Source of the DNA: Methanosarcina flavescens
GTDB taxonomy: Archaea > Halobacteriota > Methanosarcinia > Methanosarcinales > Methanosarcinaceae
Direction of reading: 5' to 3'
Assembly: GCF_001304615.2 (NCBI RefSeq)
Contig: NZ_CP032683.1
Location: forward strand, 496,001 to 560,000
DNA: 64,000 bases
Both the position numbers and the translations under genes were made by a program. How positions within the stretch are numbered: the stretch's first letter is position 1; each line of letters begins with the position of its first letter. The notes below the pieces were generated by a model. The model searched no databases and was not told where the DNA came from. It saw nothing but the letters and a program-made list of their open reading frames with translations. This document shows, in pieces, positions 1-64,000 of this stretch.

Positions 1-87
1 TAGTTTGTCTGAGCTTTTTTTAAGGTCGCTGACTGGCGGCTCAGGAGTCTTCTTAAAGTGTCTCTTTTTCTCGTATTCTTCAAGCAT
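1..87 (-). CDS. LigD-type 3'-phosphoesterase, N-terminal fragment
   Basis: Only the first 29 codons are in the window; the gene runs off the left edge. The peptide starts MLEEYEKKRHFKKTPEP, the typical beginning of the 3'-phosphoesterase domain of bacterial DNA ligase D (LEKYREKRDFxxTPEPxG pattern). Stand-alone archaeal versions, including Methanosarcina ones, trim 3'-phosphate and 3'-ribonucleotide ends during DNA repair. An in-frame TGA two codons upstream fixes the ATG at 87 as the first possible start. No clear Shine-Dalgarno is seen. The domain assignment rests on a short stretch and is therefore moderate. Confidence 0.6.
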   Translation of the reverse strand, partial: MLEEYEKKRHFKKTPEPPVSDLKKSSDKL

Positions 88-268
88 GGAGGATCAATAG
101 AAAATGTGGTTCTGACGAGATAAAGGTTAATGTGGAAGGTTAGCCTGGATAAGGCAGGTTAATTGGTTAAAACAGGTTGATCTGGTTCAGATTGGCTAAC
201 ATTGTAAGGACAGGACAGAAGTAAGGAAAAAATAAGAAAAAACTGAAAAAAAATGGAGAAAATAAAGT

Positions 269-622
269 TTATTCTCTACTCCTGGCCAGAGCATAGTCTG
301 AGTAGATTTTCAAAAACTCTTTGTCGGTTTGCAGCAGTACGGTTTCAAACATTGCTACGTGGATTTTTTCTTTTCTGGCAACATCAAGCAGGATTTTGCA
401 TATCTCTTCGCTTTTTGCCAGGTTTGCCATCTGCTCATAAATATTGATAGCATCCAGTTCAGCAATCATGGCAGCTCTAAGGATTTCCTTATCAAGGTCC
501 TCAGGCCTGATTTTCTCAAGGTCTGCAAGTGCTTCCGAAAGCAGATTTTCACCCCCGTTATAAATGTGCCCCATAAAGTATGGAAAGGCAAGAGTAATGT
601 TTCTTTCTATTGGAAATGCCAA
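269..622 (-). CDS. EncFtn-like two-helix mini-ferritin
   Basis: 117-residue protein of the encapsulin-associated ferritin-like family. Two helices carry AELDAINIYEQ (Glu55) and KEKIHVAMFE (Glu85, His88). The 30-residue spacing between the two glutamates and the E-x2-H pair match the iron ligands Glu32, Glu62 and His65 of Rhodospirillum rubrum EncFtn. Family members dimerise to form a ferroxidase centre and normally act inside an encapsulin shell; in Pyrococcus the domain is fused to the shell protein. No encapsulin gene is seen here, and its downstream neighbour is the phosphoesterase gene. The start is a TTG at 622; an ATG at 574 (MGHIYNG) is an alternative. Translation ends with TAA. Confidence 0.75.
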   Translation of the reverse strand: MAFPIERNITLAFPYFMGHIYNGGENLLSEALADLEKIRPEDLDKEILRAAMIAELDAINIYEQMANLAKSEEICKILLDVARKEKIHVAMFETVLLQTDKEFLKIYSDYALARSRE

Positions 623-640
623 CCTTAATCCGACAACGTA

Positions 641-813
641 TTAAAATTAATTAAAGTTAATTAAATAAATTAAGATTAATTGAATTTATTAAAAATTAAT
701 TAAATTTGTTATAATTAATTTGGTGTGGTTAAAATTAATTAAGATATTAAGGTTAATTAAAGCGGATTAAAATTAATTATTCAAAATTGGATATTCATTA
801 AAATTAATCAATT
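641..813. repeat. Degenerate AT-rich TTAATTAA array
   Basis: About 170 bp made of imperfect copies of a unit close to TTAAAATTAATTAA, spaced irregularly, almost free of G and C. It lies upstream of the mini-ferritin gene (minus strand) and of the protease gene (plus strand). It could be promoter-proximal DNA, a nucleoid-protein binding stretch, or simple slippage-prone sequence. The rest of the 623-1165 gap holds a 14-base direct repeat (AATTATGCCCAGTT near 995 and 1015) and no gene that I can support. Confidence 0.7.
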
Positions 814-1165
814 GGAATAAATTTATACAGGTAAATTGAAGATTTGAGTACTCGTAAAGAGTGGTTATATAATCTAAATTTTTATCTAATGAGGATTTCT
901 TTTTTAGAAAGAATACGGTTTTTCGCTGGCAAATAATCCCCGGTTAGCTTGTAGAGACCATGTAGATGAATAAGCTGTCCGGATATAATAAAGAATTATG
1001 CCCAGTTAATAAAAAATTATGCCCAGTTGGAAAAAGATTTATAGACAAATCTCATAAATAGTTCTACAAGTTTTTGTAAAAATAATGATAGAAATTTATA
1101 TCCTGGTAAGCTTCAAGAAATTATCCAAAAGCTGTCCGGAGACAATCTAGCTGAGGCAAAAAATC

Positions 1166-3406
1166 TTGAAAATAATAGAACTCTCCCTGCTTAGAAGACT
1201 AAAATTTTTTCTGCCTGTTTTTATGGTCTTGTTTTTGTGCCTGCCGGGTAGCCCGGGTTTCGCTGCAGGAAATGCAGAAAACCCTGAAATGCTGCAGAAC
1301 TGCACAGCTTCCACTGGGCCCATCGTTGAACCTGCGATTGAAACGGTACCTATAAATCCCGATTTCCTGGAAAGCTTGCAGCCCTGTTCAATTGAATCTT
1401 TGTCTCTAGTGGATAGGAACGGACAGATTTCAGGTACAGGGTATAAGCCTTCACCTGTCAACCTTCCAGAGCCTGCAACCCCTGAAGGAAGCCATCTAGT
1501 GAGAGCTTCAGGTTCAAATCTTCCGCCGGTTTATGATTTGCGTAATGAAGGGAAAGTAACAACCGCAAAAAACCAGGGAAGAGACGGAAGTTGCTGGGCT
1601 TTTTCAACTATTGCTTCTCTTGAATCATATATCCTGGGAAAAGAAGGAAAAACCTATGATTTTTCCGAAAATAACATGAAAAACCTTGTCACAAGCAGCT
1701 ATCCGCAGGGTTTTGACCTTACTCCGAGTGAAGGTGGCAACGCATTAATATCAACAGCATACCTTTCCCGCTGGAGTGGGCCTGTAGATGAATCTCAAGA
1801 TCCTTATAATGACTCCTCTGTCTATTCGCCCACAGGACTTCCCGTACAGAGACATGTACAGGAGGTGTTTCTCCTTCCAGGAAAGACCGAGCCACTAAAT
1901 AATGAGGTCTTCAAAAGGGCGCTTCTGGAATATGGAGCCGTGTATACAACAATGTACTGGAATCTTGCTTATTATCAGGAGAAAAATCATACATATCGGT
2001 ATACAGGGTATCAGCCTGTTAATCACGCTGTAACTATCGTGGGCTGGGATGATTATTTTGACAGAAATTCGTTTGCGCGGGTTCCGCCCGGAGACGGTGC
2101 TTTTATAGTCAAGAATAGCTGGGGTGAAACCTGGGGTGAGGATGGGTATTTCTATGTCTCATACTACGACACAAAACTCGGATATGAAGAAAATGCCGTA
2201 TTCACAGCCGAAAGTGAGGACAATTATGACCATGTCTACCAGTATGATCCTCTGGGATGGATAATATCGAAAGAGTATCCAGGGAGCCTGGTTGCCTGGG
2301 GAGGCAATGTTTTCTTGTCGGAAAGAAATGAGACACTCAAAGCCGTAGGATTCTATACTACAGACCTTAATACTGCTTATGAGATATATGTTTACAAAAA
2401 TCCTATTTCCGGTCCCGTTAATCTGGAACAGGGATTCGTTGCGCAGGAAAACGGAAGATATACCTACCCTGGGTATCATACCCATGTGCTGAGTTCTGGT
2501 GTACCAATAAGTGCCGGGGAGAGATTCTCAATAGTTATAAGGTTCATTAACCCTTCGACTCCTGGTCCTCTTGCAATCGAACAGCCTATAGTTTTTTACA
2601 GCAGCAAGGCACAGGCCAATCCCGGAGAAAGTTATGTTAGCCCTGATGGGATAAAATGGGAGGACATATCCGCCGGCAACTCGGAGGCAAATCTCTGCAT
2701 TAAAGCTTTCACAACCGTTGACAAACTTCCTGAAGCTGATTTTTCTTCAAACGTTACAACAGGGATTTCCCCTCTAATAGTCCAGTTCACAGACCGTTCC
2801 TGCAAAGCCTCTTCCTGGAAATGGGATATGAATGGTGATGGAAAAATTGACTCAACTGTCAGGAACCCAGTTTATACCTACTGCTCTTACGGACGTTATA
2901 CAGTTTCTCTTACTAGCAGTAACAGTGAAGGATCGGATACTATGATAAAACCGGGTTACATTGAAGTGATTCCCTTTTCAATTAACTCAGCCAGCCCTGA
3001 GAGGGATATCATAACCTACAGAGGAGAGGAACAGACTTTCAATATCAGTACAAACTCTGCCTGTAATGTAAACTGGTACCTTAACGGAGAGAACAGGAAA
3101 TCCGAATCCTGCGTTAAGAATAGTTCACATAGGGAGACCATCCATTCTACTGGGCTTTATAACGTCACAGTAGTTGCCGAAATCGGAAGTGAGAAAGTTA
3201 TACAGAGCTGGAGCTGGACAGTTCGCTCCTGGAATCCCTGGGATAGCCCGGTTTCTCAAGAAGGAGAAAAGATAAGTACCCAAGAATTGCAGGAAGCTAT
3301 CTATATCTACCTCAATGGGCTGCAAATCCCCGAAACCGGAGCAGAACTCACAAAAGAGAGACTTAAAGAGCTTATTTTACTCTGGCAGGAAGGCTCAGGC
3401 AGGTAA
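1166..3406 (+). CDS. Secreted papain-family (C1A) cysteine protease with lectin-like and PKD domains
   Basis: 746-residue extracellular protease. A signal peptide covers about residues 1-34. The C1A peptidase domain (about 118-345) shows Gln137 and Cys143 (NQGRDGSCWAF), His287 (NHAVTIVGWD) and Asn317 (VKNSWGETWGEDGYF), so the catalytic set is complete. A lectin-like domain typical of archaeal and clostridial C1 peptidases follows (about 350-510), then a PKD domain (about 528-600) and an Ig-like segment. The C-terminal 45 residues contain a helical pair (STQELQEAIYIYLNG and LTKERLKELILLW) that resembles terminal modules of other Methanosarcina secreted proteins. No membrane anchor is seen. The start is TTG with GAGG about ten bases upstream; the signal peptide supports it. 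Confidence 0.88.
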   Translation: MKIIELSLLRRLKFFLPVFMVLFLCLPGSPGFAAGNAENPEMLQNCTASTGPIVEPAIETVPINPDFLESLQPCSIESLSLVDRNGQISGTGYKPSPVNLPEPATPEGSHLVRASGSNLPPVYDLRNEGKVTTAKNQGRDGSCWAFSTIASLESYILGKEGKTYDFSENNMKNLVTSSYPQGFDLTPSEGGNALISTAYLSRWSGPVDESQDPYNDSSVYSPTGLPVQRHVQEVFLLPGKTEPLNNEVFKRALLEYGAVYTTMYWNLAYYQEKNHTYRYTGYQPVNHAVTIVGWDDYFDRNSFARVPPGDGAFIVKNSWGETWGEDGYFYVSYYDTKLGYEENAVFTAESEDNYDHVYQYDPLGWIISKEYPGSLVAWGGNVFLSERNETLKAVGFYTTDLNTAYEIYVYKNPISGPVNLEQGFVAQENGRYTYPGYHTHVLSSGVPISAGERFSIVIRFINPSTPGPLAIEQPIVFYSSKAQANPGESYVSPDGIKWEDISAGNSEANLCIKAFTTVDKLPEADFSSNVTTGISPLIVQFTDRSCKASSWKWDMNGDGKIDSTVRNPVYTYCSYGRYTVSLTSSNSEGSDTMIKPGYIEVIPFSINSASPERDIITYRGEEQTFNISTNSACNVNWYLNGENRKSESCVKNSSHRETIHSTGLYNVTVVAEIGSEKVIQSWSWTVRSWNPWDSPVSQEGEKISTQELQEAIYIYLNGLQIPETGAELTKERLKELILLWQEGSGR

Positions 3407-3475
3407 TAACTTCCGCTAGTAAATTTAAAGGCAATAAAGGAGTGAAATAAGGAAGAGATAAGCTGAGAAATAAAC

Positions 3476-3730
3476 TTAAATCTCGCTGGCTATCTCTTCT
3501 TTTTCCAAAACCTGCTCAATTCCTTCCCCGATTTTAACATTCATGAGAAAATCATCGACAGTTGCAAGCAAAGAGCCTATTTTCTCGGCGTGAAACCAGA
3601 CAGCAACTTTATCACCACTGATCTCACTTTCCATACTTCTAAGATTGTCAGGAGAGAGAGCTTGAAGAATTTTCGCAGCAGCCCTTCTTGATTCAGGATC
3701 GGGAAATTCAATTGTACCTGTTATTTTCAT
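3476..3730 (-). CDS. pcc1: KEOPS complex subunit Pcc1
   Basis: 84-residue small subunit of the KEOPS complex, which makes t6A37 in ANN-decoding tRNAs; Pcc1 dimerises and holds the Kae1 ATPase in place. The sequence MKITGTIEFPDPESRRAAAK and the following alpha/beta pattern are typical. Two ATGs compete: the one at 3736 has GAGGA directly against it, while the one at 3730 has GAGG with a seven-base spacer and is preferred. The gene lies 60 bp downstream of the recJ-like gene on the same strand; recJ-pcc1 adjacency is common in archaea, so co-transcription is likely. Confidence 0.88.
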   Translation of the reverse strand: MKITGTIEFPDPESRRAAAKILQALSPDNLRSMESEISGDKVAVWFHAEKIGSLLATVDDFLMNVKIGEGIEQVLEKEEIASEI

Positions 3731-3796
3731 AAGCATTCCTCGCCGCTTTGTCTGCTTTTATCTTTACAGCTTTTGATTTTGTTTTTCTTTTATTTT

Positions 3797-5134
3797 TTAT
3801 CTTTCTTTTCCTTTTCCAGGCTTTCGGAGCTGCTCACCTATTATTCGATCTGCAATGATCAGGAATTCCTCTTCACTCCCGATAGGGAGTATAGCTCCAG
3901 AAGCTACATTATGCCCACCTCCGCTTCCGCCAACTGCGCCTGCTGCCTCTCTCAGGGCAAAAGCAAGGTCAAGGCCCTTTGAGACGAGTTCACGGGTGCC
4001 TCTTGCGGAGACTTTCAGGATACCTTCAGATTCGTTTACGCAGATGAAGGGAAGTTCGGGATGAAGGTAACGGACAACTGTGCTTGCAAGGCTGCCTGTA
4101 GAAATGGCATTGGCGGTAATAACATACCAGATATTTTCTCCTTTGCGAATTTTTTCTACATTTTCCCTGATATTCAGTGCAAGTTTCATCTCGTGTTCTT
4201 TTTTAAGAGAGAGAGCATCATTGACAATTTCCCGGTCTTTCAAGCAGAGTGAAATAGCCAGCCCATAGACTTTTTGCTTTCCGCATGTGTTAAGAATAGA
4301 GTTAAAATCGTAAACATTTCTTACAAGCTCCCGGTTCAGGAGTAAAACTTCTCCTATGACAGCTTCGATAGCTTCCGGGCTTGCCTGCCTTACAAGTTTG
4401 AGGGCGACAGCATTGGCAAGCCTTGAGACTTCCTCCTCAGAAAGATCTTCAATCCTTCCTGAAAGCTCCAGCTGGTTCAGGAATTCTTTAGTTTTCTCCG
4501 GGTAACCGGTTATATCCAGGAAAGGCTCGATAGTGTATGCAAGCACGTCTACAAGGTCTCCGTCTCCTACTTTGAGTCCCTTCCTGATGGACGTGACCTC
4601 TGCTTTTAGAGCCTCTTCCAGAATGAAGGCATTAGCTGTGCGGAAAAGCTGCTTGTCACCGACTGCGCCTGCAAGCGCAAGCCCTGCAAGATCAACATTA
4701 TCGGCTGCCAGTTCTCTGGCTACTAGATAACAGGTCCCGGAAGCCGAGATGTCAGTGGCTCCATCAATTCCTGCAAGATGGGCGTTTACGATTGCCTTTG
4801 CTGGCGACTGCCCTACAGGCTGGTGATGGTCAAGTACTATGACGTCAGCCGCCACCTTGCCTATAAGTTCAGGCTGCCCGCTGCCCATATCACAGAAAAT
4901 AACAACTTCTTCCCCGGAGATGCTTCGGTTCACCTCCTCAATCACAGCATCATCCAGCCTTCCAACTATAGAAATCTGGAAACAAATGCCTGCCCGCAGC
5001 AGTGCCTGTGCCATTATCCCGGCTGAGGTCAGCCCATCAGCATCATTGTGTGAGACTACACGTGCAAATCTGTATTTCCGGATTTTTTCGGCTGCATTCT
5101 TTGCAAGATTTATCAGTTTCTCAAGCTCGCTCAA
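3797..5134 (-). CDS. DHH-family RecJ-like single-strand nuclease/phosphoesterase
   Basis: 445-residue archaeal RecJ-like DHH phosphoesterase. Manganese-binding motifs are visible in order: SHNDADGLTSAG (Asp31, Asp33), IFCDMGSG (Asp82) and the signature LDHHQP (Asp102-His104), followed by the C-terminal DHHA1 domain with GGSGGGHNVASG near residue 410. Archaeal relatives degrade single-stranded DNA or RNA 5'-3' and associate with replication GINS, or act as nanoRNases; which applies here cannot be told. The start is TTG at 5134; no strong Shine-Dalgarno precedes it. It is the first gene of a likely recJ-pcc1 unit. Confidence 0.85.
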   Translation of the reverse strand: MSELEKLINLAKNAAEKIRKYRFARVVSHNDADGLTSAGIMAQALLRAGICFQISIVGRLDDAVIEEVNRSISGEEVVIFCDMGSGQPELIGKVAADVIVLDHHQPVGQSPAKAIVNAHLAGIDGATDISASGTCYLVARELAADNVDLAGLALAGAVGDKQLFRTANAFILEEALKAEVTSIRKGLKVGDGDLVDVLAYTIEPFLDITGYPEKTKEFLNQLELSGRIEDLSEEEVSRLANAVALKLVRQASPEAIEAVIGEVLLLNRELVRNVYDFNSILNTCGKQKVYGLAISLCLKDREIVNDALSLKKEHEMKLALNIRENVEKIRKGENIWYVITANAISTGSLASTVVRYLHPELPFICVNESEGILKVSARGTRELVSKGLDLAFALREAAGAVGGSGGGHNVASGAILPIGSEEEFLIIADRIIGEQLRKPGKGKER

Positions 5135-5141
5135 AATCCAT

Positions 5142-5649
5142 CACTCAAAAGATTCAGTAACAAAGTCAAAAGCCCAATTTAAGATGTTGAATTAGTAAAT
5201 GCTGCCAGAGCATAAAGGATGTCAGACTATACCTGCTTGATAATATAAATTTTAACCCCAAAAATAGGGTATTTTTCCCATCTTACAATCTAGGAAGAAA
5301 ATAATTACATTATTATTGGTTTTATAAACTATTTTGAGTTATAAAACCTTCTCAACATTCAGGCTTCTCAGGTAATCATGTAAAAACTCTATATGTATTA
5401 AATAACAGTATGCAAAAACTTGTGTATGTAAATATCGAGGGGTTTCGTTATATTCAAATTGGGGAATTGTTCTATTTAACATTCAAAATTGTGTATGAAT
5501 TCGTTGACCAATTATAAAAATATAAATTACTTAAAATGTTCGAAAGTTTTATCATTACTTAATACTTATAATAGTATTTAAAAACGGAAATTTTTTTGAA
5601 AAGTGTGTATCATGAAAATTTTAATTGATCAACTAGAAGGATTTCATTA
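5142..5649. other. AT-rich gene-free interval
   Basis: About 500 bp between the divergent recJ-like gene and the ATPase gene. It is strongly AT-rich, with TATA-like stretches (TTTATAATAGTATTTAAAAA around 5570-5582) upstream of the ATPase gene. No coding frame, tRNA or clear repeat was found. It presumably holds both promoters. Confidence 0.5.
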
Positions 5650-7065
5650 ATGAGCTTCAAAGAAATTAAATTTGGATTTGCTGCAGCCGAAAAAGAAAAA
5701 TCAGATTCTCCTCAGCTCCTTATGCAGGGATTTTTCGATGCTTACGGTTATATAAGCGAAATAATTGGAATGAATAAATTCTTAATACTTGGTCCTAAAG
5801 GTTCGGGTAAATCTGCTATTGGAGCAAGGCTAGAATTATTGTCCGATTCTAATAAAATGTTTTTCACAAAGCAATATTATTTGACTAGTTTTCCTTATAA
5901 ACCATTTTCGTCGATCGCATTAAGTTCTGAAGCTCCAGAAACTAAACTTCCTATTAATTGGGAATTTATTCTCTTAATTGCTTCATTAAATAGTTTCATA
6001 GAAGATCCCACTTGCAAATATCATAGAAATCATAAAATTGATGCGGTTATAAATGCGTTAAAAAATGAAGGAATCTTACCAAGCGAGGATTTAGCTCAAA
6101 TTGTCAAAATTAGCTCGAATAAACAATTTATGGTGAATTTAAAGAGTATTATTAGCGGTCAAAAGTCTTCTCAAAGTGAGAAAGTCCCGTTTAATATTGA
6201 AAAATTATTTGCGACTTTACAAAGTCTATGTTATTCACTTCAAATGAAATTTATGCACTACATAATTATTGATGGGCTAGATGATGCATTAACTCAAAGA
6301 AGTATTCAATATCAATCATTGTCTGCACTTATTTTAGCCGCAGATAGAATGAACGACAAGTTCAAAACCAATAAAGTTAATGCCAGAATTATAGTTTTAT
6401 GTCGCACTGACATTTTTGATAAATTAGGAGGGCCTAATAAAAATAAAGTGAGAAGAGATTCTGGAATCTTATTAGATTGGTTTCAAGATGTAAACGATTT
6501 AAAATCTACGAATATTATTAAGCTTGTTAATCTACGTGCAGAACTTTCATTAGGAAGAAAAATAGACATATTTTAGGAATTTTTCCCTAAAGAGGTGAAA
6601 GATAGAGAAATTAGAAAATACCTATTAGAGCACACTCGTCATACTCCAAGGGATATTATTCAATTATTAAATGAAATACAAAAACACTCCAAAGATAACC
6701 CTTCTAAAGCTAATATTGCTAATGCTGTTAGAACATACTCTACTGATTATTTTGTGGGTGAAGTTAGAGACGAATTGGACGGTTTTTTAAAGTCAGAAGA
6801 AATAGACTTGATGATTGAAATTATAAGTTTAATTGGGAGATCTAGATTCAATATGGATCATATTGATAGGATTAAAAACACCGACTTGAGATTCAAATCA
6901 GTTGATGTTAATAAATGCCTAAAAGCGTTTTTTAACTGTAACGCAATCGGAAACGTTGATGGTTCATATATCACATTTAAATATCGCAATCGACATACAA
7001 CTTTTAATCCAAATTCAGATATTTTAGTTCATGTAGGTCTTAGAAAAGGATGGAATTTGACATGA
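5650..7065 (+). CDS. Sll1717-type P-loop ATPase interrupted by an in-frame TAG
   Basis: One continuous frame of 471 codons if codon 309 (TAG at 6574-6576) is read through. The first part has KFGFAAAEKEKSDSPQLL and Walker A GPKGSGKS (48-55) typical of the Sll1717 family of P-loop ATPases, a Walker-B-like stretch YIIIDGLDD near 205 and a sensor-like IIVLCRTDIFDKL. The part after TAG, with HTRHTPRDIIQLLNE, is the normal C-terminal continuation, so the family's usual length is only reached by crossing the TAG. Sequence around it reads KIDIF-TAG-EFFPKEV. In Methanosarcina TAG can encode pyrrolysine; a simple nonsense mutation (for example AAG to TAG) is the alternative. AAGGA eight bases upstream supports the ATG. 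The family's function is unknown; scattered distribution suggests defence. The local AT content is higher than in neighbours. Confidence 0.8.
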
Positions 7066-7356
7066 GTCTTTTTTGGGAGATCTACATCACACTTCATAAC
7101 TCAGGATAGAAAACTCTGGAGAATTTTTTATCTTTATAAAATATCAAGTTCAAAAAAACTATTTCTTTTATACTCTACCAGGAAAATTTTTTAAACTGAT
7201 TAAAAAATAACTTTAATAGAATAAACGAAAAATATATGGCTCCCTTAAGAATATATGTGATATAAAACACATGCCCCGAAGATCTATCAGGGGTCAAATT
7301 AATTAATGAGAAAATATATACAATAAAAAAGCGGCAGGGCATCCTGTAAGCTTCGA

Positions 7357-7428
7357 ACATCAGTAGTGTAGCGGTTATCACCGGGCGTTGCCAACGCTCG
7401 AACCCGGGTTCGAATCCCGGCTGATGTA
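7357..7428 (+). tRNA. tRNA-Gly (GCC)
   Basis: A full cloverleaf is visible: 7-bp acceptor ACATCAG/CTGATGT, anticodon stem GGGCG/CGCTC around loop TTGCCAA (anticodon GCC), and T-arm CCGGG-TTCGAAT-CCCGG. The discriminator is A and CCA is not encoded. The first pair is A-U rather than the usual G-C, while the second pair C-G, which archaeal glycyl-tRNA synthetases favour, is kept. A GC-rich inverted repeat begins about 25 bases downstream. Confidence 0.93.
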
Positions 7429-7742
7429 TTACCCGAGTCCCGTTTCGCCCGAGTCCCGTCTCGGGAGGACGGTGCCCTTTTCGCTTCGCTCAAGAGGGCT
7501 ATTTGTAGTCAAAATAAGCTGTTTTCTATCCTTAAGAAGTTAATTTTGAGATTTTGGACGAATATATTTATTTTAAGTTTTTCAGTATTCAAGATCGTTA
7601 CCTCAGTTATGAAAATTTCAGAAGAGATGCATTTGAAAAACAGGAGACTGCTGGTGGGCAGGAAAAAAAGCAGGATAAAAAAGAAAGAAAAGCAGCTTTG
7701 GAGGCTGCTTTAAATTGAAATTTGTTTTTAATTCGATACTTT
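7429..7742. repeat. Palindromic GC-rich repeat in the gap after tRNA-Gly
   Basis: Positions 7432-7495 hold two copies of CGAGTCCCGT and an inverted repeat pairing CCCGAG with CTCGGG. Bases 7451-7469 (GAGTCCCGTCTCGGGAGGA) recur exactly on the opposite strand at 60820-60838, so this is a dispersed element. It could serve as terminator of the tRNA transcript. The remainder of the gap is AT-rich with no supported gene. Confidence 0.55.
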
Positions 7743-8846
7743 TTACTTCCTTCTCAGAACCAGATATACAGCTCCGAGGACTCCGACAGCTATTACAGAC
7801 TCAAAACCTGGAATTCTCGACTTAGAGGGTTTCGGTACCTCAGACTTCGGGGGTTCTGTACCATTAAAACCATCGGAATCGCTGGTGTCTTCATCGATAG
7901 GCTCTATTACCTTCTCAGGTACTACAATTGTGAAGCAGCCGAAGCCTGAGGTCTTGGCATCGAAGAAGACGTAGGTGTTATCCTCACCAACCTTTTCGGT
8001 TTCGAGCTTACTCCAGCCTTTGTTGTAGTGCCAGAGAGCCACAGACGACTCATCAACTTCGCGTTCCTCAAGCCATGCCTTCTCGACTCTGAAGCCGACA
8101 ACAGCGTTTTCGATATTGTTGGAGTTTGCGATTCCTCCTGAACCTACCCAGATGTTAATGTTCTTATAGACCGAACCCTCAGGCAGGCTGGAAACCAGCT
8201 TGGACTGGCCTTTCAGCATCTCGACAATGGTAGTAACCTTTCCAAGACTCTTCTTGGCATCAAACTCCACATATCTTACGCAGGTTGCACCCTTCGGGAA
8301 CTCGAATTTAACGTGTTTCCCTGCGGTAACTGTTTTCTGGGACAGTTCCTTAGCCTCTACATTGCTCTGAGGCTCCTGGGAAGCTCCTGCTCCGCCTCCG
8401 CCGCCTCCACTGCGTTTACCGCCTCCGCCGCCTCCACTGGGAGGTTGAATGACAGTGATGGAAGAGTCGGCAGGAGTGATAGCGAACTCAGCTTTGTTGA
8501 TATCCCTTAAAATTCCCGTAAATTTGTACGTGCCGGTTGATGCCGGAGCTTTCAGAGTGTAAGTGAAGCTTTTTTCACCCATGAGCAGGAAAGAAACTTT
8601 ATCACCGTTTACAGTTACAGCTCTCTCCGGCAGGGAAGATTTAACAAAGGTGAAGCCAGCTGGAAGCTTTTCAAGAACCTGCCCGGCAGCACCGTACTCA
8701 TCTACAGTGACTGTTACCTGGAACTCCTGGCTGGGATTGACCGTAGCAGGGACAGCCCTATTTGCACTTCCTGCAGAAGCCGGGGCAGTACACAAAGTCA
8801 GGGCTAGGAGCAGTATAATAATGAACTTAAATTCAGGCCGTCTCAT
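7743..8846 (-). CDS. Cell-surface protein with PGF-pre-PGF domain and PGF-CTERM anchor
   Basis: 367-residue exported protein. It has a signal peptide (1-26), an Ig-like/DUF11-like N-terminal domain (27-135), a Gly/Ser-rich linker around 137-158, a PGF-pre-PGF domain (about 165-310; motifs KHVKFEFPKGATCVRYVEF and WHYNKGWSKLETE), and a C-terminal sorting signal RIPGFESVIAVGVLGAVY followed by RRK. PGF-CTERM proteins are cut and lipid-anchored by an archaeosortase. It overlaps the upstream gene by four bases (ATGA), so translation is probably coupled. It is the last gene of a four-gene surface-protein run. Confidence 0.88.
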   Translation of the reverse strand: MRRPEFKFIIILLLALTLCTAPASAGSANRAVPATVNPSQEFQVTVTVDEYGAAGQVLEKLPAGFTFVKSSLPERAVTVNGDKVSFLLMGEKSFTYTLKAPASTGTYKFTGILRDINKAEFAITPADSSITVIQPPSGGGGGGKRSGGGGGGAGASQEPQSNVEAKELSQKTVTAGKHVKFEFPKGATCVRYVEFDAKKSLGKVTTIVEMLKGQSKLVSSLPEGSVYKNINIWVGSGGIANSNNIENAVVGFRVEKAWLEEREVDESSVALWHYNKGWSKLETEKVGEDNTYVFFDAKTSGFGCFTIVVPEKVIEPIDEDTSDSDGFNGTEPPKSEVPKPSKSRIPGFESVIAVGVLGAVYLVLRRK

Positions 8847-9673
8847 ATTCTATCCCACCCATCAGCAAAGTATATACCCAGAGCTGCATATTTGATTCCG
8901 CTGGATACATCGTTGTTACTTACAAGATTCATAATTTCTTCAGGGGAGAAAGCGCCGTCAGCGTTTCCGAACTCAGTTTCGAGTTCACCTTCACTCAGTA
9001 TACTGATAGAGATACTCTCTTTATCTGTAACACTGCTTCCTGAAGGGTTCGCAGCCGTAAAGGAGAATTTGAATTTACCTGTTTTAGTACTTTTTATATC
9101 ATAGAAATAGAGGTCTCCACTCTCTGGCTTCAATGAGACAACACCCTGTTCTATGCCATTAAGGTCAATAGTCACTGAAGGTTCTCCAGAAGGCCGACCC
9201 ACAACTTTTGCCCTTACAGTTGAGAAGTCCTTTCCATCATTCAGGATGTATAGAGGGAACGCAGATAAACTTTCTATAGTTGGGGGTTCAAAGTCTCCAT
9301 TGAACGTCAGGTCAATTTCTACTGGCTCAGCTCCGTGCTTATAGGTCACTGAAACTGGTTCGGATGGGACACCTGCCAGCTTGAAAGTTATCGCTTTTCC
9401 ATTATCTTGCTTCGTGCCGTCAACTGTCACCAGATACCTTCCATTTCCGTCAATAGTGTTCGAGCCAACAAGCTTTGAATCTATGTACGCAGAGATTACA
9501 AGTCCGGAACCCGCATTTGCAGCATCTCCTTTCAGATTTCCTCCAAACACATTGGGGAGAGAAGGAATAGTAGAGGAATCACTATTGGCAGATGCAGCCG
9601 GAACAAGGGACATGCCCAGTAGTAGAATAACCAGGCATGATAAAATTTTTAAGTATTTGTCCTTGATCGTCAT
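8843..9673 (-). CDS. Secreted Ig-like/carboxypeptidase-regulatory-like surface protein
   Basis: 276-residue exported protein of unknown role. Signal peptide about residues 1-30 (LKILSCLVILLLGMSLVPAA); the mature part consists of two beta-rich domains, the first with the pattern GSGLVISAYIDSKLVGSNTI then DGNGRYLVTV seen in several Methanosarcina surface proteins, and the second Ig-like. It ends in a short helical segment (SPEEIMNLVSNNDVSSGIKY) resembling a fragment of a dockerin-like or EF-hand-like repeat. No anchor is seen. The ATG at 9673 has GGTGA six bases upstream and is preferred over a GTG/ATG further up. Stop overlaps the next gene's start. Confidence 0.8.
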   Translation of the reverse strand: MTIKDKYLKILSCLVILLLGMSLVPAASANSDSSTIPSLPNVFGGNLKGDAANAGSGLVISAYIDSKLVGSNTIDGNGRYLVTVDGTKQDNGKAITFKLAGVPSEPVSVTYKHGAEPVEIDLTFNGDFEPPTIESLSAFPLYILNDGKDFSTVRAKVVGRPSGEPSVTIDLNGIEQGVVSLKPESGDLYFYDIKSTKTGKFKFSFTAANPSGSSVTDKESISISILSEGELETEFGNADGAFSPEEIMNLVSNNDVSSGIKYAALGIYFADGWDRI

Positions 9674-9726
9674 CTTGTCACCTTGAAATTTTACCATTAC
9701 TCATGCAGACTCTTTTTAAAAGTCCT

Positions 9727-10503
9727 TCAGGGATTCTTTCTGGATCCCCTCCCGAAATTGAATCCGAAAGCGAGCAGAAGTATGCCTGCAACCGCAAAAA
9801 CAATAAGGAAACCTGGAGCACTCTCTGGTCTAGAGGAACTTTCGGAAGATTCAGCTGCCTCATAATCTTCGGAGTTTGCGCTCGTATTTTTCAATGCCGT
9901 CATGTTCGGCTCATGGACTGAACTTTCAACGGTATCGGCTTTGGAGCCTTCTGCGGAATCTTCCTGTTCTTCATCATCTACCAGGGGTTTTGAACCTATT
10001 TTTGAATTTGAATTGCTGTTTGAATTTGTATTCGAATTGCTATTTGAATTTGTATTTGAATTGCTGTTTGAATTGCTGTTTGAATTGCTGTTTAAACCAC
10101 TACTTGAATCACTTTCAGCAATCGTGGAATAAATTGCCTCACCATCAGGCAGCTCGAGGGTAACCATACCGCCGGATTCCCAGGCAACGCTGCTTGAAGC
10201 AGCCTTTCCATCCACCTTAAAAGTAACCAGTTTTCCTACATCTTCGGCAGTACCAGGAATAAAGAGAGAGTAATTTCCTGAGGAAGTATTTGCAAGATAC
10301 TCCTTTTCATTAAGATAAGCTGCAACGACAGTCCCGTCGGGAGCAGAAGTGCCGTTAATGAGAGCTACCCCTGTTACTGTCATCGGAAGTATTGGGGGAG
10401 AGGGAGGAACATCCGCTGCCGCCATACATCCCTGGGGTAATGCTAGGAAAAACAACAATAATACGGATGTTGTTACCAGGCAGCTTTTTAATTTTTTATC
10501 CAT
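9727..10503 (-). CDS. Serine/asparagine-repeat surface protein with PGF-CTERM anchor
   Basis: 258-residue exported protein. Signal peptide about 1-29, then a beta domain (TVTGVALINGTSAPDGTVVAAY onward is the same fold as in the downstream gene), a low-complexity Asn-Ser/Asn-Thr repeat of roughly 38 residues, an acidic Ser/Glu spacer, and the terminal SAPGFLIVFAVAGILLLAFG with basic tail (PGF-CTERM). The Ser/Asn stretch is a likely glycosylated stalk. GGAGG eight bases before the ATG at 10503 fixes the start. It lies 82 bp downstream of the 1022-residue protein gene and 53 bp upstream of the next. Confidence 0.85.
   Translation of the reverse strand: MDKKLKSCLVTTSVLLLFFLALPQGCMAAADVPPSPPILPMTVTGVALINGTSAPDGTVVAAYLNEKEYLANTSSGNYSLFIPGTAEDVGKLVTFKVDGKAASSSVAWESGGMVTLELPDGEAIYSTIAESDSSSGLNSNSNSNSNSNSNTNSNSNSNTNSNSNSNSKIGSKPLVDDEEQEDSAEGSKADTVESSVHEPNMTALKNTSANSEDYEAAESSESSSRPESAPGFLIVFAVAGILLLAFGFNFGRGSRKNP
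10014..10110. repeat. Short tandem repeat coding the Asn-Ser stalk
   Basis: Imperfect tandem copies of GAATTGCTGTTT and GAATTTGTATTT (on the plus strand) encode alternating Asn-Ser and Asn-Thr in the surface protein read from the opposite strand. The unit is a multiple of six bases, so slippage changes stalk length without breaking the frame. Confidence 0.8.
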
Positions 10504-10585
10504 TGTAGACCTCCAAATATACGTGAACAACAAAAAGAAAAAAACCGTTCAGCCTGAAGAGGCTGAACAGTCAGTTGTTCTGAAA

Positions 10586-13500
10586 TTACACCCACTTAGA
10601 AGATTCCCAGGTGGATGGGTCCGTCAAATCAAAGCCATCTGGCCAAGTAGATGGATCATTCAGGTCAAAGTCTTCTGGCCATGTAGACGGATCAAACGGA
10701 TTAAAACCTCCCTCATCCTGACCTAAATTCGGTTTGTACGAGTTTTCTATGGATGCGTAGGTACCTTCACTCTTCATGAAGATCCAGTAGCCCTGTCCGG
10801 GAACCATACAGTTATCAGTCTCAAGTGCTCCGACTGGCCTGGGATCAGATTCACCGACGTACTTAGCAATTCCGCTTACAGCGCTCGCACCAGGGATTAT
10901 GCCGCCCCAACCTTCATTATTTTGGAAAGTTATGAGGTTGGAGAACTTGTAGTTTTGAGCATTATCGGTGTTGAACTCATTGAGCGAAGCCAGAGTTGTT
11001 GACCAGAGTGCAGGGTATGAAGAGGTGTGACCTATCATGTGCCATCCACGGCTCAGAGTCAGAGAAGCTGGAACATCTGGGTTAGCGCCTTCAGAAGCCA
11101 TTCCCTTGAACTTAACATTGGTCATGCAAGGCTGTTTAGCGTAGACCCAGTAGCCCTTGCAAGGTTCAATTGTTTTTGGAATTTCCCAGCATGAGCCGTT
11201 CCAGTAGATAACATAGTTACCAGCGCCAAAGACATCTTCAGGACATGCCTTTGAATCAATAAGTCTCTTCGGCACGGATTTAAGGTTCCAGCCCTGTTCG
11301 AGCGTGATGGTCATATCTTCATATGTCTGTACAGGACCGCACATGGAAAACTTAGGATCGTAGTTGCCGGCTTTATCACGAGCAATAACAGCTACCCAGT
11401 AGTCCTTGCCGAAGACAAGGTCCTTACCTTCGACTGCTTCAATACACAGATAGTACACACTCTTATCTTCTGAACTCTTTAATTTCTGATTTGGAGTGTC
11501 TGTGCCATCTGTGTGAGTCTCTTTCCCGTCTATCCTTACCTTTTTCATGTCTTCAATGCAAGTCGGCTTAGATGTGCTGATGTAAACTTCATATGGCTCG
11601 TCAGAGTCAAGATCTTCATCGGTGCTTGCATTCCAGCTAACCATCAACCCAGGATAATCTCTCACAGAGACCCAGTCAGTAAGGCCGAATGCATCTTCAA
11701 CATTCAGGTTTGCTACTGGAGCCGGGCACTTGCTGTCAACTGAGAAATACTTTACATCAGGCTGGTAAGTTCTGCCGCTTGTACAGTCAGTAATAAGTAC
11801 CGTCCAGGATACCTGCTGCCCGTCTTTCACCGACGCTTTTACTGAATAGTTGTCTTCACCAACAAGGAAATCGCATTCGTCGCAAGCGCCTCCTTCACAG
11901 GAGACTCCACTGCAGACATTCTTATCTTTTTCATCGCAGCTTGAGTCTACCTGTGTGTTGTTAATAAGAAGCTTGTAGTGGAAAGGCAGTCCTGCTCCTT
12001 CTCCATTCTTTCCTTCAACTCTGAATGTGAATGTCGGGGTTGAGGTGACGTATCCTCCGTCAGGTTTCTCGAGAGTGACTACAAGTCCGTCGAGGCTGAC
12101 ATAGAATTTCCGGACTTCGCTTTTAGCTTTGTTTCCGGCTGCGTCCTCAACTTCAACCGACCAGTTGTGAGCGCCATCTGCAAGGTGGATTTTCTCGGTG
12201 ACTGAATCTCCAGATACAACTGCCTCGGAGATTACATCATCTGGGAACAGGTCATCCCAATATTCTTCAGGAATACCACTCTCAGGAATACCATTCTCAG
12301 GGATTTCACCTTCAGGAATACCAGGGAATAGTTCATCCCAGGACATACCAGGGAATAGTTCATCCCAGGGAATACCCTCGGGGAATAGTTCATCCCAGGG
12401 AATCTGCCCATATTCATCCTCATAATTATATCCAGGAATATGGCCAGGAATTTGATCATATACTCCAGCAGGTTTTCCATCTATGAACAGTGTGTATCTG
12501 AGCTTAAGATCCTCTTTATATTGAGCAGCTAATTCATCTTCACAAATGAAGTTGAATTTAGTTTCAGGGCCTATTACCTCTTTGTAGCAGTCTGCAGGAG
12601 AAACAAGTTTCACAGTGGGGCATTTTGTGTCAACATACAGAGTTCTGAGACCACTGCCACCTATGTTTCCTTGTTCGTCCCTCAGTTTGACTTCCCAGGT
12701 GTATTTGCCGTCAGCCAGATCAAGCTCAAACTGCTTATATGACCCGGGTTTCAAAACCCCGTTAAACTTCTGGATACCATTGAGCTCGAAAGTGTAGGTA
12801 ATATCATTAGACCTGTAGTCATAGTAAAAAGCACTGAAATTGAACTTTACACATTTCTTATTGGCAAACTCTGACTCAGGTGTAACCAGTTTAAATTGTG
12901 GGCTCCAGTAATCAAAGCTCGGATCAAAATTAATCCCGCCAGGGAAAGATTTATCGCCCAGTAAATTATCGAACTCGTCAAAGCCAGAAACATCTATGTC
13001 TAGAGGACCACTTATGTCCTGTGGAATTGTATAGTCATAGGCAAATGTATCATCATCCACCTTTGTCATCGGTTCATTTTCGATTGGGCTAGCGCCCACC
13101 AGGTTTGCATTACTGGCATTGGGTGAACTACTACTGTCTTTAATCGATATTTTGGCGTTATCGACAGGCCTGCTGAAATCAGCAGTGATGTTTACAGTTT
13201 TCCCCGGTATGAAAGGACCAGTTTCGTTGAGTCCGATCTCAATGGTTAAATAGCTCTCAGGATCAAATCTAAATGCTTCGGGGTCTTTTGCAGGCTCACC
13301 ATCCAGCAGCTGATTGCCATCTGCATCAAACGCATCGATGTCTACAGCCAGAGGACCACTTACTATGTCCATCGGGATGGTATAGTTATAACCAAAGAAG
13401 TTATCATCAGCATTTAATACATCCATCTCCGCAGAACTGCCCAAAAGTGAATCGGAGCTGTTAAAGATCGATATAGTGGCGTGATCGACAGATGCATTGA

Positions 13501-13651
13501 AATCAACGGTGATATTTACAATATCTCCCGGTATAACATTGGTTTTGTCATATGTGACAATAACCTCTGTGTCTTCTTCAGCTGCACTTGCTGCCCCTAT
13601 TAAAAGAGACATAATTAGCAGCGCACTAAATAGTATCAATTTTTGTTTCAT
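10586..13651 (-). CDS. Large multi-domain secreted surface protein
   Basis: 1021-residue exported protein. Signal peptide LILFSALLIMSLLIGAASAA; two related N-terminal beta domains, each with the pattern PGDIVNITVDF or PGKTVNITADF; several Ig-like domains in the middle (LYVDTKCPTVKLVSP and similar repeats at each border, with TFELNGIQKFNG-type strands); a cysteine-rich insert; a fibronectin-like domain; and C-terminal paired modules with GWNLKSVP...GYWVYA and GWHMIGHTS...GYWIFM motifs common in archaeal surface proteins. Two tandem-repeat tracts are present: four WDELFP-type units near residue 430 and three DPSTWP units at the C-terminus. No membrane anchor follows. GGTGA five bases before the ATG at 13651 sets the start. 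First gene of the surface operon. Confidence 0.85.
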   Translation of the reverse strand: MKQKLILFSALLIMSLLIGAASAAEEDTEVIVTYDKTNVIPGDIVNITVDFNASVDHATISIFNSSDSLLGSSAEMDVLNADDNFFGYNYTIPMDIVSGPLAVDIDAFDADGNQLLDGEPAKDPEAFRFDPESYLTIEIGLNETGPFIPGKTVNITADFSRPVDNAKISIKDSSSSPNASNANLVGASPIENEPMTKVDDDTFAYDYTIPQDISGPLDIDVSGFDEFDNLLGDKSFPGGINFDPSFDYWSPQFKLVTPESEFANKKCVKFNFSAFYYDYRSNDITYTFELNGIQKFNGVLKPGSYKQFELDLADGKYTWEVKLRDEQGNIGGSGLRTLYVDTKCPTVKLVSPADCYKEVIGPETKFNFICEDELAAQYKEDLKLRYTLFIDGKPAGVYDQIPGHIPGYNYEDEYGQIPWDELFPEGIPWDELFPGMSWDELFPGIPEGEIPENGIPESGIPEEYWDDLFPDDVISEAVVSGDSVTEKIHLADGAHNWSVEVEDAAGNKAKSEVRKFYVSLDGLVVTLEKPDGGYVTSTPTFTFRVEGKNGEGAGLPFHYKLLINNTQVDSSCDEKDKNVCSGVSCEGGACDECDFLVGEDNYSVKASVKDGQQVSWTVLITDCTSGRTYQPDVKYFSVDSKCPAPVANLNVEDAFGLTDWVSVRDYPGLMVSWNASTDEDLDSDEPYEVYISTSKPTCIEDMKKVRIDGKETHTDGTDTPNQKLKSSEDKSVYYLCIEAVEGKDLVFGKDYWVAVIARDKAGNYDPKFSMCGPVQTYEDMTITLEQGWNLKSVPKRLIDSKACPEDVFGAGNYVIYWNGSCWEIPKTIEPCKGYWVYAKQPCMTNVKFKGMASEGANPDVPASLTLSRGWHMIGHTSSYPALWSTTLASLNEFNTDNAQNYKFSNLITFQNNEGWGGIIPGASAVSGIAKYVGESDPRPVGALETDNCMVPGQGYWIFMKSEGTYASIENSYKPNLGQDEGGFNPFDPSTWPEDFDLNDPSTWPDGFDLTDPSTWESSKWV
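12250..12420. repeat. In-gene tandem repeats (WDELFP and GIPE units)
   Basis: On the plus strand GGGAATAGTTCATCCCAGG-type units occur three times in a row, flanked by GGAATACCA-type units. They code for PWDELFP and PESGIP/PENGIP repeats in the large surface protein. The low divergence between copies suggests recent expansion. Confidence 0.75.
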
Positions 13652-14633
13652 ACTTTCACCTAGATTCCGCAAATATCCATTTTGTTCCAGATTAAACATT
13701 GAATATTATATCTTTTTAAATAACATTTTTATGTTTAAAGATATAGCAGATCTTAGCTATTAAAATGTTTCCACCAAACAATATATAAATTATGAGTTAG
13801 TAGGACACTCATTTAATAAATAAGTTAAGACTATTTGGCAATTGTAGTTTATATTTTACCCCCAATTTTTCAACCAAACCCCCTCAATATAAATGAGTTG
13901 ATATAGTTTAATATGTACAATTGACAAGGAACTCAACACTTCTCCATAGTTCGTTTTTGGATGAAGTGCGGTAACATTTAGATCCCGATGCGGCAAGCAG
14001 TAACCTCAAAGGGTTTTGCTGCATACAGGGAAGCTATTCAAACCTGTTTTTGTGCCAGTTCTGACCAGTCAGCCTGTGCGTGAGATACGTGCCAATACCG
14101 CAAGGCATAAATCTGTCACAGATTGAAATTCCGCCAACGGTAAACATAACGTCCTAGCGCAGTGCACTTATCTCTGTATATTATCTTGCGACGATAATAT
14201 AGCTAAGATTACACGATAACTGATATAAATCTTTCTAACAGAATAGAGTAATTAAATTTAGTTAGTTGTAAAAAGAAACTTTAGGTCATTCAATAGAAAT
14301 TATTTATACTGTAAAAGTAGAAATGACGATAATTATGCCAGTTTATAGAAAAGCTTAGAATGTCTTGTAACTGGATAAATTACCTTATAATTGTAAAATT
14401 TTACAAATATAGGGGTTCTTAGAGAGCATGAAGTTAGTGAGTAAAGATTTATTGAGAGTAAAAATTTGCTAAATCTGTCCTTCAGTAGTGAAAAAAGCTT
14501 CTATGGCACCTAAATTCTTAGATAAAGAAGTTGCACTATACCTTTTTCAAAATTTAAACTCACAAGCTTAAAGTCCGGAAAAAACATAATTTAATAAAAA
14601 CACTTTCTATGCGGAAGGAATGGGGGGCTTAAA
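13652..14633. other. Long gene-free interval with a GC-richer core
   Basis: Nearly 1 kb without a supported gene. 13652-13900 is AT-rich and must include the promoter of the minus-strand surface operon. 13965-14160 is richer in G and C than its flanks and can be folded locally (for example AATCTG/CAGATT at about 14115); it may be a gene relic or a structured RNA. A perfect hairpin with 8-bp arms (ATATTATC and GATAATAT) sits at 14178-14200. The rest is AT-rich. Confidence 0.5.
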
Positions 14634-15767
14634 ATTCGATATACTTTTCAGGATTCTACGGATTTTCCTATCCAGAGAGATTTTATTCGTGACTTACAGG
14701 ATTTTATAAGGATTTCAAAGGAAGTCATACCTCTGGAAAAGTCAGCTATCACAATAAAAAATGAGAGCCGAGAAAAGCTTGGAGTTTTCGAGAGGAGAAT
14801 TCAAGAAATCGATAGATTAGAGAAGGATATCAGGGATTATATTGAAAGCCGTACAACCGGAGTAGATGCAGCTGAGATTCTTGAGATAAGGGAAAGGATT
14901 TTAGAAACCTCCTCAAGCGTGGCGCTGGAAAAGAAAAATGAAAAACTTGCGGAGCTTGACAGGCAGAATAAACTGGATCTTATGGAGACCCAGCAGCTTT
15001 ATACAAGGATGCTCTCAGTTCTCGGTCCGTTTTTCGAAGACAGCATATATGGAGCTCAAAACACATATTATGCGTATATCGAGGATAAGGTACTGAGGGG
15101 AAAGCATATTGGTTCCATTGAAAACATGAAGTATGAATTTGACCTTCTTTTTACACAAGACACCCTGAAGGTAAAAGACCTGCAAAACCTGTCTTTGCCG
15201 GTCTGGTCAAAGAGTGGAATTCTGTCCAGAGAGAAAAAAGTGAAGAGCTTCGATGTATCCGAGTTCTATATCACGAATATCGAGTATGAGGGAAATAACC
15301 TGAGAGCTGTTATTGAGGACAAAGACCCGGAAAACAGGTTCATTATCTCATCGGATGAGAAAGCCTTTCTGATTATGCGCAGAGATTACGAGATTACACG
15401 GGACGCAGATCTGGCAGCTGCATTAAACAAGGACTCGGTCGACGCATTCATATTAAAGCTAAAAAATTTTTTCAGGGAATCTGTGGGATCGGAAAGGCTC
15501 AGACGTATAACAATTGATGGGAGAAATGCCGTTGAGGAGAATAAAATTTTTGACTGCCTGAAACTAATTGCCTCAATATACGGAAAACTGGTAACAGAGT
15601 GCCTTGAGAGAGGATATACCGAAGGGGAAATTACCATAAAAATTGAAGAACCAGGCGGGATCAGGACAGAGAAATACCTTAAGAAGTCGGAGATTTACAG
15701 GGAACTTTCAACCATCGGAAGTGAAGGAAAAGAACTTGCTGCACTTTTAAGGGTATCGGATGCTTGA
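14634..15767 (+). CDS. Uncharacterised, partly coiled-coil protein; apparent ATT start
   Basis: I do not recognise the family. The frame is open from 14598 and reads naturally from RYTFQDSTDFPIQRDFIRDL through a charged coiled-coil region (about residues 45-120) into a mixed alpha/beta C-terminal part. There is no ATG, GTG or TTG in frame before a GTG at 14919, which would drop the conserved-looking N-terminus. GGGGGG at 14622-14627 lies six bases before ATT at 14634, an ideal Shine-Dalgarno spacing, so ATT initiation is proposed (377 residues). The alternative is an ATG at 14620 plus one lost G in the G6 run, which would give MGGLKIRYTF. It stands alone on the plus strand. Confidence 0.65.
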   Translation: MRYTFQDSTDFPIQRDFIRDLQDFIRISKEVIPLEKSAITIKNESREKLGVFERRIQEIDRLEKDIRDYIESRTTGVDAAEILEIRERILETSSSVALEKKNEKLAELDRQNKLDLMETQQLYTRMLSVLGPFFEDSIYGAQNTYYAYIEDKVLRGKHIGSIENMKYEFDLLFTQDTLKVKDLQNLSLPVWSKSGILSREKKVKSFDVSEFYITNIEYEGNNLRAVIEDKDPENRFIISSDEKAFLIMRRDYEITRDADLAAALNKDSVDAFILKLKNFFRESVGSERLRRITIDGRNAVEENKIFDCLKLIASIYGKLVTECLERGYTEGEITIKIEEPGGIRTEKYLKKSEIYRELSTIGSEGKELAALLRVSDA

Positions 15768-15997
15768 CTAAAAAACAGTCAGGTGATAAGAGACAGTAAC
15801 AGATAATAAGGACAGAACAAACTGAAAATGTGAAGAAAATTTAGAGGTTCTGCTTTTCCTTCTGCCAGGAAGTACAGAGCAGTTCAGTTACGGTTGAGAT
15901 AATAAAGAGAATTTTCTATAAAAAGATAAAATTTTGAGAGCTGCCTTCACTAACAGCTGTATTGACAGAAAAAAATCAGGTTTATCCTGCCCTGCAA

Positions 15998-16210
15998 CTA
16001 CTCTGGTTTTCCTTCCTCATAACCTGCCCCATCTGGCAGGAAAGGAGCGAAAATGACTACTATAAATAGTAACAGAAAAGTGCCATACACTCGGGTCGTT
16101 GCCTCAAAAGTAGCATAAAACATGAGAATTACAAGCATTACCCAGACAATGAAACTGAGCTGAAGAGCAATCCTTACCCTGTATAAATTCTCCTCGCTTT
16201 CGCTCAACAA
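15998..16210 (-). CDS. Small two-helix membrane protein
   Basis: 70-residue protein of unknown function with two transmembrane helices (about 17-37 and 42-59) and a short acidic C-tail. A GGGGGG Shine-Dalgarno lies five bases before the TTG at 16210; a second TTG follows at once. It ends with TAG, one of only two TAG stops among intact genes here; readthrough would add about 15 residues before TAG TGA, so the TAG is probably a true stop. Confidence 0.55.
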   Translation of the reverse strand: MLSESEENLYRVRIALQLSFIVWVMLVILMFYATFEATTRVYGTFLLLFIVVIFAPFLPDGAGYEEGKPE

Positions 16211-16680
16211 AATCCCCCCTCAAAGAACCCCTCCAAAGATCCCGAATAAAAATGATTCTCGATTGAATAAATAAGTGTTTATCGGAATGACAGATCTGGA
16301 GATCTGGGGCACAATCAGGGCAAAAAATTATGAGTAAAACGCTTACTGGAATTAGAGTATAAACTTATTGGAATTAGAGTATAAATTTAGTTTTTATAAT
16401 AATAGATTTATAGTATACGTACATTTATTTTTCTTAGGCGTATGCTTAACAGACATTCTTCGAATGGCCTACATCCGGTATGCAGATGGTATATTATCAT
16501 TGCAGGTATTATTATACCGATTCTTGAACGGAGATGGGGCATATGCGATGGATTGGAATCGAGACGGGGCGTCCTGCATAAACCGCTACAGAAAAGGAAG
16601 CCATTATCTGTCTCATCCGAGATTTTAACAGGCAAACTTCTTTTACATCAAGATAATCATTTTCCTGGGGGGAACAAACT
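16211..16680. other. Gap upstream of sodC
   Basis: 470 bp between divergent genes. It is AT-rich at 16211-16430 and includes a short repeat CTTATTGGAATTAGAGTATAAA/CTTACTGGAATTAGAGTATAAA (16343-16385). Several overlapping open frames at 16400-16630 have no recognisable sequence or ribosome-binding site. The sodC promoter is expected here. Confidence 0.4.
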
Positions 16681-17217
16681 ATGAGAGCTGGATTGATAAT
16701 AATACTGATCATCTCGGCAGCACTGATATCTGCGACTACGGTCTATGCCCGTGAAAATACCACAAATAGTGCCATAGCTGTCATGAAGGATGCAAAGGGC
16801 AATACTGTAGGACTGGCAACTTTTACCGAGGAGTGCAATGGGCTTGTCCGCATCAATGCCAACGTAAAATGCCTGGAACCGGGCATGCATGGAATCCATA
16901 TTCACGAGAAAGGAGACTGTACCGGACCAGACTTCACCTCTGCTGGCGGACACTATAATCCTCTGGGCAAAGAACATGGCCTCAATAACCCTCAAGGCCC
17001 TCATGCCGGTGACCTGCCCAATCTCGAAGTTGGCAAGGATGGCAGGGGACAGATGAACGTCACCACAGACCTTGTGACGCTGTCACCTGGACCGACCACG
17101 CTATTCCCAGCTAATGGCACTGCGCTAATCATCCATTCCGATCCTGACGACCAGATGACGAATCCATCTGGTAACAGTGGGGCGCGGATTGCCTGCGGGG
17201 TCATAGAGAAGAAATGA
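16681..17217 (+). CDS. sodC: Cu,Zn superoxide dismutase, exported
   Basis: 178-residue SodC, which dismutates superoxide outside the cytoplasmic membrane. A signal peptide covers about residues 1-23. All metal ligands can be placed: HIHEKGDC (His73, His75, Cys80), AGGHYNP (His91), His99, GPHAGDLPN (His108, Asp111) and IIHSDPDD (His152), plus the electrostatic-guidance Arg169 and the disulphide partner Cys172 in GARIACGVI. GGGGGGAA just upstream of the ATG is a strong Shine-Dalgarno. Cu,Zn enzymes are uncommon in archaea, which mostly use Fe or Mn enzymes or superoxide reductase, so acquisition from bacteria is plausible. It is monocistronic. Confidence 0.93.
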   Translation: MRAGLIIILIISAALISATTVYARENTTNSAIAVMKDAKGNTVGLATFTEECNGLVRINANVKCLEPGMHGIHIHEKGDCTGPDFTSAGGHYNPLGKEHGLNNPQGPHAGDLPNLEVGKDGRGQMNVTTDLVTLSPGPTTLFPANGTALIIHSDPDDQMTNPSGNSGARIACGVIEKK

Positions 17218-17422
17218 GTTTTCGTAAGACAGTACGTATAATCAAGGCAGTATATTTGATTGGGTTTATTTTATTGATTGGATTTACTTTATTTAATCCA
17301 AATATTTTTTAATTGTAGATCTCCTTTATTTGAAGCAGCTGCTTGAATTATCTGCATTTTAATATAATTCATATGTGCGTCAACTGCGATAGCCTGTTAA
17401 CAATTCAAATTTTAATAAATTA

Positions 17423-19132
17423 TTAAATTTCAATAAACCGGCTCAATTTGTCTCCTTCACTCACTCGCTTAAGAAAATCAGCTCTGTCAGTATAGGGAAC
17501 GCCAGCAATTATGCAATCCGCAGCTTTCCTGCCAAGCCCGGGGAGTTCCCTAATGAGATTGGGAGAAGCTGTGTTGATAGGCAGAGGATAAGGTATGCCG
17601 GTAATCGAGCGCATCCCATGTCCTGTGACCGTTACGTCGGTAAATTTCCGCAAAGGCAAGGGAGCAGGAATCCCTATCAATAGAGGATAAGACCCAATCT
17701 GTCTTCCGAAAGTAACTCCATTTTCATATACCTCACACATTACGTCCCTGAGTACGGTCCCTTCGGGCACGATACGCCGAAGCATAGGAAAGTCAATATT
17801 TTTCCGTACCCGCTCCTTGTAATCCAGAAAGAGTTTTTTATGCTTCCTTGCAGCCCCGTCTTTTCCATATATTGGAGTTCCTGGAAAAGCCATGACCTGG
17901 CGGATGTTGATCCTGCGCAGGAGCAGTCCAGAATCGAGCACCTGCTTCAGGAAGTCATAGTTAAGCTGGAAGGTTTTCCTGGATTCACCCATCAGCCCAT
18001 GCACAAAATTAATGCCAGGAAGAATTTCCGGAAGCCCGTTTGCTCCCCGTACTGCCCCAAACCTGTTAACAAGTTTGATTGCCTCAAAGACTTCCTCAGA
18101 AGATGCCTTAAGGAAATTTGCCTCAATTACTGCCTGGTCAGCACTCTCCATTCCAAAAGCCGCCACATCTCCTGATGTATGATATTTAATTATCGTTTTC
18201 AGGATCTGCTCGGACTCTTCAGGGTAAGCTGCAAGGGTTATCGGGTTTGCATTGTCCATATGGAGCACCGACAGTTTCGGGGCTGAGTTCCGGATTCCTC
18301 TGTAGAGCCTCTCAATGGCAGCCGGATTGGGCTTTGGCACAGGTTCCCCGGTATCCGTGCCGTGATAGGAAAAGAGGTCAGGCTGTCTACCTATCCTGAA
18401 ATAGCGGGCTCCGTGGGAGTAAAGGGAGGAAACCTCGGAGATTACATCCTCAATGGGACGGTAGTCAGAAGCCCCGTAAAAAGGTTCCGTGCAGAAGGAG
18501 CAATGGACTTTTCTTCCACAGCCCCTATAAGTCTCAAGCTCGCACATGCAGTAAGGAAAATCAGGGTGCTGCCTGACAAGAAAAGCTCCACCGGGTCCCC
18601 AGCGCCCGATTTCGGCTGTTGTCCTGAAGCGGTACTCTACATTCTCGGGATCTCTGAGTTTTACAGAAGAAACCCGGTTAGCACCGTCTTTAAAAAGATC
18701 ATAAATAAAAGCTTCAAGATCCATTCTCGCAAGCACTGCACCCGAGAGGTTTATTCTGCCTTCAGTACCTTTTGCAGCCCTTCCGCCTTCACTGCTGAAA
18801 CCGAGCCTGATAGGACCGCCTATAACCTTTACTCCATGTGCAGTCCGGAAAATTGTCTCAATTTCCCCCAGTGTGATTGGAGAAGCCCTCAGATATTTAC
18901 CTGGAACGGTCATGCCTGCTATAACGATAACAAGATCCGCTTTTCCTGCAAGCTCCCCTGCTCCGGGCGGGTTTTCCCGCAGGGTGTCAATGGTCAGGTA
19001 GTGAATATCTTTTTCAGGAAGTCCGCGTTCCCTGAGAGCGCCTGCTATGTAACGTGGGTAGGGAGAAAGGTAAGGAGGAACCCCAAGGCAGGCAGGTTCG
19101 TCCACATAGCCATCTATAATAAGTGCTTTCAT
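17423..19132 (-). CDS. Radical SAM protein with C-terminal helix-hairpin-helix (COG1031 type)
   Basis: 569-residue iron-sulphur protein of unknown reaction. N-terminal part (MKALIIDGYVDEPACLG) resembles a B12-binding-like domain; the radical SAM cluster motif is GCGRKVHCSFCTEPF (Cys-x5-Cys-x2-Cys) near residue 207; the C-terminus has a helix-hairpin-helix (ELPGLGRKAADCIIAG) suited to nucleic-acid binding. This architecture is conserved in methanogens and other archaea as COG1031. ATG at 19132 is used; an in-frame ATG at 19150 would add MEARID. Neither has a clear Shine-Dalgarno. Confidence 0.85.
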   Translation of the reverse strand: MKALIIDGYVDEPACLGVPPYLSPYPRYIAGALRERGLPEKDIHYLTIDTLRENPPGAGELAGKADLVIVIAGMTVPGKYLRASPITLGEIETIFRTAHGVKVIGGPIRLGFSSEGGRAAKGTEGRINLSGAVLARMDLEAFIYDLFKDGANRVSSVKLRDPENVEYRFRTTAEIGRWGPGGAFLVRQHPDFPYCMCELETYRGCGRKVHCSFCTEPFYGASDYRPIEDVISEVSSLYSHGARYFRIGRQPDLFSYHGTDTGEPVPKPNPAAIERLYRGIRNSAPKLSVLHMDNANPITLAAYPEESEQILKTIIKYHTSGDVAAFGMESADQAVIEANFLKASSEEVFEAIKLVNRFGAVRGANGLPEILPGINFVHGLMGESRKTFQLNYDFLKQVLDSGLLLRRINIRQVMAFPGTPIYGKDGAARKHKKLFLDYKERVRKNIDFPMLRRIVPEGTVLRDVMCEVYENGVTFGRQIGSYPLLIGIPAPLPLRKFTDVTVTGHGMRSITGIPYPLPINTASPNLIRELPGLGRKAADCIIAGVPYTDRADFLKRVSEGDKLSRFIEI

Positions 19133-19333
19133 GTCAATTCTTGCTTCCATTTGCTTGGTAATCGAAAATATAGAGTGCAGCCAGATATAATACAGGTAAA
19201 CGAACAGGTTTTAGAAATAGTATTAAAGAGATATGCAAGGAATATAAAGGGAGGTAAAGACAGTAATGACCGAAATCACCACAAAAATAAAGGGACTGGT
19301 TAAAAGTTAGGAAGGATTTAGAAAAATAATTAG

Positions 19334-19407
19334 GGCCGGGACCGAGAATCGAACTCGGGTCGTAGCCTCCACAGGGCCACAGGATGGACCTCTACCCTAC
19401 CCCGGCC
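19334..19407 (-). tRNA. tRNA-His (GTG)
   Basis: Read on the minus strand: G(-1), acceptor GCCGGGG with TCCCGGC, T8-A9, D-arm GGGT/ATCC, anticodon stem TGGCC/GGCTA around loop CTGTGGA (anticodon GTG), T-arm CCGAG-TTCGATT-CTCGG, and C73. The extra G(-1) paired with C73 is the hallmark of tRNA-His and confirms identity. Confidence 0.93.
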
Positions 19408-19569
19408 ACAGGGGTCTGGTGCTTAAGATTGAAGCAACCTATAGATGGAGTTTTTTTATATAAAGTTTTTGCCAGAAAAGGCAGGAGACCATTCCCTGGG
19501 AAAGGAAGATCTCTGCTTTTTTGCCTCAGGGATGTACGGATCCAGCTAAATGTTCTCCCTGAATAATCA

Positions 19570-20352
19570 TCAGAGTTTTTCAAGCTTCTCAAGGGCAAGT
19601 TTTGCAGCCTTTTCTCCCGAGAGGAGCATACCTCCGAAGATTGGTCCCATCCTTGGGGCACATGTTGCGGCATTTGCAGCCATGCCCGCAACGATCAGAC
19701 CCGGATAAATCTCCTGGGTTGCATCGACAGCCAGACGCTCGCCAACCTCTGACCACATGGGCTTTTCTCCAAGAGACCCAAATTCTCCAATCTTTGCATT
19801 GGGAATCTTCCTGAGAATTGTATTGCATACAGCCGCATCATGCCCTGTGCCATCAATTACGAATTTTGTCCGGATCATGAGAGGGTCCACATGCAGGCGC
19901 TGTGCCATGACAGGTCCCCAGTTTATGACGATTCCGGTAACCCTGTCGTTTTTCCGGATAATAACATCCTCAAAACTCACAAGGTTGAAGACCTCAGCCC
20001 CGGCTGAAGTTGCGCCTGCAATCAGCTTTCCGACAGACTCTACGGAGTTTGCCACATAATATCCGGGCTGGTACTCCCTGTACCTGATCTCGAAGTCATC
20101 AAGAATGCGGCAAGCTTCCTCCTGCACAACTATGCGCGGAAACATCATGCCACCAGCCCACATGCCGCCCCCTAGCGACAATTTCTGTTCGTAAATAGCA
20201 ACCTTTGCCCCAGCATCTGCAAGATACTTCGCAGCTACCAGATTTGCAGGCCCTCCTCCTACGAGTGCCACATCGATATCCGTGTAATCAAGGAAGGTTC
20301 TGGAATACTCATCAAAGATTGCCCTTGTGATTATAACTTCATCAAGTTCCAT
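19570..20352 (-). CDS. thi4: Thi4-type thiazole synthase, archaeal sulfide-using form
   Basis: 260-residue FAD/NAD-binding enzyme that builds the thiazole phosphate of thiamine from NAD and glycine. GGGPANLVAAKYLADAG (residues 32-48) is the dinucleotide-binding fold; GGGMWAGGMMFPRIVVQ and APRMGPIFGGMLLSG are Thi4 signatures. Where yeast Thi4 has the sulphur-donating cysteine, this protein has GTGHDAAV, a histidine as in the Methanocaldococcus enzyme, which uses free sulfide and iron and turns over catalytically. It sits alone between tRNA-His and a small membrane-protein gene; no thiamine riboswitch is evident upstream. Confidence 0.92.
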   Translation of the reverse strand: MELDEVIITRAIFDEYSRTFLDYTDIDVALVGGGPANLVAAKYLADAGAKVAIYEQKLSLGGGMWAGGMMFPRIVVQEEACRILDDFEIRYREYQPGYYVANSVESVGKLIAGATSAGAEVFNLVSFEDVIIRKNDRVTGIVINWGPVMAQRLHVDPLMIRTKFVIDGTGHDAAVCNTILRKIPNAKIGEFGSLGEKPMWSEVGERLAVDATQEIYPGLIVAGMAANAATCAPRMGPIFGGMLLSGEKAAKLALEKLEKL

Positions 20353-20578
20353 TTTAATCTCTCATAAAGTTTCTAAGGTTAAAGTCTGAAAAAATCAACC
20401 CGGTTTTTAGTATAAACCAGGGGAATGTAAACCCTGACCTGCAGACATTAAAATTAAAGTTTTGATTATAGGCATTGTTTTTAAAGTTGTTGGAATTGGT
20501 GGAAGCTATGAATACAGGGAATCCTCGTCTCAGGAAATCCTTGTCTGCGAAAAGAGTAAGTCCATTACAATAATCAAT

Positions 20579-20839
20579 TTACACCGTACCATTAGAAAAA
20601 GAATCAATCATTTTAAGAATCAGGATCCCAGCGGTTGCATAAATCATTAAAAAGTACCAGGGTAAAGGACTATTTTTCTCTTCATCTCTTAAGAATAGAT
20701 AGAATATAAAAACCAATAAAGGCGCATATTTTGATGCAAAATCAAGCTGGACATGAATTAGATTCTCTGGTATTGTAACAAGTAATAGTGTGCAGGCTAT
20801 GGATACCACACATAGTTTCACATCTTCTTCCAGAGACAT
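20579..20839 (-). CDS. Small three-helix membrane protein
   Basis: 86-residue protein of unknown function with three hydrophobic helices (about 8-27, 36-50 and 60-78). The N-terminus MSLEEDVK is acidic. No Shine-Dalgarno is seen. The gene stands alone in AT-rich DNA. Family not recognised. Confidence 0.5.
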   Translation of the reverse strand: MSLEEDVKLCVVSIACTLLLVTIPENLIHVQLDFASKYAPLLVFIFYLFLRDEEKNSPLPWYFLMIYATAGILILKMIDSFSNGTV

Positions 20840-21010
20840 TAATTTAAATAGCCTGCCATATCGTATAACGATTTGTTTTTATATAAATAATTTTATTAAT
20901 TTGTCGTTAAAAACTAATTCTGAAAAATTAAACGGGAAACGTTTTTTAGTAGCACAAAATAAGCTCATAATTCCTCATTTACAAGAAAGGTAGGGTCAGT
21001 CAGTTTTAGA

Positions 21011-21544
21011 TTAAATAGTCTGTTCAGTCCGCCCTCCGCTGATAAAGAACATCCTCTGATCTGTATTTCCTGAATGTAGTACAAGCTGTTCATTCTCAAG
21101 AGTTGCCGAACTTACATTGCTTAAAAGTGACAGGTATTGACTGTCCAGAGATTCAGGCCCGCATGCAATGAGCGTCATCACAGGCGGATCAAGGGTTAGG
21201 TTGTCCCCCTCCAGAATATAGTTCCCGCCGCCGCTATTACAATCGGCTTTGACATAGTATGTGTTGTCAGAGAAGAAAGCAAGCGTATAATTCTCAGGAT
21301 CCGGCACTACAGTTCTATTTTCAGGGCTGCTGGACTGCTGAAAACCTATCCACTGCCATTCAATATTTGTCAAATTTTCAATCGAAATTCCATCAGAATT
21401 TACTACCTGCTCGTCAGACTCGGGAGAACTGTCTCCCTGCTCGGCACAGCCTGATGAAAATAAAACTACGGTTATGATTACAGCAATAAAGGATAAAGAA
21501 ACCAGGCTTCTGCTCTTATTTCTTATTTCTATTTTTATTTTCAT
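21011..21544 (-). CDS. META-domain lipoprotein
   Basis: 177-residue lipoprotein: signal peptide with lipobox-like FSSGC (Cys34), a Ser/Glu spacer, then a META/HslJ domain (NIEWQWIGFQ, YTLAFFSDNTYYVKADCNSG, NYILEGDNLTLDP). META domains occur in secreted stress-related proteins of bacteria and Methanosarcina; their ligand is unknown. GGGAGGG precedes the ATG at 21544, which is preferred to upstream in-frame starts. Confidence 0.8.
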   Translation of the reverse strand: MKIKIEIRNKSRSLVSLSFIAVIITVVLFSSGCAEQGDSSPESDEQVVNSDGISIENLTNIEWQWIGFQQSSSPENRTVVPDPENYTLAFFSDNTYYVKADCNSGGGNYILEGDNLTLDPPVMTLIACGPESLDSQYLSLLSNVSSATLENEQLVLHSGNTDQRMFFISGGRTEQTI

Positions 21545-21764
21545 TATACCCTCCCAAATTGATTCCGTAATTGATATTTTTGAGGTACCTTTTACTTTTA
21601 ATTCAGTATATTTTTGTACACCCATTATTTAAACTTCAATTTAAGCTGCAGACATAGAAAACGGATCAATTAAGAACTAATTAAAGATGTAATTGAAACT
21701 TATATTACGTGATTTGAGTTCAGAAAGCCAGATTCCTATGTTTCTATAGCCGACAAAGCTGACC

Positions 21765-21815
21765 TTATTGATAACAAAATAATATTGATAACAAAATAAT
21801 ATTGATAACAAGATA
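21765..21815. promoter_or_regulatory. Three 17-bp direct repeats upstream of the Mop gene
   Basis: Three head-to-tail copies of ATATTGATAACAAAATA (first copy begins TT, third has one G) end 23 bp before the Mop gene start. Their position matches an operator or activator array in an archaeal promoter, but slippage of AT-rich DNA would look the same. Confidence 0.5.
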
Positions 21816-21838
21816 AGTATCTGGACTCGAAGGATAGA

Positions 21839-22048
21839 ATGAAAATAAGTGCACGCAATGTGCTGAAGGGTAAAGTTAAAAGAATAATACACGGATCTGT
21901 TAACTCTGAAGTAGTAGTTGAACTTCCGGGTGGTATAGAAATTATTTCCATTATTACAAAAAACTCAGTAGAAAACCTGGATTTGAAAGAAGGAAGTGAG
22001 GTATACGCAGTAATTAAGGCTACAAGCGTGATGCTAGCTTCGGACTGA
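21839..22048 (+). CDS. Molbindin-type molybdate/tungstate-binding protein (Mop, TOBE domain)
   Basis: 69-residue single TOBE/Mop domain: MKISARNVLKGKVKRIIHGS, NSEVVVELPGG and EVYAVIKATSVML are typical. Such proteins bind molybdate or tungstate as oligomers, for storage or homeostasis; methanogens need both metals for formylmethanofuran dehydrogenase. AAGGA lies upstream of the ATG. The three direct repeats just upstream may control it. Confidence 0.88.
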   Translation: MKISARNVLKGKVKRIIHGSVNSEVVVELPGGIEIISIITKNSVENLDLKEGSEVYAVIKATSVMLASD

Positions 22049-22229
22049 CCTATTGACTTTCAGTATTGTGAAATTACAACCCTTTACATGTAAATCCATA
22101 ACAAAATAACTTGAAAAAACTAGCTTTAAGAAGACAGGTAATCTTTGAGAAACCAGATAATCCAGATAAACTTTTTGAGAAATCACGAAAAGGCACGAAA
22201 AGGCACAATTGAACAAAGGGGGAATCATT

Positions 22230-22379
22230 TTGCCAGAAAAAGACAGAGAACCATCTTTCCAGCCTGAACCGATACCTGAACCTGAACCTGAGCCTGTTAT
22301 TCCGCCTGAGCCGATACCTCATCCCGAGCCGGAAATAGATCACGATAAAAAACCAAAGAAAATAAAGGATTTTCGATAA
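22230..22379 (+). CDS. Short Pro-Glu-repeat peptide, first gene of TIR operon
   Basis: 49-codon open frame beginning TTG after GGGGGAATCATT. The peptide is MPEKDREPSFQPEPIPEPEP followed by more Pro-Glu repeats and a basic tail (DKKPKKIKDFR). It ends 12 bases before the TIR gene. The repeat pattern, Shine-Dalgarno and spacing support a real gene; its length would escape most gene finders. Function unknown; a disordered spacer or partner peptide is possible. Confidence 0.55.
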   Translation: MPEKDREPSFQPEPIPEPEPEPVIPPEPIPHPEPEIDHDKKPKKIKDFR

Positions 22380-22391
22380 AATGCGACAGTT

Positions 22392-22952
22392 ATGATCTCA
22401 AAAGTTTATATAGCTCACAGCGAGCAGGATGAACCACTTGCTCAGGAACTTGCCAGAGCTCTCTGGGCTGTGGAACTGGAGAGCTTTTCATCCCTGTACA
22501 GGAAGGCTCGAATTCTTTCCCCTGGTGAAAGGATACGTTTTGGGATTCGTCAGTCAGATTGTTTTATCCCTATTCTCACAAAGGAAGGGGCAGGGTCGCA
22601 AGAAGTAAATCAGGAAATCGGCTTTGCAGTCGGGGTAGATCAACTTATAATCCCACTGGTAGAGGCAGGGGTCGAATTGCCTGTCCTGATACATCACCTA
22701 CAGCCCATTGTCTTTTCTCCAGAAGCTTATGAAGATGCTCTGGGGAAATTGATACAGAACCTGAGAGAACTGACAAGGCTTGACTGGCTGAAGATAAAGT
22801 GTCCCTATTGTGGAGAGGAGATGACGCAGTACATCTCACCTCAGGAAGAGGTAGAAAGAGCGCTTCTTGCAGGGACCCACCTTGAGACAAAATGCAGTTA
22901 CTGCCAGAAAAATATTCATCTGGACCCCAGAACCTTCAGACCTGTGCTCTGA
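22392..22952 (+). CDS. TIR-like domain fused to a zinc ribbon
   Basis: 186-residue protein. Residues 1-125 form a TIR-like Rossmann domain (SKVYIAHSEQDEPLAQELARAL; FIPILTKEGAGSQEVNQEIGFA). The Ser-x5-Glu pattern gives Glu75 as the candidate NADase residue. Residues 137-171 hold two CxxC knuckles (CPYC and CSYC), a zinc ribbon. TIR domains of prokaryotes often act in antiphage defence by making signalling nucleotides or depleting NAD+. It is flanked by a 49-codon Pro-Glu peptide and a 117-residue unknown, 44 bp apart. No strong Shine-Dalgarno precedes the ATG, so translation may be coupled to the upstream peptide. Confidence 0.75.
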   Translation: MISKVYIAHSEQDEPLAQELARALWAVELESFSSLYRKARILSPGERIRFGIRQSDCFIPILTKEGAGSQEVNQEIGFAVGVDQLIIPLVEAGVELPVLIHHLQPIVFSPEAYEDALGKLIQNLRELTRLDWLKIKCPYCGEEMTQYISPQEEVERALLAGTHLETKCSYCQKNIHLDPRTFRPVL

Positions 22953-22996
22953 TCATGTATTCAAAGTCGGATTGAAATAGTGAAGAGGTCGAACTG

Positions 22997-23350
22997 ATGG
23001 AAAGAAAAGTAACAAATGAAATAAAAGATGAGCCAGGAGAGCCAATAGAAGTCCGGTCCAAAATGGGTGAAGCGACTGTAAGTGAGCTGGAAGTCAAAGG
23101 GATAGAGAGTCTCACGCCTATGGAAAAGAAACACCTGCTTCTGCAACTTGCCCGGGATAGGGTAAAAGATAGCTCTGCAGGCCCATGGGAAATAGTTGAC
23201 ATCTTCAGGGAGGAATGGAGAGCTGTAAAGGATACATTGGCCCAGCCCGTTGAAGTCGATTTAAGGGACACAGGAAGGAATTCACTCTTCAGGGTACTGC
23301 TGGATATAACACAATTAGAAAGACAACTCGAAACACAGGAACAGGAATAA
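22997..23350 (+). CDS. Uncharacterised protein of the TIR operon
   Basis: 117-residue, highly charged, helix-rich protein without signal or membrane segment. GAGG eight bases upstream supports the ATG. I recognise no family. The middle (SLTPMEKKHLLLQLARDRV) and the end (LLDITQLERQLETQEQE) are predicted helices. It follows the TIR gene on the same strand by 44 bp and is likely co-transcribed, so a regulator, sensor or partner of the TIR protein is a fair guess only. Confidence 0.6.
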   Translation: MERKVTNEIKDEPGEPIEVRSKMGEATVSELEVKGIESLTPMEKKHLLLQLARDRVKDSSAGPWEIVDIFREEWRAVKDTLAQPVEVDLRDTGRNSLFRVLLDITQLERQLETQEQE

Positions 23351-23735
23351 GAAAAAATGGAATAGGAATAAGAAAAAATGAAATAGGAATAATAAAGCCT
23401 CATTTATGGAGATTTATTGCCTGGGGATCTCGATGAACTAATTGAATTATTAATATCTGGCATGATGATTTATTTTTACTGCACCAAATCTTATTAAGTT
23501 TTAAAAATCTCTCGTCTTGAGTAGGGTGTTTCCTAAAAACCTATATTTTTATTTTGCAGCATATCTTTGTTAAAGTTATAACACTGGAATTTTGATAAAA
23601 ATAGGGAAATTCCTTTCAGATACTGCGTTATTTAGAAAGAAAGGAGGTTTAATTGTGGCCTCCCATTTTATCTGTATAGTGGGGGAGCTTTTTCACCTGC
23701 TCCCCTTCTAATGCCTTACTGGCTCTAAAGTAGAG

Positions 23736-23924
23736 TTATTTTTCTTCAAATTCCTCGCTGACATCTGCAGCATTGGTGCACTCCTTGTCCGGAAGATCTT
23801 CCAGACATTCAATTACCTCACTGCTGGCGTCATGCTTTTTAACATTCTCAATAAACTGTTTCTTAATTACGGGATAATCTATATCTTTTAGAGCTTACTG
23901 AACTCCAACTGGATTGGTTTGTAC
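23736..23924 (-). pseudogene. DUF2795-like mini-gene, broken by a stop
   Basis: 63 codons align throughout with the intact copy at 24597-24785 (ALKDIDYPVIKKQ, LPDKECTNAADVSEEFEEK). Codon 10 is TAA where the paralogue has AAA (VQ-stop-ALKD), and the start is GTA where the paralogue has ATG. GGGGA seven bases before the GTA is kept. A dead member of the array. Confidence 0.85.
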
Positions 23925-23993
23925 TAGACTATCCCCTTTAAAGCTTAATCACCTTTAAGCTCTGTAAAATCTGCACCGCTGGAATTTGTGTTC

Positions 23994-24200
23994 TTACCTT
24001 TCTCCACCAACACGTTTTCCGCTGAATTCCTGAGCTACATCCGCAGCGTTGGTGTATGATCTGTCTGGAAGCTGCTGCAAGTCAGTAATTATCTGTTCGC
24101 TTGCACCGTGACTCTGAGCATAACTAACAATCTCGCTCTTGCTTTTAGGAAAATCGATGCCTTTCAGTGCGTGTTCTATGTCAGCCATACTTGTTCTCAT
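23994..24200 (-). CDS. DUF2795-like small protein, copy A
   Basis: 68-residue protein: MRTSMADIEHALKGIDFPKS, KSEIVSYAQSHGASEQII, LPDRSYTNAADVAQEFSGK. It matches the DUF2795 family, small helical proteins of unknown function with a conserved LPDxxYxxAxDV end. The DNA, including the GGGGGAAAATTT leader, is nearly identical to copy B at 24277-24483 (about four differences in 220 bp), one of which changes Ile to Val. The ATG with GGGGGA upstream is clear. Confidence 0.82.
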   Translation of the reverse strand: MRTSMADIEHALKGIDFPKSKSEIVSYAQSHGASEQIITDLQQLPDRSYTNAADVAQEFSGKRVGGER

Positions 24201-24276
24201 AAATTTTCCCCCGTTACTCAAATATAGTTTGTTTAAATTTCTATCAATGTCTGCAGTATTCTTATTATCTTATCCC

Positions 24277-24483
24277 TTACCTTTCTCCACCAACACGTTT
24301 TCCGCTGAATTCCTGAGCTACATCTGCAGCGTTGGTGTATGACCTGTCTGGAAGCTGCTGCAAGTCAGTAATTACCTGTTCGCTTGCACCGTGACTCTGA
24401 GCATAACTAACGATCTCGCTCTTGCTTTTAGGAAAATCGATGCCTTTCAGTGCGTGTTCTATGTCAGCCATACTTGTTCTCAT
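24277..24483 (-). CDS. DUF2795-like small protein, copy B
   Basis: 68 residues, differing from copy A by one Val/Ile change. It lies upstream of copy A in transcription order with the same GGGGGAAAATTT ribosome-binding leader. The two genes plus leaders form a recent tandem duplication of about 283 bp period. Confidence 0.82.
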   Translation of the reverse strand: MRTSMADIEHALKGIDFPKSKSEIVSYAQSHGASEQVITDLQQLPDRSYTNAADVAQEFSGKRVGGER

Positions 24484-24596
24484 AAATTTTCCCCCATATT
24501 TCTTGTTTATTTGTTTTCTGATTCTTTATTAATGTCTAAGGCGCTGACGCAGGTCTTATCAGAGAATTTTTGATATTCCCCCCTTATACAATGGTT

Positions 24597-24785
24597 TTAC
24601 TTTCCAGAAAATTCTTTACTAACATCAGCAGCGTTGGTATATTCCTTGTCTGGAAGACTTTCAAGAACCTGCATAACCTCATTGCTGGCATTATGCTTTT
24701 TAGCATGCTCAATAAGGCCCTGCTTTCTTACAGGATAATTTATATCCTTCAGAGCTTTTTGAACTTCAATTGGACTGGTTTGCAT
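24597..24785 (-). CDS. DUF2795-like small protein, copy C
   Basis: 62-residue divergent paralogue: MQTSPIEVQKALKDINYPVR, QGLIEHAKKHNASNEVMQVL, LPDKEYTNAADVSKEFSGK. GGAGGA five bases before the ATG at 24785 sets the start. It is the intact parent-like form of the two broken members on either side of the array. Confidence 0.82.
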   Translation of the reverse strand: MQTSPIEVQKALKDINYPVRKQGLIEHAKKHNASNEVMQVLESLPDKEYTNAADVSKEFSGK

Positions 24786-24816
24786 AATTTTCCTCCACGT
24801 TTCCTCCACGTTTTGT

Positions 24817-25006
24817 TTACTTATTTTCTAACTCCTTGTTAACATCTGAGGCGCTGGTGTATACTTTGTCCGGAAGACTCCTGATGTCTTCTAATACACC
24901 CTCGCCTGCATTATGCATCTTTGCGTGCTTAACAAGGTCCCTCTTCTCTGCAGGATATTCTGTATCTTTTAAAAACCCTCTGAACAGAATCCAGACTCGT
25001 TTGCAT
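24817..25006 (-). pseudogene. DUF2795-like mini-gene, frameshifted
   Basis: ATGCAAACGAGTCTGG with a good GAGGAAAG leader starts like copy C, but one extra base in the T5A4 run near 24969 shifts the frame; after it the peptide LKDTEYPAEKRDLVKHAK then LPDKVYTSASDVNKELENK continues in another frame to TAA at 24817. Total length 190 bp, one more than a multiple of three, agrees. A sequencing error in the homopolymer is the only alternative to decay. Confidence 0.8.
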
Positions 25007-25204
25007 AACTTTCCTCATTGTTGCGCAGTTTCGTTTGCCTGCTAACAGGCATTACATGTTTGTTTCCTGTCAGAAGGGCTTTCTGGTGTTTTCATTTGTT
25101 CTGGCACATATTTTCTGGTATTCAATAATATCATCGGCAGACTATCCTTTACATGGATAACGCCTGGATATTTATGAACTACCTTAAATTGCTGGTCAGA
25201 AAAT

Positions 25205-25405
25205 TCACTGTGCTTTTGGTTTCGGAGGTCTGACACGTTCACTTTCCAGACGTTCGATTTCCTTGGTAACATCATCAGGGGTGTTATACTCAATTTCAGG
25301 TATTCCCCTTAGAAGGTCCAGAACATCACTGCTTGCCTGCTTACCTTCGGCAAACTTTACAAGGTCATCTCTGCTTGCAGGATAACCCATTCCTCTGCCG
25401 GTCAT
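25205..25405 (-). CDS. DUF2795-like small protein, copy D; N-terminus may start at GTA 25438
   Basis: Divergent member of the array (GMGYPASRDDLVKFAEGKQA, IPEIEYNTPDDVTKEIERLE). The first ATG at 25405 falls inside the domain: the frame stays open upstream and VKRNPRQVYEFMTG aligns with the N-terminal helix of the other copies. GGAGGTGA lies seven bases before a GTA at 25438, the natural start position. So either GTA is used, or the start codon has mutated and the gene is impaired. Function unknown. Confidence 0.7.
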   Translation of the reverse strand: MTGRGMGYPASRDDLVKFAEGKQASSDVLDLLRGIPEIEYNTPDDVTKEIERLESERVRPPKPKAQ

Positions 25406-26101
25406 AAACTCATAAACCTGGCGCGGATTTCTTTTTACAAGTTCACCTCCATGAATTCAGGTAGCTATTACCTTTCCCTATAAGTTGCCCACCCTCCATT
25501 GGAGTATTATGTAAGATATAATATAAAAAAGAATTCAACTCAAACGTTTGGTAGAAGATGATTATTTTAGTCTGGAAGCTTTTCGTTTTTTTTTATAATT
25601 AAAGAATAAACATACCTGTAAACAAAGGTTTTTGGTTAGCGTCTATTGAAGGGTGTGCCCTTAAAGATAGTTTGGTTTAAAACATGAGAACTAAGGAGAA
25701 AAGCTCCATCACAACGGCTAATGTTGCCGGAAAACTACTCCATCAGGAAATAAGTTTATCACATATACAGAAAAACTTTCTTGAAAGCTACTGAGATTCA
25801 GAGTTAATAAATTAAAATAAATTTATCTGTATTCTGGCTTCAGTTCTATAATATAAAACTAATGATAAGCCTATCTGAGGGCAGGCGTGTAAAATTTTAT
25901 TACTAACCAGATATCAGGATTTATTTACATATTATAAAAGATCAGGCAGAGCATTCGCCTGTTAATGAAAAATCTTAAGATGCCTGGCATATAGAAAGTA
26001 TGTTTTCTCCTTTTAACTGAAAACCTTTAATACATATTCTCTAGATAAAAATCCAGATCACCAACACTAAACTCAGGAAAGAATAGATCAGACGTATTTT
26101 T
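25406..26101. other. Gene-poor interval before the antiporter gene
   Basis: About 700 bp, AT-rich. A 36-codon open frame at 25684-25794 (MRTKEKSSITTANVAGKLLH onward) has amphipathic character but no ribosome-binding site; it may be a fragment of a lost gene. Otherwise nothing supported. The antiporter promoter must lie near 26000-26080. Confidence 0.4.
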
Positions 26102-27133
26102 ATGATTGCAGAAAATCTTCTAATCCTTATGCTTAGCCTCGTTCTTCTGGTCAAAGGTTCAGACTACTTTGTAAAATCAGCTTCGACCATTGCGGAAAAA
26201 CTGGGTGTCTCCGAATTTGTTATAGGGCTGACCCTTGTAGCAGTCGGGACATCGATTCCGGAACTTGCTTCGTCGATAGCTGCTGCTCTTCAGCAAGCAA
26301 GCGGTATTGTAATAGGAAATGTCGTTGGGTCAAATATCGTAAATATAGGGTTCATTGTCGGGCTGGCAGCAGTTATCTCTCCAATGAAGACCGAAATTGA
26401 GATGCTCAGGAGAGATGGTTATATCATGCTTTTTGCAGCTTTACTCTTCTTTGCTTTTGCCCTGAACGGGGAACTCTCGATACTGGAATCAGCCTTTTTC
26501 ATACTTATCTTTATAGCCTATGTATTTTTCCTGTTTGAGGAAGCCGAGAAATACGAGGGAAAGCTGCATTTCAAGGAGTTCGTAGTATACTTTTTTAAGT
26601 TCGAATATATAGTCAGAGCAAGGCAAAAGCTCGGTAGTATCAGAAATGAAAGCACCGGAGCTGAGGATTTCGCGCCCAGAGAAGGTTTCGCAAAAGATAT
26701 TCTGATTCTGGTAGTCAGTTGTGCAGCAATTATAATCGGGGCAAGGTATTTTGTAGAGAAGTCAATCTTTTTTGCAGAGTTCCTTGGGATTCCCGAAACC
26801 ATAATAGGTACCACTCTTGTAGCAGTGGGCACTTCCCTCCCTGAGCTTGTGGTGACAGTAACTGCAGCAAGGCAGGATTTCGGAAGTATAGCCCTTGGTA
26901 ATATTATAGGCTCAAACATCGCAAACGTATTTTTAATTCTTGGACTTTCAGGGTTGATCTATCCTATAGCTGTCGATCAAATAAGTCTATTCTTCACAAC
27001 TCCGGTTATGATTTTGATAAGCGTGTTACTCCTCGTGTTTATCAGCACTGGCTGGGAAATAAAAAGGTGGGAAGGAGTGGCTTTAATGGCTTTTTATGCA
27101 GCTTTTCTTCTGGTGCTGCTCAGCATGGGTTGA
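26102..27133 (+). CDS. Calcium/sodium antiporter, CaCA family (YrbG type)
   Basis: 343-residue inner-membrane exchanger with two homologous halves of about five helices each. The alpha repeats that line the ion path are visible in both: VAVGTSIPELASSIAAAL (about 48-65) with NVVGSNIVNIGFI, and VAVGTSLPELVVTVTAAR with NIIGSNIANVFLI. A cytoplasmic loop of charged residues (FKFEYIVRARQKLGSIRNES) separates the halves. The enzyme exchanges Ca2+ or another cation for Na+ or H+. Monocistronic. Confidence 0.92.
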   Translation: MIAENLLILMLSLVLLVKGSDYFVKSASTIAEKLGVSEFVIGLTLVAVGTSIPELASSIAAALQQASGIVIGNVVGSNIVNIGFIVGLAAVISPMKTEIEMLRRDGYIMLFAALLFFAFALNGELSILESAFFILIFIAYVFFLFEEAEKYEGKLHFKEFVVYFFKFEYIVRARQKLGSIRNESTGAEDFAPREGFAKDILILVVSCAAIIIGARYFVEKSIFFAEFLGIPETIIGTTLVAVGTSLPELVVTVTAARQDFGSIALGNIIGSNIANVFLILGLSGLIYPIAVDQISLFFTTPVMILISVLLLVFISTGWEIKRWEGVALMAFYAAFLLVLLSMG

Positions 27134-27575
27134 GGAAAATAGAGGACTGAAAAATTTCTGGAAAACAGCCAGAGGTAAAAATTTGTGCCTGCTTTACGGA
27201 AAATTTCAAGCTTTTCACTATATTCTCTAATCAGGCGTTTTAACCGTTCCAGTTTTCCAGAGTACTCCAAACTAATAAATTCGGTTAGAACCAGCCTGTG
27301 AAAAAATTAAAAACCGGTTCAGCCATTGTTACTCTCCTGCCAATCAAAGTAAACTCATCAGTAGCCATATCAAAAACAGCAGGATGATCAATCCAAGAAT
27401 TATTCTTAAAATCCCTACCACTACCAATTTATATACCCCCTATTTTTATAAATAAATAAAAAATAGATTTCATATAATATAATTCTAGAGCATGCTCTAG
27501 GGAATTCCTCAGATGTTTGTTAAATCCACAATAAGCATGGGTAGACCTGAAAACAAAGGAATTAAAAGATTATCA
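27134..27575. repeat. Gap with a 61-bp duplication of the next gene's 3' end
   Basis: Bases 27541-27586 repeat 27602-27647 (GTAGACCTGAAAACAAAGGA then AAAAGATTATCATTAAAGAAAA) with a period of 61 bp. The second copy is the 3' end of the dolichol-kinase-like gene on the minus strand, so its tail was copied downstream. The remainder of the gap (27134-27525) is AT-rich, with no supported gene. Confidence 0.75.
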
Positions 27576-28262
27576 TTAAAGAAAACCCACAATAAACATA
27601 AGTAGACCTGAAAACAAAGGAATCAAAAGATTATCATTAAAGAAAAACCTGAATATCATTTGCGAGTCAAATTGCCGGATTGTTTGCAAACCTATAACGC
27701 TTTCTAGCAGCATCCCACCTGCAGCCCCGACAAAAGCCTGAATAGGGGTCACAAAAAACAAAGACGCCAGAAAGGCTGATATTATACCTGAGACTGTTCC
27801 TTCTACGGTTTTTTCCCTCGAATATGGCAGTTTATGCTTGCCTGCCAGTACACCTGCAGCAGTTGCTACCGAATCCCCGAAAGCAACTATCGCAATGGAA
27901 GCATACACTATTTCCTCAGGGAATAATATAAAGGAGAGGATTATGCCGCAAAGAAGCAGAATAGTCCCTTTAAGCGGTATAGTCTGCTTCGAAGCCCTTC
28001 CCCACTTGCACAGGGAAGTAGATAATGAAAGAGGGAGCTTATCGAGGAGAATGGCTACTGAGATAGCTATATGAGAAGCAAGCAGAAACAGCAGGAGAGC
28101 CAGAGCCATATCTCCGGCTGCCCGAATTAAAAGAATTAAAATTACACCCGTCGACAAGTGTATTAACTGGCGCTCAACCTCGCCTTTAAGAACGGCTCTT
28201 TTATCGAGGTAATCGCACTTTAAATTCTGGGTGTATTCATTTGCCATGGAATCACTTTTCAT
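27576..28262 (-). CDS. Diacylglycerol/polyprenol (dolichol) kinase-like membrane protein
   Basis: 228-residue protein with about six membrane helices. EVERQLIHLSTGVILILLIR near the N-terminus and the motif AFGDSVATAAGVLAGKHKLP then SREKTVEGTVSG are those of CTP-dependent dolichol/phytol kinases of the SEC59/COG0170 group. In archaea such enzymes phosphorylate isoprenoid alcohols for lipid or glycan carriers. The start is uncertain: ATG 28262 is used, with ATG 28247 and TTG 28295 as alternatives. The last 20 codons lie in the 61-bp duplicated segment; because 61 is not a multiple of three the duplication may have changed the C-terminus. Confidence 0.78.
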   Translation of the reverse strand: MKSDSMANEYTQNLKCDYLDKRAVLKGEVERQLIHLSTGVILILLIRAAGDMALALLLFLLASHIAISVAILLDKLPLSLSTSLCKWGRASKQTIPLKGTILLLCGIILSFILFPEEIVYASIAIVAFGDSVATAAGVLAGKHKLPYSREKTVEGTVSGIISAFLASLFFVTPIQAFVGAAGGMLLESVIGLQTIRQFDSQMIFRFFFNDNLLIPLFSGLLMFIVGFL

Positions 28263-28575
28263 TGACCTGATACTGGTATGGTACCGATCGGCCAACCCCA
28301 GTTAAAAATCGAAAGATAAAGAACTGAAACACAGCTTTATACTCTGGAATTTTGCTCAACAAACAAACATATTCTGAAATATATAAATATATACGGAATA
28401 AATTTATATTTTTGTATCATGCAAAATCCGGTTACTCGCCTCAACTATCAGGGAAGAAATACTGAGGCTCTATGCTAAAACATATTTTCTCCAGGGTTTA
28501 AACTGGAAAACCTTTAAGGTATCTGTGTACCCAAGATCTATATTCTTCAACGTCCAGTAATGTTGGGGAATACAA

Positions 28576-28947
28576 ATGCCAACAATAGTCCACTTTGACA
28601 TTCCGGCAGACGATCTTGAGCGAGCAAAGAGTTTTTATTCAAAACTGTTTGGCTGGAAATTTGAAAAGCCCATAGAAACAATGGAATATCACCTGATTGA
28701 CACAGAAGACCTTGAAGGAAAAAAAGGGCCAGGTGGAGGCCTTGGAAAAAGGGGAACTGCAGAACAGAAAATTACGAATTTTATAGGTGTCCCCTCAGTG
28801 GATGAGTACCTTGCGAAAATTGAAAAACTCGGAGGTAAGGTGCTCATGGCAAAAACCGCCGTGCCAGGCATGGGATATCTTGCAATCTGCATGGATACTG
28901 AAAATAACCCCTTCGGGATCTGGGAAGAGAATGAGGAAGCTAGGTAA
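28576..28947 (+). CDS. VOC-family (glyoxalase/bleomycin resistance-like) protein
   Basis: 123-residue protein of the vicinal oxygen chelate superfamily: VHFDIPADDLERAKSFYSKL at the N-terminus and GYLAICMDTENNPFGIWEE at the C-terminus, one betaalphabetabetabeta pair. Members are metalloenzymes or small-molecule binding proteins; the substrate is unknown. GGGGA precedes the ATG. Confidence 0.88.
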   Translation: MPTIVHFDIPADDLERAKSFYSKLFGWKFEKPIETMEYHLIDTEDLEGKKGPGGGLGKRGTAEQKITNFIGVPSVDEYLAKIEKLGGKVLMAKTAVPGMGYLAICMDTENNPFGIWEENEEAR

Positions 28948-29958
28948 TTTTAACCTGACCTCCTCCTTTTTAAGAAGAGATTCGTCTTTTATAACTATTC
29001 AACCATAACTATTCAACCGGGCAAACAATATCAATGTCTATATTAAGTCTGGATATATAAGTCCGGATGAGCAGATTTTAATTAACTGATTTCCCTTAAC
29101 TGCTTTTCTTAACTTAATTTTGCTTCCTCCGCCAGTCAATAATCAGACTGGTAAGCCGATAAAATCGGCATTATTCAACCAATTTTAGATAACGACATCG
29201 GAGAACCATGTGCCTGAAAAACTGGAAACCGAGCTTCAAAATATATATTTTATAACAGTTATATACAATTATAGTTTTATACTATTGCATTAAATTAATA
29301 TTTATCTTATACAAGTGAACAATCGGGGACATGGGTAAATTCACTGAATCGCTGTAGGGGGTCAATATTAAAAATATTGTTAGTCAGGGACGTGGCATTA
29401 AATAATCTCACAAATTGCTTCAGGTAATTTTGTAATTGCTGATAGTAACTTGAGTGTGGTTATTTGAGTGTGGTTATTGGCTGAGATGTCAGACTCTGGC
29501 AACCCAGTACTAAAGACCTCTGTGCTCTGTTAGCTGCTGCTTTTTACAGGAGAAAAACGCGATCAGTGAAATTCGCGCAAAAGCATGAAGAGTTAGAGGC
29601 TGATCTTCTTGCATTGCTGAAGCGTATTGGTTAACAGTGTTACTCAAATAAGATGAACATCAAGCTCGCCAGCTAGGAAACAATAGAATCCAACAGTCAA
29701 TAGCTTAGAGACATTTTACTCGAGAGTTTAACGCCAAAAATACGAGAAGTTTGTGGGTTGATCTGATTTGACAGCGTGAGCCTGAGAAAAGTTAAGTTAT
29801 CAAAAAGGCGCTGCATCAGACTGACCCAGCTTTTCTTCCTACGATGTGAACCAGTAACGGACAGATCGCGCAGATTCCAGCCTGCTCATGCTCTCTATTA
29901 CTTGAAAGACGGAAAAAACCTTCGCAATGTCACGAGAAAAACCTAAAGAGGTAATGAT
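28948..29958. other. Gene-free kilobase upstream of the eCIS-cargo-like operon
   Basis: No intact gene. Notable items: inverted repeat CAATATT/AATATTG at 29362-29378; a direct repeat TTGAGTGTGGTTATT at 29450-29477; and a frame open from about 29485 to TAA at 29632 reading DVRLWQPSTKDLCALLAAAF then KFAQKHEELEADLLALLKR, which looks like the end of a lost gene. Composition from 29480 on is richer in GC than the DNA before it and resembles the following operon. Confidence 0.45.
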
Positions 29959-32331
29959 ATGAAGAATCAAGCACCGTTCCTGAACATCAGTAGTTTCGCT
30001 GTGGAGGAGGTAACTCAAGAAATTTTTGAGACTTCAACCCCTCCCAGCACCCCATTTTTATCTCTTTACGAATCTGAAGAAACCGGTGGCGTGATTGATC
30101 CGGAGACTGAAGAATACGTTCAATTTCTCAATGAACTTTACGACGAGGAATTCGATGAAGCTCTATACGGCCTGGTAAGCGAAGCTGCTTCCCTTTATGA
30201 AGTCCGCTTTACACATGAAAACGGAGATTCTAGAATTATCGGCTACGAAGCTGAAAGATTCCTCAACCAGCACTTTGCCCCGCTCATTACAGAATCCGAA
30301 GCTATGCTTGGGAGCCTGGAAACAGAACTTTCCCAGCGAGATATTAAAAGCCTTTCAGAATATGAAATTGGAGAAATCGTTGATAGGTATAAGCCTTCGA
30401 TTGAACTCACTCCCAACTTTGAAAATTTTCTGGGAAGACTTAAAAAGGCAGTCAAGAAAGTAGCCGGCAAGGCTGTAGACCTTGCAAAAAAGGGGATCAG
30501 CGCTGCAGCCAAGCTTGGCATTGGGCCAATACTCAACAAGCTCAAGGCGCTTATCAAACCACTACTTAAGCGAGTTGTTCAGACCGCAATTGGAAAATTA
30601 CCCGTTCAACTCCAACCCATGGCTAAGAAATTGGCTGAGCGCCTTCCTTTTTTGAAGGAATTTGAAGAAGGTAATTATCCTGTACCAGAGGACACCGAGC
30701 TTTCAGAGATCTCACTGATTCAATATGAATTCGACCAGCATGTTGCAAATGTACTTTTCGCCCACACTGAAGTTGAGCAGGATCTGGAAGTTTCCCAGGT
30801 ACTGACTGAGCAGCAGATTCCTGATGTTTATCCCCTGGCTGAGCTGGACAATGCCAGGAACGATTTTGTTGAGAAACTGCAACACCTGAAGGAAGGAGAA
30901 GATCCCACTCCATACGTTGAAAATTTTATCCCTGCCATTCTTCCGGCTCTAAAGGTTGGAATCAGACTCATTGGGCGTAAAAAAGTCGTGGATTTTCTGG
31001 CTAAATTTCTGGGCAAGCTCATACAGAAATTCGTCGGCCCGCAGCATACCCCTGCACTCTCACAGGCTATTGTAGATGCCGGTTTGCGCCTCATCCATCT
31101 GGAAGCAACATATGAAGACGAGTCGCGTGCTGCTTCTTCGGCTGTGGCTGCTACCATTGAGGAAACTGTGCGCCGTGTGGCTGAACTCCCGGACTATATT
31201 CTTAATGACCAGGAACTTCTCGAAGGCTTTGTGCTGGAAGCCTTTGAACAGGCTGCAGCTACAAATCTCCCACAGGTTCTTCCTGAGGAAATTTATCAAA
31301 AGCGCCCTGACCTTGGAGAAGCAAGGAAACTCCGCAGCACCTGGATCACAATGCCTTCTGGGAGAAGGAAACGGTATAAAAAGTTCAGCCGCAAAATTCC
31401 GACCAGGCTTTCACCACATAAAGTTTCGGCTATCAAGACCTTTGAGGGTATCTCTCTGGAGGAGTTCCTGGAAGAAAAACTTGGAGTTGCGCCCGGTGAA
31501 GAAGTCGAGGCAATTGTTCATCTTTATGAGAGCATTCCAGGCACACGCCTGACAGATATCTCCCGACTGGAAGAAAACAGTACTGGATTGAATACTCAGG
31601 ATGCTTATGAGCAACTCCATCCACTAACAGCGGATGCAGCAGGACTTCTGCTAGGGGAACCAGAGTTGGGTAGGGATGTAGACCCCAGGTATCTCATTGA
31701 CCCTTACTCTACCACAGTTGGGCAGCGGTTTTACTATCTTGAAATTCCCGGGAAGCGTCCTCTCATGACACCAGTGGCGCCAGGGCAGGCTAAAATGCGC
31801 CGTGCAACAAGCGTAAGGGTTATTCTCGACTTTCCCAGAAACGAAATAGAGGTTCGCCTCTTCCTGAGTGAGATCCGCGCTCAAGAAATTGCCGTGAAAC
31901 TTCGACAGCATACACACATTGGCACAGTTACAGCCCGCTTGCAGAAACCTATTAAACGTGGGCTACGCCGCGCACTCTCAGGCTCGCCTGGGCGGCTGAA
32001 AATAATTCACGAAGCCGTAACACCGGATCAATGGTCAAGTGCCTTCCAGCGGTTGCCTTCTTTGGTTCCAATGATTCTCCTGGGCAAGCTGAATGAGTGG
32101 GTTCTTAAAGGGATTTCAGACCATCTGAAGCAACATTCAGAGGCGTTCATCCAGGCTGCCTCAGACACTGCTGATGGCGTGACGCTTGTAGTTACCGTTG
32201 AAAATCCGCCAGGGTTTCCACAGCTTCGTCAGGCTCTAAAAGGAGAAAGCCTCTCACTCCCCAGCCTGAAAATGTCAGATGGCACACCAACTGTGAAAAT
32301 AAGAGTTACTCCGGGGTACTCGCATGAGTGA
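29959..32331 (+). CDS. 790-aa eCIS-cargo-like protein with amphipathic helical core
   Basis: First gene of a five-gene operon. The acidic N-terminus (APFLNISSFAVEEV, TPFLSLYESEETGGVIDP, EEYVQFLNELYDEEFDEALY) resembles proteins I associate with extracellular contractile injection loci and related bacterial clusters. Residues 155-235 form a basic, alanine/leucine-rich stretch (KAVKKVAGKAVDLAKKG, IGPILNKLKALIKPLLKRVV) of amphipathic helices that could insert in membranes. The C-terminal half has no recognised fold. No signal peptide. GAGGT eight bases upstream supports the ATG. Codon usage includes more CGC/CGT and GC-ending codons than neighbouring Methanosarcina genes, in line with transfer. 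Function unknown; a pore-forming or structural cargo is a guess. Confidence 0.7.
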   Translation: MKNQAPFLNISSFAVEEVTQEIFETSTPPSTPFLSLYESEETGGVIDPETEEYVQFLNELYDEEFDEALYGLVSEAASLYEVRFTHENGDSRIIGYEAERFLNQHFAPLITESEAMLGSLETELSQRDIKSLSEYEIGEIVDRYKPSIELTPNFENFLGRLKKAVKKVAGKAVDLAKKGISAAAKLGIGPILNKLKALIKPLLKRVVQTAIGKLPVQLQPMAKKLAERLPFLKEFEEGNYPVPEDTELSEISLIQYEFDQHVANVLFAHTEVEQDLEVSQVLTEQQIPDVYPLAELDNARNDFVEKLQHLKEGEDPTPYVENFIPAILPALKVGIRLIGRKKVVDFLAKFLGKLIQKFVGPQHTPALSQAIVDAGLRLIHLEATYEDESRAASSAVAATIEETVRRVAELPDYILNDQELLEGFVLEAFEQAAATNLPQVLPEEIYQKRPDLGEARKLRSTWITMPSGRRKRYKKFSRKIPTRLSPHKVSAIKTFEGISLEEFLEEKLGVAPGEEVEAIVHLYESIPGTRLTDISRLEENSTGLNTQDAYEQLHPLTADAAGLLLGEPELGRDVDPRYLIDPYSTTVGQRFYYLEIPGKRPLMTPVAPGQAKMRRATSVRVILDFPRNEIEVRLFLSEIRAQEIAVKLRQHTHIGTVTARLQKPIKRGLRRALSGSPGRLKIIHEAVTPDQWSSAFQRLPSLVPMILLGKLNEWVLKGISDHLKQHSEAFIQAASDTADGVTLVVTVENPPGFPQLRQALKGESLSLPSLKMSDGTPTVKIRVTPGYSHE

Positions 32332-33586
32332 TCCAAATACTGCGGTCAGGACTCAGCTCACCCGTCAGGTAGCTCACTGGACTGCCGCTGCAATGCGGCT
32401 TCAAGATCTGGACGATCTGGCATCGCCTTCTGCGTGGAATAGCCTCGAGCGCTATCTCGGTTTGTCAATTCGGCAGCATCTAACCATGGTAGTAGAGAAG
32501 TTAAAACGCGAAGCCATCTTGTTGCAAACTTCCCTTGACTCAGCCTTCTCTATAGCCGATCTATCGACCGTAAGGCGTCAATTACTGACCTTTCGCAGGC
32601 GGTACCTGCGCGTTGAGGCGACACTGGACTTTTATGCTGATGCAATTAGCACCCGCACAAGTACGAAAATGGCAGGTCTTCTGAGAGCCTGTGATACCCT
32701 TGCGCACCGGAGTATGGCTCAAATTCTTGATCAGCTTGGAAAGCCGACCCCGATAGCACTCACCTATATTGATAAAGGCTTGGGAGCCTCGATTCTGAAA
32801 GCCGGTCTGCGCCTCTGGGACGAGACTAGTTTAAACCCGGTTGCAGCCATCAAAATAACCCGACATAACCTGCACCGTCCGACTGCTCTGATTCATGAAG
32901 CTGGTCATCAAGTAGCACATATTGTAGGCTGGAGTGAAGAACTTTCTAAGGCTCTTACAGCGGGCCTTACAGATACACCAGCAGGAGTTGCAGAGGCATG
33001 GGGGAGCTGGGCGTCGGAAATTGCTGCGGATGCTTTCTCTTTTGTACACACCGGCTATGCAAGTGTGGCTTCTTTATACGACGTGGTGGACGGTGGAGAG
33101 TCAGTAGTTTTTCGGCACCCTCCAGGCGACCCACATCCCGTAGGCTACCTTCGAGTGCTACTTGGTGTGGAGATGTGCCGGCAGTTCTATGGAGCAGGTC
33201 CCTGGGATGATCTTGCCCTTGCCTGGACTCAACAATATCCTCTGCAGAGAGCATCAGGTACATCCGGGCAGTTACTCAGGGAATCTGTGCCTCTTCTCCC
33301 GAGTATTGTCAATATCACGCTGCGCAAGCCCATGCGGTCTTTCGGTGGACGTCCGCTTGTTGCCCTGATCAATCCCGAGCGTGTCAAACCGGAGACGCTT
33401 CTGGCACTGGAGCAACAGCTTGGTGCTGCGCTGTATACCTCAATGCACTGGATCTGGACTGAGGCACTGCGCCTCTTAGCTCTTACGGGCTTGCGGAAAG
33501 CGACATCGGTTGACCGTACAACTGAGACAATAAAGTTACAGGAACAATGGATGCTAAGACTTGGCGGCGCTTTGCAGGCCGCTTAA
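32324..33586 (+). CDS. HEAGH-motif metallopeptidase-like protein
   Basis: 420-residue protein whose ATG overlaps the upstream gene by eight bases. Residues 188-201 read ALIHEAGHQVAHIV: the HExxH zinc motif (His191, Glu192, His195). ASEIAADAFSF (Glu232, Asp236) supplies a possible third ligand in the gluzincin manner. The N-terminal third is helical and charged. No signal peptide is present, so export would need another route. Its position within the operon suggests a toxin or processing protease acting on the other products. The exact peptidase family is not recognised. Confidence 0.7.
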   Translation: MSDPNTAVRTQLTRQVAHWTAAAMRLQDLDDLASPSAWNSLERYLGLSIRQHLTMVVEKLKREAILLQTSLDSAFSIADLSTVRRQLLTFRRRYLRVEATLDFYADAISTRTSTKMAGLLRACDTLAHRSMAQILDQLGKPTPIALTYIDKGLGASILKAGLRLWDETSLNPVAAIKITRHNLHRPTALIHEAGHQVAHIVGWSEELSKALTAGLTDTPAGVAEAWGSWASEIAADAFSFVHTGYASVASLYDVVDGGESVVFRHPPGDPHPVGYLRVLLGVEMCRQFYGAGPWDDLALAWTQQYPLQRASGTSGQLLRESVPLLPSIVNITLRKPMRSFGGRPLVALINPERVKPETLLALEQQLGAALYTSMHWIWTEALRLLALTGLRKATSVDRTTETIKLQEQWMLRLGGALQAA

Positions 33587-33616
33587 CGGTTTATAATAAA
33601 TTGAGGAGACCAAACT

Positions 33617-34129
33617 ATGACAGAAAGTACTACAGAAATCGCCCAAAAAGAATTCAGCGTGATTCGGGATTTATTGCTTGTGCCATTAAAGCCGGATTTG
33701 AGGAATGAAGAACTTCCCAGCCACAGAAAGTGGAGAAGTGGATGTATTCCTGTAGGGCTTCCAGATTTAGTGCCTGTTAAGCCGCCTTCTGATAGAGAAG
33801 GCTTGGAGGGTTTCTGTAATCTGAGAGAGGGGGAGGAAGGAGAAAAGCTGCTGGTGGTTACTGTCGAGAACAGAGGCAATGCGACTGCACCTCAATCTAC
33901 TACCAGAGTGACCTTTGTTGACTTAAGTAACTTCAATATCAGTGAGACCAGCGACAAAATTACATCGGAAATTCCAGCAGGCAAATCCATTGAACTCGAG
34001 TTTGATATGCAAAGATGCTCCAGTTCGAATTGCCTGTTTATTATAACTGTCAATGCTAAATTTGAGATCAATGAATCCGATTTGACAAACAACGTAGCCA
34101 TTGGGCTGTGCAGATCCAGCCCGCTCTGA
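33617..34129 (+). CDS. CARDB-domain protein of the operon
   Basis: 170-residue protein. The second half is a CARDB-like immunoglobulin fold: KLLVVTVENRGNATAPQSTT, EIPAGKSIELEFDM, INESDLTNNVAIG. CARDB domains mediate adhesion or protein contacts. The first 70 residues are proline-rich and unmatched. No signal peptide. GGAGA upstream of the ATG is a good ribosome-binding site; 30 bp separate it from the peptidase gene and 32 bp from the next. Confidence 0.75.
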   Translation: MTESTTEIAQKEFSVIRDLLLVPLKPDLRNEELPSHRKWRSGCIPVGLPDLVPVKPPSDREGLEGFCNLREGEEGEKLLVVTVENRGNATAPQSTTRVTFVDLSNFNISETSDKITSEIPAGKSIELEFDMQRCSSSNCLFIITVNAKFEINESDLTNNVAIGLCRSSPL

Positions 34130-34161
34130 TAGAGAAATAGAAAGAGATGGAGGATTAAAAT

Positions 34162-35328
34162 ATGTTTAGACGTTTTGCAGGCAAAATCCCTGAGGGAGCT
34201 TTAGCCCTCTTTAAATGTCACCCGCTGGAGTTGACAACGTTACTGGAAGTAGCCTGGAAGAGCAGAGTTCACGATGCTGCAAAGGTTTTAGGACATCCAG
34301 GACACAGGAGTGATATCCTTCCAGTACCCGATTTCTGGCTTAATCCGATGAGTAGGACAGCCAGCATCGAACCTCCCACCGGTTCGGAAGCCGTAATAGG
34401 ACCCTTGCCGCCAGTAAATCCCTTAACAGGTACGACTCTGGGGAATGCTCTCAATTTCTCCCAGGATCCGACGCAGCGCCGTACAGTCCTGTGGGACCAC
34501 CTAATCTATGCCTACATGGTTGAGAATACCAGGATTTATGAGATTTTCCGCCGTGTGCTTTACGAGTTCCTGTATGGGGAAAAGCTGGGAGTCCCATTGC
34601 CAGATGCACATCATTGGCTACGAAATACCGAAGAGTTATTCTACAGAGATCCTCCGTCATTCTTTATTACCAGCATTACCAGTGACATTCGGGGAGACCT
34701 GCGCGCTTATCGACGGAGTGCCTATCAGCGGATGTTTGGCATGGATCTGAACCACGGTACTGAAGACGGCAAACCATATCCCTATGTCAGAGCCGAAGCA
34801 GCAAATAATGAGTTTGTTCCCACATTCGAGGAGTTCCTTAGAGAGGTCTGGATCGGAATTGAAAACTTAAAAAACGGGATCGGGCCTAATCCTACTGACG
34901 ATGCCAAAATCGCCGATCTTGCCGAGAAGCTGCACGACATGCTCACTACGCGTAGGATAAATGGTAATCTGTCACGTGAAGAATTTGTCTTTGTCTCGAT
35001 GATGTCCTGGTTCCACCTGACCGTGGAGTTTGATTCTCCAATCGTTGTATCACTAAGGGCAGAAGCTTCAAGTCCTGAACAAAGGCTCTTCAAGATTGCA
35101 CAACGGGTTGGATTACCGGCTCATGGCCTTTCCAAGAGCTACTTCGATATTGCTGATTTTATTTCAAGGGTTCTTATATTGATTGAGACTGGAGCTTACA
35201 ATACTCCAGCAGCCGCGTCCGCTTTTTATAAAGAAGGGTTCCTTCAGGACGCCATGAAAACTATTATCCGGCACTGGTCTATAATCACCGGACGTGAAAT
35301 GAAAGCCAGGAAAGTTACGACAACATAA
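34162..35328 (+). CDS. Uncharacterised 388-aa protein of the operon
   Basis: Soluble, helix-rich protein with no recognised family. It begins MFRRFAGKIPEGALALFKCH and carries proline-rich PVPDFWLNPMSRTA and several aromatic clusters; the regular spacing of helices recalls an all-alpha enzyme or scaffold. GGAGG precedes the ATG. The 32-36 bp spacing to both neighbours shows it belongs to the operon. Base composition is like the neighbouring cargo-like genes. Confidence 0.65.
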   Translation: MFRRFAGKIPEGALALFKCHPLELTTLLEVAWKSRVHDAAKVLGHPGHRSDILPVPDFWLNPMSRTASIEPPTGSEAVIGPLPPVNPLTGTTLGNALNFSQDPTQRRTVLWDHLIYAYMVENTRIYEIFRRVLYEFLYGEKLGVPLPDAHHWLRNTEELFYRDPPSFFITSITSDIRGDLRAYRRSAYQRMFGMDLNHGTEDGKPYPYVRAEAANNEFVPTFEEFLREVWIGIENLKNGIGPNPTDDAKIADLAEKLHDMLTTRRINGNLSREEFVFVSMMSWFHLTVEFDSPIVVSLRAEASSPEQRLFKIAQRVGLPAHGLSKSYFDIADFISRVLILIETGAYNTPAAASAFYKEGFLQDAMKTIIRHWSIITGREMKARKVTTT

Positions 35329-35364
35329 GACCGACCAGCTCTGACAATCCGGAGGAACTTCGCC

Positions 35365-38067
35365 ATGCCTTCAAAGGATAAGCAACGCGAGGATTCGCCC
35401 TTCCTCTCAGAGGGCGACCTTGAGACTCCCTTTCTTGACAGGGAGCTTTTTGTCAAGGAAGTTGAGCCAGAGTTAGAAGCACACCTTGAAACACTAATTA
35501 GCGAGAGCCCATTTACGCACGCGTTTGAAGAGAGTCAATGGAAAATCTTTGAGCCAGAAATTTATGAGGAAGATATTTATGAAGAAACAGAAGAGCCGGA
35601 GATAGAGAGCTTTTACGAGCGTGAGGCTGAACCTCAAGAGGAAGATTTTAGAGTGTGGGATGATACCTTAGAGCAACCCTACGCAAGAGAGTTAGAGGTC
35701 ACCGAGGCAGATGAACTGGAAGATGAACTCTTTAGTGAAGAACGGGCTGGCGCAGACAATTATCCGGCGGACGAAAATGAAATCTACAGTGAGAATGAAT
35801 TTTCGGATCTTGAATATGGCACTGATGAATTCTATTACCCGGATGAAGGTGCATATGCTGAAGTAGATAGGGAGAGTTTTCCCGAAGAGAAGTTGTTTAT
35901 CCCGCAACGGATGTGGGTCGAACCAGAGGAAACCTGGATAGAACTGGAAGAAGAAGGAACATACCCTTTAGAAGAAACAGTATACGGGAAAGAAGAACCA
36001 TTACTGGACGCAGAGTTCTTTATTCAATCTGAGGAAGAAGGTATAAATTGGCCGAGTTTCGAGTCTGAGCTGGGTCCTGCAATACCTGCTTACATCACAG
36101 AATTTGCCACAAATTTGGGGAAAGAATGGTCAAGGCTCAGGAACGGTTCGCCATCAGCAGGGGAAATAACTAAGTGGCTTCTGCAGGATTACCAGGACAC
36201 TCTGGAGGGTGCCCGTCTCAGGTGGAAGGATAACTATAATAAGGGAAAGTACACGGTTGAAGCTATTGGCCGGGCCTGGATCATAAGTCGCCAGGAGAAT
36301 ATGAAATTTCAGATTTCTTCTTTGTCCGGTGGCACTAAACCTTTAATGAACTTTAAACCACCTGCAGTTTCGGTTACAATGGTTTCCAGTAAGCTGATCA
36401 GTGGCAGCAGCAAGGCACCAGTAGCACCTATTACAGTAAAATTTGTGGAAGAGTTACGCCAGCGCTATCATAAACCCTTGGGTGTATCCAATTACCGGGG
36501 ACATGGCGGAGGAAGTTTCCTAAATAGGGGCTATTCTCTTGATTTATTTCTTAAAGGTTTAGATGAAAGAAAGTTTTACCCGTATAAAGAGGCTATTGAG
36601 TTCTTGAAGGCGGTTAAAGAGGCTGCCAGGGCAATTCAGGCAGAATGGCGGGTAATTTATAATGATTTTTCTGTGGCAAAAGCTATTAACCAGGAGACCG
36701 GTCGTGAGAATGTTATTTTTGTAGGCAAGGCAGTAAAGGGCAAAAACAACAGGGTTATTGGCCTGAATTGGCACGGACCGGACCCTCTAATCCTCCACTT
36801 CCATCTTGACCTTGCCCCCGGCGCAAGCATTTCGGAGGGAGACATTAGACCTTCTACAACACCCGTTACACCCGTGACGCCCACTCCTGCAATAACTGCT
36901 CCTGCAACGTCTGTTCCAAAGCCGTCACAAAGTGCAGCTAAACTAGCCGCTGAGCTGGTGCGATTCGCGCAGCGAATACTGAACACAGTCGAGGGAGAAC
37001 GGCTTAGCCCGGATGGGAAGCTTGGACCTCTTACAAGGGGCGCACTCGAGCGCTTCCGCAGGAAATACAGCCTTGGCACTGGTGGCGTGCTCGATTCTAA
37101 GACAGAAATTGCCCTTATCCAAAGGGCATTTGAAGAACTTGCTCAGCAGTCGATATTCGCCCAGTTTGGCTTCTTAGATGCGCGCACGAAAGAGACCTTA
37201 TCAAAGTTCAAGTCCGAACGTGGGCTTGGTTTCAATGCGACGATTGATGCGGCTACACGCGCGGCGTTAGCTGACGCAGTGACACGGCGCCTGACTCCGA
37301 CGCCTCCTGCACCCAGCTATCCAAAGAACGCAGCCGCAGGTGGAATTAAGGTGAGCGATAAAGTGGTCTCCATGGTTGAGCGGTATCGCCCGCTTGTAGA
37401 GGCGGCGGCTGCGAAGTATGGTGTAGATTCGGCGCTTATCCGTGGAGTTATCGCAGCTGAATCAGGAGGCAACAAAGATCTCGTCGCAAAGAGTGGATAT
37501 ACCGGCCTGATGCAGTCAAACAAGGGTGAAATTTACAAACAGCCCGCGGTGTCCATTGACTCAGGCACAAAGAAAATCCGTGACTTTCGCATCATTATGG
37601 AGAATGTGCTGAAAGAACGTGGTCAGCGTTACGACCAGCTTCCGGAAGCTGAGCAGCTTCGTTTGCTCGCCCTGGCTTATAATGCAGGGCCGGTAACCGT
37701 AGCCAAGGCGCTGCAGTACGCCGCAGAGTACGGAAGTCCCGAGCGCTGGCTTGATGGCGAACACTACAAGCGGGCATTGTTGTTCACAGGGGCGTACAGC
37801 CTTAAACAGGCAGAAGCATCTTGCCTCAAAGGTATGGACCCATTGGAAAAGAAGTCACGTATGGAAGAAGCGGTACGTGTCTGGAATCAATGGCGTCTGG
37901 GCACAAAAAAGGTTAACTGGCGGAAACTGCAAGATCCACCACTCTGGTCGAGTGTCTCGGCAAGTCTACCGCCATTTATCGTGTGCGCCATTGAATTTAA
38001 ACATCGCAATAGTCCAAAATATGCTGAAAAGATCATGGCGTATCGAGCCCGTTTTAAATCACTCTGA
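35365..38067 (+). CDS. 900-aa murein-active eCIS-cargo-like protein (PG-binding repeats and lytic transglycosylase)
   Basis: Last gene of the operon. Residues 1-240: very acidic tail starting with SPFLSEGDLETPFLDRELF and SPFTHAFEES, like N-termini of eCIS-linked cargo. About 240-490: a domain with YRGHGGGSFLNRGYSLDLF and LILHFHLDLAP, whose His/Asp pattern recalls a metallopeptidase such as M15 (unproven). A Pro/Thr linker leads to two peptidoglycan-binding-like repeats (about 520-635; DGKLGPLTRGALERFRRKY). Residues 660-860 form a lysozyme-like lytic transglycosylase: ALIRGVIAAESGGNKD (catalytic Glu699), SGYTGLMQ and ALAYNAGP (771-776). Codons such as CGC, CGT and GCG from 36840 on are bacterial-like. 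Methanosarcina has no murein, so the target must be foreign bacteria. GGAGG precedes the ATG. Confidence 0.82.
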   Translation: MPSKDKQREDSPFLSEGDLETPFLDRELFVKEVEPELEAHLETLISESPFTHAFEESQWKIFEPEIYEEDIYEETEEPEIESFYEREAEPQEEDFRVWDDTLEQPYARELEVTEADELEDELFSEERAGADNYPADENEIYSENEFSDLEYGTDEFYYPDEGAYAEVDRESFPEEKLFIPQRMWVEPEETWIELEEEGTYPLEETVYGKEEPLLDAEFFIQSEEEGINWPSFESELGPAIPAYITEFATNLGKEWSRLRNGSPSAGEITKWLLQDYQDTLEGARLRWKDNYNKGKYTVEAIGRAWIISRQENMKFQISSLSGGTKPLMNFKPPAVSVTMVSSKLISGSSKAPVAPITVKFVEELRQRYHKPLGVSNYRGHGGGSFLNRGYSLDLFLKGLDERKFYPYKEAIEFLKAVKEAARAIQAEWRVIYNDFSVAKAINQETGRENVIFVGKAVKGKNNRVIGLNWHGPDPLILHFHLDLAPGASISEGDIRPSTTPVTPVTPTPAITAPATSVPKPSQSAAKLAAELVRFAQRILNTVEGERLSPDGKLGPLTRGALERFRRKYSLGTGGVLDSKTEIALIQRAFEELAQQSIFAQFGFLDARTKETLSKFKSERGLGFNATIDAATRAALADAVTRRLTPTPPAPSYPKNAAAGGIKVSDKVVSMVERYRPLVEAAAAKYGVDSALIRGVIAAESGGNKDLVAKSGYTGLMQSNKGEIYKQPAVSIDSGTKKIRDFRIIMENVLKERGQRYDQLPEAEQLRLLALAYNAGPVTVAKALQYAAEYGSPERWLDGEHYKRALLFTGAYSLKQAEASCLKGMDPLEKKSRMEEAVRVWNQWRLGTKKVNWRKLQDPPLWSSVSASLPPFIVCAIEFKHRNSPKYAEKIMAYRARFKSL

Positions 38068-38181
38068 GTACTTTCTTATCTTCTTATATGATTCATGAGT
38101 GACTTGCAGATACAGGGAACGTCAGGTGATTTTCAATTCAGATTCATTTTCCCTTGAAAAATGAAAAAACGGAAAAGAAAT

Positions 38182-39180
38182 TTATTCCATTTCTTTTATT
38201 GCAGGTAAAACATCTTTCCCATAGGCTTCAAGAAAAGCTATCTGGTCTGAGGCTGCCGAATGGAAATAAAGGTGTGTGAAACCCAGGTCAATATATTTTT
38301 TTGCAAATTTAATATGATCCACAGGATCTTCCGAGAAGCAAGTATGTTTTCGTATAATATCAGGACCCACAACTTGCCCATTCTGAGCAGACATTTCTGG
38401 AGTGTAGATTTTATTCAAGAAAAGGGCAGGTATAAACGCTCCAGCCCAGTACTTCATGACGTTCTTAATAGAAGCTTCAGGATCAGTTCCATAGCCAACA
38501 AAAAGCTCCACTGCCTTTGGCAGGTTTTCCGGGCTCTTACCCGAGTCTTTAGCCCCTTTTTCAAACTCGGAAAGAATTTGCTCATACACCTGCGTATCCG
38601 GTTTTCCTCCTACGGTTAAAAGGCCATCCCCATAGTAGCCTGCAACATAAGCGCTTTCGGGTACAAGAGAAGAGACATAGATCGGAATGTCGTTTTTAGG
38701 CAGCGTATATAATTTGGCTTCCTTTGTCCGGTAGTAACACCCGTCAAAACTGATTTTCTCCCCTGTCCATAAGTCACGAATAAGTCCGATTGCCTCAATC
38801 ATTCGTATCTGGCGTTCCTCATATTCCGGCCATTCGAGGGTTACGGGATACTCGTTTAAAGCTTCCCCTGTTCCAACTGCAAGATAGGTACGCCCTCCGG
38901 CAAGCGAGGACACAGTTGCTGCAGCCTGAGCAATAATAGCAGGGTTATAACGCAGAATAGGGCAGGTCAGGCCTGTTCCCAGTTCTATACTCTTAGTACG
39001 CGCAGCTGCCGCACCAAGCCAGCTCCAGATAAAGCAGGACTGTCCATCCTCACTCCAGGGATGGAAATGGTCACTGGCAGCAATGCTTTCAAAGCCTGCC
39101 TTCTCAGCAGTTATAACCTGCTCAAGCATTTCCGATGGAGGAAACTGTTCAGGTGCAATTTTATATCCTAGTTTAAGCAA
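38182..39180 (-). CDS. F420-dependent LLM-class oxidoreductase (TIGR03557 type)
   Basis: 332-residue luciferase-like monooxygenase-fold enzyme of the F420-binding branch, related to F420-dependent glucose-6-phosphate dehydrogenase. MLKLGYKIAPEQFPPSEM, ASDHFHPWSEDGQSCFIWSW and YLAVGTGEALNEYPV are signatures. The native substrate in methanogens is unknown. A TTG at 39180 lies six bases after GGGGGGG, a much better start than the ATG at 39213 that would add a non-conserved leader containing that very site. Convergent with the cargo-like operon. Confidence 0.88.
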   Translation of the reverse strand: MLKLGYKIAPEQFPPSEMLEQVITAEKAGFESIAASDHFHPWSEDGQSCFIWSWLGAAAARTKSIELGTGLTCPILRYNPAIIAQAAATVSSLAGGRTYLAVGTGEALNEYPVTLEWPEYEERQIRMIEAIGLIRDLWTGEKISFDGCYYRTKEAKLYTLPKNDIPIYVSSLVPESAYVAGYYGDGLLTVGGKPDTQVYEQILSEFEKGAKDSGKSPENLPKAVELFVGYGTDPEASIKNVMKYWAGAFIPALFLNKIYTPEMSAQNGQVVGPDIIRKHTCFSEDPVDHIKFAKKYIDLGFTHLYFHSAASDQIAFLEAYGKDVLPAIKEME

Positions 39181-39507
39181 TCTAACCCCCCCACTGATTT
39201 GTTCGTAATTCAAAAATTATAGATTATATTAGATAACCGTATTCAGACTCAAAAAATCCTTATTTCAGCCTTGATTCGTCCTGCTTAATAGACTCTGCTT
39301 TCCTTGAGACTGAGCTATTGAAAAAAGCAGAAGAAGGAGAAAATAAGAGAAGAAAATAACGAGAAAGGTAAAAAAAGAGACAAGAGAAAATAGAAAAATA
39401 AAGAGATAAAAAAGGAAAAAAGGAAAAATAGGGAGAAGAGAAACATAAAGGGGAAAAAAGAGAAAAGTAAGAAAAAAGAGTCCAAAAGTGAAGGTTCAGT
39501 TCAGAGC
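39181..39507. terminator. Gap with polypyrimidine 3' region of minus-strand transcript
   Basis: Plus-strand bases 39316-39480 are almost wholly A and G, so the RNA read from the minus strand downstream of LLM's neighbour alaX would not cover it but the alaX transcript end does: it is U/C-rich for 165 nt. U-rich tracts terminate archaeal transcription. The same purine-rich look recurs at 45783-45925 and 53190-53290, each just after the end of a minus-strand gene. Confidence 0.45.
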
Positions 39508-40239
39508 TTAATCCACAAGTGTGAAGTACATTCTTCTATTGCTTTTCCCTTTGTTCTGGAGTTTTGTGATCTTTATACCCTTTATTTCCTCAGTGTTTTT
39601 TACATGGGTTCCGCCGCAGGCTTCGATTGTTACTCCTTCAATTTCGACCATACGGACTTCTTTTATCTCATCAGAGAAGCCTTTCGCCAGCGTGGTTAAC
39701 CGTGAGAGTTTTTCTTCGGCTTCTTCACGGCTTACAATATAGAAATTAACAGGATTTTTCCGGGCTATAAGGTCGTTGGCAATTTTCTCGTAATCAGCAA
39801 ATTTATCCCTGTCAAAAGTCTCAAGGCTGAAGTCCACCCTGCTCTGATCAAGCCCAAGCTGGTTTCCTGTTATCTGGGCTCCCGCCTCTTTCTCAATTAC
39901 GTTCGCAATTACATGAGTTGCCGTATGCATGCGCATATGCCTGTAACGGCGATCCCAGTCTATGAATCCTTTTACTCTGTCCCCCACTTTTAATCCACTT
40001 AAGACATTCTCACCAGCTATCTCATGACTGATATCTCCATTGAACTTCCCCACATGCAGGACGTTAAATTCAGCGCCATCAGATTCGCGGATTAACTTTC
40101 CTGTATCATTGGGCTGTCCCCCGCTTTCAGGGTAAAAAGCGGTACGATCAAGGACTACAAATTTATCATCCGTTACCTTTTCGACAGTTGCTTCGAACTC
40201 TTTCAGGTAACAATCAAGGAAGTAAAGCGCCTCTGTCAT
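39508..40239 (-). CDS. alaX: Alanyl-tRNA editing protein AlaX-M
   Basis: 243-residue free-standing editing enzyme that removes serine or glycine from mischarged tRNA-Ala. The N-terminal beta domain has DRTAFYPESGGQPNDTG; zinc ligands are in HMRMHTATHV (HxxxH) and EACGGTHVKNTEE (Cys-x3-His). The length fits the AlaX-M class. GAGG seven bases before the ATG at 40239 sets the start; an in-frame TTG two codons upstream is less well placed. Confidence 0.92.
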   Translation of the reverse strand: MTEALYFLDCYLKEFEATVEKVTDDKFVVLDRTAFYPESGGQPNDTGKLIRESDGAEFNVLHVGKFNGDISHEIAGENVLSGLKVGDRVKGFIDWDRRYRHMRMHTATHVIANVIEKEAGAQITGNQLGLDQSRVDFSLETFDRDKFADYEKIANDLIARKNPVNFYIVSREEAEEKLSRLTTLAKGFSDEIKEVRMVEIEGVTIEACGGTHVKNTEEIKGIKITKLQNKGKSNRRMYFTLVD

Positions 40240-40340
40240 TGTCAAACCTCTTTTTTAAGCTCATCAAAGATAGATAAAAACTGTCAGAATACATAAAATA
40301 ACCGAAATCGCTGTGCTGCAAGCGTTGCGCCGCTTGACCA

Positions 40341-40412
40341 CGCCGTCACGCCAGTTTTTGATCAAACTTTTTTCTAAAAAGTTTGTGGTCAAGCAGTTTT
40401 TTCAAAAGGCTT
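40341..40412. repeat. Dispersed intergenic repeat, copy 1
   Basis: Bases 40355-40384 (a 30-mer with the hairpin AAACTTTTTTCTAAAAAGTTT) recur exactly at 44480-44509, with flanking GGTCAAG and CACGCC elements. A second hairpin arm (TTTTTTCAAAAGGCTTG) is shared too. Both copies lie at 3' ends of minus-strand genes, so the element may act as a terminator or be a non-autonomous mobile repeat. Confidence 0.75.
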
Positions 40413-40413
40413 G

Positions 40414-41685
40414 TCAGAAGTTTATTTTTACATTGCTGTCGATTGAACTGACGTCAGCAAGAAGGTTTTCTTTTTTCTGTTCGAGTTCTTCCTTTAAAGC
40501 AGCAAGTTTCTTTTCGGAGTCTTCAATGTCATCTTCAAGCAGATGAGCCCTGCTCAGAAGTTCGGCTTCCTTACGCTCGAGTTCGACCAGTTTTCCGGTA
40601 TCAAAACCTTCGATTTCAGCTTTTTTTGTCTCAAATTCCTTCAGGGCTTCAAGATACTCTTTTTTTCGTTCGGGGAAACCTGTGATTGCAGCTTTGACCT
40701 GTGACAGAGCTTTTTCCTTTTTCTGGGTCTGCATATCTAGGGCATTGTCCTCAAATACTTTTTGAAGCTCAGGGAAAAAAGAAGGATCAACTTTTACGGG
40801 ATCTTCAAGACAAATATCAAGCTGCCTCTTTACCTCCGGCTTTAGGGTATATCTGCCGCTTTCATGAAGTTTTTTAATTCTTGAGAGATGACCAGAAAGC
40901 GGAAGGATAAGAGAATTCAAGCCTGCCTCGGCTTTCCTGAGTTTTTCCCCGGCTGCGGAAAATTCTGCTTCCAGGTTCTGTAATTTCTGCCAGACAGCTC
41001 CTTTTTTGAAATCCTTGAGAGCCTGGCTAGCTTCGGAAGCTTCTGCTCTCAAAATCTGAATTCTTCGGTTTCTGGATTCGAGTTCCTGCTCTCCGGCTGC
41101 TATAGAAGCCGAAAGCTCATTTATTTCTTTAATAACCGAGTTAGCTGCCTCAATAGCATCCATTTCTTTTTTATTTACCAGAATTACCTCTTTGAGCGCG
41201 TTAAAAACCCTACCCACGCTTGCAAGGCTTTCACTAACTCCTTTTGATTCCTCAGGAAAAACAACACGGGTATACCTGAAGCTTCGGTTCATATTCTCCA
41301 GGCAAGTATTAAGATTCTGTGTAGCTGCTCCATAGAAGCTTTCCAGAGCTTTGAAATCCCTGTTTTCCTGCACCCTGACTTTATCTATCAACATTGTGAC
41401 CTGCTTTGTCACATTTTCCCTGTTGCTTTTGGCTCGCTTTACAGCCCTTATATCAAAATCTCCCTCGACCCTGGCTTCTGCAAGCCTTGAGTTACTTTCC
41501 TTGAGCGCCAGAAGTGAAGCATCAAGTTCTCTCAAAAGGCCGGATACATCCTTTTCTACTCGGGAAGATATCTTTTGAGACCTGGAATCTAGCCATGCGG
41601 GCAGGTCTTCAAAATTGATTTCCTTGAGACCAGCCTCCTCACTGGAATTTTCTTTTTTTCCGAAAAGCTTCTTAATCCATTTCAA
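40414..41685 (-). CDS. Uncharacterised coiled-coil protein
   Basis: 423-residue, strongly charged protein dominated by coiled coils (about 40-110, 170-260, 320-415). The N-terminus MKWIKKLFGKKENSSEE is basic/amphipathic and could attach to the membrane face. No enzyme motif. Proteins with this MKW-KKLFGK start and SMC-like coils are found across Methanosarcina; their role is not known to me. AAGG upstream of the ATG is the ribosome-binding site. The C-terminus lies directly against the dispersed repeat. Confidence 0.75.
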   Translation of the reverse strand: MKWIKKLFGKKENSSEEAGLKEINFEDLPAWLDSRSQKISSRVEKDVSGLLRELDASLLALKESNSRLAEARVEGDFDIRAVKRAKSNRENVTKQVTMLIDKVRVQENRDFKALESFYGAATQNLNTCLENMNRSFRYTRVVFPEESKGVSESLASVGRVFNALKEVILVNKKEMDAIEAANSVIKEINELSASIAAGEQELESRNRRIQILRAEASEASQALKDFKKGAVWQKLQNLEAEFSAAGEKLRKAEAGLNSLILPLSGHLSRIKKLHESGRYTLKPEVKRQLDICLEDPVKVDPSFFPELQKVFEDNALDMQTQKKEKALSQVKAAITGFPERKKEYLEALKEFETKKAEIEGFDTGKLVELERKEAELLSRAHLLEDDIEDSEKKLAALKEELEQKKENLLADVSSIDSNVKINF

Positions 41686-42018
41686 CCTTAACCTTCCCTG
41701 AATTTGACAAAATTAATTAAATCATGAAATTTACATAGATTTTTCTCTAATTCTGTATATTTTTGAAACTTGTTCTATGAAGGATTTATTCCGTAAAAGA
41801 CTTTCCGGATTAAAGGCAGAATAGAAAAAATGCTATATTTCTACAGATACTTATAAAAAAAATAAATGCATTTTATATTGACTTCAAAATTGACCAGTAT
41901 AATCTTGAACTTTACTTTATAAGTATACTCTTTAAAGTTCCACTCTTTATAACATAATTCGGCAACATCATTAAAATCGTTTCTATTACTGCAGAAACTC
42001 CTTTGAGTTTTTCCGCCA
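41686..42018. other. AT-rich gap before the MscS relic
   Basis: No intact gene. The plus strand close to 42018 might still contain older, unrecognisable parts of the MscS gene. Otherwise AT-rich sequence, including the promoter for the coiled-coil protein gene on the minus strand. Confidence 0.4.
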
Positions 42019-42457
42019 TCAAACGCCAGAATCCTTACCCCTGACAACCAGCTCATAACAATCCCCAATAAGCTGGTCTGGGGAAATTCCATTGTTAATA
42101 TGACACGTATGCCCACAAGAAGAATTTCTGTGGATGTAGGGATAAGTTACTCCTCAGACCTTGAAAAAGCCATTTAGATAGCATTCAATCATGAGAACAC
42201 ATCCTCTTGTCCTTCAGGATCCCGAGCCTGCAGTAGTGACTACCGAACTTGCGAATTCCTCGATAAACTTGCAGCTCAGGGCCTGGGCAAAAACTGAAAA
42301 TATGGGAACGGTAAAGAACAGCCTAACTGCAGGCATACTTGACGCTTATACAAAGGAAGGAATTGAAATTCCACTCCCTCAGATGGATATAAGCATAAGA
42401 GAAATTAAACCGAAAGAAGAAATTAAACCAAGAGAAAATGGAAAATGGACAGTATAA
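42019..42457 (+). pseudogene. MscS-type mechanosensitive channel, C-terminal relic
   Basis: Two frames joined give the C-terminal half of a small-conductance mechanosensitive channel: ARILTPDNQLITIPNKLVWG, TRMPTRRISVDVGISYSSDL, then THPLVLQDPEPAVVTTELAN and GIEIPLPQMDISIRE. A TAG at 42175 stands where family members have Glu (KAI-stop-IAFN) and a one-base shift near 42190 moves the rest to another frame. The membrane-spanning N-terminal part is missing. So this is a decayed gene and not a pyrrolysine case. Confidence 0.85.
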
Positions 42458-42558
42458 AAGGATAAAATAGCACAGGGTAAAGGGTGTGCGATTAGGAAGA
42501 GTATATTAACAAAAGCAACTATCTTTTGAATAACCTGCCTGACCGTCTGATCTTCGCA

Positions 42559-42921
42559 TTAACACGTTACATGGAACATTGCAGTTATTCTGCCCTCGAG
42601 TTCGTTCCAGCGTTCAATTGCCCAGGGAGTCGGAAAAAGTTCCACGCCGCAATTCTTCTTCCTGAAAAAATCTTCAGCTTCTTCCGAAAGTTTCACAAAA
42701 CCCGTCTGTCCGGTTCCTATAATAAGTTTTTCAGTTCCTTCTTCATAGATGTACTTTGCTTCCTCAAGCGAGATTTTGTGAGAGGTCCCATACAATTCCT
42801 TTGATAGTTGTTTTTCCCTTTTTTCAACCTGACCATTTATGCGAATAAGTATGTCGTATTCATAGGTTTTTCCATCTACAGTAATCGAACCAAAACTGGT
42901 GGAATCAATCTTCGGTTTCAT
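42559..42921 (-). CDS. MTH938/NDUFAF3-like domain protein (DUF498)
   Basis: 120-residue protein of the Mth938 fold: STSFGSITVDGKTYEYDILI, GTEKLIIGTGQTGFVKLSEE, CGVELFPTPWAIERWNELEG. Family members occur in archaea, bacteria and as mitochondrial complex I assembly factor NDUFAF3; the archaeal role is unknown. GAGGT precedes the ATG. Confidence 0.85.
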   Translation of the reverse strand: MKPKIDSTSFGSITVDGKTYEYDILIRINGQVEKREKQLSKELYGTSHKISLEEAKYIYEEGTEKLIIGTGQTGFVKLSEEAEDFFRKKNCGVELFPTPWAIERWNELEGRITAMFHVTC

Positions 42922-43233
42922 GATTTACCTCTTAAATAAAAATGAGAATGAGATTTCATATTATACAATTGTTTACACACTTCATATACGTATGGTTTGC
43001 ACAAACTTATGCTAAGTGTTAAGCACATACTATGTGCTTAGATCACATATACTCAGATTATTACATGGTTATGTTATCGCACACTTAGACTCTCCCTAAC
43101 TACTTAAAATAACAAAGAGATTCGGCAGATCGTAATGGACTTCACATAATTGAAGAAACCGTAGACTACCGAAGAGTAATTAGGGATATACAAAATGAAG
43201 TTGTAGAAATAAATTGAAGCTACAGCTATTTTA
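42922..43233. other. Gap containing a perfect 21-bp palindrome
   Basis: At 43020-43040 the sequence TAAGCACATA-C-TATGTGCTTA has 10-bp perfect arms. It lies about 100 bp upstream of the MTH938-like gene (minus strand) and about 195 bp past the end of the esterase gene. It may be an operator, or the hairpin of a terminator. No gene is seen in the rest of the gap. Confidence 0.55.
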
Positions 43234-44208
43234 TTACGATTTGCCAAAAATGCTCTTAAGAGTTGCATTCACCAGGCCGACTGCGCTGCAGGTTGCAGGT
43301 GTGCCCGCAAGTGGGTTAAGCATAGCGAAATCGTGTATGGTTCCCATGTATCGAACGGCTGTAACATTGACACCTGCCTGGATCAGCTTATGGGCATAGG
43401 CTTCACCCTCGTCGCGAAGGACATCATTCTCATCAGTAATAATAAGGGCTGGAGGCTGTCCTTTGAGCTGCTCAATCGAAGCTTGCAGCGGGGATGCAGT
43501 TGGCTGCTTGCGTGCTTCCTTATCGGGCAGATAATTGTCCCAGAACCACTTCATTGCTTCACGGGTAAGCCAGACTCCTGTTGCAAACTGCTGATACGAA
43601 GGAGTATCGAAATTCGCATCCGTAACAGGATAGAACATTACCTGATAGGCAATTTTCGGTCCGCCCCTCTCCTTTGCCAGCAGGAGGACAGCAGCCGCCA
43701 TATTTGCCCCTACGCTGTCGCCAGCAACAATTAACTTTGAAGTATCCAAGTTATGATCTTTCCCGTTTTCTGCAATGTATTTTGTCGCTGCATACGCCTC
43801 TTCTATCGGTACTGGATATTGTGCTTCCGGAGATGGCGTGAAATTGACAAATATAACTGCAACATTGGCTCCGACAGCAATTTCCCGGATTAAACGGTCA
43901 TGTGTATTTTTGTCCCCAAGCACCCAGCCGCCCCCGTGGAAGTACATCACAGCAGGCAGGATCTCTTTGTTTCCTTCTGGCCTGACTATTCTGATTGAAA
44001 CCTGTCCTTTAGGACCGACCGGAATGTCAAGGTCTTCAATATCTGCAGGTAATTTTGCTACCTCAGCCGCCTGCAAATCTGAAAGGACTTTACGGGCGTC
44101 TTGCGGAGAAAGCTCATAGATCGGTGTTCCGCCCTGCTTGTTTACATTTTCTACAAATGCTCTGGTTGCTGGTTCAAGTGAGTTTATGATCTCATCGATC
44201 TGATTCAT
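43234..44208 (-). CDS. Alpha/beta hydrolase, HSL-type esterase
   Basis: 324-residue carboxylesterase-like protein. HGGGWVLGDKNTHDRL (oxyanion hole), AGDSVGANMAAA (nucleophile Ser in GDSVG), DENDVLRDEGEAYAHKL (acid) and GTIHDFAML (His) make a complete hormone-sensitive-lipase-type triad. Such esterases act on short-chain acyl esters; physiological substrate unknown. GGGGG precedes the ATG. Relatives are widespread in bacteria, and the protein is not a core methanogen enzyme, so transfer is possible. Confidence 0.9.
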   Translation of the reverse strand: MNQIDEIINSLEPATRAFVENVNKQGGTPIYELSPQDARKVLSDLQAAEVAKLPADIEDLDIPVGPKGQVSIRIVRPEGNKEILPAVMYFHGGGWVLGDKNTHDRLIREIAVGANVAVIFVNFTPSPEAQYPVPIEEAYAATKYIAENGKDHNLDTSKLIVAGDSVGANMAAAVLLLAKERGGPKIAYQVMFYPVTDANFDTPSYQQFATGVWLTREAMKWFWDNYLPDKEARKQPTASPLQASIEQLKGQPPALIITDENDVLRDEGEAYAHKLIQAGVNVTAVRYMGTIHDFAMLNPLAGTPATCSAVGLVNATLKSIFGKS

Positions 44209-44680
44209 ACTGAATTCCCCCTCTGGCTTGCTTTAACCCTAACGAATCTCTGGCGTTAGCAGAGAACGTGAAAGCAATAGCAAAAGTTACCCATTAACAT
44301 GTGAGTGATATTATATATTTGAGCCAATATTTATGAACCTGATGGAGAAAAGAGCCCAGAAACCAGATCTTATTAATGTCACTTATCCTGATAGAAAAAT
44401 GCTGCAAGCAAGCCTACAAGCCTTTTTTCAAAAGGCTTGAGCGAAACCGTTGCGCCGGTTTATCACGCCATCATGCCGGTTTTTGATCAAACTTTTTTCT
44501 AAAAAGTTTGCGGTCAAGCCTTTTCGTAAAAGGGTTTCAGCGCAACGGTTTCGGGTCAATGGTTTTGAGTCAATGGTTTTGGGTCAACGGTTTAGGATCA
44601 GCGGTTGCAGTTTATTTTCAGGTTTGAGCCTGAAAATAAACCTTAATGAAACTTTTATTAAAAATAAAAAATTAGGTTTT
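44209..44680. repeat. Dispersed intergenic repeat, copy 2, with flanking short repeats
   Basis: 44417-44518 is the second copy of the element seen at 40341-40412; 44417-44439 is a hairpin (CAAGCCTTTTT/AAAAGGCTTG) and 44480-44509 the exact 30-mer. Downstream, 44555-44610 has degenerate repeats of GGTCAATGGTTTTG. No gene is supported in the gap. Confidence 0.7.
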
Positions 44681-45487
44681 TCAGAGGCCTGAGCTTGAAG
44701 CCTCGTTCCTGCTGGATGCTAAAATTCTCGATTTTTCCTTTCTTGCACATTCCATTGCGTCTTCTGCAGCTTCCCTTATGGTATATCCTGCCTTGTGAAG
44801 GATAGTATCACCGAGCTGGGGGTCTTTATCCATGCTGGCAGTACAGGGATATGAGTGATGGGCTCCTGAGATGGTTTCTTTATAGTCTGAAACATCAGTC
44901 CAGCTGAGCTTCTTTGCCACAAACCAGGTGGAACCACAGGGGGCGTCCCTGAGAACGCCTGCACCTATGAACATCTTTCCATCAGGACTCATCTCGATCC
45001 TGAGCACAGGTCTTCCGAAGCCGAGGTCAACAAATGCATCTATAACAGGTTTTCCGGTTTTTTCAAGTGCACAGAAAGGCCTTGGTCCCTCAAACTCAAC
45101 TCCCATAGCTTCAAGCTCTTTTCTAAGCTGCTCAAGGACACCTGCAGGAGTTTTCTTTGAATCTTCAGCAGGTGCAATTACGGCTTTTGCCTTCGTTTTC
45201 TTCACGACGTCCGGAAGAGCTATAAGGAGATCGGGATGGATGCCAATAGCAAGTATAAGATCACATTCCGGAAGCTTTTGAGGCATGTACTGATCGGGCT
45301 CTTCTATAAATGTGGGCAGGTCTTCAGGAAATTCATGAATGCCTACGATCAGGTTTGCATATGATTTCCTGGCCTGTCTGCAGTGGTTGCAGAGTTCACC
45401 GCAGGACACGCAGAAATTTCCCGGGTTGATCAGGTTCTGGATAACTTTTCTCCCTAGTTCGCCTGAGTATAGTACAAGGATCTTCAT
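44681..45487 (-). CDS. DUF166 (thymidylate synthase-like) protein
   Basis: 268-residue archaeal protein of the DUF166/COG1810 family, annotated in the past as thymidylate synthase-like on weak grounds. NPGNFCVSCGELCNHCRQAR holds four cysteines suited to a metal or Fe-S site; DAPCGSTWFVAKKL has another conserved Cys. Found mostly in methanogens and relatives; function unproven. Starts MKILVLYSGELGRKV. Confidence 0.85.
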   Translation of the reverse strand: MKILVLYSGELGRKVIQNLINPGNFCVSCGELCNHCRQARKSYANLIVGIHEFPEDLPTFIEEPDQYMPQKLPECDLILAIGIHPDLLIALPDVVKKTKAKAVIAPAEDSKKTPAGVLEQLRKELEAMGVEFEGPRPFCALEKTGKPVIDAFVDLGFGRPVLRIEMSPDGKMFIGAGVLRDAPCGSTWFVAKKLSWTDVSDYKETISGAHHSYPCTASMDKDPQLGDTILHKAGYTIREAAEDAMECARKEKSRILASSRNEASSSGL

Positions 45488-45947
45488 AGCTTACTCCAAT
45501 TTTTAAAGGTTATAAGGGTTATTTTTTAGTTCTCAAATCCTCTTTGTAAAATGAAATTCCGGATTACTTCACCCCCAAAATGTAAAAAGAAAAGGGAACA
45601 TAGACCAGTGAGGAAATTTTTGAGGCATTGCCTGAGAAACTGCTAATACCCAGTTCTGGCAGCACCCTCCTTTAATTTCTATCTTGTTTTTGGTTCTTAT
45701 ACATTATAATTATTTGTTTCTATGTATAAATAATGAGAGTTTCGAGATAGAAATCAGTATCCATAATTAAATCTCATATATAAACTAAGGAAGAGAATCA
45801 GGATAAATACCAGGGAAAGGACAGTAAGAAAAGAAAAAAACAACAAAAGATAGAAGAGGAAACCAGGAAAAACCAGGATAAAAGAGAGAACCATGATAAA
45901 AGAGAAAGATTATCAAGGAAGGATTTTGTTATCCTATCTTCCTTTGT
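45488..45947. other. Gap with purine-rich tract
   Basis: 460 bp without a supported gene. 45783-45925 is nearly pure A/G on the plus strand, thus U/C-rich in the transcript that leaves the homocysteine operon on the minus strand, a likely termination region. The promoter of the DUF166 gene lies in the left half, which is AT-rich. Confidence 0.45.
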
Positions 45948-46334
45948 TTACTCTCCCAGTTTCAAAGCCCCGTGCGGGCACATCTTGATACAGACACCGC
46001 ACTGGATACATTTCTTTTCATCTACCTGGATACTCCAGGAACTGTCAAAGGAATAGACATTCATGGGGCAGACCGAAATACAGGCTCCGCATTCGATACA
46101 TTCTTCCTCATCCCTGTGAATAGGCCGGTCCAGAATGGAAACTATCGCCCCTCTCGATTCCAGAGCTTTTTTGATTTTATCAAATCTGGAATCGTTTACG
46201 TCCGCAATCAATTCACCATAAGTTGAGTCGATGTTTGCAACCATTATATTAATCAGGATTCCGGTTTCGACTATGGATTCGGAAATAATAGGGTTGTGGA
46301 TTCTTTCGGTAGGGATAGTGATCTTTATTTTCAT
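45948..46334 (-). CDS. NIL-domain/4Fe-4S ferredoxin protein of homocysteine synthesis
   Basis: 128-residue protein: an N-terminal NIL domain (about 1-75) followed by two 4Fe-4S motifs, CIECGACISVCPMNVY and CIQCGVCIKMCPHGAL. In M. acetivorans the homologous protein (MA1822) works with the DUF39 protein (MA1821) to form homocysteine from aspartate semialdehyde and sulphide without O-acylhomoserine. It starts two bases after the stop of the DUF39 gene, with GGAGG upstream, so the two are co-translated. Likely electron donor or cluster-handling partner. Confidence 0.92.
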   Translation of the reverse strand: MKIKITIPTERIHNPIISESIVETGILINIMVANIDSTYGELIADVNDSRFDKIKKALESRGAIVSILDRPIHRDEEECIECGACISVCPMNVYSFDSSWSIQVDEKKCIQCGVCIKMCPHGALKLGE

Positions 46335-46336
46335 GC

Positions 46337-47839
46337 TCAGTACCTCCTTGCAAGGAGTTTGCTTATATTGTCGCTCGTTATTATTCCGAGAACCCGCCTC
46401 TGAGTGTCGATTACCGGCATCGCCGATACTCCGTAACGGTCAAGCCGCCTGGCTGCAAGGTCTACAGGCTCATTCGGAGCGCATGTCAGTACTTTTTTCG
46501 TCATAACGCTTTCCACCGAGTCAAAACAGTTCTCTGCAACAGCTTTGGAAATGTCCCAGGCAGTAAGGATTCCGACCAGTTCGCCGGAGTCGGAAATCAC
46601 AGCCAGGTGGTTAAAGGAATTCTCCCAGATCTTCTTAGCTGCGTCCTGTATAGTTTGGTCTCTTTTAATGGTCACAATAAAACTGGACATCACGTCTTTT
46701 ACAAGAGGTACGGCTTGAGTCTGCTTCATAGGTTTGGCAAACCCTTCAACTTGCAGTCTTTCTACAGGCATGCTGACAAAAAATTTCCCGTGCTTAACCC
46801 ATTCTTTTAGCTCATTTGCGATTTTTCTTGCATTCTTGAAACTGGAAAGGGAAGAAGTCGGCACGTCTTTTCCGTTAATTTGCACCGAACCTGACTTGAG
46901 TTCGGCATAATTTACCTCTTTGATAACAGGCTTCTCCCGGCTTCCTACAGCATAATCCTGAACAGCGGTCACTATATCCTCATCACGGATTGCAGTTGCA
47001 GCAGCGAGCTTTTCGTTAAGAATAGGTATAGGAATTCCTATTCCCACATAGAGGGTGGTTCCATATCCGGTAAAGGAAGCAGCCCTTAAGTAGTCAGAAT
47101 TCATCTCCTTCAGGTTGCCTTTGAGCATAAGAGTCCCAAACCCTGAAGAAGGAGAATGTTGAGTTCCGTTCCCTATAACATACCCCTGGGCTCCTCCTAT
47201 GAAAATCCTCGTTCCCGTGCCTATAGTCTCATAGTCAGGATCATTTGAGAGAGGCGAAAGTACACCTGCTCCGGAATAGGTTACATTTCCGAAATTGGGC
47301 AGAAGCTCACCCATATAAGTATTCAGAATTCTTTTGGAACTATTAGTTGCCGCTGCATATTTCTGGTATGCGTTCCTCGGGTTCAGAAGAATTGCCTCGT
47401 TAAGGTCATCAAGGGTAATTGTAGTATCAAGCACTTTCCTGGGATAGCAGTCCGTCCCATAAGAAGTTGCATGAACACTGATCTCTTTGCCCCTGAGGAG
47501 ATCCTCAATAACGTGAGCTCCTCCATACTGGATTCCCCGTGTATCCGAAATCTGGGCAGCTCCAAGGTAAGCATCTACGGCTGCTACTCCGCTGTATGCT
47601 TCTACATTGTTAAACCAGAGTTTCTGGATTTTAATAGGAGGCTCGGAATGCCCGAGGTTAAGCATTAAACCGGATGAACACATAGCTCCGAATGTGCCTG
47701 TAGTAACTACATCCACTTCTTTTGCAGCCCTTTCAGCGCCAAGCTCCTCAACAATTGTGACCATCTCCTCGGCTGTCACTACATTGACGCTTCCATCTTC
47801 AATTTTTCTATTAATCTCATGAATTGATTTTTTAATCAT
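46337..47839 (-). CDS. Homocysteine biosynthesis protein (DUF39/COG1900) with CBS pair
   Basis: 500-residue protein. Residues 1-370 are the DUF39 domain required in M. acetivorans for direct sulphide incorporation into aspartate semialdehyde to give homocysteine. The two cysteines known to be essential fall at the same numbers here: Cys54 (FGAMCSSGLML) and Cys131 (YGTDCYPRKV). Residues 385-500 are two CBS domains (VKDVMSSFIVTIKRDQTI; VESVMTKKVLTCAPNEPV), which may sense adenosyl ligands such as S-adenosylmethionine. AGGAGA precedes the ATG. First gene of the two-gene unit. Confidence 0.93.
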   Translation of the reverse strand: MIKKSIHEINRKIEDGSVNVVTAEEMVTIVEELGAERAAKEVDVVTTGTFGAMCSSGLMLNLGHSEPPIKIQKLWFNNVEAYSGVAAVDAYLGAAQISDTRGIQYGGAHVIEDLLRGKEISVHATSYGTDCYPRKVLDTTITLDDLNEAILLNPRNAYQKYAAATNSSKRILNTYMGELLPNFGNVTYSGAGVLSPLSNDPDYETIGTGTRIFIGGAQGYVIGNGTQHSPSSGFGTLMLKGNLKEMNSDYLRAASFTGYGTTLYVGIGIPIPILNEKLAAATAIRDEDIVTAVQDYAVGSREKPVIKEVNYAELKSGSVQINGKDVPTSSLSSFKNARKIANELKEWVKHGKFFVSMPVERLQVEGFAKPMKQTQAVPLVKDVMSSFIVTIKRDQTIQDAAKKIWENSFNHLAVISDSGELVGILTAWDISKAVAENCFDSVESVMTKKVLTCAPNEPVDLAARRLDRYGVSAMPVIDTQRRVLGIITSDNISKLLARRY

Positions 47840-48201
47840 TAGGGTCTCCTCTATTTGTAAATTTATCTTGAAGATAATATTTATTAGAATTATATATTAC
47901 GTGTGATAATGCCAGAGGTAACAGCCCTGCCAGAGAAAGCGAAAAGCTGTGTCTGAGTACGGTTTATTTTTAGATTAACAGACTTATACCCTGAGTTTGA
48001 TAAACAATAATCATATTTACGAGTCATATATATTACTTACGATAATTGGGAATCACTTATCTCTTAATCCGGTTGTAAATAGATCGTAACAGTTTACACC
48101 GTATACAGTTTGTATAATCCGGATTCTTCCTTGACTGCAGGCAGGGTTATTTTCAGTAAATTTCTTATGCTTATAGGGTATACCCGAGGCCAGGTGATTC
48201 G
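47840..48201. other. Divergent promoter region
   Basis: 360 bp between the homocysteine operon (minus) and ribL (plus). AT-rich; near-repeats ATATATTACGTGTGATAAT and ATATATTACTTACGATAAT at about 47891 and 48028 could be related regulatory elements. No gene. Confidence 0.4.
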
Positions 48202-48621
48202 TTGACACGCATACTTGCTACCGGGACTTTTGATATTCTCCATCCCGGACATATTTATTTTTTGACCCAGGCACGAGAGCTGGGAGATGAGCTTTTCGTA
48301 ATTGTTGCTAGAGACTCGAATGTGACTCACAAGCCAAAACCAATTGTACCCGAGGAGCAGCGCCTTGAAATGGTAAATGCACTCGGGATGGTTGATAAGG
48401 CGCTTCTTGGCAGCGAAAAGGATATGTTTGAACCCCTGAAGGAGATAAGGCCGGATATCATTGCTCTTGGTTATGACCAGCGCTTTGACAGCGAACTTCT
48501 AGAAAAAGAACTTACTAAAAGAGGGCTACCCGCAAATGTGGTCAGGATTCCGCTTTCAAAGGAATGCCCACTTTGCAGTACAGGTGCAATCATAAAAGAA
48601 GTGCTTAAACGGTACGGGTAA
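48202..48621 (+). CDS. ribL: Archaeal FAD synthase (RibL)
   Basis: 139-residue nucleotidyltransferase that adenylylates FMN to FAD. GTFDILHPGHIYFL contains the HxGH motif; SKECPLCSTGAIIKEVLKR is a variant of the ISSTxI region with the two cysteines (CPLC) typical of the archaeal, reduction-dependent enzyme first described in Methanocaldococcus. TTG start with GGTGAT about nine bases upstream. It is near the ribC-ribH genes but on the opposite strand. Confidence 0.92.
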   Translation: MTRILATGTFDILHPGHIYFLTQARELGDELFVIVARDSNVTHKPKPIVPEEQRLEMVNALGMVDKALLGSEKDMFEPLKEIRPDIIALGYDQRFDSELLEKELTKRGLPANVVRIPLSKECPLCSTGAIIKEVLKRYG

Positions 48622-48708
48622 ATCTACCCCTACCGTTGCCTGATTCAACCAAAATCTGCTATTCTTTATTCATACCTCTTTTCAGAAAGATAAGTTACTA
48701 TGTTCAAT

Positions 48709-49851
48709 TTATGTAAATACCGCTTCAAGTCTCTCGAGGGCTTCCCTGATTCGGTCAATTGATGTTGCATAGGAGATCCTGATGAAATCTTCACCAGATG
48801 CGCCAAAAGCAATCCCAGGGGTAACTGCCACCTGAGCTTCCTTCAAAAGCCTCTCTGCAACTTCTGTCCCGTTTCCGTACTCGCTGACATTAGCAAAAGC
48901 ATAGAAAGCTCCATCGGGTTTTTTGCACTCAAGGCCCATTTTGTTCAGGCCATCGACAAGGACATCCCGGCGTACCTTGAAACGGTCAACCATTGCTTTA
49001 ACACTGTCCTGAGGGCCCTGTAAAGCCTCAAGCCCACCGTACTGAACAAATGTGGTTGCACTGCTTACTGAATGAGACTGAATCTTAAGTAGAAGTTTTA
49101 GAATCTCAGGAGGAGCAGTCAAGTAACCGAGTCTCCAGCCTGTCATGGCATATGCCTTTGAAAAGCCGTTTACAGTGATGGTTCTCTCCTGCATCCCGTC
49201 AAAGCTGCCAATGCTGATATGTTCTCTGCCATAGATAATTTTCTCATAAATCTCATCTGAGACTACAATGAGATCGTGGTCAATTGCAAGGTCGGCAATG
49301 CACTGCAAAGTCTTTTTTCCGAAGACCCCACCTGTTGGGTTTCCCGGGCTATTTACAACGATTAGTTTGGTTTTATCAGTTATGTATTCTTCAAAATTGT
49401 CGGGAATGAAACCTTTTTCAGGGACTGTTGGGACCCAGACTGTTTCTGCCCCTGCAAAACGTATGCATGCATCATAAGTTACCCATGCCGGGTCAAACAG
49501 AAGAGCCTGGTCTCCATCATCAAGGACACCCATCATTACCTCAAAAATTCCCTGTTTTGCGCCGGGAGTGACAAGCACGCCTGCCTCGGTTACATCGAGG
49601 TTATTTTCCGTCCTCAATTTTTCGGCAATGGCTGCCCTTAGCTCCGGGATACCTGCAGACGGGGCATAATGGGTTTTTCCCTCATACATGGCCTTTGCCG
49701 CAGCATCGCAGATATTTTTCGGGGTATTGAAATCAGGTTCACCAAGGCTGAAATTGATGACGTCTATACCCTCTTTAATCATTCTGGTTGCAATGTTGGA
49801 GATCCTTATCGTTGCGGATTCTTCTACACGCTTGAGCCTTGCGGATGTCAT
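48709..49851 (-). CDS. aspC: Aspartate aminotransferase, class I
   Basis: 380-residue PLP enzyme. The cofactor lysine is in VNGFSKAYAMTGWRLGYL, with NSPGNPTGGVF and VSDEIYEKIIYG upstream and the substrate arginine in DFIRISYATS. It interconverts aspartate and oxaloacetate. It follows ribH by 55 bp and is probably in the ribC-ribH-aspC unit; aspartate feeds the homocysteine pathway encoded 1 kb away. Usual family length. Confidence 0.9.
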   Translation of the reverse strand: MTSARLKRVEESATIRISNIATRMIKEGIDVINFSLGEPDFNTPKNICDAAAKAMYEGKTHYAPSAGIPELRAAIAEKLRTENNLDVTEAGVLVTPGAKQGIFEVMMGVLDDGDQALLFDPAWVTYDACIRFAGAETVWVPTVPEKGFIPDNFEEYITDKTKLIVVNSPGNPTGGVFGKKTLQCIADLAIDHDLIVVSDEIYEKIIYGREHISIGSFDGMQERTITVNGFSKAYAMTGWRLGYLTAPPEILKLLLKIQSHSVSSATTFVQYGGLEALQGPQDSVKAMVDRFKVRRDVLVDGLNKMGLECKKPDGAFYAFANVSEYGNGTEVAERLLKEAQVAVTPGIAFGASGEDFIRISYATSIDRIREALERLEAVFT

Positions 49852-49906
49852 AGGGATGGTCCTGGTATGTTACATTTTGCTAGCTTATTCAAGATATTAT
49901 AGAAAT

Positions 49907-50311
49907 TCACAGCCGCCGCACCAGCTTTACTGCAGCTTCAACTGCCCGTTTTGCATAATCCACACGTTCATGAGCTGCCATGCGGGTCATGCCTGGGCCG
50001 GGAATTCCGAGAGTTACAGGCTTATTAAACTCAAGAGAAAGATCCATGATCTTCCTTGCAGCATGCTGCATAACAACCTGGTCATGATCAGTCTCGCCTT
50101 CAATTACGGATCCTATGGTAACCACGGCATCGATGTCGTTCCTCTGGCAAAGCTTCTTGATTGCAAGGGGCATGTCAAAGACCCCAGGAACAAGAATTGT
50201 CTCTTTAACTGTTGCCCCCAGGAACTCCGCATGTTCTCTCCCTAGCAGTTCCATCTGATAAGTCAGATCCCTGTTAAATTCAGCTACAACAAATCCTAGG
50301 CTGATAGTCAT
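49907..50311 (-). CDS. ribH: 6,7-dimethyl-8-ribityllumazine synthase
   Basis: 134-residue lumazine synthase that condenses ribulose-5-phosphate-derived butanone phosphate with aminoribitylaminouracil. [41 protein letters not shown] (catalytic His in DHD) are typical, and the short archaeal length fits. It lies 39 bp after ribC. Confidence 0.93.
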
Positions 50312-50350
50312 CTAATAAGGTCTCCAGTCTTTGTTTTTACTTAAATTGCT

Positions 50351-50833
<483 letters not shown>

Positions 50834-50920
50834 TCAAATTTAAAATCTTTTTTCCGGTTTTTCCTGAAGAGGTCTGGTAGATCTATGATTTTATTCAGTA
50901 GATATATAACTTAATCCTGT

Positions 50921-52072
50921 TCAGGCTCGGTCAATAACCCTGATCGCAGCTTCTGTACCTGCTCCCAGGCTGTCAATATAACCACGCTTATTTAATACAA
51001 TTTCCAGCTGCTGGATGGTTGAGAGCACATCTCTTGCTGTAACATTTCCCATGCATCCTATTCTGAAAATCTTGCTCTTAAGACGCTCCTGCCCGCCTGC
51101 AATAATTACGCCCTGTTTCTTCATATCATTCTTTATGTCTTCACTATCAATGCCTGCGGGAGCTTTCATTGCAGAGACCGTATTGGAGTAATGGCTGTAC
51201 TCGTTAAGCTGCGGGAACATCTCAATATTCAGCTCGGCAATTGCTGCTCTTACGGCTTCGGAGAGGATTCTGTGTCTCTTAATCCTAGCATCCATTCCTT
51301 CCTCTTTTACGATATGCAGAGCTTCCTGAAGTGCATAAAACAGAGGGATCGCAGGCGTATAAGGTGTCTCCGGTCTGGGTTTGTCCCCGCTCTTTTTATA
51401 TGCCAGGAGGTCGTTATAATAAGGTCTTTTTGTTATTCCTTTCATAGCCTCAAGAGCCTTTTCGCTTACAGAAACGATTGAAAGTCCAGGAGGGGCTGCA
51501 AGGCATTTCTGTGAACCTACAACTGCAATGTCAACTCCCCATTCATCAACTCTGACATTGTCACCTCCAATGGAGGTCACGCCGTCCATAATAAAGAGGG
51601 CGTCATGCTTTCTGGCAAGTTTGCCAATTTCTGCAGCCGGGTTGAGAATGCCTGTAGACGTCTCGTTGTGGACGAGTGTGATAGCTTTTGCTCCTTCTTC
51701 GAGTTTTTCCTTGATAACCTCAAGGTCAATCGGAAGACCCCATTCGAATACAGCAGGAACGACATCCGCATAGAGAGCTGCAATATCTTTAAAGCGTTCT
51801 CCGAACTTTCCGTTTTCTATAGCAATAACCTTATCCCCATTACCAACTAAAGACCCTACAGCAGCTTCCATTCCTGCCGTTCCCGAGCCACTGAGCAAAA
51901 AGATATCGTTATCCGTCTGAAAAACGTTAGAAAGGATTTCCCTGCAATCAGTATATATTTCGGCAAATTCCGCACTCCGGTGGTTGATCATCGGCTTTGA
52001 CATCGCTCTAAGGACTCTGGGTGCAACAGGTACGGGACCAGGCATCATGAGAAGAATGTCTTCCAGATCCAT
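50921..52072 (-). CDS. Class V alanine-glyoxylate/serine aminotransferase family protein
   Basis: 383-residue PLP enzyme of the AGAT/serine-pyruvate branch. MMPGPVPVAPRVLRAMSKPM at the N-terminus, SGSGTAGMEAAVGSL, MDGVTSIGGD and VGSQKCLAAPPG (cofactor Lys) are visible. The methanogen enzyme has broad specificity and has been proposed to supply phosphoserine aminotransferase activity. It lies 105 bp upstream of ribC on the same strand, co-transcription uncertain. Confidence 0.88.
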   Translation of the reverse strand: MDLEDILLMMPGPVPVAPRVLRAMSKPMINHRSAEFAEIYTDCREILSNVFQTDNDIFLLSGSGTAGMEAAVGSLVGNGDKVIAIENGKFGERFKDIAALYADVVPAVFEWGLPIDLEVIKEKLEEGAKAITLVHNETSTGILNPAAEIGKLARKHDALFIMDGVTSIGGDNVRVDEWGVDIAVVGSQKCLAAPPGLSIVSVSEKALEAMKGITKRPYYNDLLAYKKSGDKPRPETPYTPAIPLFYALQEALHIVKEEGMDARIKRHRILSEAVRAAIAELNIEMFPQLNEYSHYSNTVSAMKAPAGIDSEDIKNDMKKQGVIIAGGQERLKSKIFRIGCMGNVTARDVLSTIQQLEIVLNKRGYIDSLGAGTEAAIRVIDRA

Positions 52073-52389
52073 ATTTATTATACTCCACTTTTCAAGATTT
52101 AATCGATTTGTTTTTTACTTATTTAAAAGCACTTGTATTAATTCTGAAATTTAAAAATATTACATGTCTGAGTTAATTAAGAATTATGACAGTACGACAA
52201 AGTATATCCAAAAGGTACTTTAATGTCTCAATCCCTTAGATTCTTCGACAGGATTTAACAAATTAATTTTTTTATTGGGATTAAGCGTTAAATTCCATTT
52301 GGAGTTCAGGTTTAATTAGATCCTAGTATATAATTGATGTGCTTTCATGAATGTTCCGGAAATTGCCTTATCAGGAAAGTGAATTCCGG
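52073..52389. other. AT-rich gap
   Basis: 317 bp between two minus-strand genes. It should contain the promoter of the class V aminotransferase. No gene or repeat recognised. Confidence 0.35.
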
Positions 52390-52953
52390 CTACTGACCCT
52401 GCAGGAGTTTCATCACATCGTGTTTTGTTACGAGGCCGATGACTGTTCCTTTTTCTACTACCAGCACGGCAGGATTTCCTTCTAGGATATGCGAGACGAC
52501 TGAAATCGAAATACCAGGAGATACTGTTGGGAAGGACTCCCCCATTATCTCGGAAACTTTCAACTGAGAAATTGATTTTTTCTTACTTTCGGCCATCAAT
52601 TTTACTATCATATCTTCTGAAACACTTCCAACCGGGATGCCCCCATCAAGCACAGGAACCTGTGAAAAACCATGAGTATGCATAAGATTCACCACTTCTT
52701 CCACGGAATCATCTGGAGAGACATGAATAACAGGGGAATGCATCAGATCTCTTATAATAATCTGTTGTTCCTTTTCGACTTCATCAAAAGCATCAAGGAT
52801 TTTCCTGACGGTTGAAAGCCTGGGGTCCACATCTCCCGATTCGATGCGAGCTATAAGGGGTTGGCTTACTCCTGCCCTTTTAGCCAGGTCGCTCTGGGTA
52901 AGCCCGAGTTCATTTCTTCTTTTTTTAAGATCTTCGGGTGTTGGAAGCTGCAT
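52390..52953 (-). CDS. XRE-type HTH regulator with CBS pair
   Basis: 187-residue regulator. Residues 5-60 are a Cro/CI helix-turn-helix (RRNELGLTQSDLAKRAGVSQ, IARIESGDVDPRLSTVRKIL); residues 68-187 are two CBS domains (IRDLMHSPVIHVSPDDSVEE; VSEIMGESFPTVSPGISIS). This COG3620 architecture suggests transcription control by an adenine nucleotide or similar ligand. It ends in TAG; readthrough would add about 14 residues. No Shine-Dalgarno is seen, and a perfect palindrome begins 21 bp upstream of the ATG, so it may regulate itself from a short-leader transcript. Confidence 0.88.
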   Translation of the reverse strand: MQLPTPEDLKKRRNELGLTQSDLAKRAGVSQPLIARIESGDVDPRLSTVRKILDAFDEVEKEQQIIIRDLMHSPVIHVSPDDSVEEVVNLMHTHGFSQVPVLDGGIPVGSVSEDMIVKLMAESKKKSISQLKVSEIMGESFPTVSPGISISVVSHILEGNPAVLVVEKGTVIGLVTKHDVMKLLQGQ

Positions 52954-52973
52954 ATATATTACTGATAGTAATT

Positions 52974-52990
52974 ATGATATTTAATATCAT
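52974..52990. promoter_or_regulatory. 17-bp palindrome at the regulator's promoter
   Basis: ATGATATT-T-AATATCAT, 8-bp perfect arms, 21 bp before the ATG of the XRE-CBS gene. It overlaps the TATA-like AT core expected at this distance, so occupancy by the HTH protein would block its own transcription. Confidence 0.5.
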
Positions 52991-53303
52991 TGGTTAACAT
53001 AATTTTTGAAGTTTAAATATAAATGAAGGTTTAATCCTGATAAATCGTTTTCGGAAAGACACTACAAAATATGCGGGTAAAAAGAGGAGAATTTAAAAAT
53101 AGGTCGACCTTAACGGTCAGTTAATACATTGAAGTACCTAAAAAATTAGTATTGTCGTAAAAAAGTAAGCTCTCAAATAAATATAGAAGTAAGTCAGTAA
53201 ACATTCAGTGAGAAATAAGTTAAAAAATATACAGATAGAAACAGGTTAATAGGCAAGCAGAAAAAATAAGAGGAAGATAAAAATGTACTCTTACCGTTCT
53301 TAC
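52991..53303. other. AT-rich gap with purine-rich 3' flank of cdc48
   Basis: About 310 bp. 53190-53290 is A/G-rich on the plus strand, so U/C-rich in the transcript leaving the cdc48 gene, a likely terminator zone. No gene. Confidence 0.4.
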
Positions 53304-55598
53304 TCAAATGTAAGAAGGGTTCTCTATCTCCTTGGATTTCTTTTTCCTGAGTTCACCTTTTATAGCTTCGTAATATTTCATAGTATCAGGAGTAACTGAA
53401 GGACCAGTCTCTGCAATTGCTTTAAGGAAGTGCCTCTGCCTGACATTTTTCGCATGAAGATCCTCACGCAAAGCAAGCCTTCCTGCCTTCTTGCACACAG
53501 CCGCAATATCTGCACCTGTATACTGATCGGTCATGGAAACGAGTTTCTCGATATCAACATCCTCTGCGAGCGACATTTTTCCGGTATGGACTTTGAATAT
53601 TTCCCTGCGAGCCCCCTCATCAGGAATTGGAACGAGAATGAGCTCATCAAAGCGCCCTGGACGGATAAGGGCAGGGTCGATGACATCAGGGCGATTGGTC
53701 GCGCCAATTACCACTACAGCCCTGAGTTCTTCAAGTCCGTCCATTTCTGAGAGTAACTGATTAAGGATTCTCGCCGTAACCTGGGGCTCCCCTGTAGAAG
53801 TCCCTCGAATGGGTGCAAGCGAATCAAGTTCATCCAGAAAAATAATTGAGGGGGCAACCTGCCTTGCCCGTGTAAAAACTTCCGCAATCCTTTTTTCAGA
53901 TTCCCCATACCATTTGGAAAGGAGATCGCTTCCTTTGGCTGTGATAAAATTAGCATCCGATTCATGAGCTATTGCTTTTGCGAGTAGAGTCTTTCCCGTA
54001 CCTGGAGGCCCATATAGAAGGACACCTTTAGGAGCTTCAACTCCTATGTCCCTGTAAGATTCCGGATTCTTAAGTGGCCATTCCACTACCTCTTTCAGTA
54101 GCCTTTTTACTTCTTCCAGGCCTCCTACGTCATCCCAGCTCACTGTGGGTACTTCAATTAGGATTTCCCTTATTGCCGATGGCTGGACGTCCTTAAGAGC
54201 ATTTTCAAAATCTTCCCTTATTACCTGCAGAGAATCCAGGATTTCAGCCGGGATTTCAGGTTCATTGAGATTAATTTTCGGCAGAACCCGCCTCAAAGAA
54301 CTCATGGCTGCTTCTCTGCACAGGGCTGCAATGTCAGCCCCAACAAATCCATACGTTATTTGAGCAAAATCCATGAGGTTTACATCATCTGCAAGAGGCA
54401 TTCCCCGTGTATGGATCTGGAAAATTTCCAGTCTTCCATCAGTATCCGGGACTCTCAGTTCAATTTCCCGGTCAAACCTCCCTGGACGGCGAAGTGCTAC
54501 ATCCAAAGCTTCAGGACGGTTAGTTGACCCTATGACAATTACATTCTTGCGAGCTTTAAGCCCATCCATCAGGGATAGAAGTTGAGCAACTACTCTTCTC
54601 TCGACTTCTCCGGTTACCTCGGCTCTCTTAGGGGCAATGGAATCGATCTCATCAAGAAAAATAATCGCAGGAGCATTCCTTTCTGCATCCTCGAAAATCT
54701 CCCTTATAGCCCTTTCGGATTCACCGTAGTATTTCGACATAATCTCCGGACCGTTAATAGAAATGAAGTAGGCATCTGACTCATTGGCTACTGCTTTTGC
54801 AAGCATTGTTTTGCCTGTGCCTGGCGGGCCGTGGAGCAATACTCCTTTTGGGGCATCGATCCCGAGCCTATCAAAAAGTTCAGGATGTTTCAAAGGCAGC
54901 TCTATCATTTCCCTGACTTTCCCAATGGCTTCTTTGACCCCACCCAAATCTTCATACATAACAGAAGGAATATTTTGCTCAGGGGTTACTTCAGTCGCTT
55001 CAGGCAAAAGCTCTACCTGCGTTAAGTCTGTAATCTTTACTATCCCTGACGGAGAAGTAGAAACTACCTGCAGTTTTATATCTCCGAGCCCGAAAGATGG
55101 CCCGAAGCCCTGGCCGAAGAAGTCCTGGAAAAAATCCTCGAACATCACTCCTTTACCCAGGGTCTCCCTCTCCCTCGACTTCCTTAAGCTTGTGGTTGAA
55201 ATAAAATCCCCCTTTGAAACCGTACGATTCATGAATATAGCTTTAAGAGTTTCGCTGGGAGCATAGATTTGCATACCTTTGGCTACAGGTGCTAGAGTTA
55301 CATTTTTTGCTTCTTTCCAGTCGGCTTTGCGAATCTCCACATATTCTCCTATACTGGTTTTTGCATTGGTGCGGATAAGCCCATCCATACGTATGATATC
55401 AAGACCAGAATCACTAGGATACGGACGACCTATCAGTGCAGAAGTAGATTTCCCCCCTTTGATTTCCACAACATCGAAGGGCTTGAGACCCAATTTTTCC
55501 CGGAAGCTTTCATCTATCCGGACAATGCCCTTTCCAACATCTCGTTGATCGGCTTCCGCAACTTTCAATTTTACTGTTGTTTTATCCATATCAGTCAA
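53304..55598 (-). CDS. Cdc48/VAT-type AAA+ ATPase
   Basis: 764-residue double-AAA unfoldase. An N-domain (about 1-100; [20 protein letters not shown]) is followed by a Phe/Gly-rich insert ([18 protein letters not shown]) unusual for VAT, then D1 with [15 protein letters not shown] and [14 protein letters not shown], and D2 with [15 protein letters not shown] and [14 protein letters not shown]. It extracts and unfolds proteins for the archaeal proteasome and remodels complexes. TTG at 55598 has GGGGGG nine bases upstream; ATG at 55589 is an alternative. Monocistronic. Confidence 0.93.
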
Positions 55599-55678
55599 AT
55601 TAGTACCCCCCTCTCCGTCAATAAAAATGTCAGGAAATTCTTATAAAGATGAAGCCAGCAGTTTTCAGGCTGGCTAAC

Positions 55679-56173
55679 TTAATCCGTTTGCCTTCGGTGC
55701 CTCCTTAGCAAGACTTTTAAGTTCACAGGGGTAGGATTTCCGTGAGAAATTTTGGAAAGCATATCAGATTGTGCCGCATAGTCTACATCCTGTACACAAT
55801 CTTCAGTTCCAGAAACAGCATTATCCACAGCCTTCCCATAAAAAGGATACTGCCAGATTTTGAGGTCTCCCTTGATATAAGTGCTATCCTGCCTCTCAGT
55901 TACCACCTTCACGATAGCGGGAACCTCAGACCATGTGAAAGTCGCTATAAAATCAATATCACAGGGTATAATCCTGCCAGGGCAACATTTGTCTCCTTCT
56001 CTTTTGTCTGAAGAGACCCCGAAAGCTACATCATAATCTCTAATCCTTATCTTTTGACTTCCGACATAAGGCTCTTTAAAAACGGCCGTTAACCAGTCAA
56101 GAGGTGTTTTAGCACTCGGCCCCCAGGGCGATTTCAGTAATGTAAAGCCCAAAAAAAGTGCTTTCATCGCCAT
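55679..56173 (-). CDS. Uncharacterised protein, probable leaderless transcript
   Basis: 164-residue protein from the ATG at 56173 (MAMKALFLGFTLLKSPWGPS). No family recognised; it is mixed alpha/beta with a cysteine pair (DKCCPGRIIPCD). The TATA-like TATAAATAAAA lies 26 bases before this ATG, about the TATA-to-start-site distance, so the mRNA would begin at or near the start codon. Upstream in-frame ATG at 56215 would place the TATA box inside the gene and is disfavoured. A perfect palindrome lies just beyond the TATA box. Confidence 0.6.
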   Translation of the reverse strand: MAMKALFLGFTLLKSPWGPSAKTPLDWLTAVFKEPYVGSQKIRIRDYDVAFGVSSDKREGDKCCPGRIIPCDIDFIATFTWSEVPAIVKVVTERQDSTYIKGDLKIWQYPFYGKAVDNAVSGTEDCVQDVDYAAQSDMLSKISHGNPTPVNLKVLLRRHRRQTD

Positions 56174-56193
56174 AGTATATGTTTCTAAACTGC

Positions 56194-56204
56194 TTTTATT
56201 TATA
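56194..56204 (-). promoter_or_regulatory. TATA box of the 55679-56173 gene
   Basis: TATAAATAAAA on the minus strand, centred 26 bases before the ATG at 56173, matches the archaeal box A consensus. Confidence 0.5.
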
Positions 56205-56218
56205 CCGGGGCGCATTAT

Positions 56219-56243
56219 AATTCAGAAATAATATTTCTGAATT
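56219..56243. promoter_or_regulatory. Perfect 25-bp inverted repeat upstream of the TATA box
   Basis: AATTCAGAAAT-AAT-ATTTCTGAATT, 11-bp arms with a 3-bp centre, 15 bp upstream of the TATA box of the uncharacterised gene. The position suits an activator or repressor site; it could also be a terminator hairpin for the winged-helix gene upstream, although no U-tract follows. Confidence 0.5.
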
Positions 56244-56410
56244 ACCCTTAGGACACTTTTTCTTATTGCCGCACGGCAGAGAGTTACAAAGTGGAAACTA
56301 ACAAAATGGTGAAGTGGAGAAAAGTCAATTAGAGTACAATGAAAATGGAAAATTGAAAAAAGAAAAAGATGGGAAAATTTAACAAAAAATTAAAATAGAT
56401 TGAGAGTTGC

Positions 56411-56638
56411 TCAGAGCTTAAGTTCCTTAGCCATTTCCTGAAAGACTTTTCCTTTGTCAGTAGTGATGAAAAGTCCATTTTCGCGTCTGATGAGCTCTTT
56501 TTCTTTCAACATTTCAAGGTATTTCTGGGCGATATTAAAGTTAAGATTGACTTCATATACAATATGAGTTTTCTTCGCCCCATTCATAGCTACTCTTAAA
56601 ATGTCTACTGCGATATCAGTTCTGCTCCTTCTCTTAAT
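56411..56638 (-). CDS. Small winged-helix protein (HTH_45-like) with apparent ATT start
   Basis: 75-residue DNA-binding protein: KRRSRTDIAVDILRVAMNGA, KKTHIVYEVNLNFNIAQKYL, LIRRENGLFITTDKGKVFQE. This is the archaeal HTH_45 winged-helix pattern. The frame is open back to 56696 but has no ATG, GTG or TTG before the internal AVDILRVAM. GGGGGAGGAG stands about six bases ahead of ATT at 56638, the natural start position, so ATT initiation is proposed; otherwise the start codon was lost. Ends TGA. Monocistronic. Confidence 0.7.
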   Translation of the reverse strand: MKRRSRTDIAVDILRVAMNGAKKTHIVYEVNLNFNIAQKYLEMLKEKELIRRENGLFITTDKGKVFQEMAKELKL

Positions 56639-57048
56639 ACTAACTCCTCCCCCACGGTAGATCTCAAAATAATCTTTGCAAGAAAGTACGCTTTAAAAAT
56701 ATTAAAGCGTATCTTTTTGTAGGTAACAAAGATTCTAAATCTTAATCGTTTCCCTTTCTATATAACAATATCAGTGTCATATATAATGTCAAGTTATGAA
56801 GAAAAAAGATTTTAACTGATTGGATCTCATTTGCAGCCAGAAGAAAAGGGAAATTGCCAGAGAGAAAAACAGAAACAGCTATTGTTTAATCATTTTAGAA
56901 TAAAATATAAAGTTAACGAAGAATATATACTAAAAATATAAAAGGGAAAAACAAAAAAGGTGTTCAAAACTAAATTTACGATAAAACTATAAAAAAGCAT
57001 AAAAAAGTATTGCAATTAAACTAGAAGTGATGTAAAGGACAAATAACA

Positions 57049-57122
57049 TGGGCCCGCTGAGATTCGAACTCAGGATCCCCGCCGTGTAAAGGCGATGTCA
57101 TGACCGACTAGACCACGAGCCC
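57049..57122 (-). tRNA. tRNA-Val (TAC)
   Basis: Minus-strand cloverleaf: acceptor GGGCTCG/CGGGCCC with discriminator A, anticodon stem TCGCC/GGCGG around loop TTTACAC (anticodon TAC), T-arm CTGAG-TTCGAAT-CTCAG. CCA is not encoded. Confidence 0.94.
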
Positions 57123-57610
57123 ATTTTGCATACATTTGCAGAATTGCCCTAAATGCAAGACCAAAATGTCACTAGTTATATATATCTTTTTTGTTAGAAG
57201 AGAGCTTCAGAGCTTATCTGAGAAACAATTACCGCAAAAAATTAGACATCTAATCTTTTGATAAAATTCTTGTTGCGCTAAGTGAGACTGTTGTCTCACT
57301 GAATGAAAAGCTCTTACTACAATAAGTGAGACTCTTACTGCATCAAGCTCCCTTCACACACCATAAAAAAAATATTTATTCCTTAGGATAAAACATTTGC
57401 CACTCTAACCAATACTCCTGTTATATAAGAAATCATATACATCAACCTCAGTACCTGCTTCTTTTATACATAGGAAAGATGAAAAGCTGGAATTAAGCAT
57501 ACCTGCCTTCAAGAACTCAGACAATTCAAAATACAGACAGGCCGGAAGATTGTTATGGACGGATAAAACCGTAAGGCAAAAGTATTTATAGCAGATTAGC
57601 GTGTTGTAAT
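57123..57610. other. Gap with a hairpin before the first sRNA candidate
   Basis: AGTGAGAC-TGTT-GTCTCACT at 57281-57300 is a perfect 8-bp hairpin; AGTGAGACT recurs at about 57323. TATTTATA at 57583-57590 is the likely TATA box of the sRNA candidate. No protein gene is seen. Confidence 0.5.
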
Positions 57611-57690
57611 TTGTGAGCGGGTCTCTCTTTTAGATAACCCCAACCCCAACACCCCCAATTCATACTTCCCAACCCGCTCATTCTATTCTA
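57611..57690 (+). ncRNA. Candidate C-rich small RNA, copy 1
   Basis: A TATA box (TATTTATA, 57583-57590) is followed about 25 bases later by TGAGCGGG (57614-57621), which pairs with CCCGCTCA (57673-57680). The 51-base loop contains TCTCTCTTTTAGATAACCCC and AACACCCCCAATT, C-runs with no G to pair, and a T-rich tail follows. Copy 2 at 58280 has the same stem, the same start of loop and the same CCCC runs. No open frame fits. C-rich loops are complementary to Shine-Dalgarno G-runs, as in known Methanosarcina sRNAs that mask ribosome-binding sites. Confidence 0.62.
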
Positions 57691-58275
57691 AACGGAATCG
57701 AAACATATATTTAGATTTTAATTTCAGGTTTTAATTCTGCCTTTTTGTAGGAAGAAGCGCAAAACCCCTGAGTCTTTAGCTTAGGGGATATAAACGTCAA
57801 CTTCCAAACGGTTAACAGTTAATAATTATTTATATTATTAGATCCCTTCAAACGTTTGTAATATTAGATTTTGCTGTCACCACAAACTCATAGTTCTTAA
57901 GAATGTTGCCGAATATCAAAGCGAAAATCAAACGAGGTAACGTTTGAATATCTGGAAGTTGGATAACATGGCGGGAATCGCCCTGAAGGGATCGGGATTA
58001 AGCCGTGGAAAGGCGGTAGCTATAAGCATCTAGTATATCACGCTCATATTCTGTTTCACCTGCGGTAAGTGGGATAGAGCCTGCGCGACTTGTCTCCAAT
58101 GGAAGGAAAGATGACTCAGGAGGCCACTCAGTATTTATCTGAGTGATAGTTCACATAGTTTAATCCCAAGAAGTAAACTCTGATTTAAAGAGATGAGTCA
58201 GGACATATAAACTAGAAATTATAAAAAACGAAAGATAAAATGAAAAACTATTTATATTATGAATAGCTATTCATG
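57691..58275. other. Unexplained region between the sRNA candidates, possible IS200/IS605-like remnant
   Basis: A hairpin CCCCTGAG/CTTAGGGG (57767-57789) resembles subterminal hairpins of IS200/IS605 elements. 57960-58145 is richer in GC than the flanks and includes a hairpin CACTCAG-TATTTAT-CTGAGTG at 58125-58145 and a frame reading SVSPAVSGIEPARLVSNG then KDDSGGHSVFI to a stop. It may be a transposase relic with its RNA end, or a structured RNA. I cannot decide. Confidence 0.35.
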
Positions 58276-58279
58276 TCGA

Positions 58280-58380
58280 GTGAGCGGGTCTCTTTTCCAT
58301 AGTATAACCCCAAACCCATATCCCCCAACTATTCCCCCAACTATTCCCCAAACTCTTCAACCCGCTCACAACTTTTCTTT
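58280..58380 (+). ncRNA. Candidate C-rich small RNA, copy 2
   Basis: TATA-like TATTTATATT (58249-58258) lies about 25 bases upstream. GTGAGCGGG (58280-58288) pairs over nine bases with CCCGCTCAC (58361-58369), enclosing a 72-base loop with TCTCTTTTCC, ATAACCCCAAACCC and two copies of CCCCCAACTATT. It ends in a T-rich tract. It is clearly homologous to copy 1 at 57611, with a longer loop because of the extra CCCCCAACTATT unit. No protein is encoded. Confidence 0.65.
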
Positions 58381-58658
58381 GTCTATTTTTACAATATTCC
58401 AGAGAGTCAAAAACTTTTTGTAAACTGTATTATCACACCTTCTTCTAATCAATTCCATATAGATAAATAAAGCTCTTTATGACACTGACAACCAGGAAGA
58501 AGAAACCAGTTTAGCAATTTCACCATGGACAAAGGGCAAAAAAATCAAAAGGAAACTGGCAAATTGAACAAGCGGTGGCAAATGAAACAAGCGGTAAGAG
58601 AGATAGAACGAGAGGCTTTAGAGATTAGAAGTAGAATTACTACAGATCAGAAGTAGGA
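58381..58658. other. Gap downstream of rfcL
   Basis: AT-rich 278 bp with short repeats (GATTAGAAGTAGAATTA then CAGAAGTAGGATTAGAAGT near 58623-58665, and AAGCGGTGGCAAAT/AAGCGGTAAG near 58570-58595). No gene. Confidence 0.4.
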
Positions 58659-60563
58659 TTAGAAGTCGAAAAGCGTTTTTTGCGTTTTCGACCCGGTTTT
58701 TTTAGGAGCTTCGCTGGCCTCTGCCTCAGGATTTCCAGGTTTGTCAGGAGCGTTTTTGATAACGGGCTTACAGTTCACAGGTTCCTTCGGCTTTGAAAGT
58801 TCAGTAGAGTTAACGCTTTCTATACGTTCAGGAACAGGGAAGGTTTCACTCTCAAAGGACTCAGGCAGGGAGGAAACACTCCGAAGATTATCAGGCTTAG
58901 GGTTGCCTGACTTAAGACTGTTAGGTATAAACCCGATTCCACCAACCTCTTCCTGAGACTTCTCCAGGTTTAGGGAATCTGAAGTAAAACTGTCAGGTAA
59001 AAGTGTGCCTGAGGTAAAACTATAAGGAATAATGGCACCAGAATTTTTATTTCTCGAATTTGTTATTTCCTGGGAGGTTTCCGGCGAAATAGCGAAGCCA
59101 AAATTAAGGGTTTTTTGCCCTCCCTGGGAAGTTTTTGAATCGGATTCATCAGATTCTTCAGAAGATTTCCTGGTTTTCTCATCAGCGGTATTAAATGCAC
59201 AGTCAGAAGGCATCTCTTTATTCTCGATAGAAGGAGAAGGATTCCAAAACTCCGCATCATTAGATTGCCCTTTTCCTTCAAGAAGGAGTTCCTGCGCCCT
59301 GTCGTAAATTTTCTGTATCTTTTTGCTGGCTTTTGTGCTCCCCGAGAGATATATTAATTCTTCAAGTTCAAGTCCCAGTCTTGCAGTAATTTCAATCGCA
59401 GATTCTTCCCCCTTTAACATGCGAGAGTAAAGCTCAAACAGGTTGTTTCTGGAATAACGCATGGACTCGAAGCTGTGTTCTCCAATTTTAGAAGCTATAT
59501 TATCCCTTAGATCTCGTCTCGATCGTATCTGCCCCATCCTTCTCCACAGAGAAGGAGACTGATACTTGATAAATCCGGGATAGGGTTTTGTCTTTGAGAT
59601 TGCAGCTCCGCAGACCATCAGCATGCTTGCATATCTCCACATGCCGTAGTTCTGGCGTTTTTTCACGCGCCCAAGGTAGAGATCAGCCCTGGAAAGATAA
59701 CCGAAGCCAGCTCTTATATCTCCCAGATCCCCGTCATTAGAAGCATACTGGGCAGGCAGGTTTTCATCAATCCAGTGTATAAGGTCTTCAGGGCTCTCAT
59801 CAAGCCCGCGAGCAGCTTCCAGGGCTTTTTTACAGTCTGTGCTCTTAAAAATTCTCTGCATTACCTTGAAGATGTTTTCCTTGACATCCCTGCTTGAAGT
59901 GCTGATATCCTCGACTTCCAGCACTTCCCTCCCACTTGCTGCAGCCTGAAGGTCATTGATTGCGCTTCTGAGGTCGCCTCCTGCGTTTTCAGCAATTTGC
60001 TGGATTGCATCCGGACTGCATAAAATTCCTTCGCTTTCACATACCTTCTTCAAAGCAGGAACCATAGAACGGCTCTGTACTGATCCAAACTTTATTTCCT
60101 GACAGAGGTTCCGGATAGTAGGAGTCAGTCCATAAACATCGTTTACAATCAGCATTATAGGTTGCAACGTACTCTTTATAATCCCTGCAATAGCCCGCAT
60201 TCCACCCCTGTCTGCAGTCCCGTGAAGATTGTCCGCTTCATCCAGAATTATCAGGCGTTTTCCTCCAAAGAGGGTATTCATTGAAGCTGCCGATCCCGCA
60301 ACTTTCTCGATAACCCCTGCAGTTCTCTGGTCGCTTGCATTGAGCTCAATTACTTCCCAACCCATATCGTGGGCAAGAGCATGGGCAGTAGAGGTTTTCC
60401 CTACCCCTGCAGGTCCCTGAAGGATTACTGCTCTTTTCTCGGGAATGCCTGGAAGCCACTTCTCAGCCCAGGTTCGCAAATCCTTCACCGCCTTCTTATT
60501 CCCCACGATCTCCTTCAGGGTCTGGGGGCGGTATTTTTCAGCCCATTCAATCACCAGTGTCAT
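58659..60563 (-). CDS. rfcL: Replication factor C large subunit
   Basis: 634-residue large subunit of the sliding-clamp loader. [20 protein letters not shown] at the N-terminus, Walker [10 protein letters not shown], Walker [11 protein letters not shown], and the AAA+ lid follow; residues 380 onward contain the collar helices and a long, low-complexity, acidic tail. The C-terminus TQKTLFDF is a PCNA-interacting (PIP) motif. A second PIP-like QKTLNFGF lies in the tail about 120 residues earlier. The tail also has repeats of PDSF/PESF/PNSL. ATG at 60563 is used since it matches the family start; in-frame TTG at 60578 would add five residues. Confidence 0.93.
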
Positions 60564-60578
60564 CTTAAACCATACCAA

Positions 60579-60975
60579 TGAAAAAAAAACTCATTCTTAA
60601 TTCTATACATTTAATCTTTTCACCACATAAAAAGGTTTTACTCCTGCCATCTTCCAATACCGATTTTAAACGACAACACTAAAACTACACTTCCATATGT
60701 ATTAAAGCCTTTTTGTTCTGATAAAATAGATACTTCCAATTCCCAAATAGTCCGCTTAAGTGAACTAAATGAGCGAAGCGGACAGCACACCGTATAATTT
60801 TAGATCACAGTTCAGACTATCCTCCCGAGACGGGACTCACTATCTATAAATTATCCCGCTTGAGCGAATGAAGTGAGCGAAACGAACCGTGCTGTTGCAC
60901 TTGCAGTGCAACTCCCAGAAAATCTTCGATCTTCTGTAATCCCGAAGCGGAACTCGGGAGGGACAAAATTAATTA
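60579..60975. repeat. Inverted-repeat-rich gap between rfcL and mtxX
   Basis: It holds GTCCGCTT/AAGCGGAC (60750-60783), TCCTCCCGAGACGGGACTCA (60820-60839; reverse complement of the repeat at 7451-7469), a perfect hairpin GTTGCACT-TGC-AGTGCAAC (60894-60912), and another ACTCGGGAGGGAC near 60950. These GC-rich units in AT-rich DNA look like a composite dispersed element. Promoters for rfcL and mtxX are expected at the edges. Confidence 0.6.
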
Positions 60976-61893
60976 ATGATCGAGTTTTACTTCTCTGAAC
61001 TACTTAAGATCTTACATAACACAGTTCGGATGTATATGGAAAATAATAATATGGGTGCTCTCCTTGAGGCTATCGAAATGAGAGCCAGGGTGAACAGAGC
61101 CAGGGTGGCTATGGGAATAAGAAACCCGAATCCCAAATTGCTCGAGAGTGCCTGGAAAGCCCAGGAACTGGGATATGCACAGGTCGTCCTGGTGGGAATC
61201 AAGAAAGAAATCGATGAGATTGGCACAAAACTTGAGGTAGTGGACACGGATAACCCCGAAAAAACTCTCGCAGAACTTATGATCTCAAGAAAGGTCGATG
61301 CAGTTATTAGAGGTACTGCAATGGCTTCAGGAGCCCTTGCGCATCTCAAAAAAGCTCTAGAAAAGAAAAGAATTTGCCGGCTTGCCCTACTCCTCACGGT
61401 TGATGGGACACCTTTCTTTCTCGCCCCTGTAGGAATCGATGAAGGGAACACCATTGGAGATAAGCTTAGAATTATAACTCTAGGTGCTGAACATATAAGG
61501 AGATTTGGGATAGAGCCTGCTGTCGGCGTGCTTTCCGGAGGCAGGATCGGAGATGTAGGAAGGAACAAACGTGTAGATAGGACCCTTGCGGATGGAGAAT
61601 TCGTAACAAGGCGAGCTCTAGAACTCGGTATCAATGCCAAGCACCATACAATTCTTATTGAGGATGCCATAAAAGAATCGAACTTTATCATTGCTCCTGA
61701 TGGAATCTCTGGAAACCTTATCTTCAGGACAATTGCTTTCCTGGGTGGAGGTGATGGTCTTGGAGCTCCGGTACTGATGGACAACTTCGTTTTTGTCGAT
61801 ACGTCAAGGGTAGGTGGACATTTTACGAAAGCCATAATGCTTGCAAGTGCACTGTCTCACCTGAATAAGGAAAGACAAAAGGTGATTCATTGA
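60976..61893 (+). CDS. mtxX: Methanogenesis marker protein 4, MtxX
   Basis: Up to 305 residues. MtxX-type protein, weakly similar to the phosphate acetyl/butyryltransferase fold (VSGGRIGDVGRN-like, and SGNLIFRTIAFLGGGDGLGA). It is one of the methanogen marker proteins; the exact reaction is unknown. The ATG at 60976 gives an unusually long N-terminus, and ATG 61030 or 61036 (MYMENNNMGALLEAIEMRAR) with GGATG upstream may be the true start. Its stop overlaps the start of mtxA by four bases, so mtxX, mtxA and mtxH form an operon. Confidence 0.88.
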   Translation: MIEFYFSELLKILHNTVRMYMENNNMGALLEAIEMRARVNRARVAMGIRNPNPKLLESAWKAQELGYAQVVLVGIKKEIDEIGTKLEVVDTDNPEKTLAELMISRKVDAVIRGTAMASGALAHLKKALEKKRICRLALLLTVDGTPFFLAPVGIDEGNTIGDKLRIITLGAEHIRRFGIEPAVGVLSGGRIGDVGRNKRVDRTLADGEFVTRRALELGINAKHHTILIEDAIKESNFIIAPDGISGNLIFRTIAFLGGGDGLGAPVLMDNFVFVDTSRVGGHFTKAIMLASALSHLNKERQKVIH

Positions 61894-62483
61894 AAACCAT
61901 TGCAGAGGCATGGCCGATAGTAAAAGGCGACTACACGGTAGGGAATCCGAAGTCCAGGATTGCTGTCGTAACTCTTGCGAGCCAGATAAATCCCTCACCT
62001 GAGGCAGCTATCTGGGGAAGTTCAAAAACCGAAAATCTGGGAGTCGAAAAAATAATCGTAAATATCATTTCAAATTCCAATATAAGGTATATCCTTGTCT
62101 GCGGGACGGAATCAAGAGGGCATCTGGCAGGTCAATCTCTGCTCGCAATTCACGCAAACGGGATTGACGAAAAGGGTAGAATTATTGGCTCTGAGGGAGC
62201 GATCCCTTTCATAGAAAACATATCCAGAGAAGCAGTAAAACGCTTCCAGCAGCAGGTAGTGCTCCTTGACAGGATAGGATTGACTGACCCTGATGAAATA
62301 ATGAGAATTGTGAGAAAATATAAGTACCGGGGGGAGGCTTATCAAGATGAGCCAGTAGTAACCGTCTCCCAGAAGAAAAGACAAACCACTTTCTCAGTCC
62401 TTCTTTCAGGCGATATAATAATTTCTGAAGAACTGGTTATGGATGCAGCTTCAGGAATTATCTGTGAGGCAAAAGATTTCTAA
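61890..62483 (+). CDS. mtxA: MtrA-like corrinoid protein MtxA
   Basis: 197-residue soluble homologue of MtrA, the corrinoid subunit of tetrahydromethanopterin S-methyltransferase. EAWPIVKGDYTVGNPKSRIA, VVTLAS and CGTESRGHLAGQSLLAIHAN are MtrA features; the histidine in RGHLAG is the likely cobalt ligand. The C-terminal membrane helix of MtrA is missing, so this protein probably acts in the cytoplasm with MtxH rather than in the sodium-pumping complex. Overlaps mtxX by four bases; 83 bp before mtxH. Confidence 0.9.
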   Translation: MKTIAEAWPIVKGDYTVGNPKSRIAVVTLASQINPSPEAAIWGSSKTENLGVEKIIVNIISNSNIRYILVCGTESRGHLAGQSLLAIHANGIDEKGRIIGSEGAIPFIENISREAVKRFQQQVVLLDRIGLTDPDEIMRIVRKYKYRGEAYQDEPVVTVSQKKRQTTFSVLLSGDIIISEELVMDAASGIICEAKDF

Positions 62484-62566
62484 TCACCAGACAAGAGATC
62501 TATTCCGAGCATATGTCACGGTGTTCTGAAAAAAGATACTGACCTGTAGATTTGGAGAGTGTAAAA

Positions 62567-63499
62567 ATGTTTAAGTTCCAGAAAGAACAGGAAATCGTTA
62601 ATATTGCAGGAGTAAAAATAGGCGGACAGCCTGGAGAGCTTCCGACCGTACTTGCAGGAACTATCTTTTATGATAAGCATGAAATTGTAGAAGATATTGC
62701 AAGAGGGCTGTTTGATCGGGCTGCTGCCGAAGAATTGATAAATCTACAGGAAGCAAGTGCGGAAGAGACAGGAAACCCGCACATCATTCATATTTTCGGA
62801 ACTACCCCTGAAAGCATTACCCGTTATATTGATTTTGTAGCTGAGATTTCAGATGCTCCCTTTCTTATCGACTCCCCCGAAGGAACTGTGCGTTCCCATG
62901 CAGCAGAATATGTCAGCGAGATAGGGCTTGCAGATAAAGCAATCTACAACTCTATAAATCTGAGCATAAATGCTCCGGAGATTGAAGCTCTTGCTCTGTC
63001 CGATATTGACAGCTCGATTATCCTTGGCTTTAATGCAATGGACTCATCCTTGCAGGGCAGGATGGAGCTGCTGGAAAATGGGGCAGGTCTTCTCGAAGAA
63101 GGATTACTTTCAATTGCAGAAAGGTGCGGAATAGTTAACAAGCTTATAGATCCGAGCATTACCCCTATGGGAAACGGGGCGGGCGTAGCCCTCAGGATGA
63201 CGATTACCTCAAAAGCAAAATGGGGGCACCCAACAGGTTCGGGAATACATAATGCACCCTCAGCCTGGAACTGGCTAAACGAGAAGAGAGAAAAAGACCC
63301 TGTCCTCTACAAAATCTGCGATGTCGGTTCAACCTGCCTGCAACAGGCAGCTGCTGGAGATTTCATCCTCTATGGACCCATCGAGTATGCTCCGTATGTA
63401 TTTCCCATGGCTGCCATGAGCGATATAATGATCTCCGAAGCTGTAGCTGACCTCGATATTGAGCCTGCTGCCAGGCATCCTGTAAATTTACTGGTCTAA
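62567..63499 (+). CDS. mtxH: MtrH-like methyltransferase MtxH
   Basis: 310-residue homologue of MtrH, which passes a methyl group between methyl-tetrahydromethanopterin (or -sarcinapterin) and a corrinoid protein; TIM-barrel with FLIDSPEGTVRSHAAEYVSE and LILGFN-type strands. GGAGAG nine bases before ATG 62567 fixes the start. With MtxA it may form a soluble methyltransferase pair used with methylamine or other methyl substrates; the true role is unproven. Ends TAA. Confidence 0.92.
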   Translation: MFKFQKEQEIVNIAGVKIGGQPGELPTVLAGTIFYDKHEIVEDIARGLFDRAAAEELINLQEASAEETGNPHIIHIFGTTPESITRYIDFVAEISDAPFLIDSPEGTVRSHAAEYVSEIGLADKAIYNSINLSINAPEIEALALSDIDSSIILGFNAMDSSLQGRMELLENGAGLLEEGLLSIAERCGIVNKLIDPSITPMGNGAGVALRMTITSKAKWGHPTGSGIHNAPSAWNWLNEKREKDPVLYKICDVGSTCLQQAAAGDFILYGPIEYAPYVFPMAAMSDIMISEAVADLDIEPAARHPVNLLV

Positions 63500-63751
63500 T
63501 TCTGCTCAAAGAAGGCTAATATATTTGCTGCTTTCTGCATACTTCCTTTCGTGTGGTTAAATGGGATAAAATGAATAGGATCAAAGGAGGTACTGAAAAC
63601 ACGGATAAAGGAAACAGTGACATGGTCTTGAGTATTTTCCGAGTTTTCGATGACTCCTGGGGCTTGAGTTAGTTATAATGATGTTTATTTTTCGTGGTTA
63701 CAGGACTTGAAGTAAGTAGTATGTGTAGTTTTTATTGCATTCAAAACCTAT

Positions 63752-64000
63752 TTAACTGGGTGTTCCTTGTGGTTGTGACGCTTTGCTTCTTTGCTTCATC
63801 TTTTCGGCAATGTCGACACCGAGTCTTTTGCATTCCTGCACATCCTTATCTGTAGGTTTGTGCAGGATCCTGAGCACGGGATCTATAACAGTCATCCCCA
63901 TCTCTCGCATCTTTTCGGCTATCAGTATAGGTGCCTCTCCACTCCACCCGTAAGACCCAAAAGCAGCTCCCAACTTCCCTTTCGGATTTGTGGAAGCAAG
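63752..64000 (-). CDS. FprA-type flavoprotein (F420H2 oxidase), C-terminal fragment
   Basis: Last 82 codons of a gene that begins beyond the right edge. ASTNPKGKLGAAFGSYGWSG and EMGMTVIDPVLRILHKPTD belong to the flavodoxin domain of A-type flavoproteins, which in methanogens reduce O2 to water with F420H2. The peptide ends in a basic/Ser-rich tail and TAA. The start lies outside the window. Confidence 0.82.
   Translation of the reverse strand, partial: LASTNPKGKLGAAFGSYGWSGEAPILIAEKMREMGMTVIDPVLRILHKPTDKDVQECKRLGVDIAEKMKQRSKASQPQGTPS

What the first reader, a model, noticed from the sequence alone, without database searches (positions are those of the whole stretch)
57611..58380. Pair of homologous small RNA candidates with C-rich loops
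Two loci 670 bp apart share a TATA box about 25 bases upstream, a GTGAGCGGG/CCCGCTCAC closing stem (8 and 9 bp), the loop start TCTCTYTT, and runs of CCCC/CCCCC without G. Copy 2 has an extra CCCCCAACTATT unit. T-rich tails follow. Such unpaired C-runs would bind GGGG/GGAGG ribosome-binding sites, which many genes here use (sodC, cdc48, LLM oxidoreductase). Known: Methanosarcina sRNAs such as sRNA41 mask ribosome-binding sites. Inferred: a two-member sRNA family acting on translation.
Basis: partly seen in the sequence, partly recalled or inferred. Interest (0 to 1): 0.8.

Follow-up and report, generated by a model that had tools for sequence, protein, structure and literature searches.

The report
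Class-wide archaeal C-rich-loop small RNA family
The two look-alike stretches are members of a previously uncatalogued family of tiny hairpin RNAs, carried in one to fourteen copies by nearly every methane-cycling archaeon of this class, whose C-rich, almost G-free loops probably stick to the G-rich ribosome-binding sites of messenger RNAs; this is a real and unusually old small-RNA family whose function can now be tested.

Summary
Two promoter-driven hairpins (57613-57681 and 58280-58369, + strand) share a GUGAGCGGG/CCCGCUCA(C/U) closing stem around a long C-rich, almost G-free loop, with TATTTATA ending 22-23 nt upstream of the stem. They are not just a pair. A covariance model finds the family in 212 of 238 genomes of the class (147 of 151 good ones; 35 of 39 genera; 1-14 copies each) and almost nowhere else in the phylum. 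Rfam 15 has no match. Seven of ten stem pairs show two-sided compensatory changes (0 of 500 shuffles). The loop core across the class is a U-run followed by CCCCCACUCCCC. The window's genome has at least four members, plus two hairpins with an unrelated stem but the same loop logic. Anti-ribosome-binding-site action is plausible but only partly supported: loops hybridise best just upstream of start codons, yet reversed loops do equally well. One paralogue pairs better than shuffled loops with two ribosome-binding sites of the acetyl-CoA decarbonylase/synthase operons, the published target of M. mazei sRNA41. Whether that paralogue is sRNA41 could not be checked, because the papers are not held.

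The parts
57583..57590 (+). TATA box of copy 1 (TATTTATA), ends 22 nt upstream of the stem
   Evidence: TTTATA starts 28 nt upstream of the stem in copy 1 of 16 of 17 Methanosarcina loci (27 nt in the other)
57613..57681 (+). sRNA copy 1: terminal stem 57613-57621 / 57673-57681, loop rich in U then C with hardly any G
   Evidence: 59.6 bits, E 1e-11; z -4.0
58249..58256 (+). TATA box of copy 2 (TATTTATA), ends 23 nt upstream of the stem
   Evidence: TTTATA starts 29-30 nt upstream of the stem in copy 2 of 22 of 22 loci
58260..58273 (.). perfect palindrome TGAATAGCTATTCA between TATA box and transcription start of copy 2, candidate operator
   Evidence: palindromic character mostly kept in orthologues, sequence differs between clades
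58280..58369 (+). sRNA copy 2: terminal stem 58280-58288 / 58361-58369; loop segment TCTCTTTTCCATAGTATAACCCC almost invariant in most of the genus; then C-runs
   Evidence: 73.6 bits, E 2e-15; z -5.4
58322..58345 (+). tandem CCCCCAACTATT units in the loop of copy 2 (two here; expanded to a much longer array in G016)

Best explanation
Copies 1 and 2 are paralogous members of a multi-copy trans-acting small RNA family of the whole class. Each is transcribed from its own TATA promoter, starting at or within a few bases of the stem, and is closed end-to-end by a 9-10 bp stem that keeps a 30-140 nt loop single-stranded (shown by sequence, conservation and covariation; transcription itself is inferred). 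The loop is nearly free of G, so it cannot fold on itself. It offers a U-run, plausibly for the archaeal Sm-like protein (inferred), followed by C-rich tracts. The most likely action, inferred, is base pairing of the C-rich tracts with G-rich ribosome-binding sites or start regions of a set of mRNAs, lowering translation. The stem and core are shared by the family; the paralogue-specific loop segments (UCUCUUUUCCAUAGUAUAACCCC in copy 2, CAUACCAUACCCC in the member at 876.6 kb) would choose targets.
For: Real RNA family: class distribution 212/238 genomes and near absence outside the class in the phylum sample. Compensatory changes in 7 of 10 stem pairs, 30 cells against 7.4 expected, 0/500 shuffles. 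TATA element in 96 of 107 upstream regions, mode -28 to -30. In the member at 876.6 kb an outer stem extends the hairpin and the TATA box lies correspondingly further upstream. Lengths are not multiples of 3, so not coding. Loop G content 2.7% against C 42.5%. Ribosome-binding-site action: hybridisation energy of all loops is best at -20..0 of start codons, for copies 1 and 2 mean about -6.9 against about -5 kcal/mol at -40..-20. The member at 876.6 kb pairs better than most dinucleotide-shuffled loops with the ribosome-binding sites of the cooC-like gene and of cdhE in all five ACDS operons tested (p 0-0.07). ACDS ribosome-binding sites are the reported target of M. mazei sRNA41 (PMC5867862, PMC6560208). 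In family f4 the five members read (L076, L082, L083, L084, L174) are followed closely by CCCACCTC, which resembles the 3' end of 16S rRNA.
Against: Reversed loops hybridise to ribosome-binding regions as well as real ones, so composition alone explains the global effect. The class-wide core pairs only weakly with the Shine-Dalgarno sequence (-6.7 to -6.9 kcal/mol) and shows no enrichment over shuffles (2 of 339 genes at p<=0.01). A near-invariant core over a whole class suits one conserved partner better than many changing mRNAs. No conserved near-perfect target for copy 2 was found: real and reversed patterns gave about the same number of hits in the home genome. ACDS p-values are modest, depend on the window taken, and the five operons are not independent. 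No expression data were available.
Confidence: 0.5

Rival explanations
1. Protein-titrating decoy RNAs (CsrB/RsmY logic): the near-invariant stem and the repeated CCCCCACUCCCC motif are binding sites for one conserved C/U-rich-RNA-binding protein, which the RNAs sequester.
For: The core is near-invariant over the class, copies per genome vary from 1 to 14, motif units per loop vary from 1 to 3 and C-rich units are multiplied further in G016; unit multiplication and redundancy are typical of decoy RNAs. There is no order-specific tuning to ribosome-binding sites.
Against: No candidate protein is known to me. Copies 1 and 2 have lost the exact core yet are strongly conserved, and carry their own invariant segments, which looks like target choice rather than one binding site.
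Confidence: 0.27
2. The RNAs pair with a few specific partner RNAs, for example a G-rich sRNA or 5' UTR containing GGGGAGUGGGG, rather than ribosome-binding sites in general.
For: A perfect complement of the core forms a 12-bp duplex of -30 kcal/mol. The home genome has only two exact GGGGAGTGGGG sites outside the family, one intergenic at G000:C1:3279627.
Against: Conservation of that locus was not tested, and the motif with up to one mismatch is only about twice as frequent as its reversed control (34 against 17), with known family members included in the count.
Confidence: 0.12
3. Leaderless micro-ORFs: GTG at the transcription start would begin a peptide (VSGSLF...).
For: M. mazei sRNA154 was reported to carry a leaderless small ORF (PMC11456600). 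The first codons VSGSLF are shared here.
Against: Orthologue lengths fall in all three classes modulo 3, the frame stops after 6-8 codons in many copies and diverges in the rest. The conserved letters are explained by the stem.
Confidence: 0.03
4. DNA-level element (operator, terminator or mobile inverted repeat) rather than an RNA.
For: The inner stem sequence is nearly invariant, as for a protein site.
Against: Two-sided compensatory changes, members with different stems, fixed promoter spacing on one strand, strand-asymmetric G-free loop, conserved synteny.
Confidence: 0.03

Closest known systems
Methanosarcina mazei sRNA41 (Buddeweg et al. 2018; known here only through reviews PMC5867862 and PMC6560208)
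   Same: Same genus. An intergenic sRNA reported to mask ribosome-binding sites within ACDS polycistronic mRNAs. The member at G000:C1:876636 (in the relative G008: C1:737021) has complementarity to two such sites.
   Different: Sequence and structure of sRNA41 could not be seen, so identity with any member is unknown. Copies 1 and 2 of the window lie elsewhere in the genome.
M. mazei sRNA154 and sRNA162
   Same: Methanosarcina sRNAs acting on mRNAs; sRNA154 loop 2 masks the glnA2 ribosome-binding site (PMC5867862).
   Different: Reported as individual regulators. No multi-copy, C-rich, single-hairpin architecture is described in the texts available.
LhrC family of Listeria (multicopy UCCC-motif sRNAs, PMC4132741) and the UCCC-motif sRNAs of Staphylococcus
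   Same: Several homologous copies, C-rich single-stranded motifs thought to bind Shine-Dalgarno regions.
   Different: Bacterial, unrelated in sequence, motif UCCC rather than CCCCCACUCCCC, different promoter and terminator type.
Rhizobial anti-Shine-Dalgarno sRNAs with CCUCCUCCC (e.g. NfeR1, PMC10746234)
   Same: Unpaired C-rich loop aimed at ribosome-binding sites.
   Different: That motif is an anti-Shine-Dalgarno sequence. The archaeal core CCCCCACUCCCC is not, and it pairs only weakly with GGAGGUGAU.

Membership tests
Any family of Rfam 15 | covariance-model score at or above the gathering cut-off | tested here: not met
   only tRNAs pass; one sub-threshold chance match (MIR528, 22 against a cut-off of 62 bits)
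The class-wide stem / U-run / C-rich-loop family defined here (model R1) | closing stem with compensatory changes around a G-poor loop | tested here: met
   copies 1 and 2 at E 1e-11 and 2e-15; both were among the 25 training rows, so this is partly by construction, but they were linked independently by blastn
The class-wide stem / U-run / C-rich-loop family defined here (model R1) | exact loop core CCCCCACUCYCC | tested here: not met
   Copies 1 and 2 carry C-runs in other arrangements; the exact core is in 52 of 108 members, chiefly outside copies 1 and 2, so it is not treated as a defining feature of the family
M. mazei sRNA41 | same gene (sequence or locus) | not testable with these tools
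   paper not held; only indirect support from ACDS complementarity of another member
UCCC-motif / anti-Shine-Dalgarno sRNAs (works like) | loop sequence specifically complementary to ribosome-binding sites | tested here: inconclusive
   best hybridisation at -20..0 but reversed loops equal; member-specific signals at ACDS sites only
CsrB/RsmY-type decoy (works like) | repeated protein-binding motif and a cognate protein | tested here: inconclusive
   repeated units are seen; the protein is not known

The most novel reading that the evidence does not exclude
A single sRNA family, ancestral to an entire class of methane-producing and methane-oxidising archaea and kept in 1-14 copies through the history of the class, works as a global translation regulator. 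It shares a stem and U-run as a chaperone-binding platform and a CCCCCACUCCCC core contacting one conserved partner, with paralogue-specific segments choosing mRNAs, including the ACDS operons of acetate metabolism.
Probability: 0.3. Interest if true: 0.88.

Novelty: new variant of a known kind. Interest (0 to 1): 0.7.

Why it matters
Archaeal sRNAs are usually described as genus-level. A family conserved in nearly all genomes of a class, with compensatory changes and promoters, multi-copy and absent from Rfam, would be among the most widely conserved archaeal regulatory RNAs outside the universal ones. It gives a defined set of loci, a model and predicted targets in genetically tractable methanogens, and may link sRNA control to acetate metabolism.

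Tried and rejected
Key sRNA papers (Jager 2009, sRNA154, sRNA41) are not held, so identity with published M. mazei sRNAs could not be settled. Pure anti-Shine-Dalgarno reading of the core: weak pairing and no enrichment. Search for a conserved near-complement of the invariant loop segment of copy 2 in 14 Methanosarcina genomes: no target shared by all, and in the home genome no more hits than the control. One hit sits exactly on the start of a 100-aa Cys-rich small protein in G000 and G016 (GGGGGUAAAUUAUGGAAGAGAA, -26.4 kcal/mol) but cannot be told from chance. Micro-ORF reading rejected by frame. First covariation count on the Methanosarcina-rich alignment A1 was uninformative because the stem hardly varies there; class-wide arms gave the signal. 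Weak matches outside the class (four genomes of one family, E about 2e-4) could not be inspected.

Full report
What was checked. The window lies in a 3.28-Mb single-contig genome of the genus Methanosarcina: named Methanosarcina genomes carry the same locus. Copy 1 is 57613-57681 and copy 2 is 58280-58369, both on the + strand, between a tRNA gene (57049-57122, minus strand) and a gene on the minus strand (58659-60578) that looks like the replication factor C large subunit (my reading of the sequence). Each has TATTTATA ending 22-23 nt upstream of the stem, which puts the expected transcription start at or very near the first stem base. Both fold into one closing stem with an open loop, far more stable than shuffles.

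A family, not a pair. Blast of copy 2 in 40 relatives found it in most Methanosarcina genomes. Copies 1 and 2 sit side by side in most of them, roughly 0.2-0.7 kb apart. In one clade a third, divergent copy follows. Copy 1 also pointed to a further member in the home genome at G000:C1:876636-876712, minus strand, which is about 89% or more identical in most Methanosarcina genomes and has relatives in other families of the order. Inspection of those gave a shared plan: GUGAGCGGG stem, U-run, AACUAACCCCCACUCCCCAA, stem.

Distribution. Model R1 (25 sequences, 9 pairs) finds four members in the home genome, members in 166 of 186 genomes of the order, and in 212 of 238 genomes of the class, 147 of 151 of good quality, 35 of 39 genera. 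Copy numbers run from 1 to 14. In an even sample of the phylum almost every hit is inside the class; outside it, four genomes of one family show weak hits. This works as a negative control for C-richness alone. Nothing in Rfam 15 matches.

Structure. Across 40 distinct pairs of arms, 94% of cells pair, seven of ten pairs have two-sided changes, 30 cells against 7.4 in shuffles, and slid controls collapse. The fourth home member has a different stem, ACGGGCGAG/CTCGCTCGT. Two further home hairpins, found through their C-rich loops, have an unrelated GGCAUCUG/CAGAUGCC-type stem but the same U-run then C-run order ending in AACUCCCC. Loops are 42.5% C and 2.7% G, 104 of 108 have a run of four or more U, and the core outside Methanosarcina is nearly invariant.

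Mechanism. The loops hybridise best with the 20 nt before start codons, but reversed loops do equally well: the effect is one of composition. Only about 9-14% of sampled ribosome-binding regions hold GGGG and 19-30% hold GGAG. The member at 876.6 kb, however, lies about 20-25 kb from an ACDS operon in three genomes, and its loop pairs with the ribosome-binding sites of the cooC-like gene (GGGGUAU...CUGUG against CACAUACCAUACCCC) and of cdhE more strongly than most shuffled loops in all five operons examined. That is the published target type of sRNA41. p-values range from 0 to 0.07 depending on window and operon, and operons are homologous, so this is suggestive only. For copy 2 a pattern search gave no target shared by all; one hit covers the start of a small Cys-rich protein gene.

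Judgement. A transcribed, structured, class-wide sRNA family is very likely (about 0.93, inferred from conservation, not from reads). Base pairing with ribosome-binding sites as its main action is put at about 0.5, a protein decoy at about 0.27. Some members may already be listed among the M. mazei sRNAs detected by sequencing (242 in total according to PMC5867862), and one may be sRNA41; this could not be checked.

Noticed in passing
window 57742-57804: A 60-bp stretch between the two copies matches DNA without annotated genes on a Methanosarcina barkeri plasmid and a Methanomethylovorans plasmid at about 88%. It contains CCCCTGAGTCTTTAGCTTAGGGG and may be the end of a decayed IS200/IS605-type element (from memory, not tested).
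   Followed up: partly
window 58260-58273: Perfect palindrome TGAATAGCTATTCA between the TATA box and the start of copy 2; orthologues mostly keep a palindrome with other letters, so perhaps a repressor operator.
   Followed up: no
L012 1415-1574 (G016): Copy 2 has expanded to 160 nt by multiplication of the CCCCCAACTATT unit.
   Followed up: partly
L210 1420-1545 and L230 1430-1560 (G000:C1 about 261.8 and 2779.3 kb): Two more hairpins with stem GGCATCTG/CAGATGCC and a U-run then C-run loop, each with a TATA-like element upstream: a sister family with another stem.
   Followed up: partly
L083, L084, L082, L076, L174 (family f4): Just after the stem these members carry CCCACCTC(C), which resembles the 3' end of 16S rRNA, i.e. 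an anti-Shine-Dalgarno tail.
   Followed up: no
G000:C1:3279627 (L207, minus strand): Intergenic G-rich stretch GGGGAGTGGGGTGTGGGG, an exact complement of most of the family core; possible sponge or target.
   Followed up: no
L020, L021, L022, L024, L048, L049: Third tandem paralogue downstream of copy 2 with stem GTGAGCGGA/TCCGCTCAC (compensatory G-C to A-U) and mostly without the U-run.
   Followed up: partly
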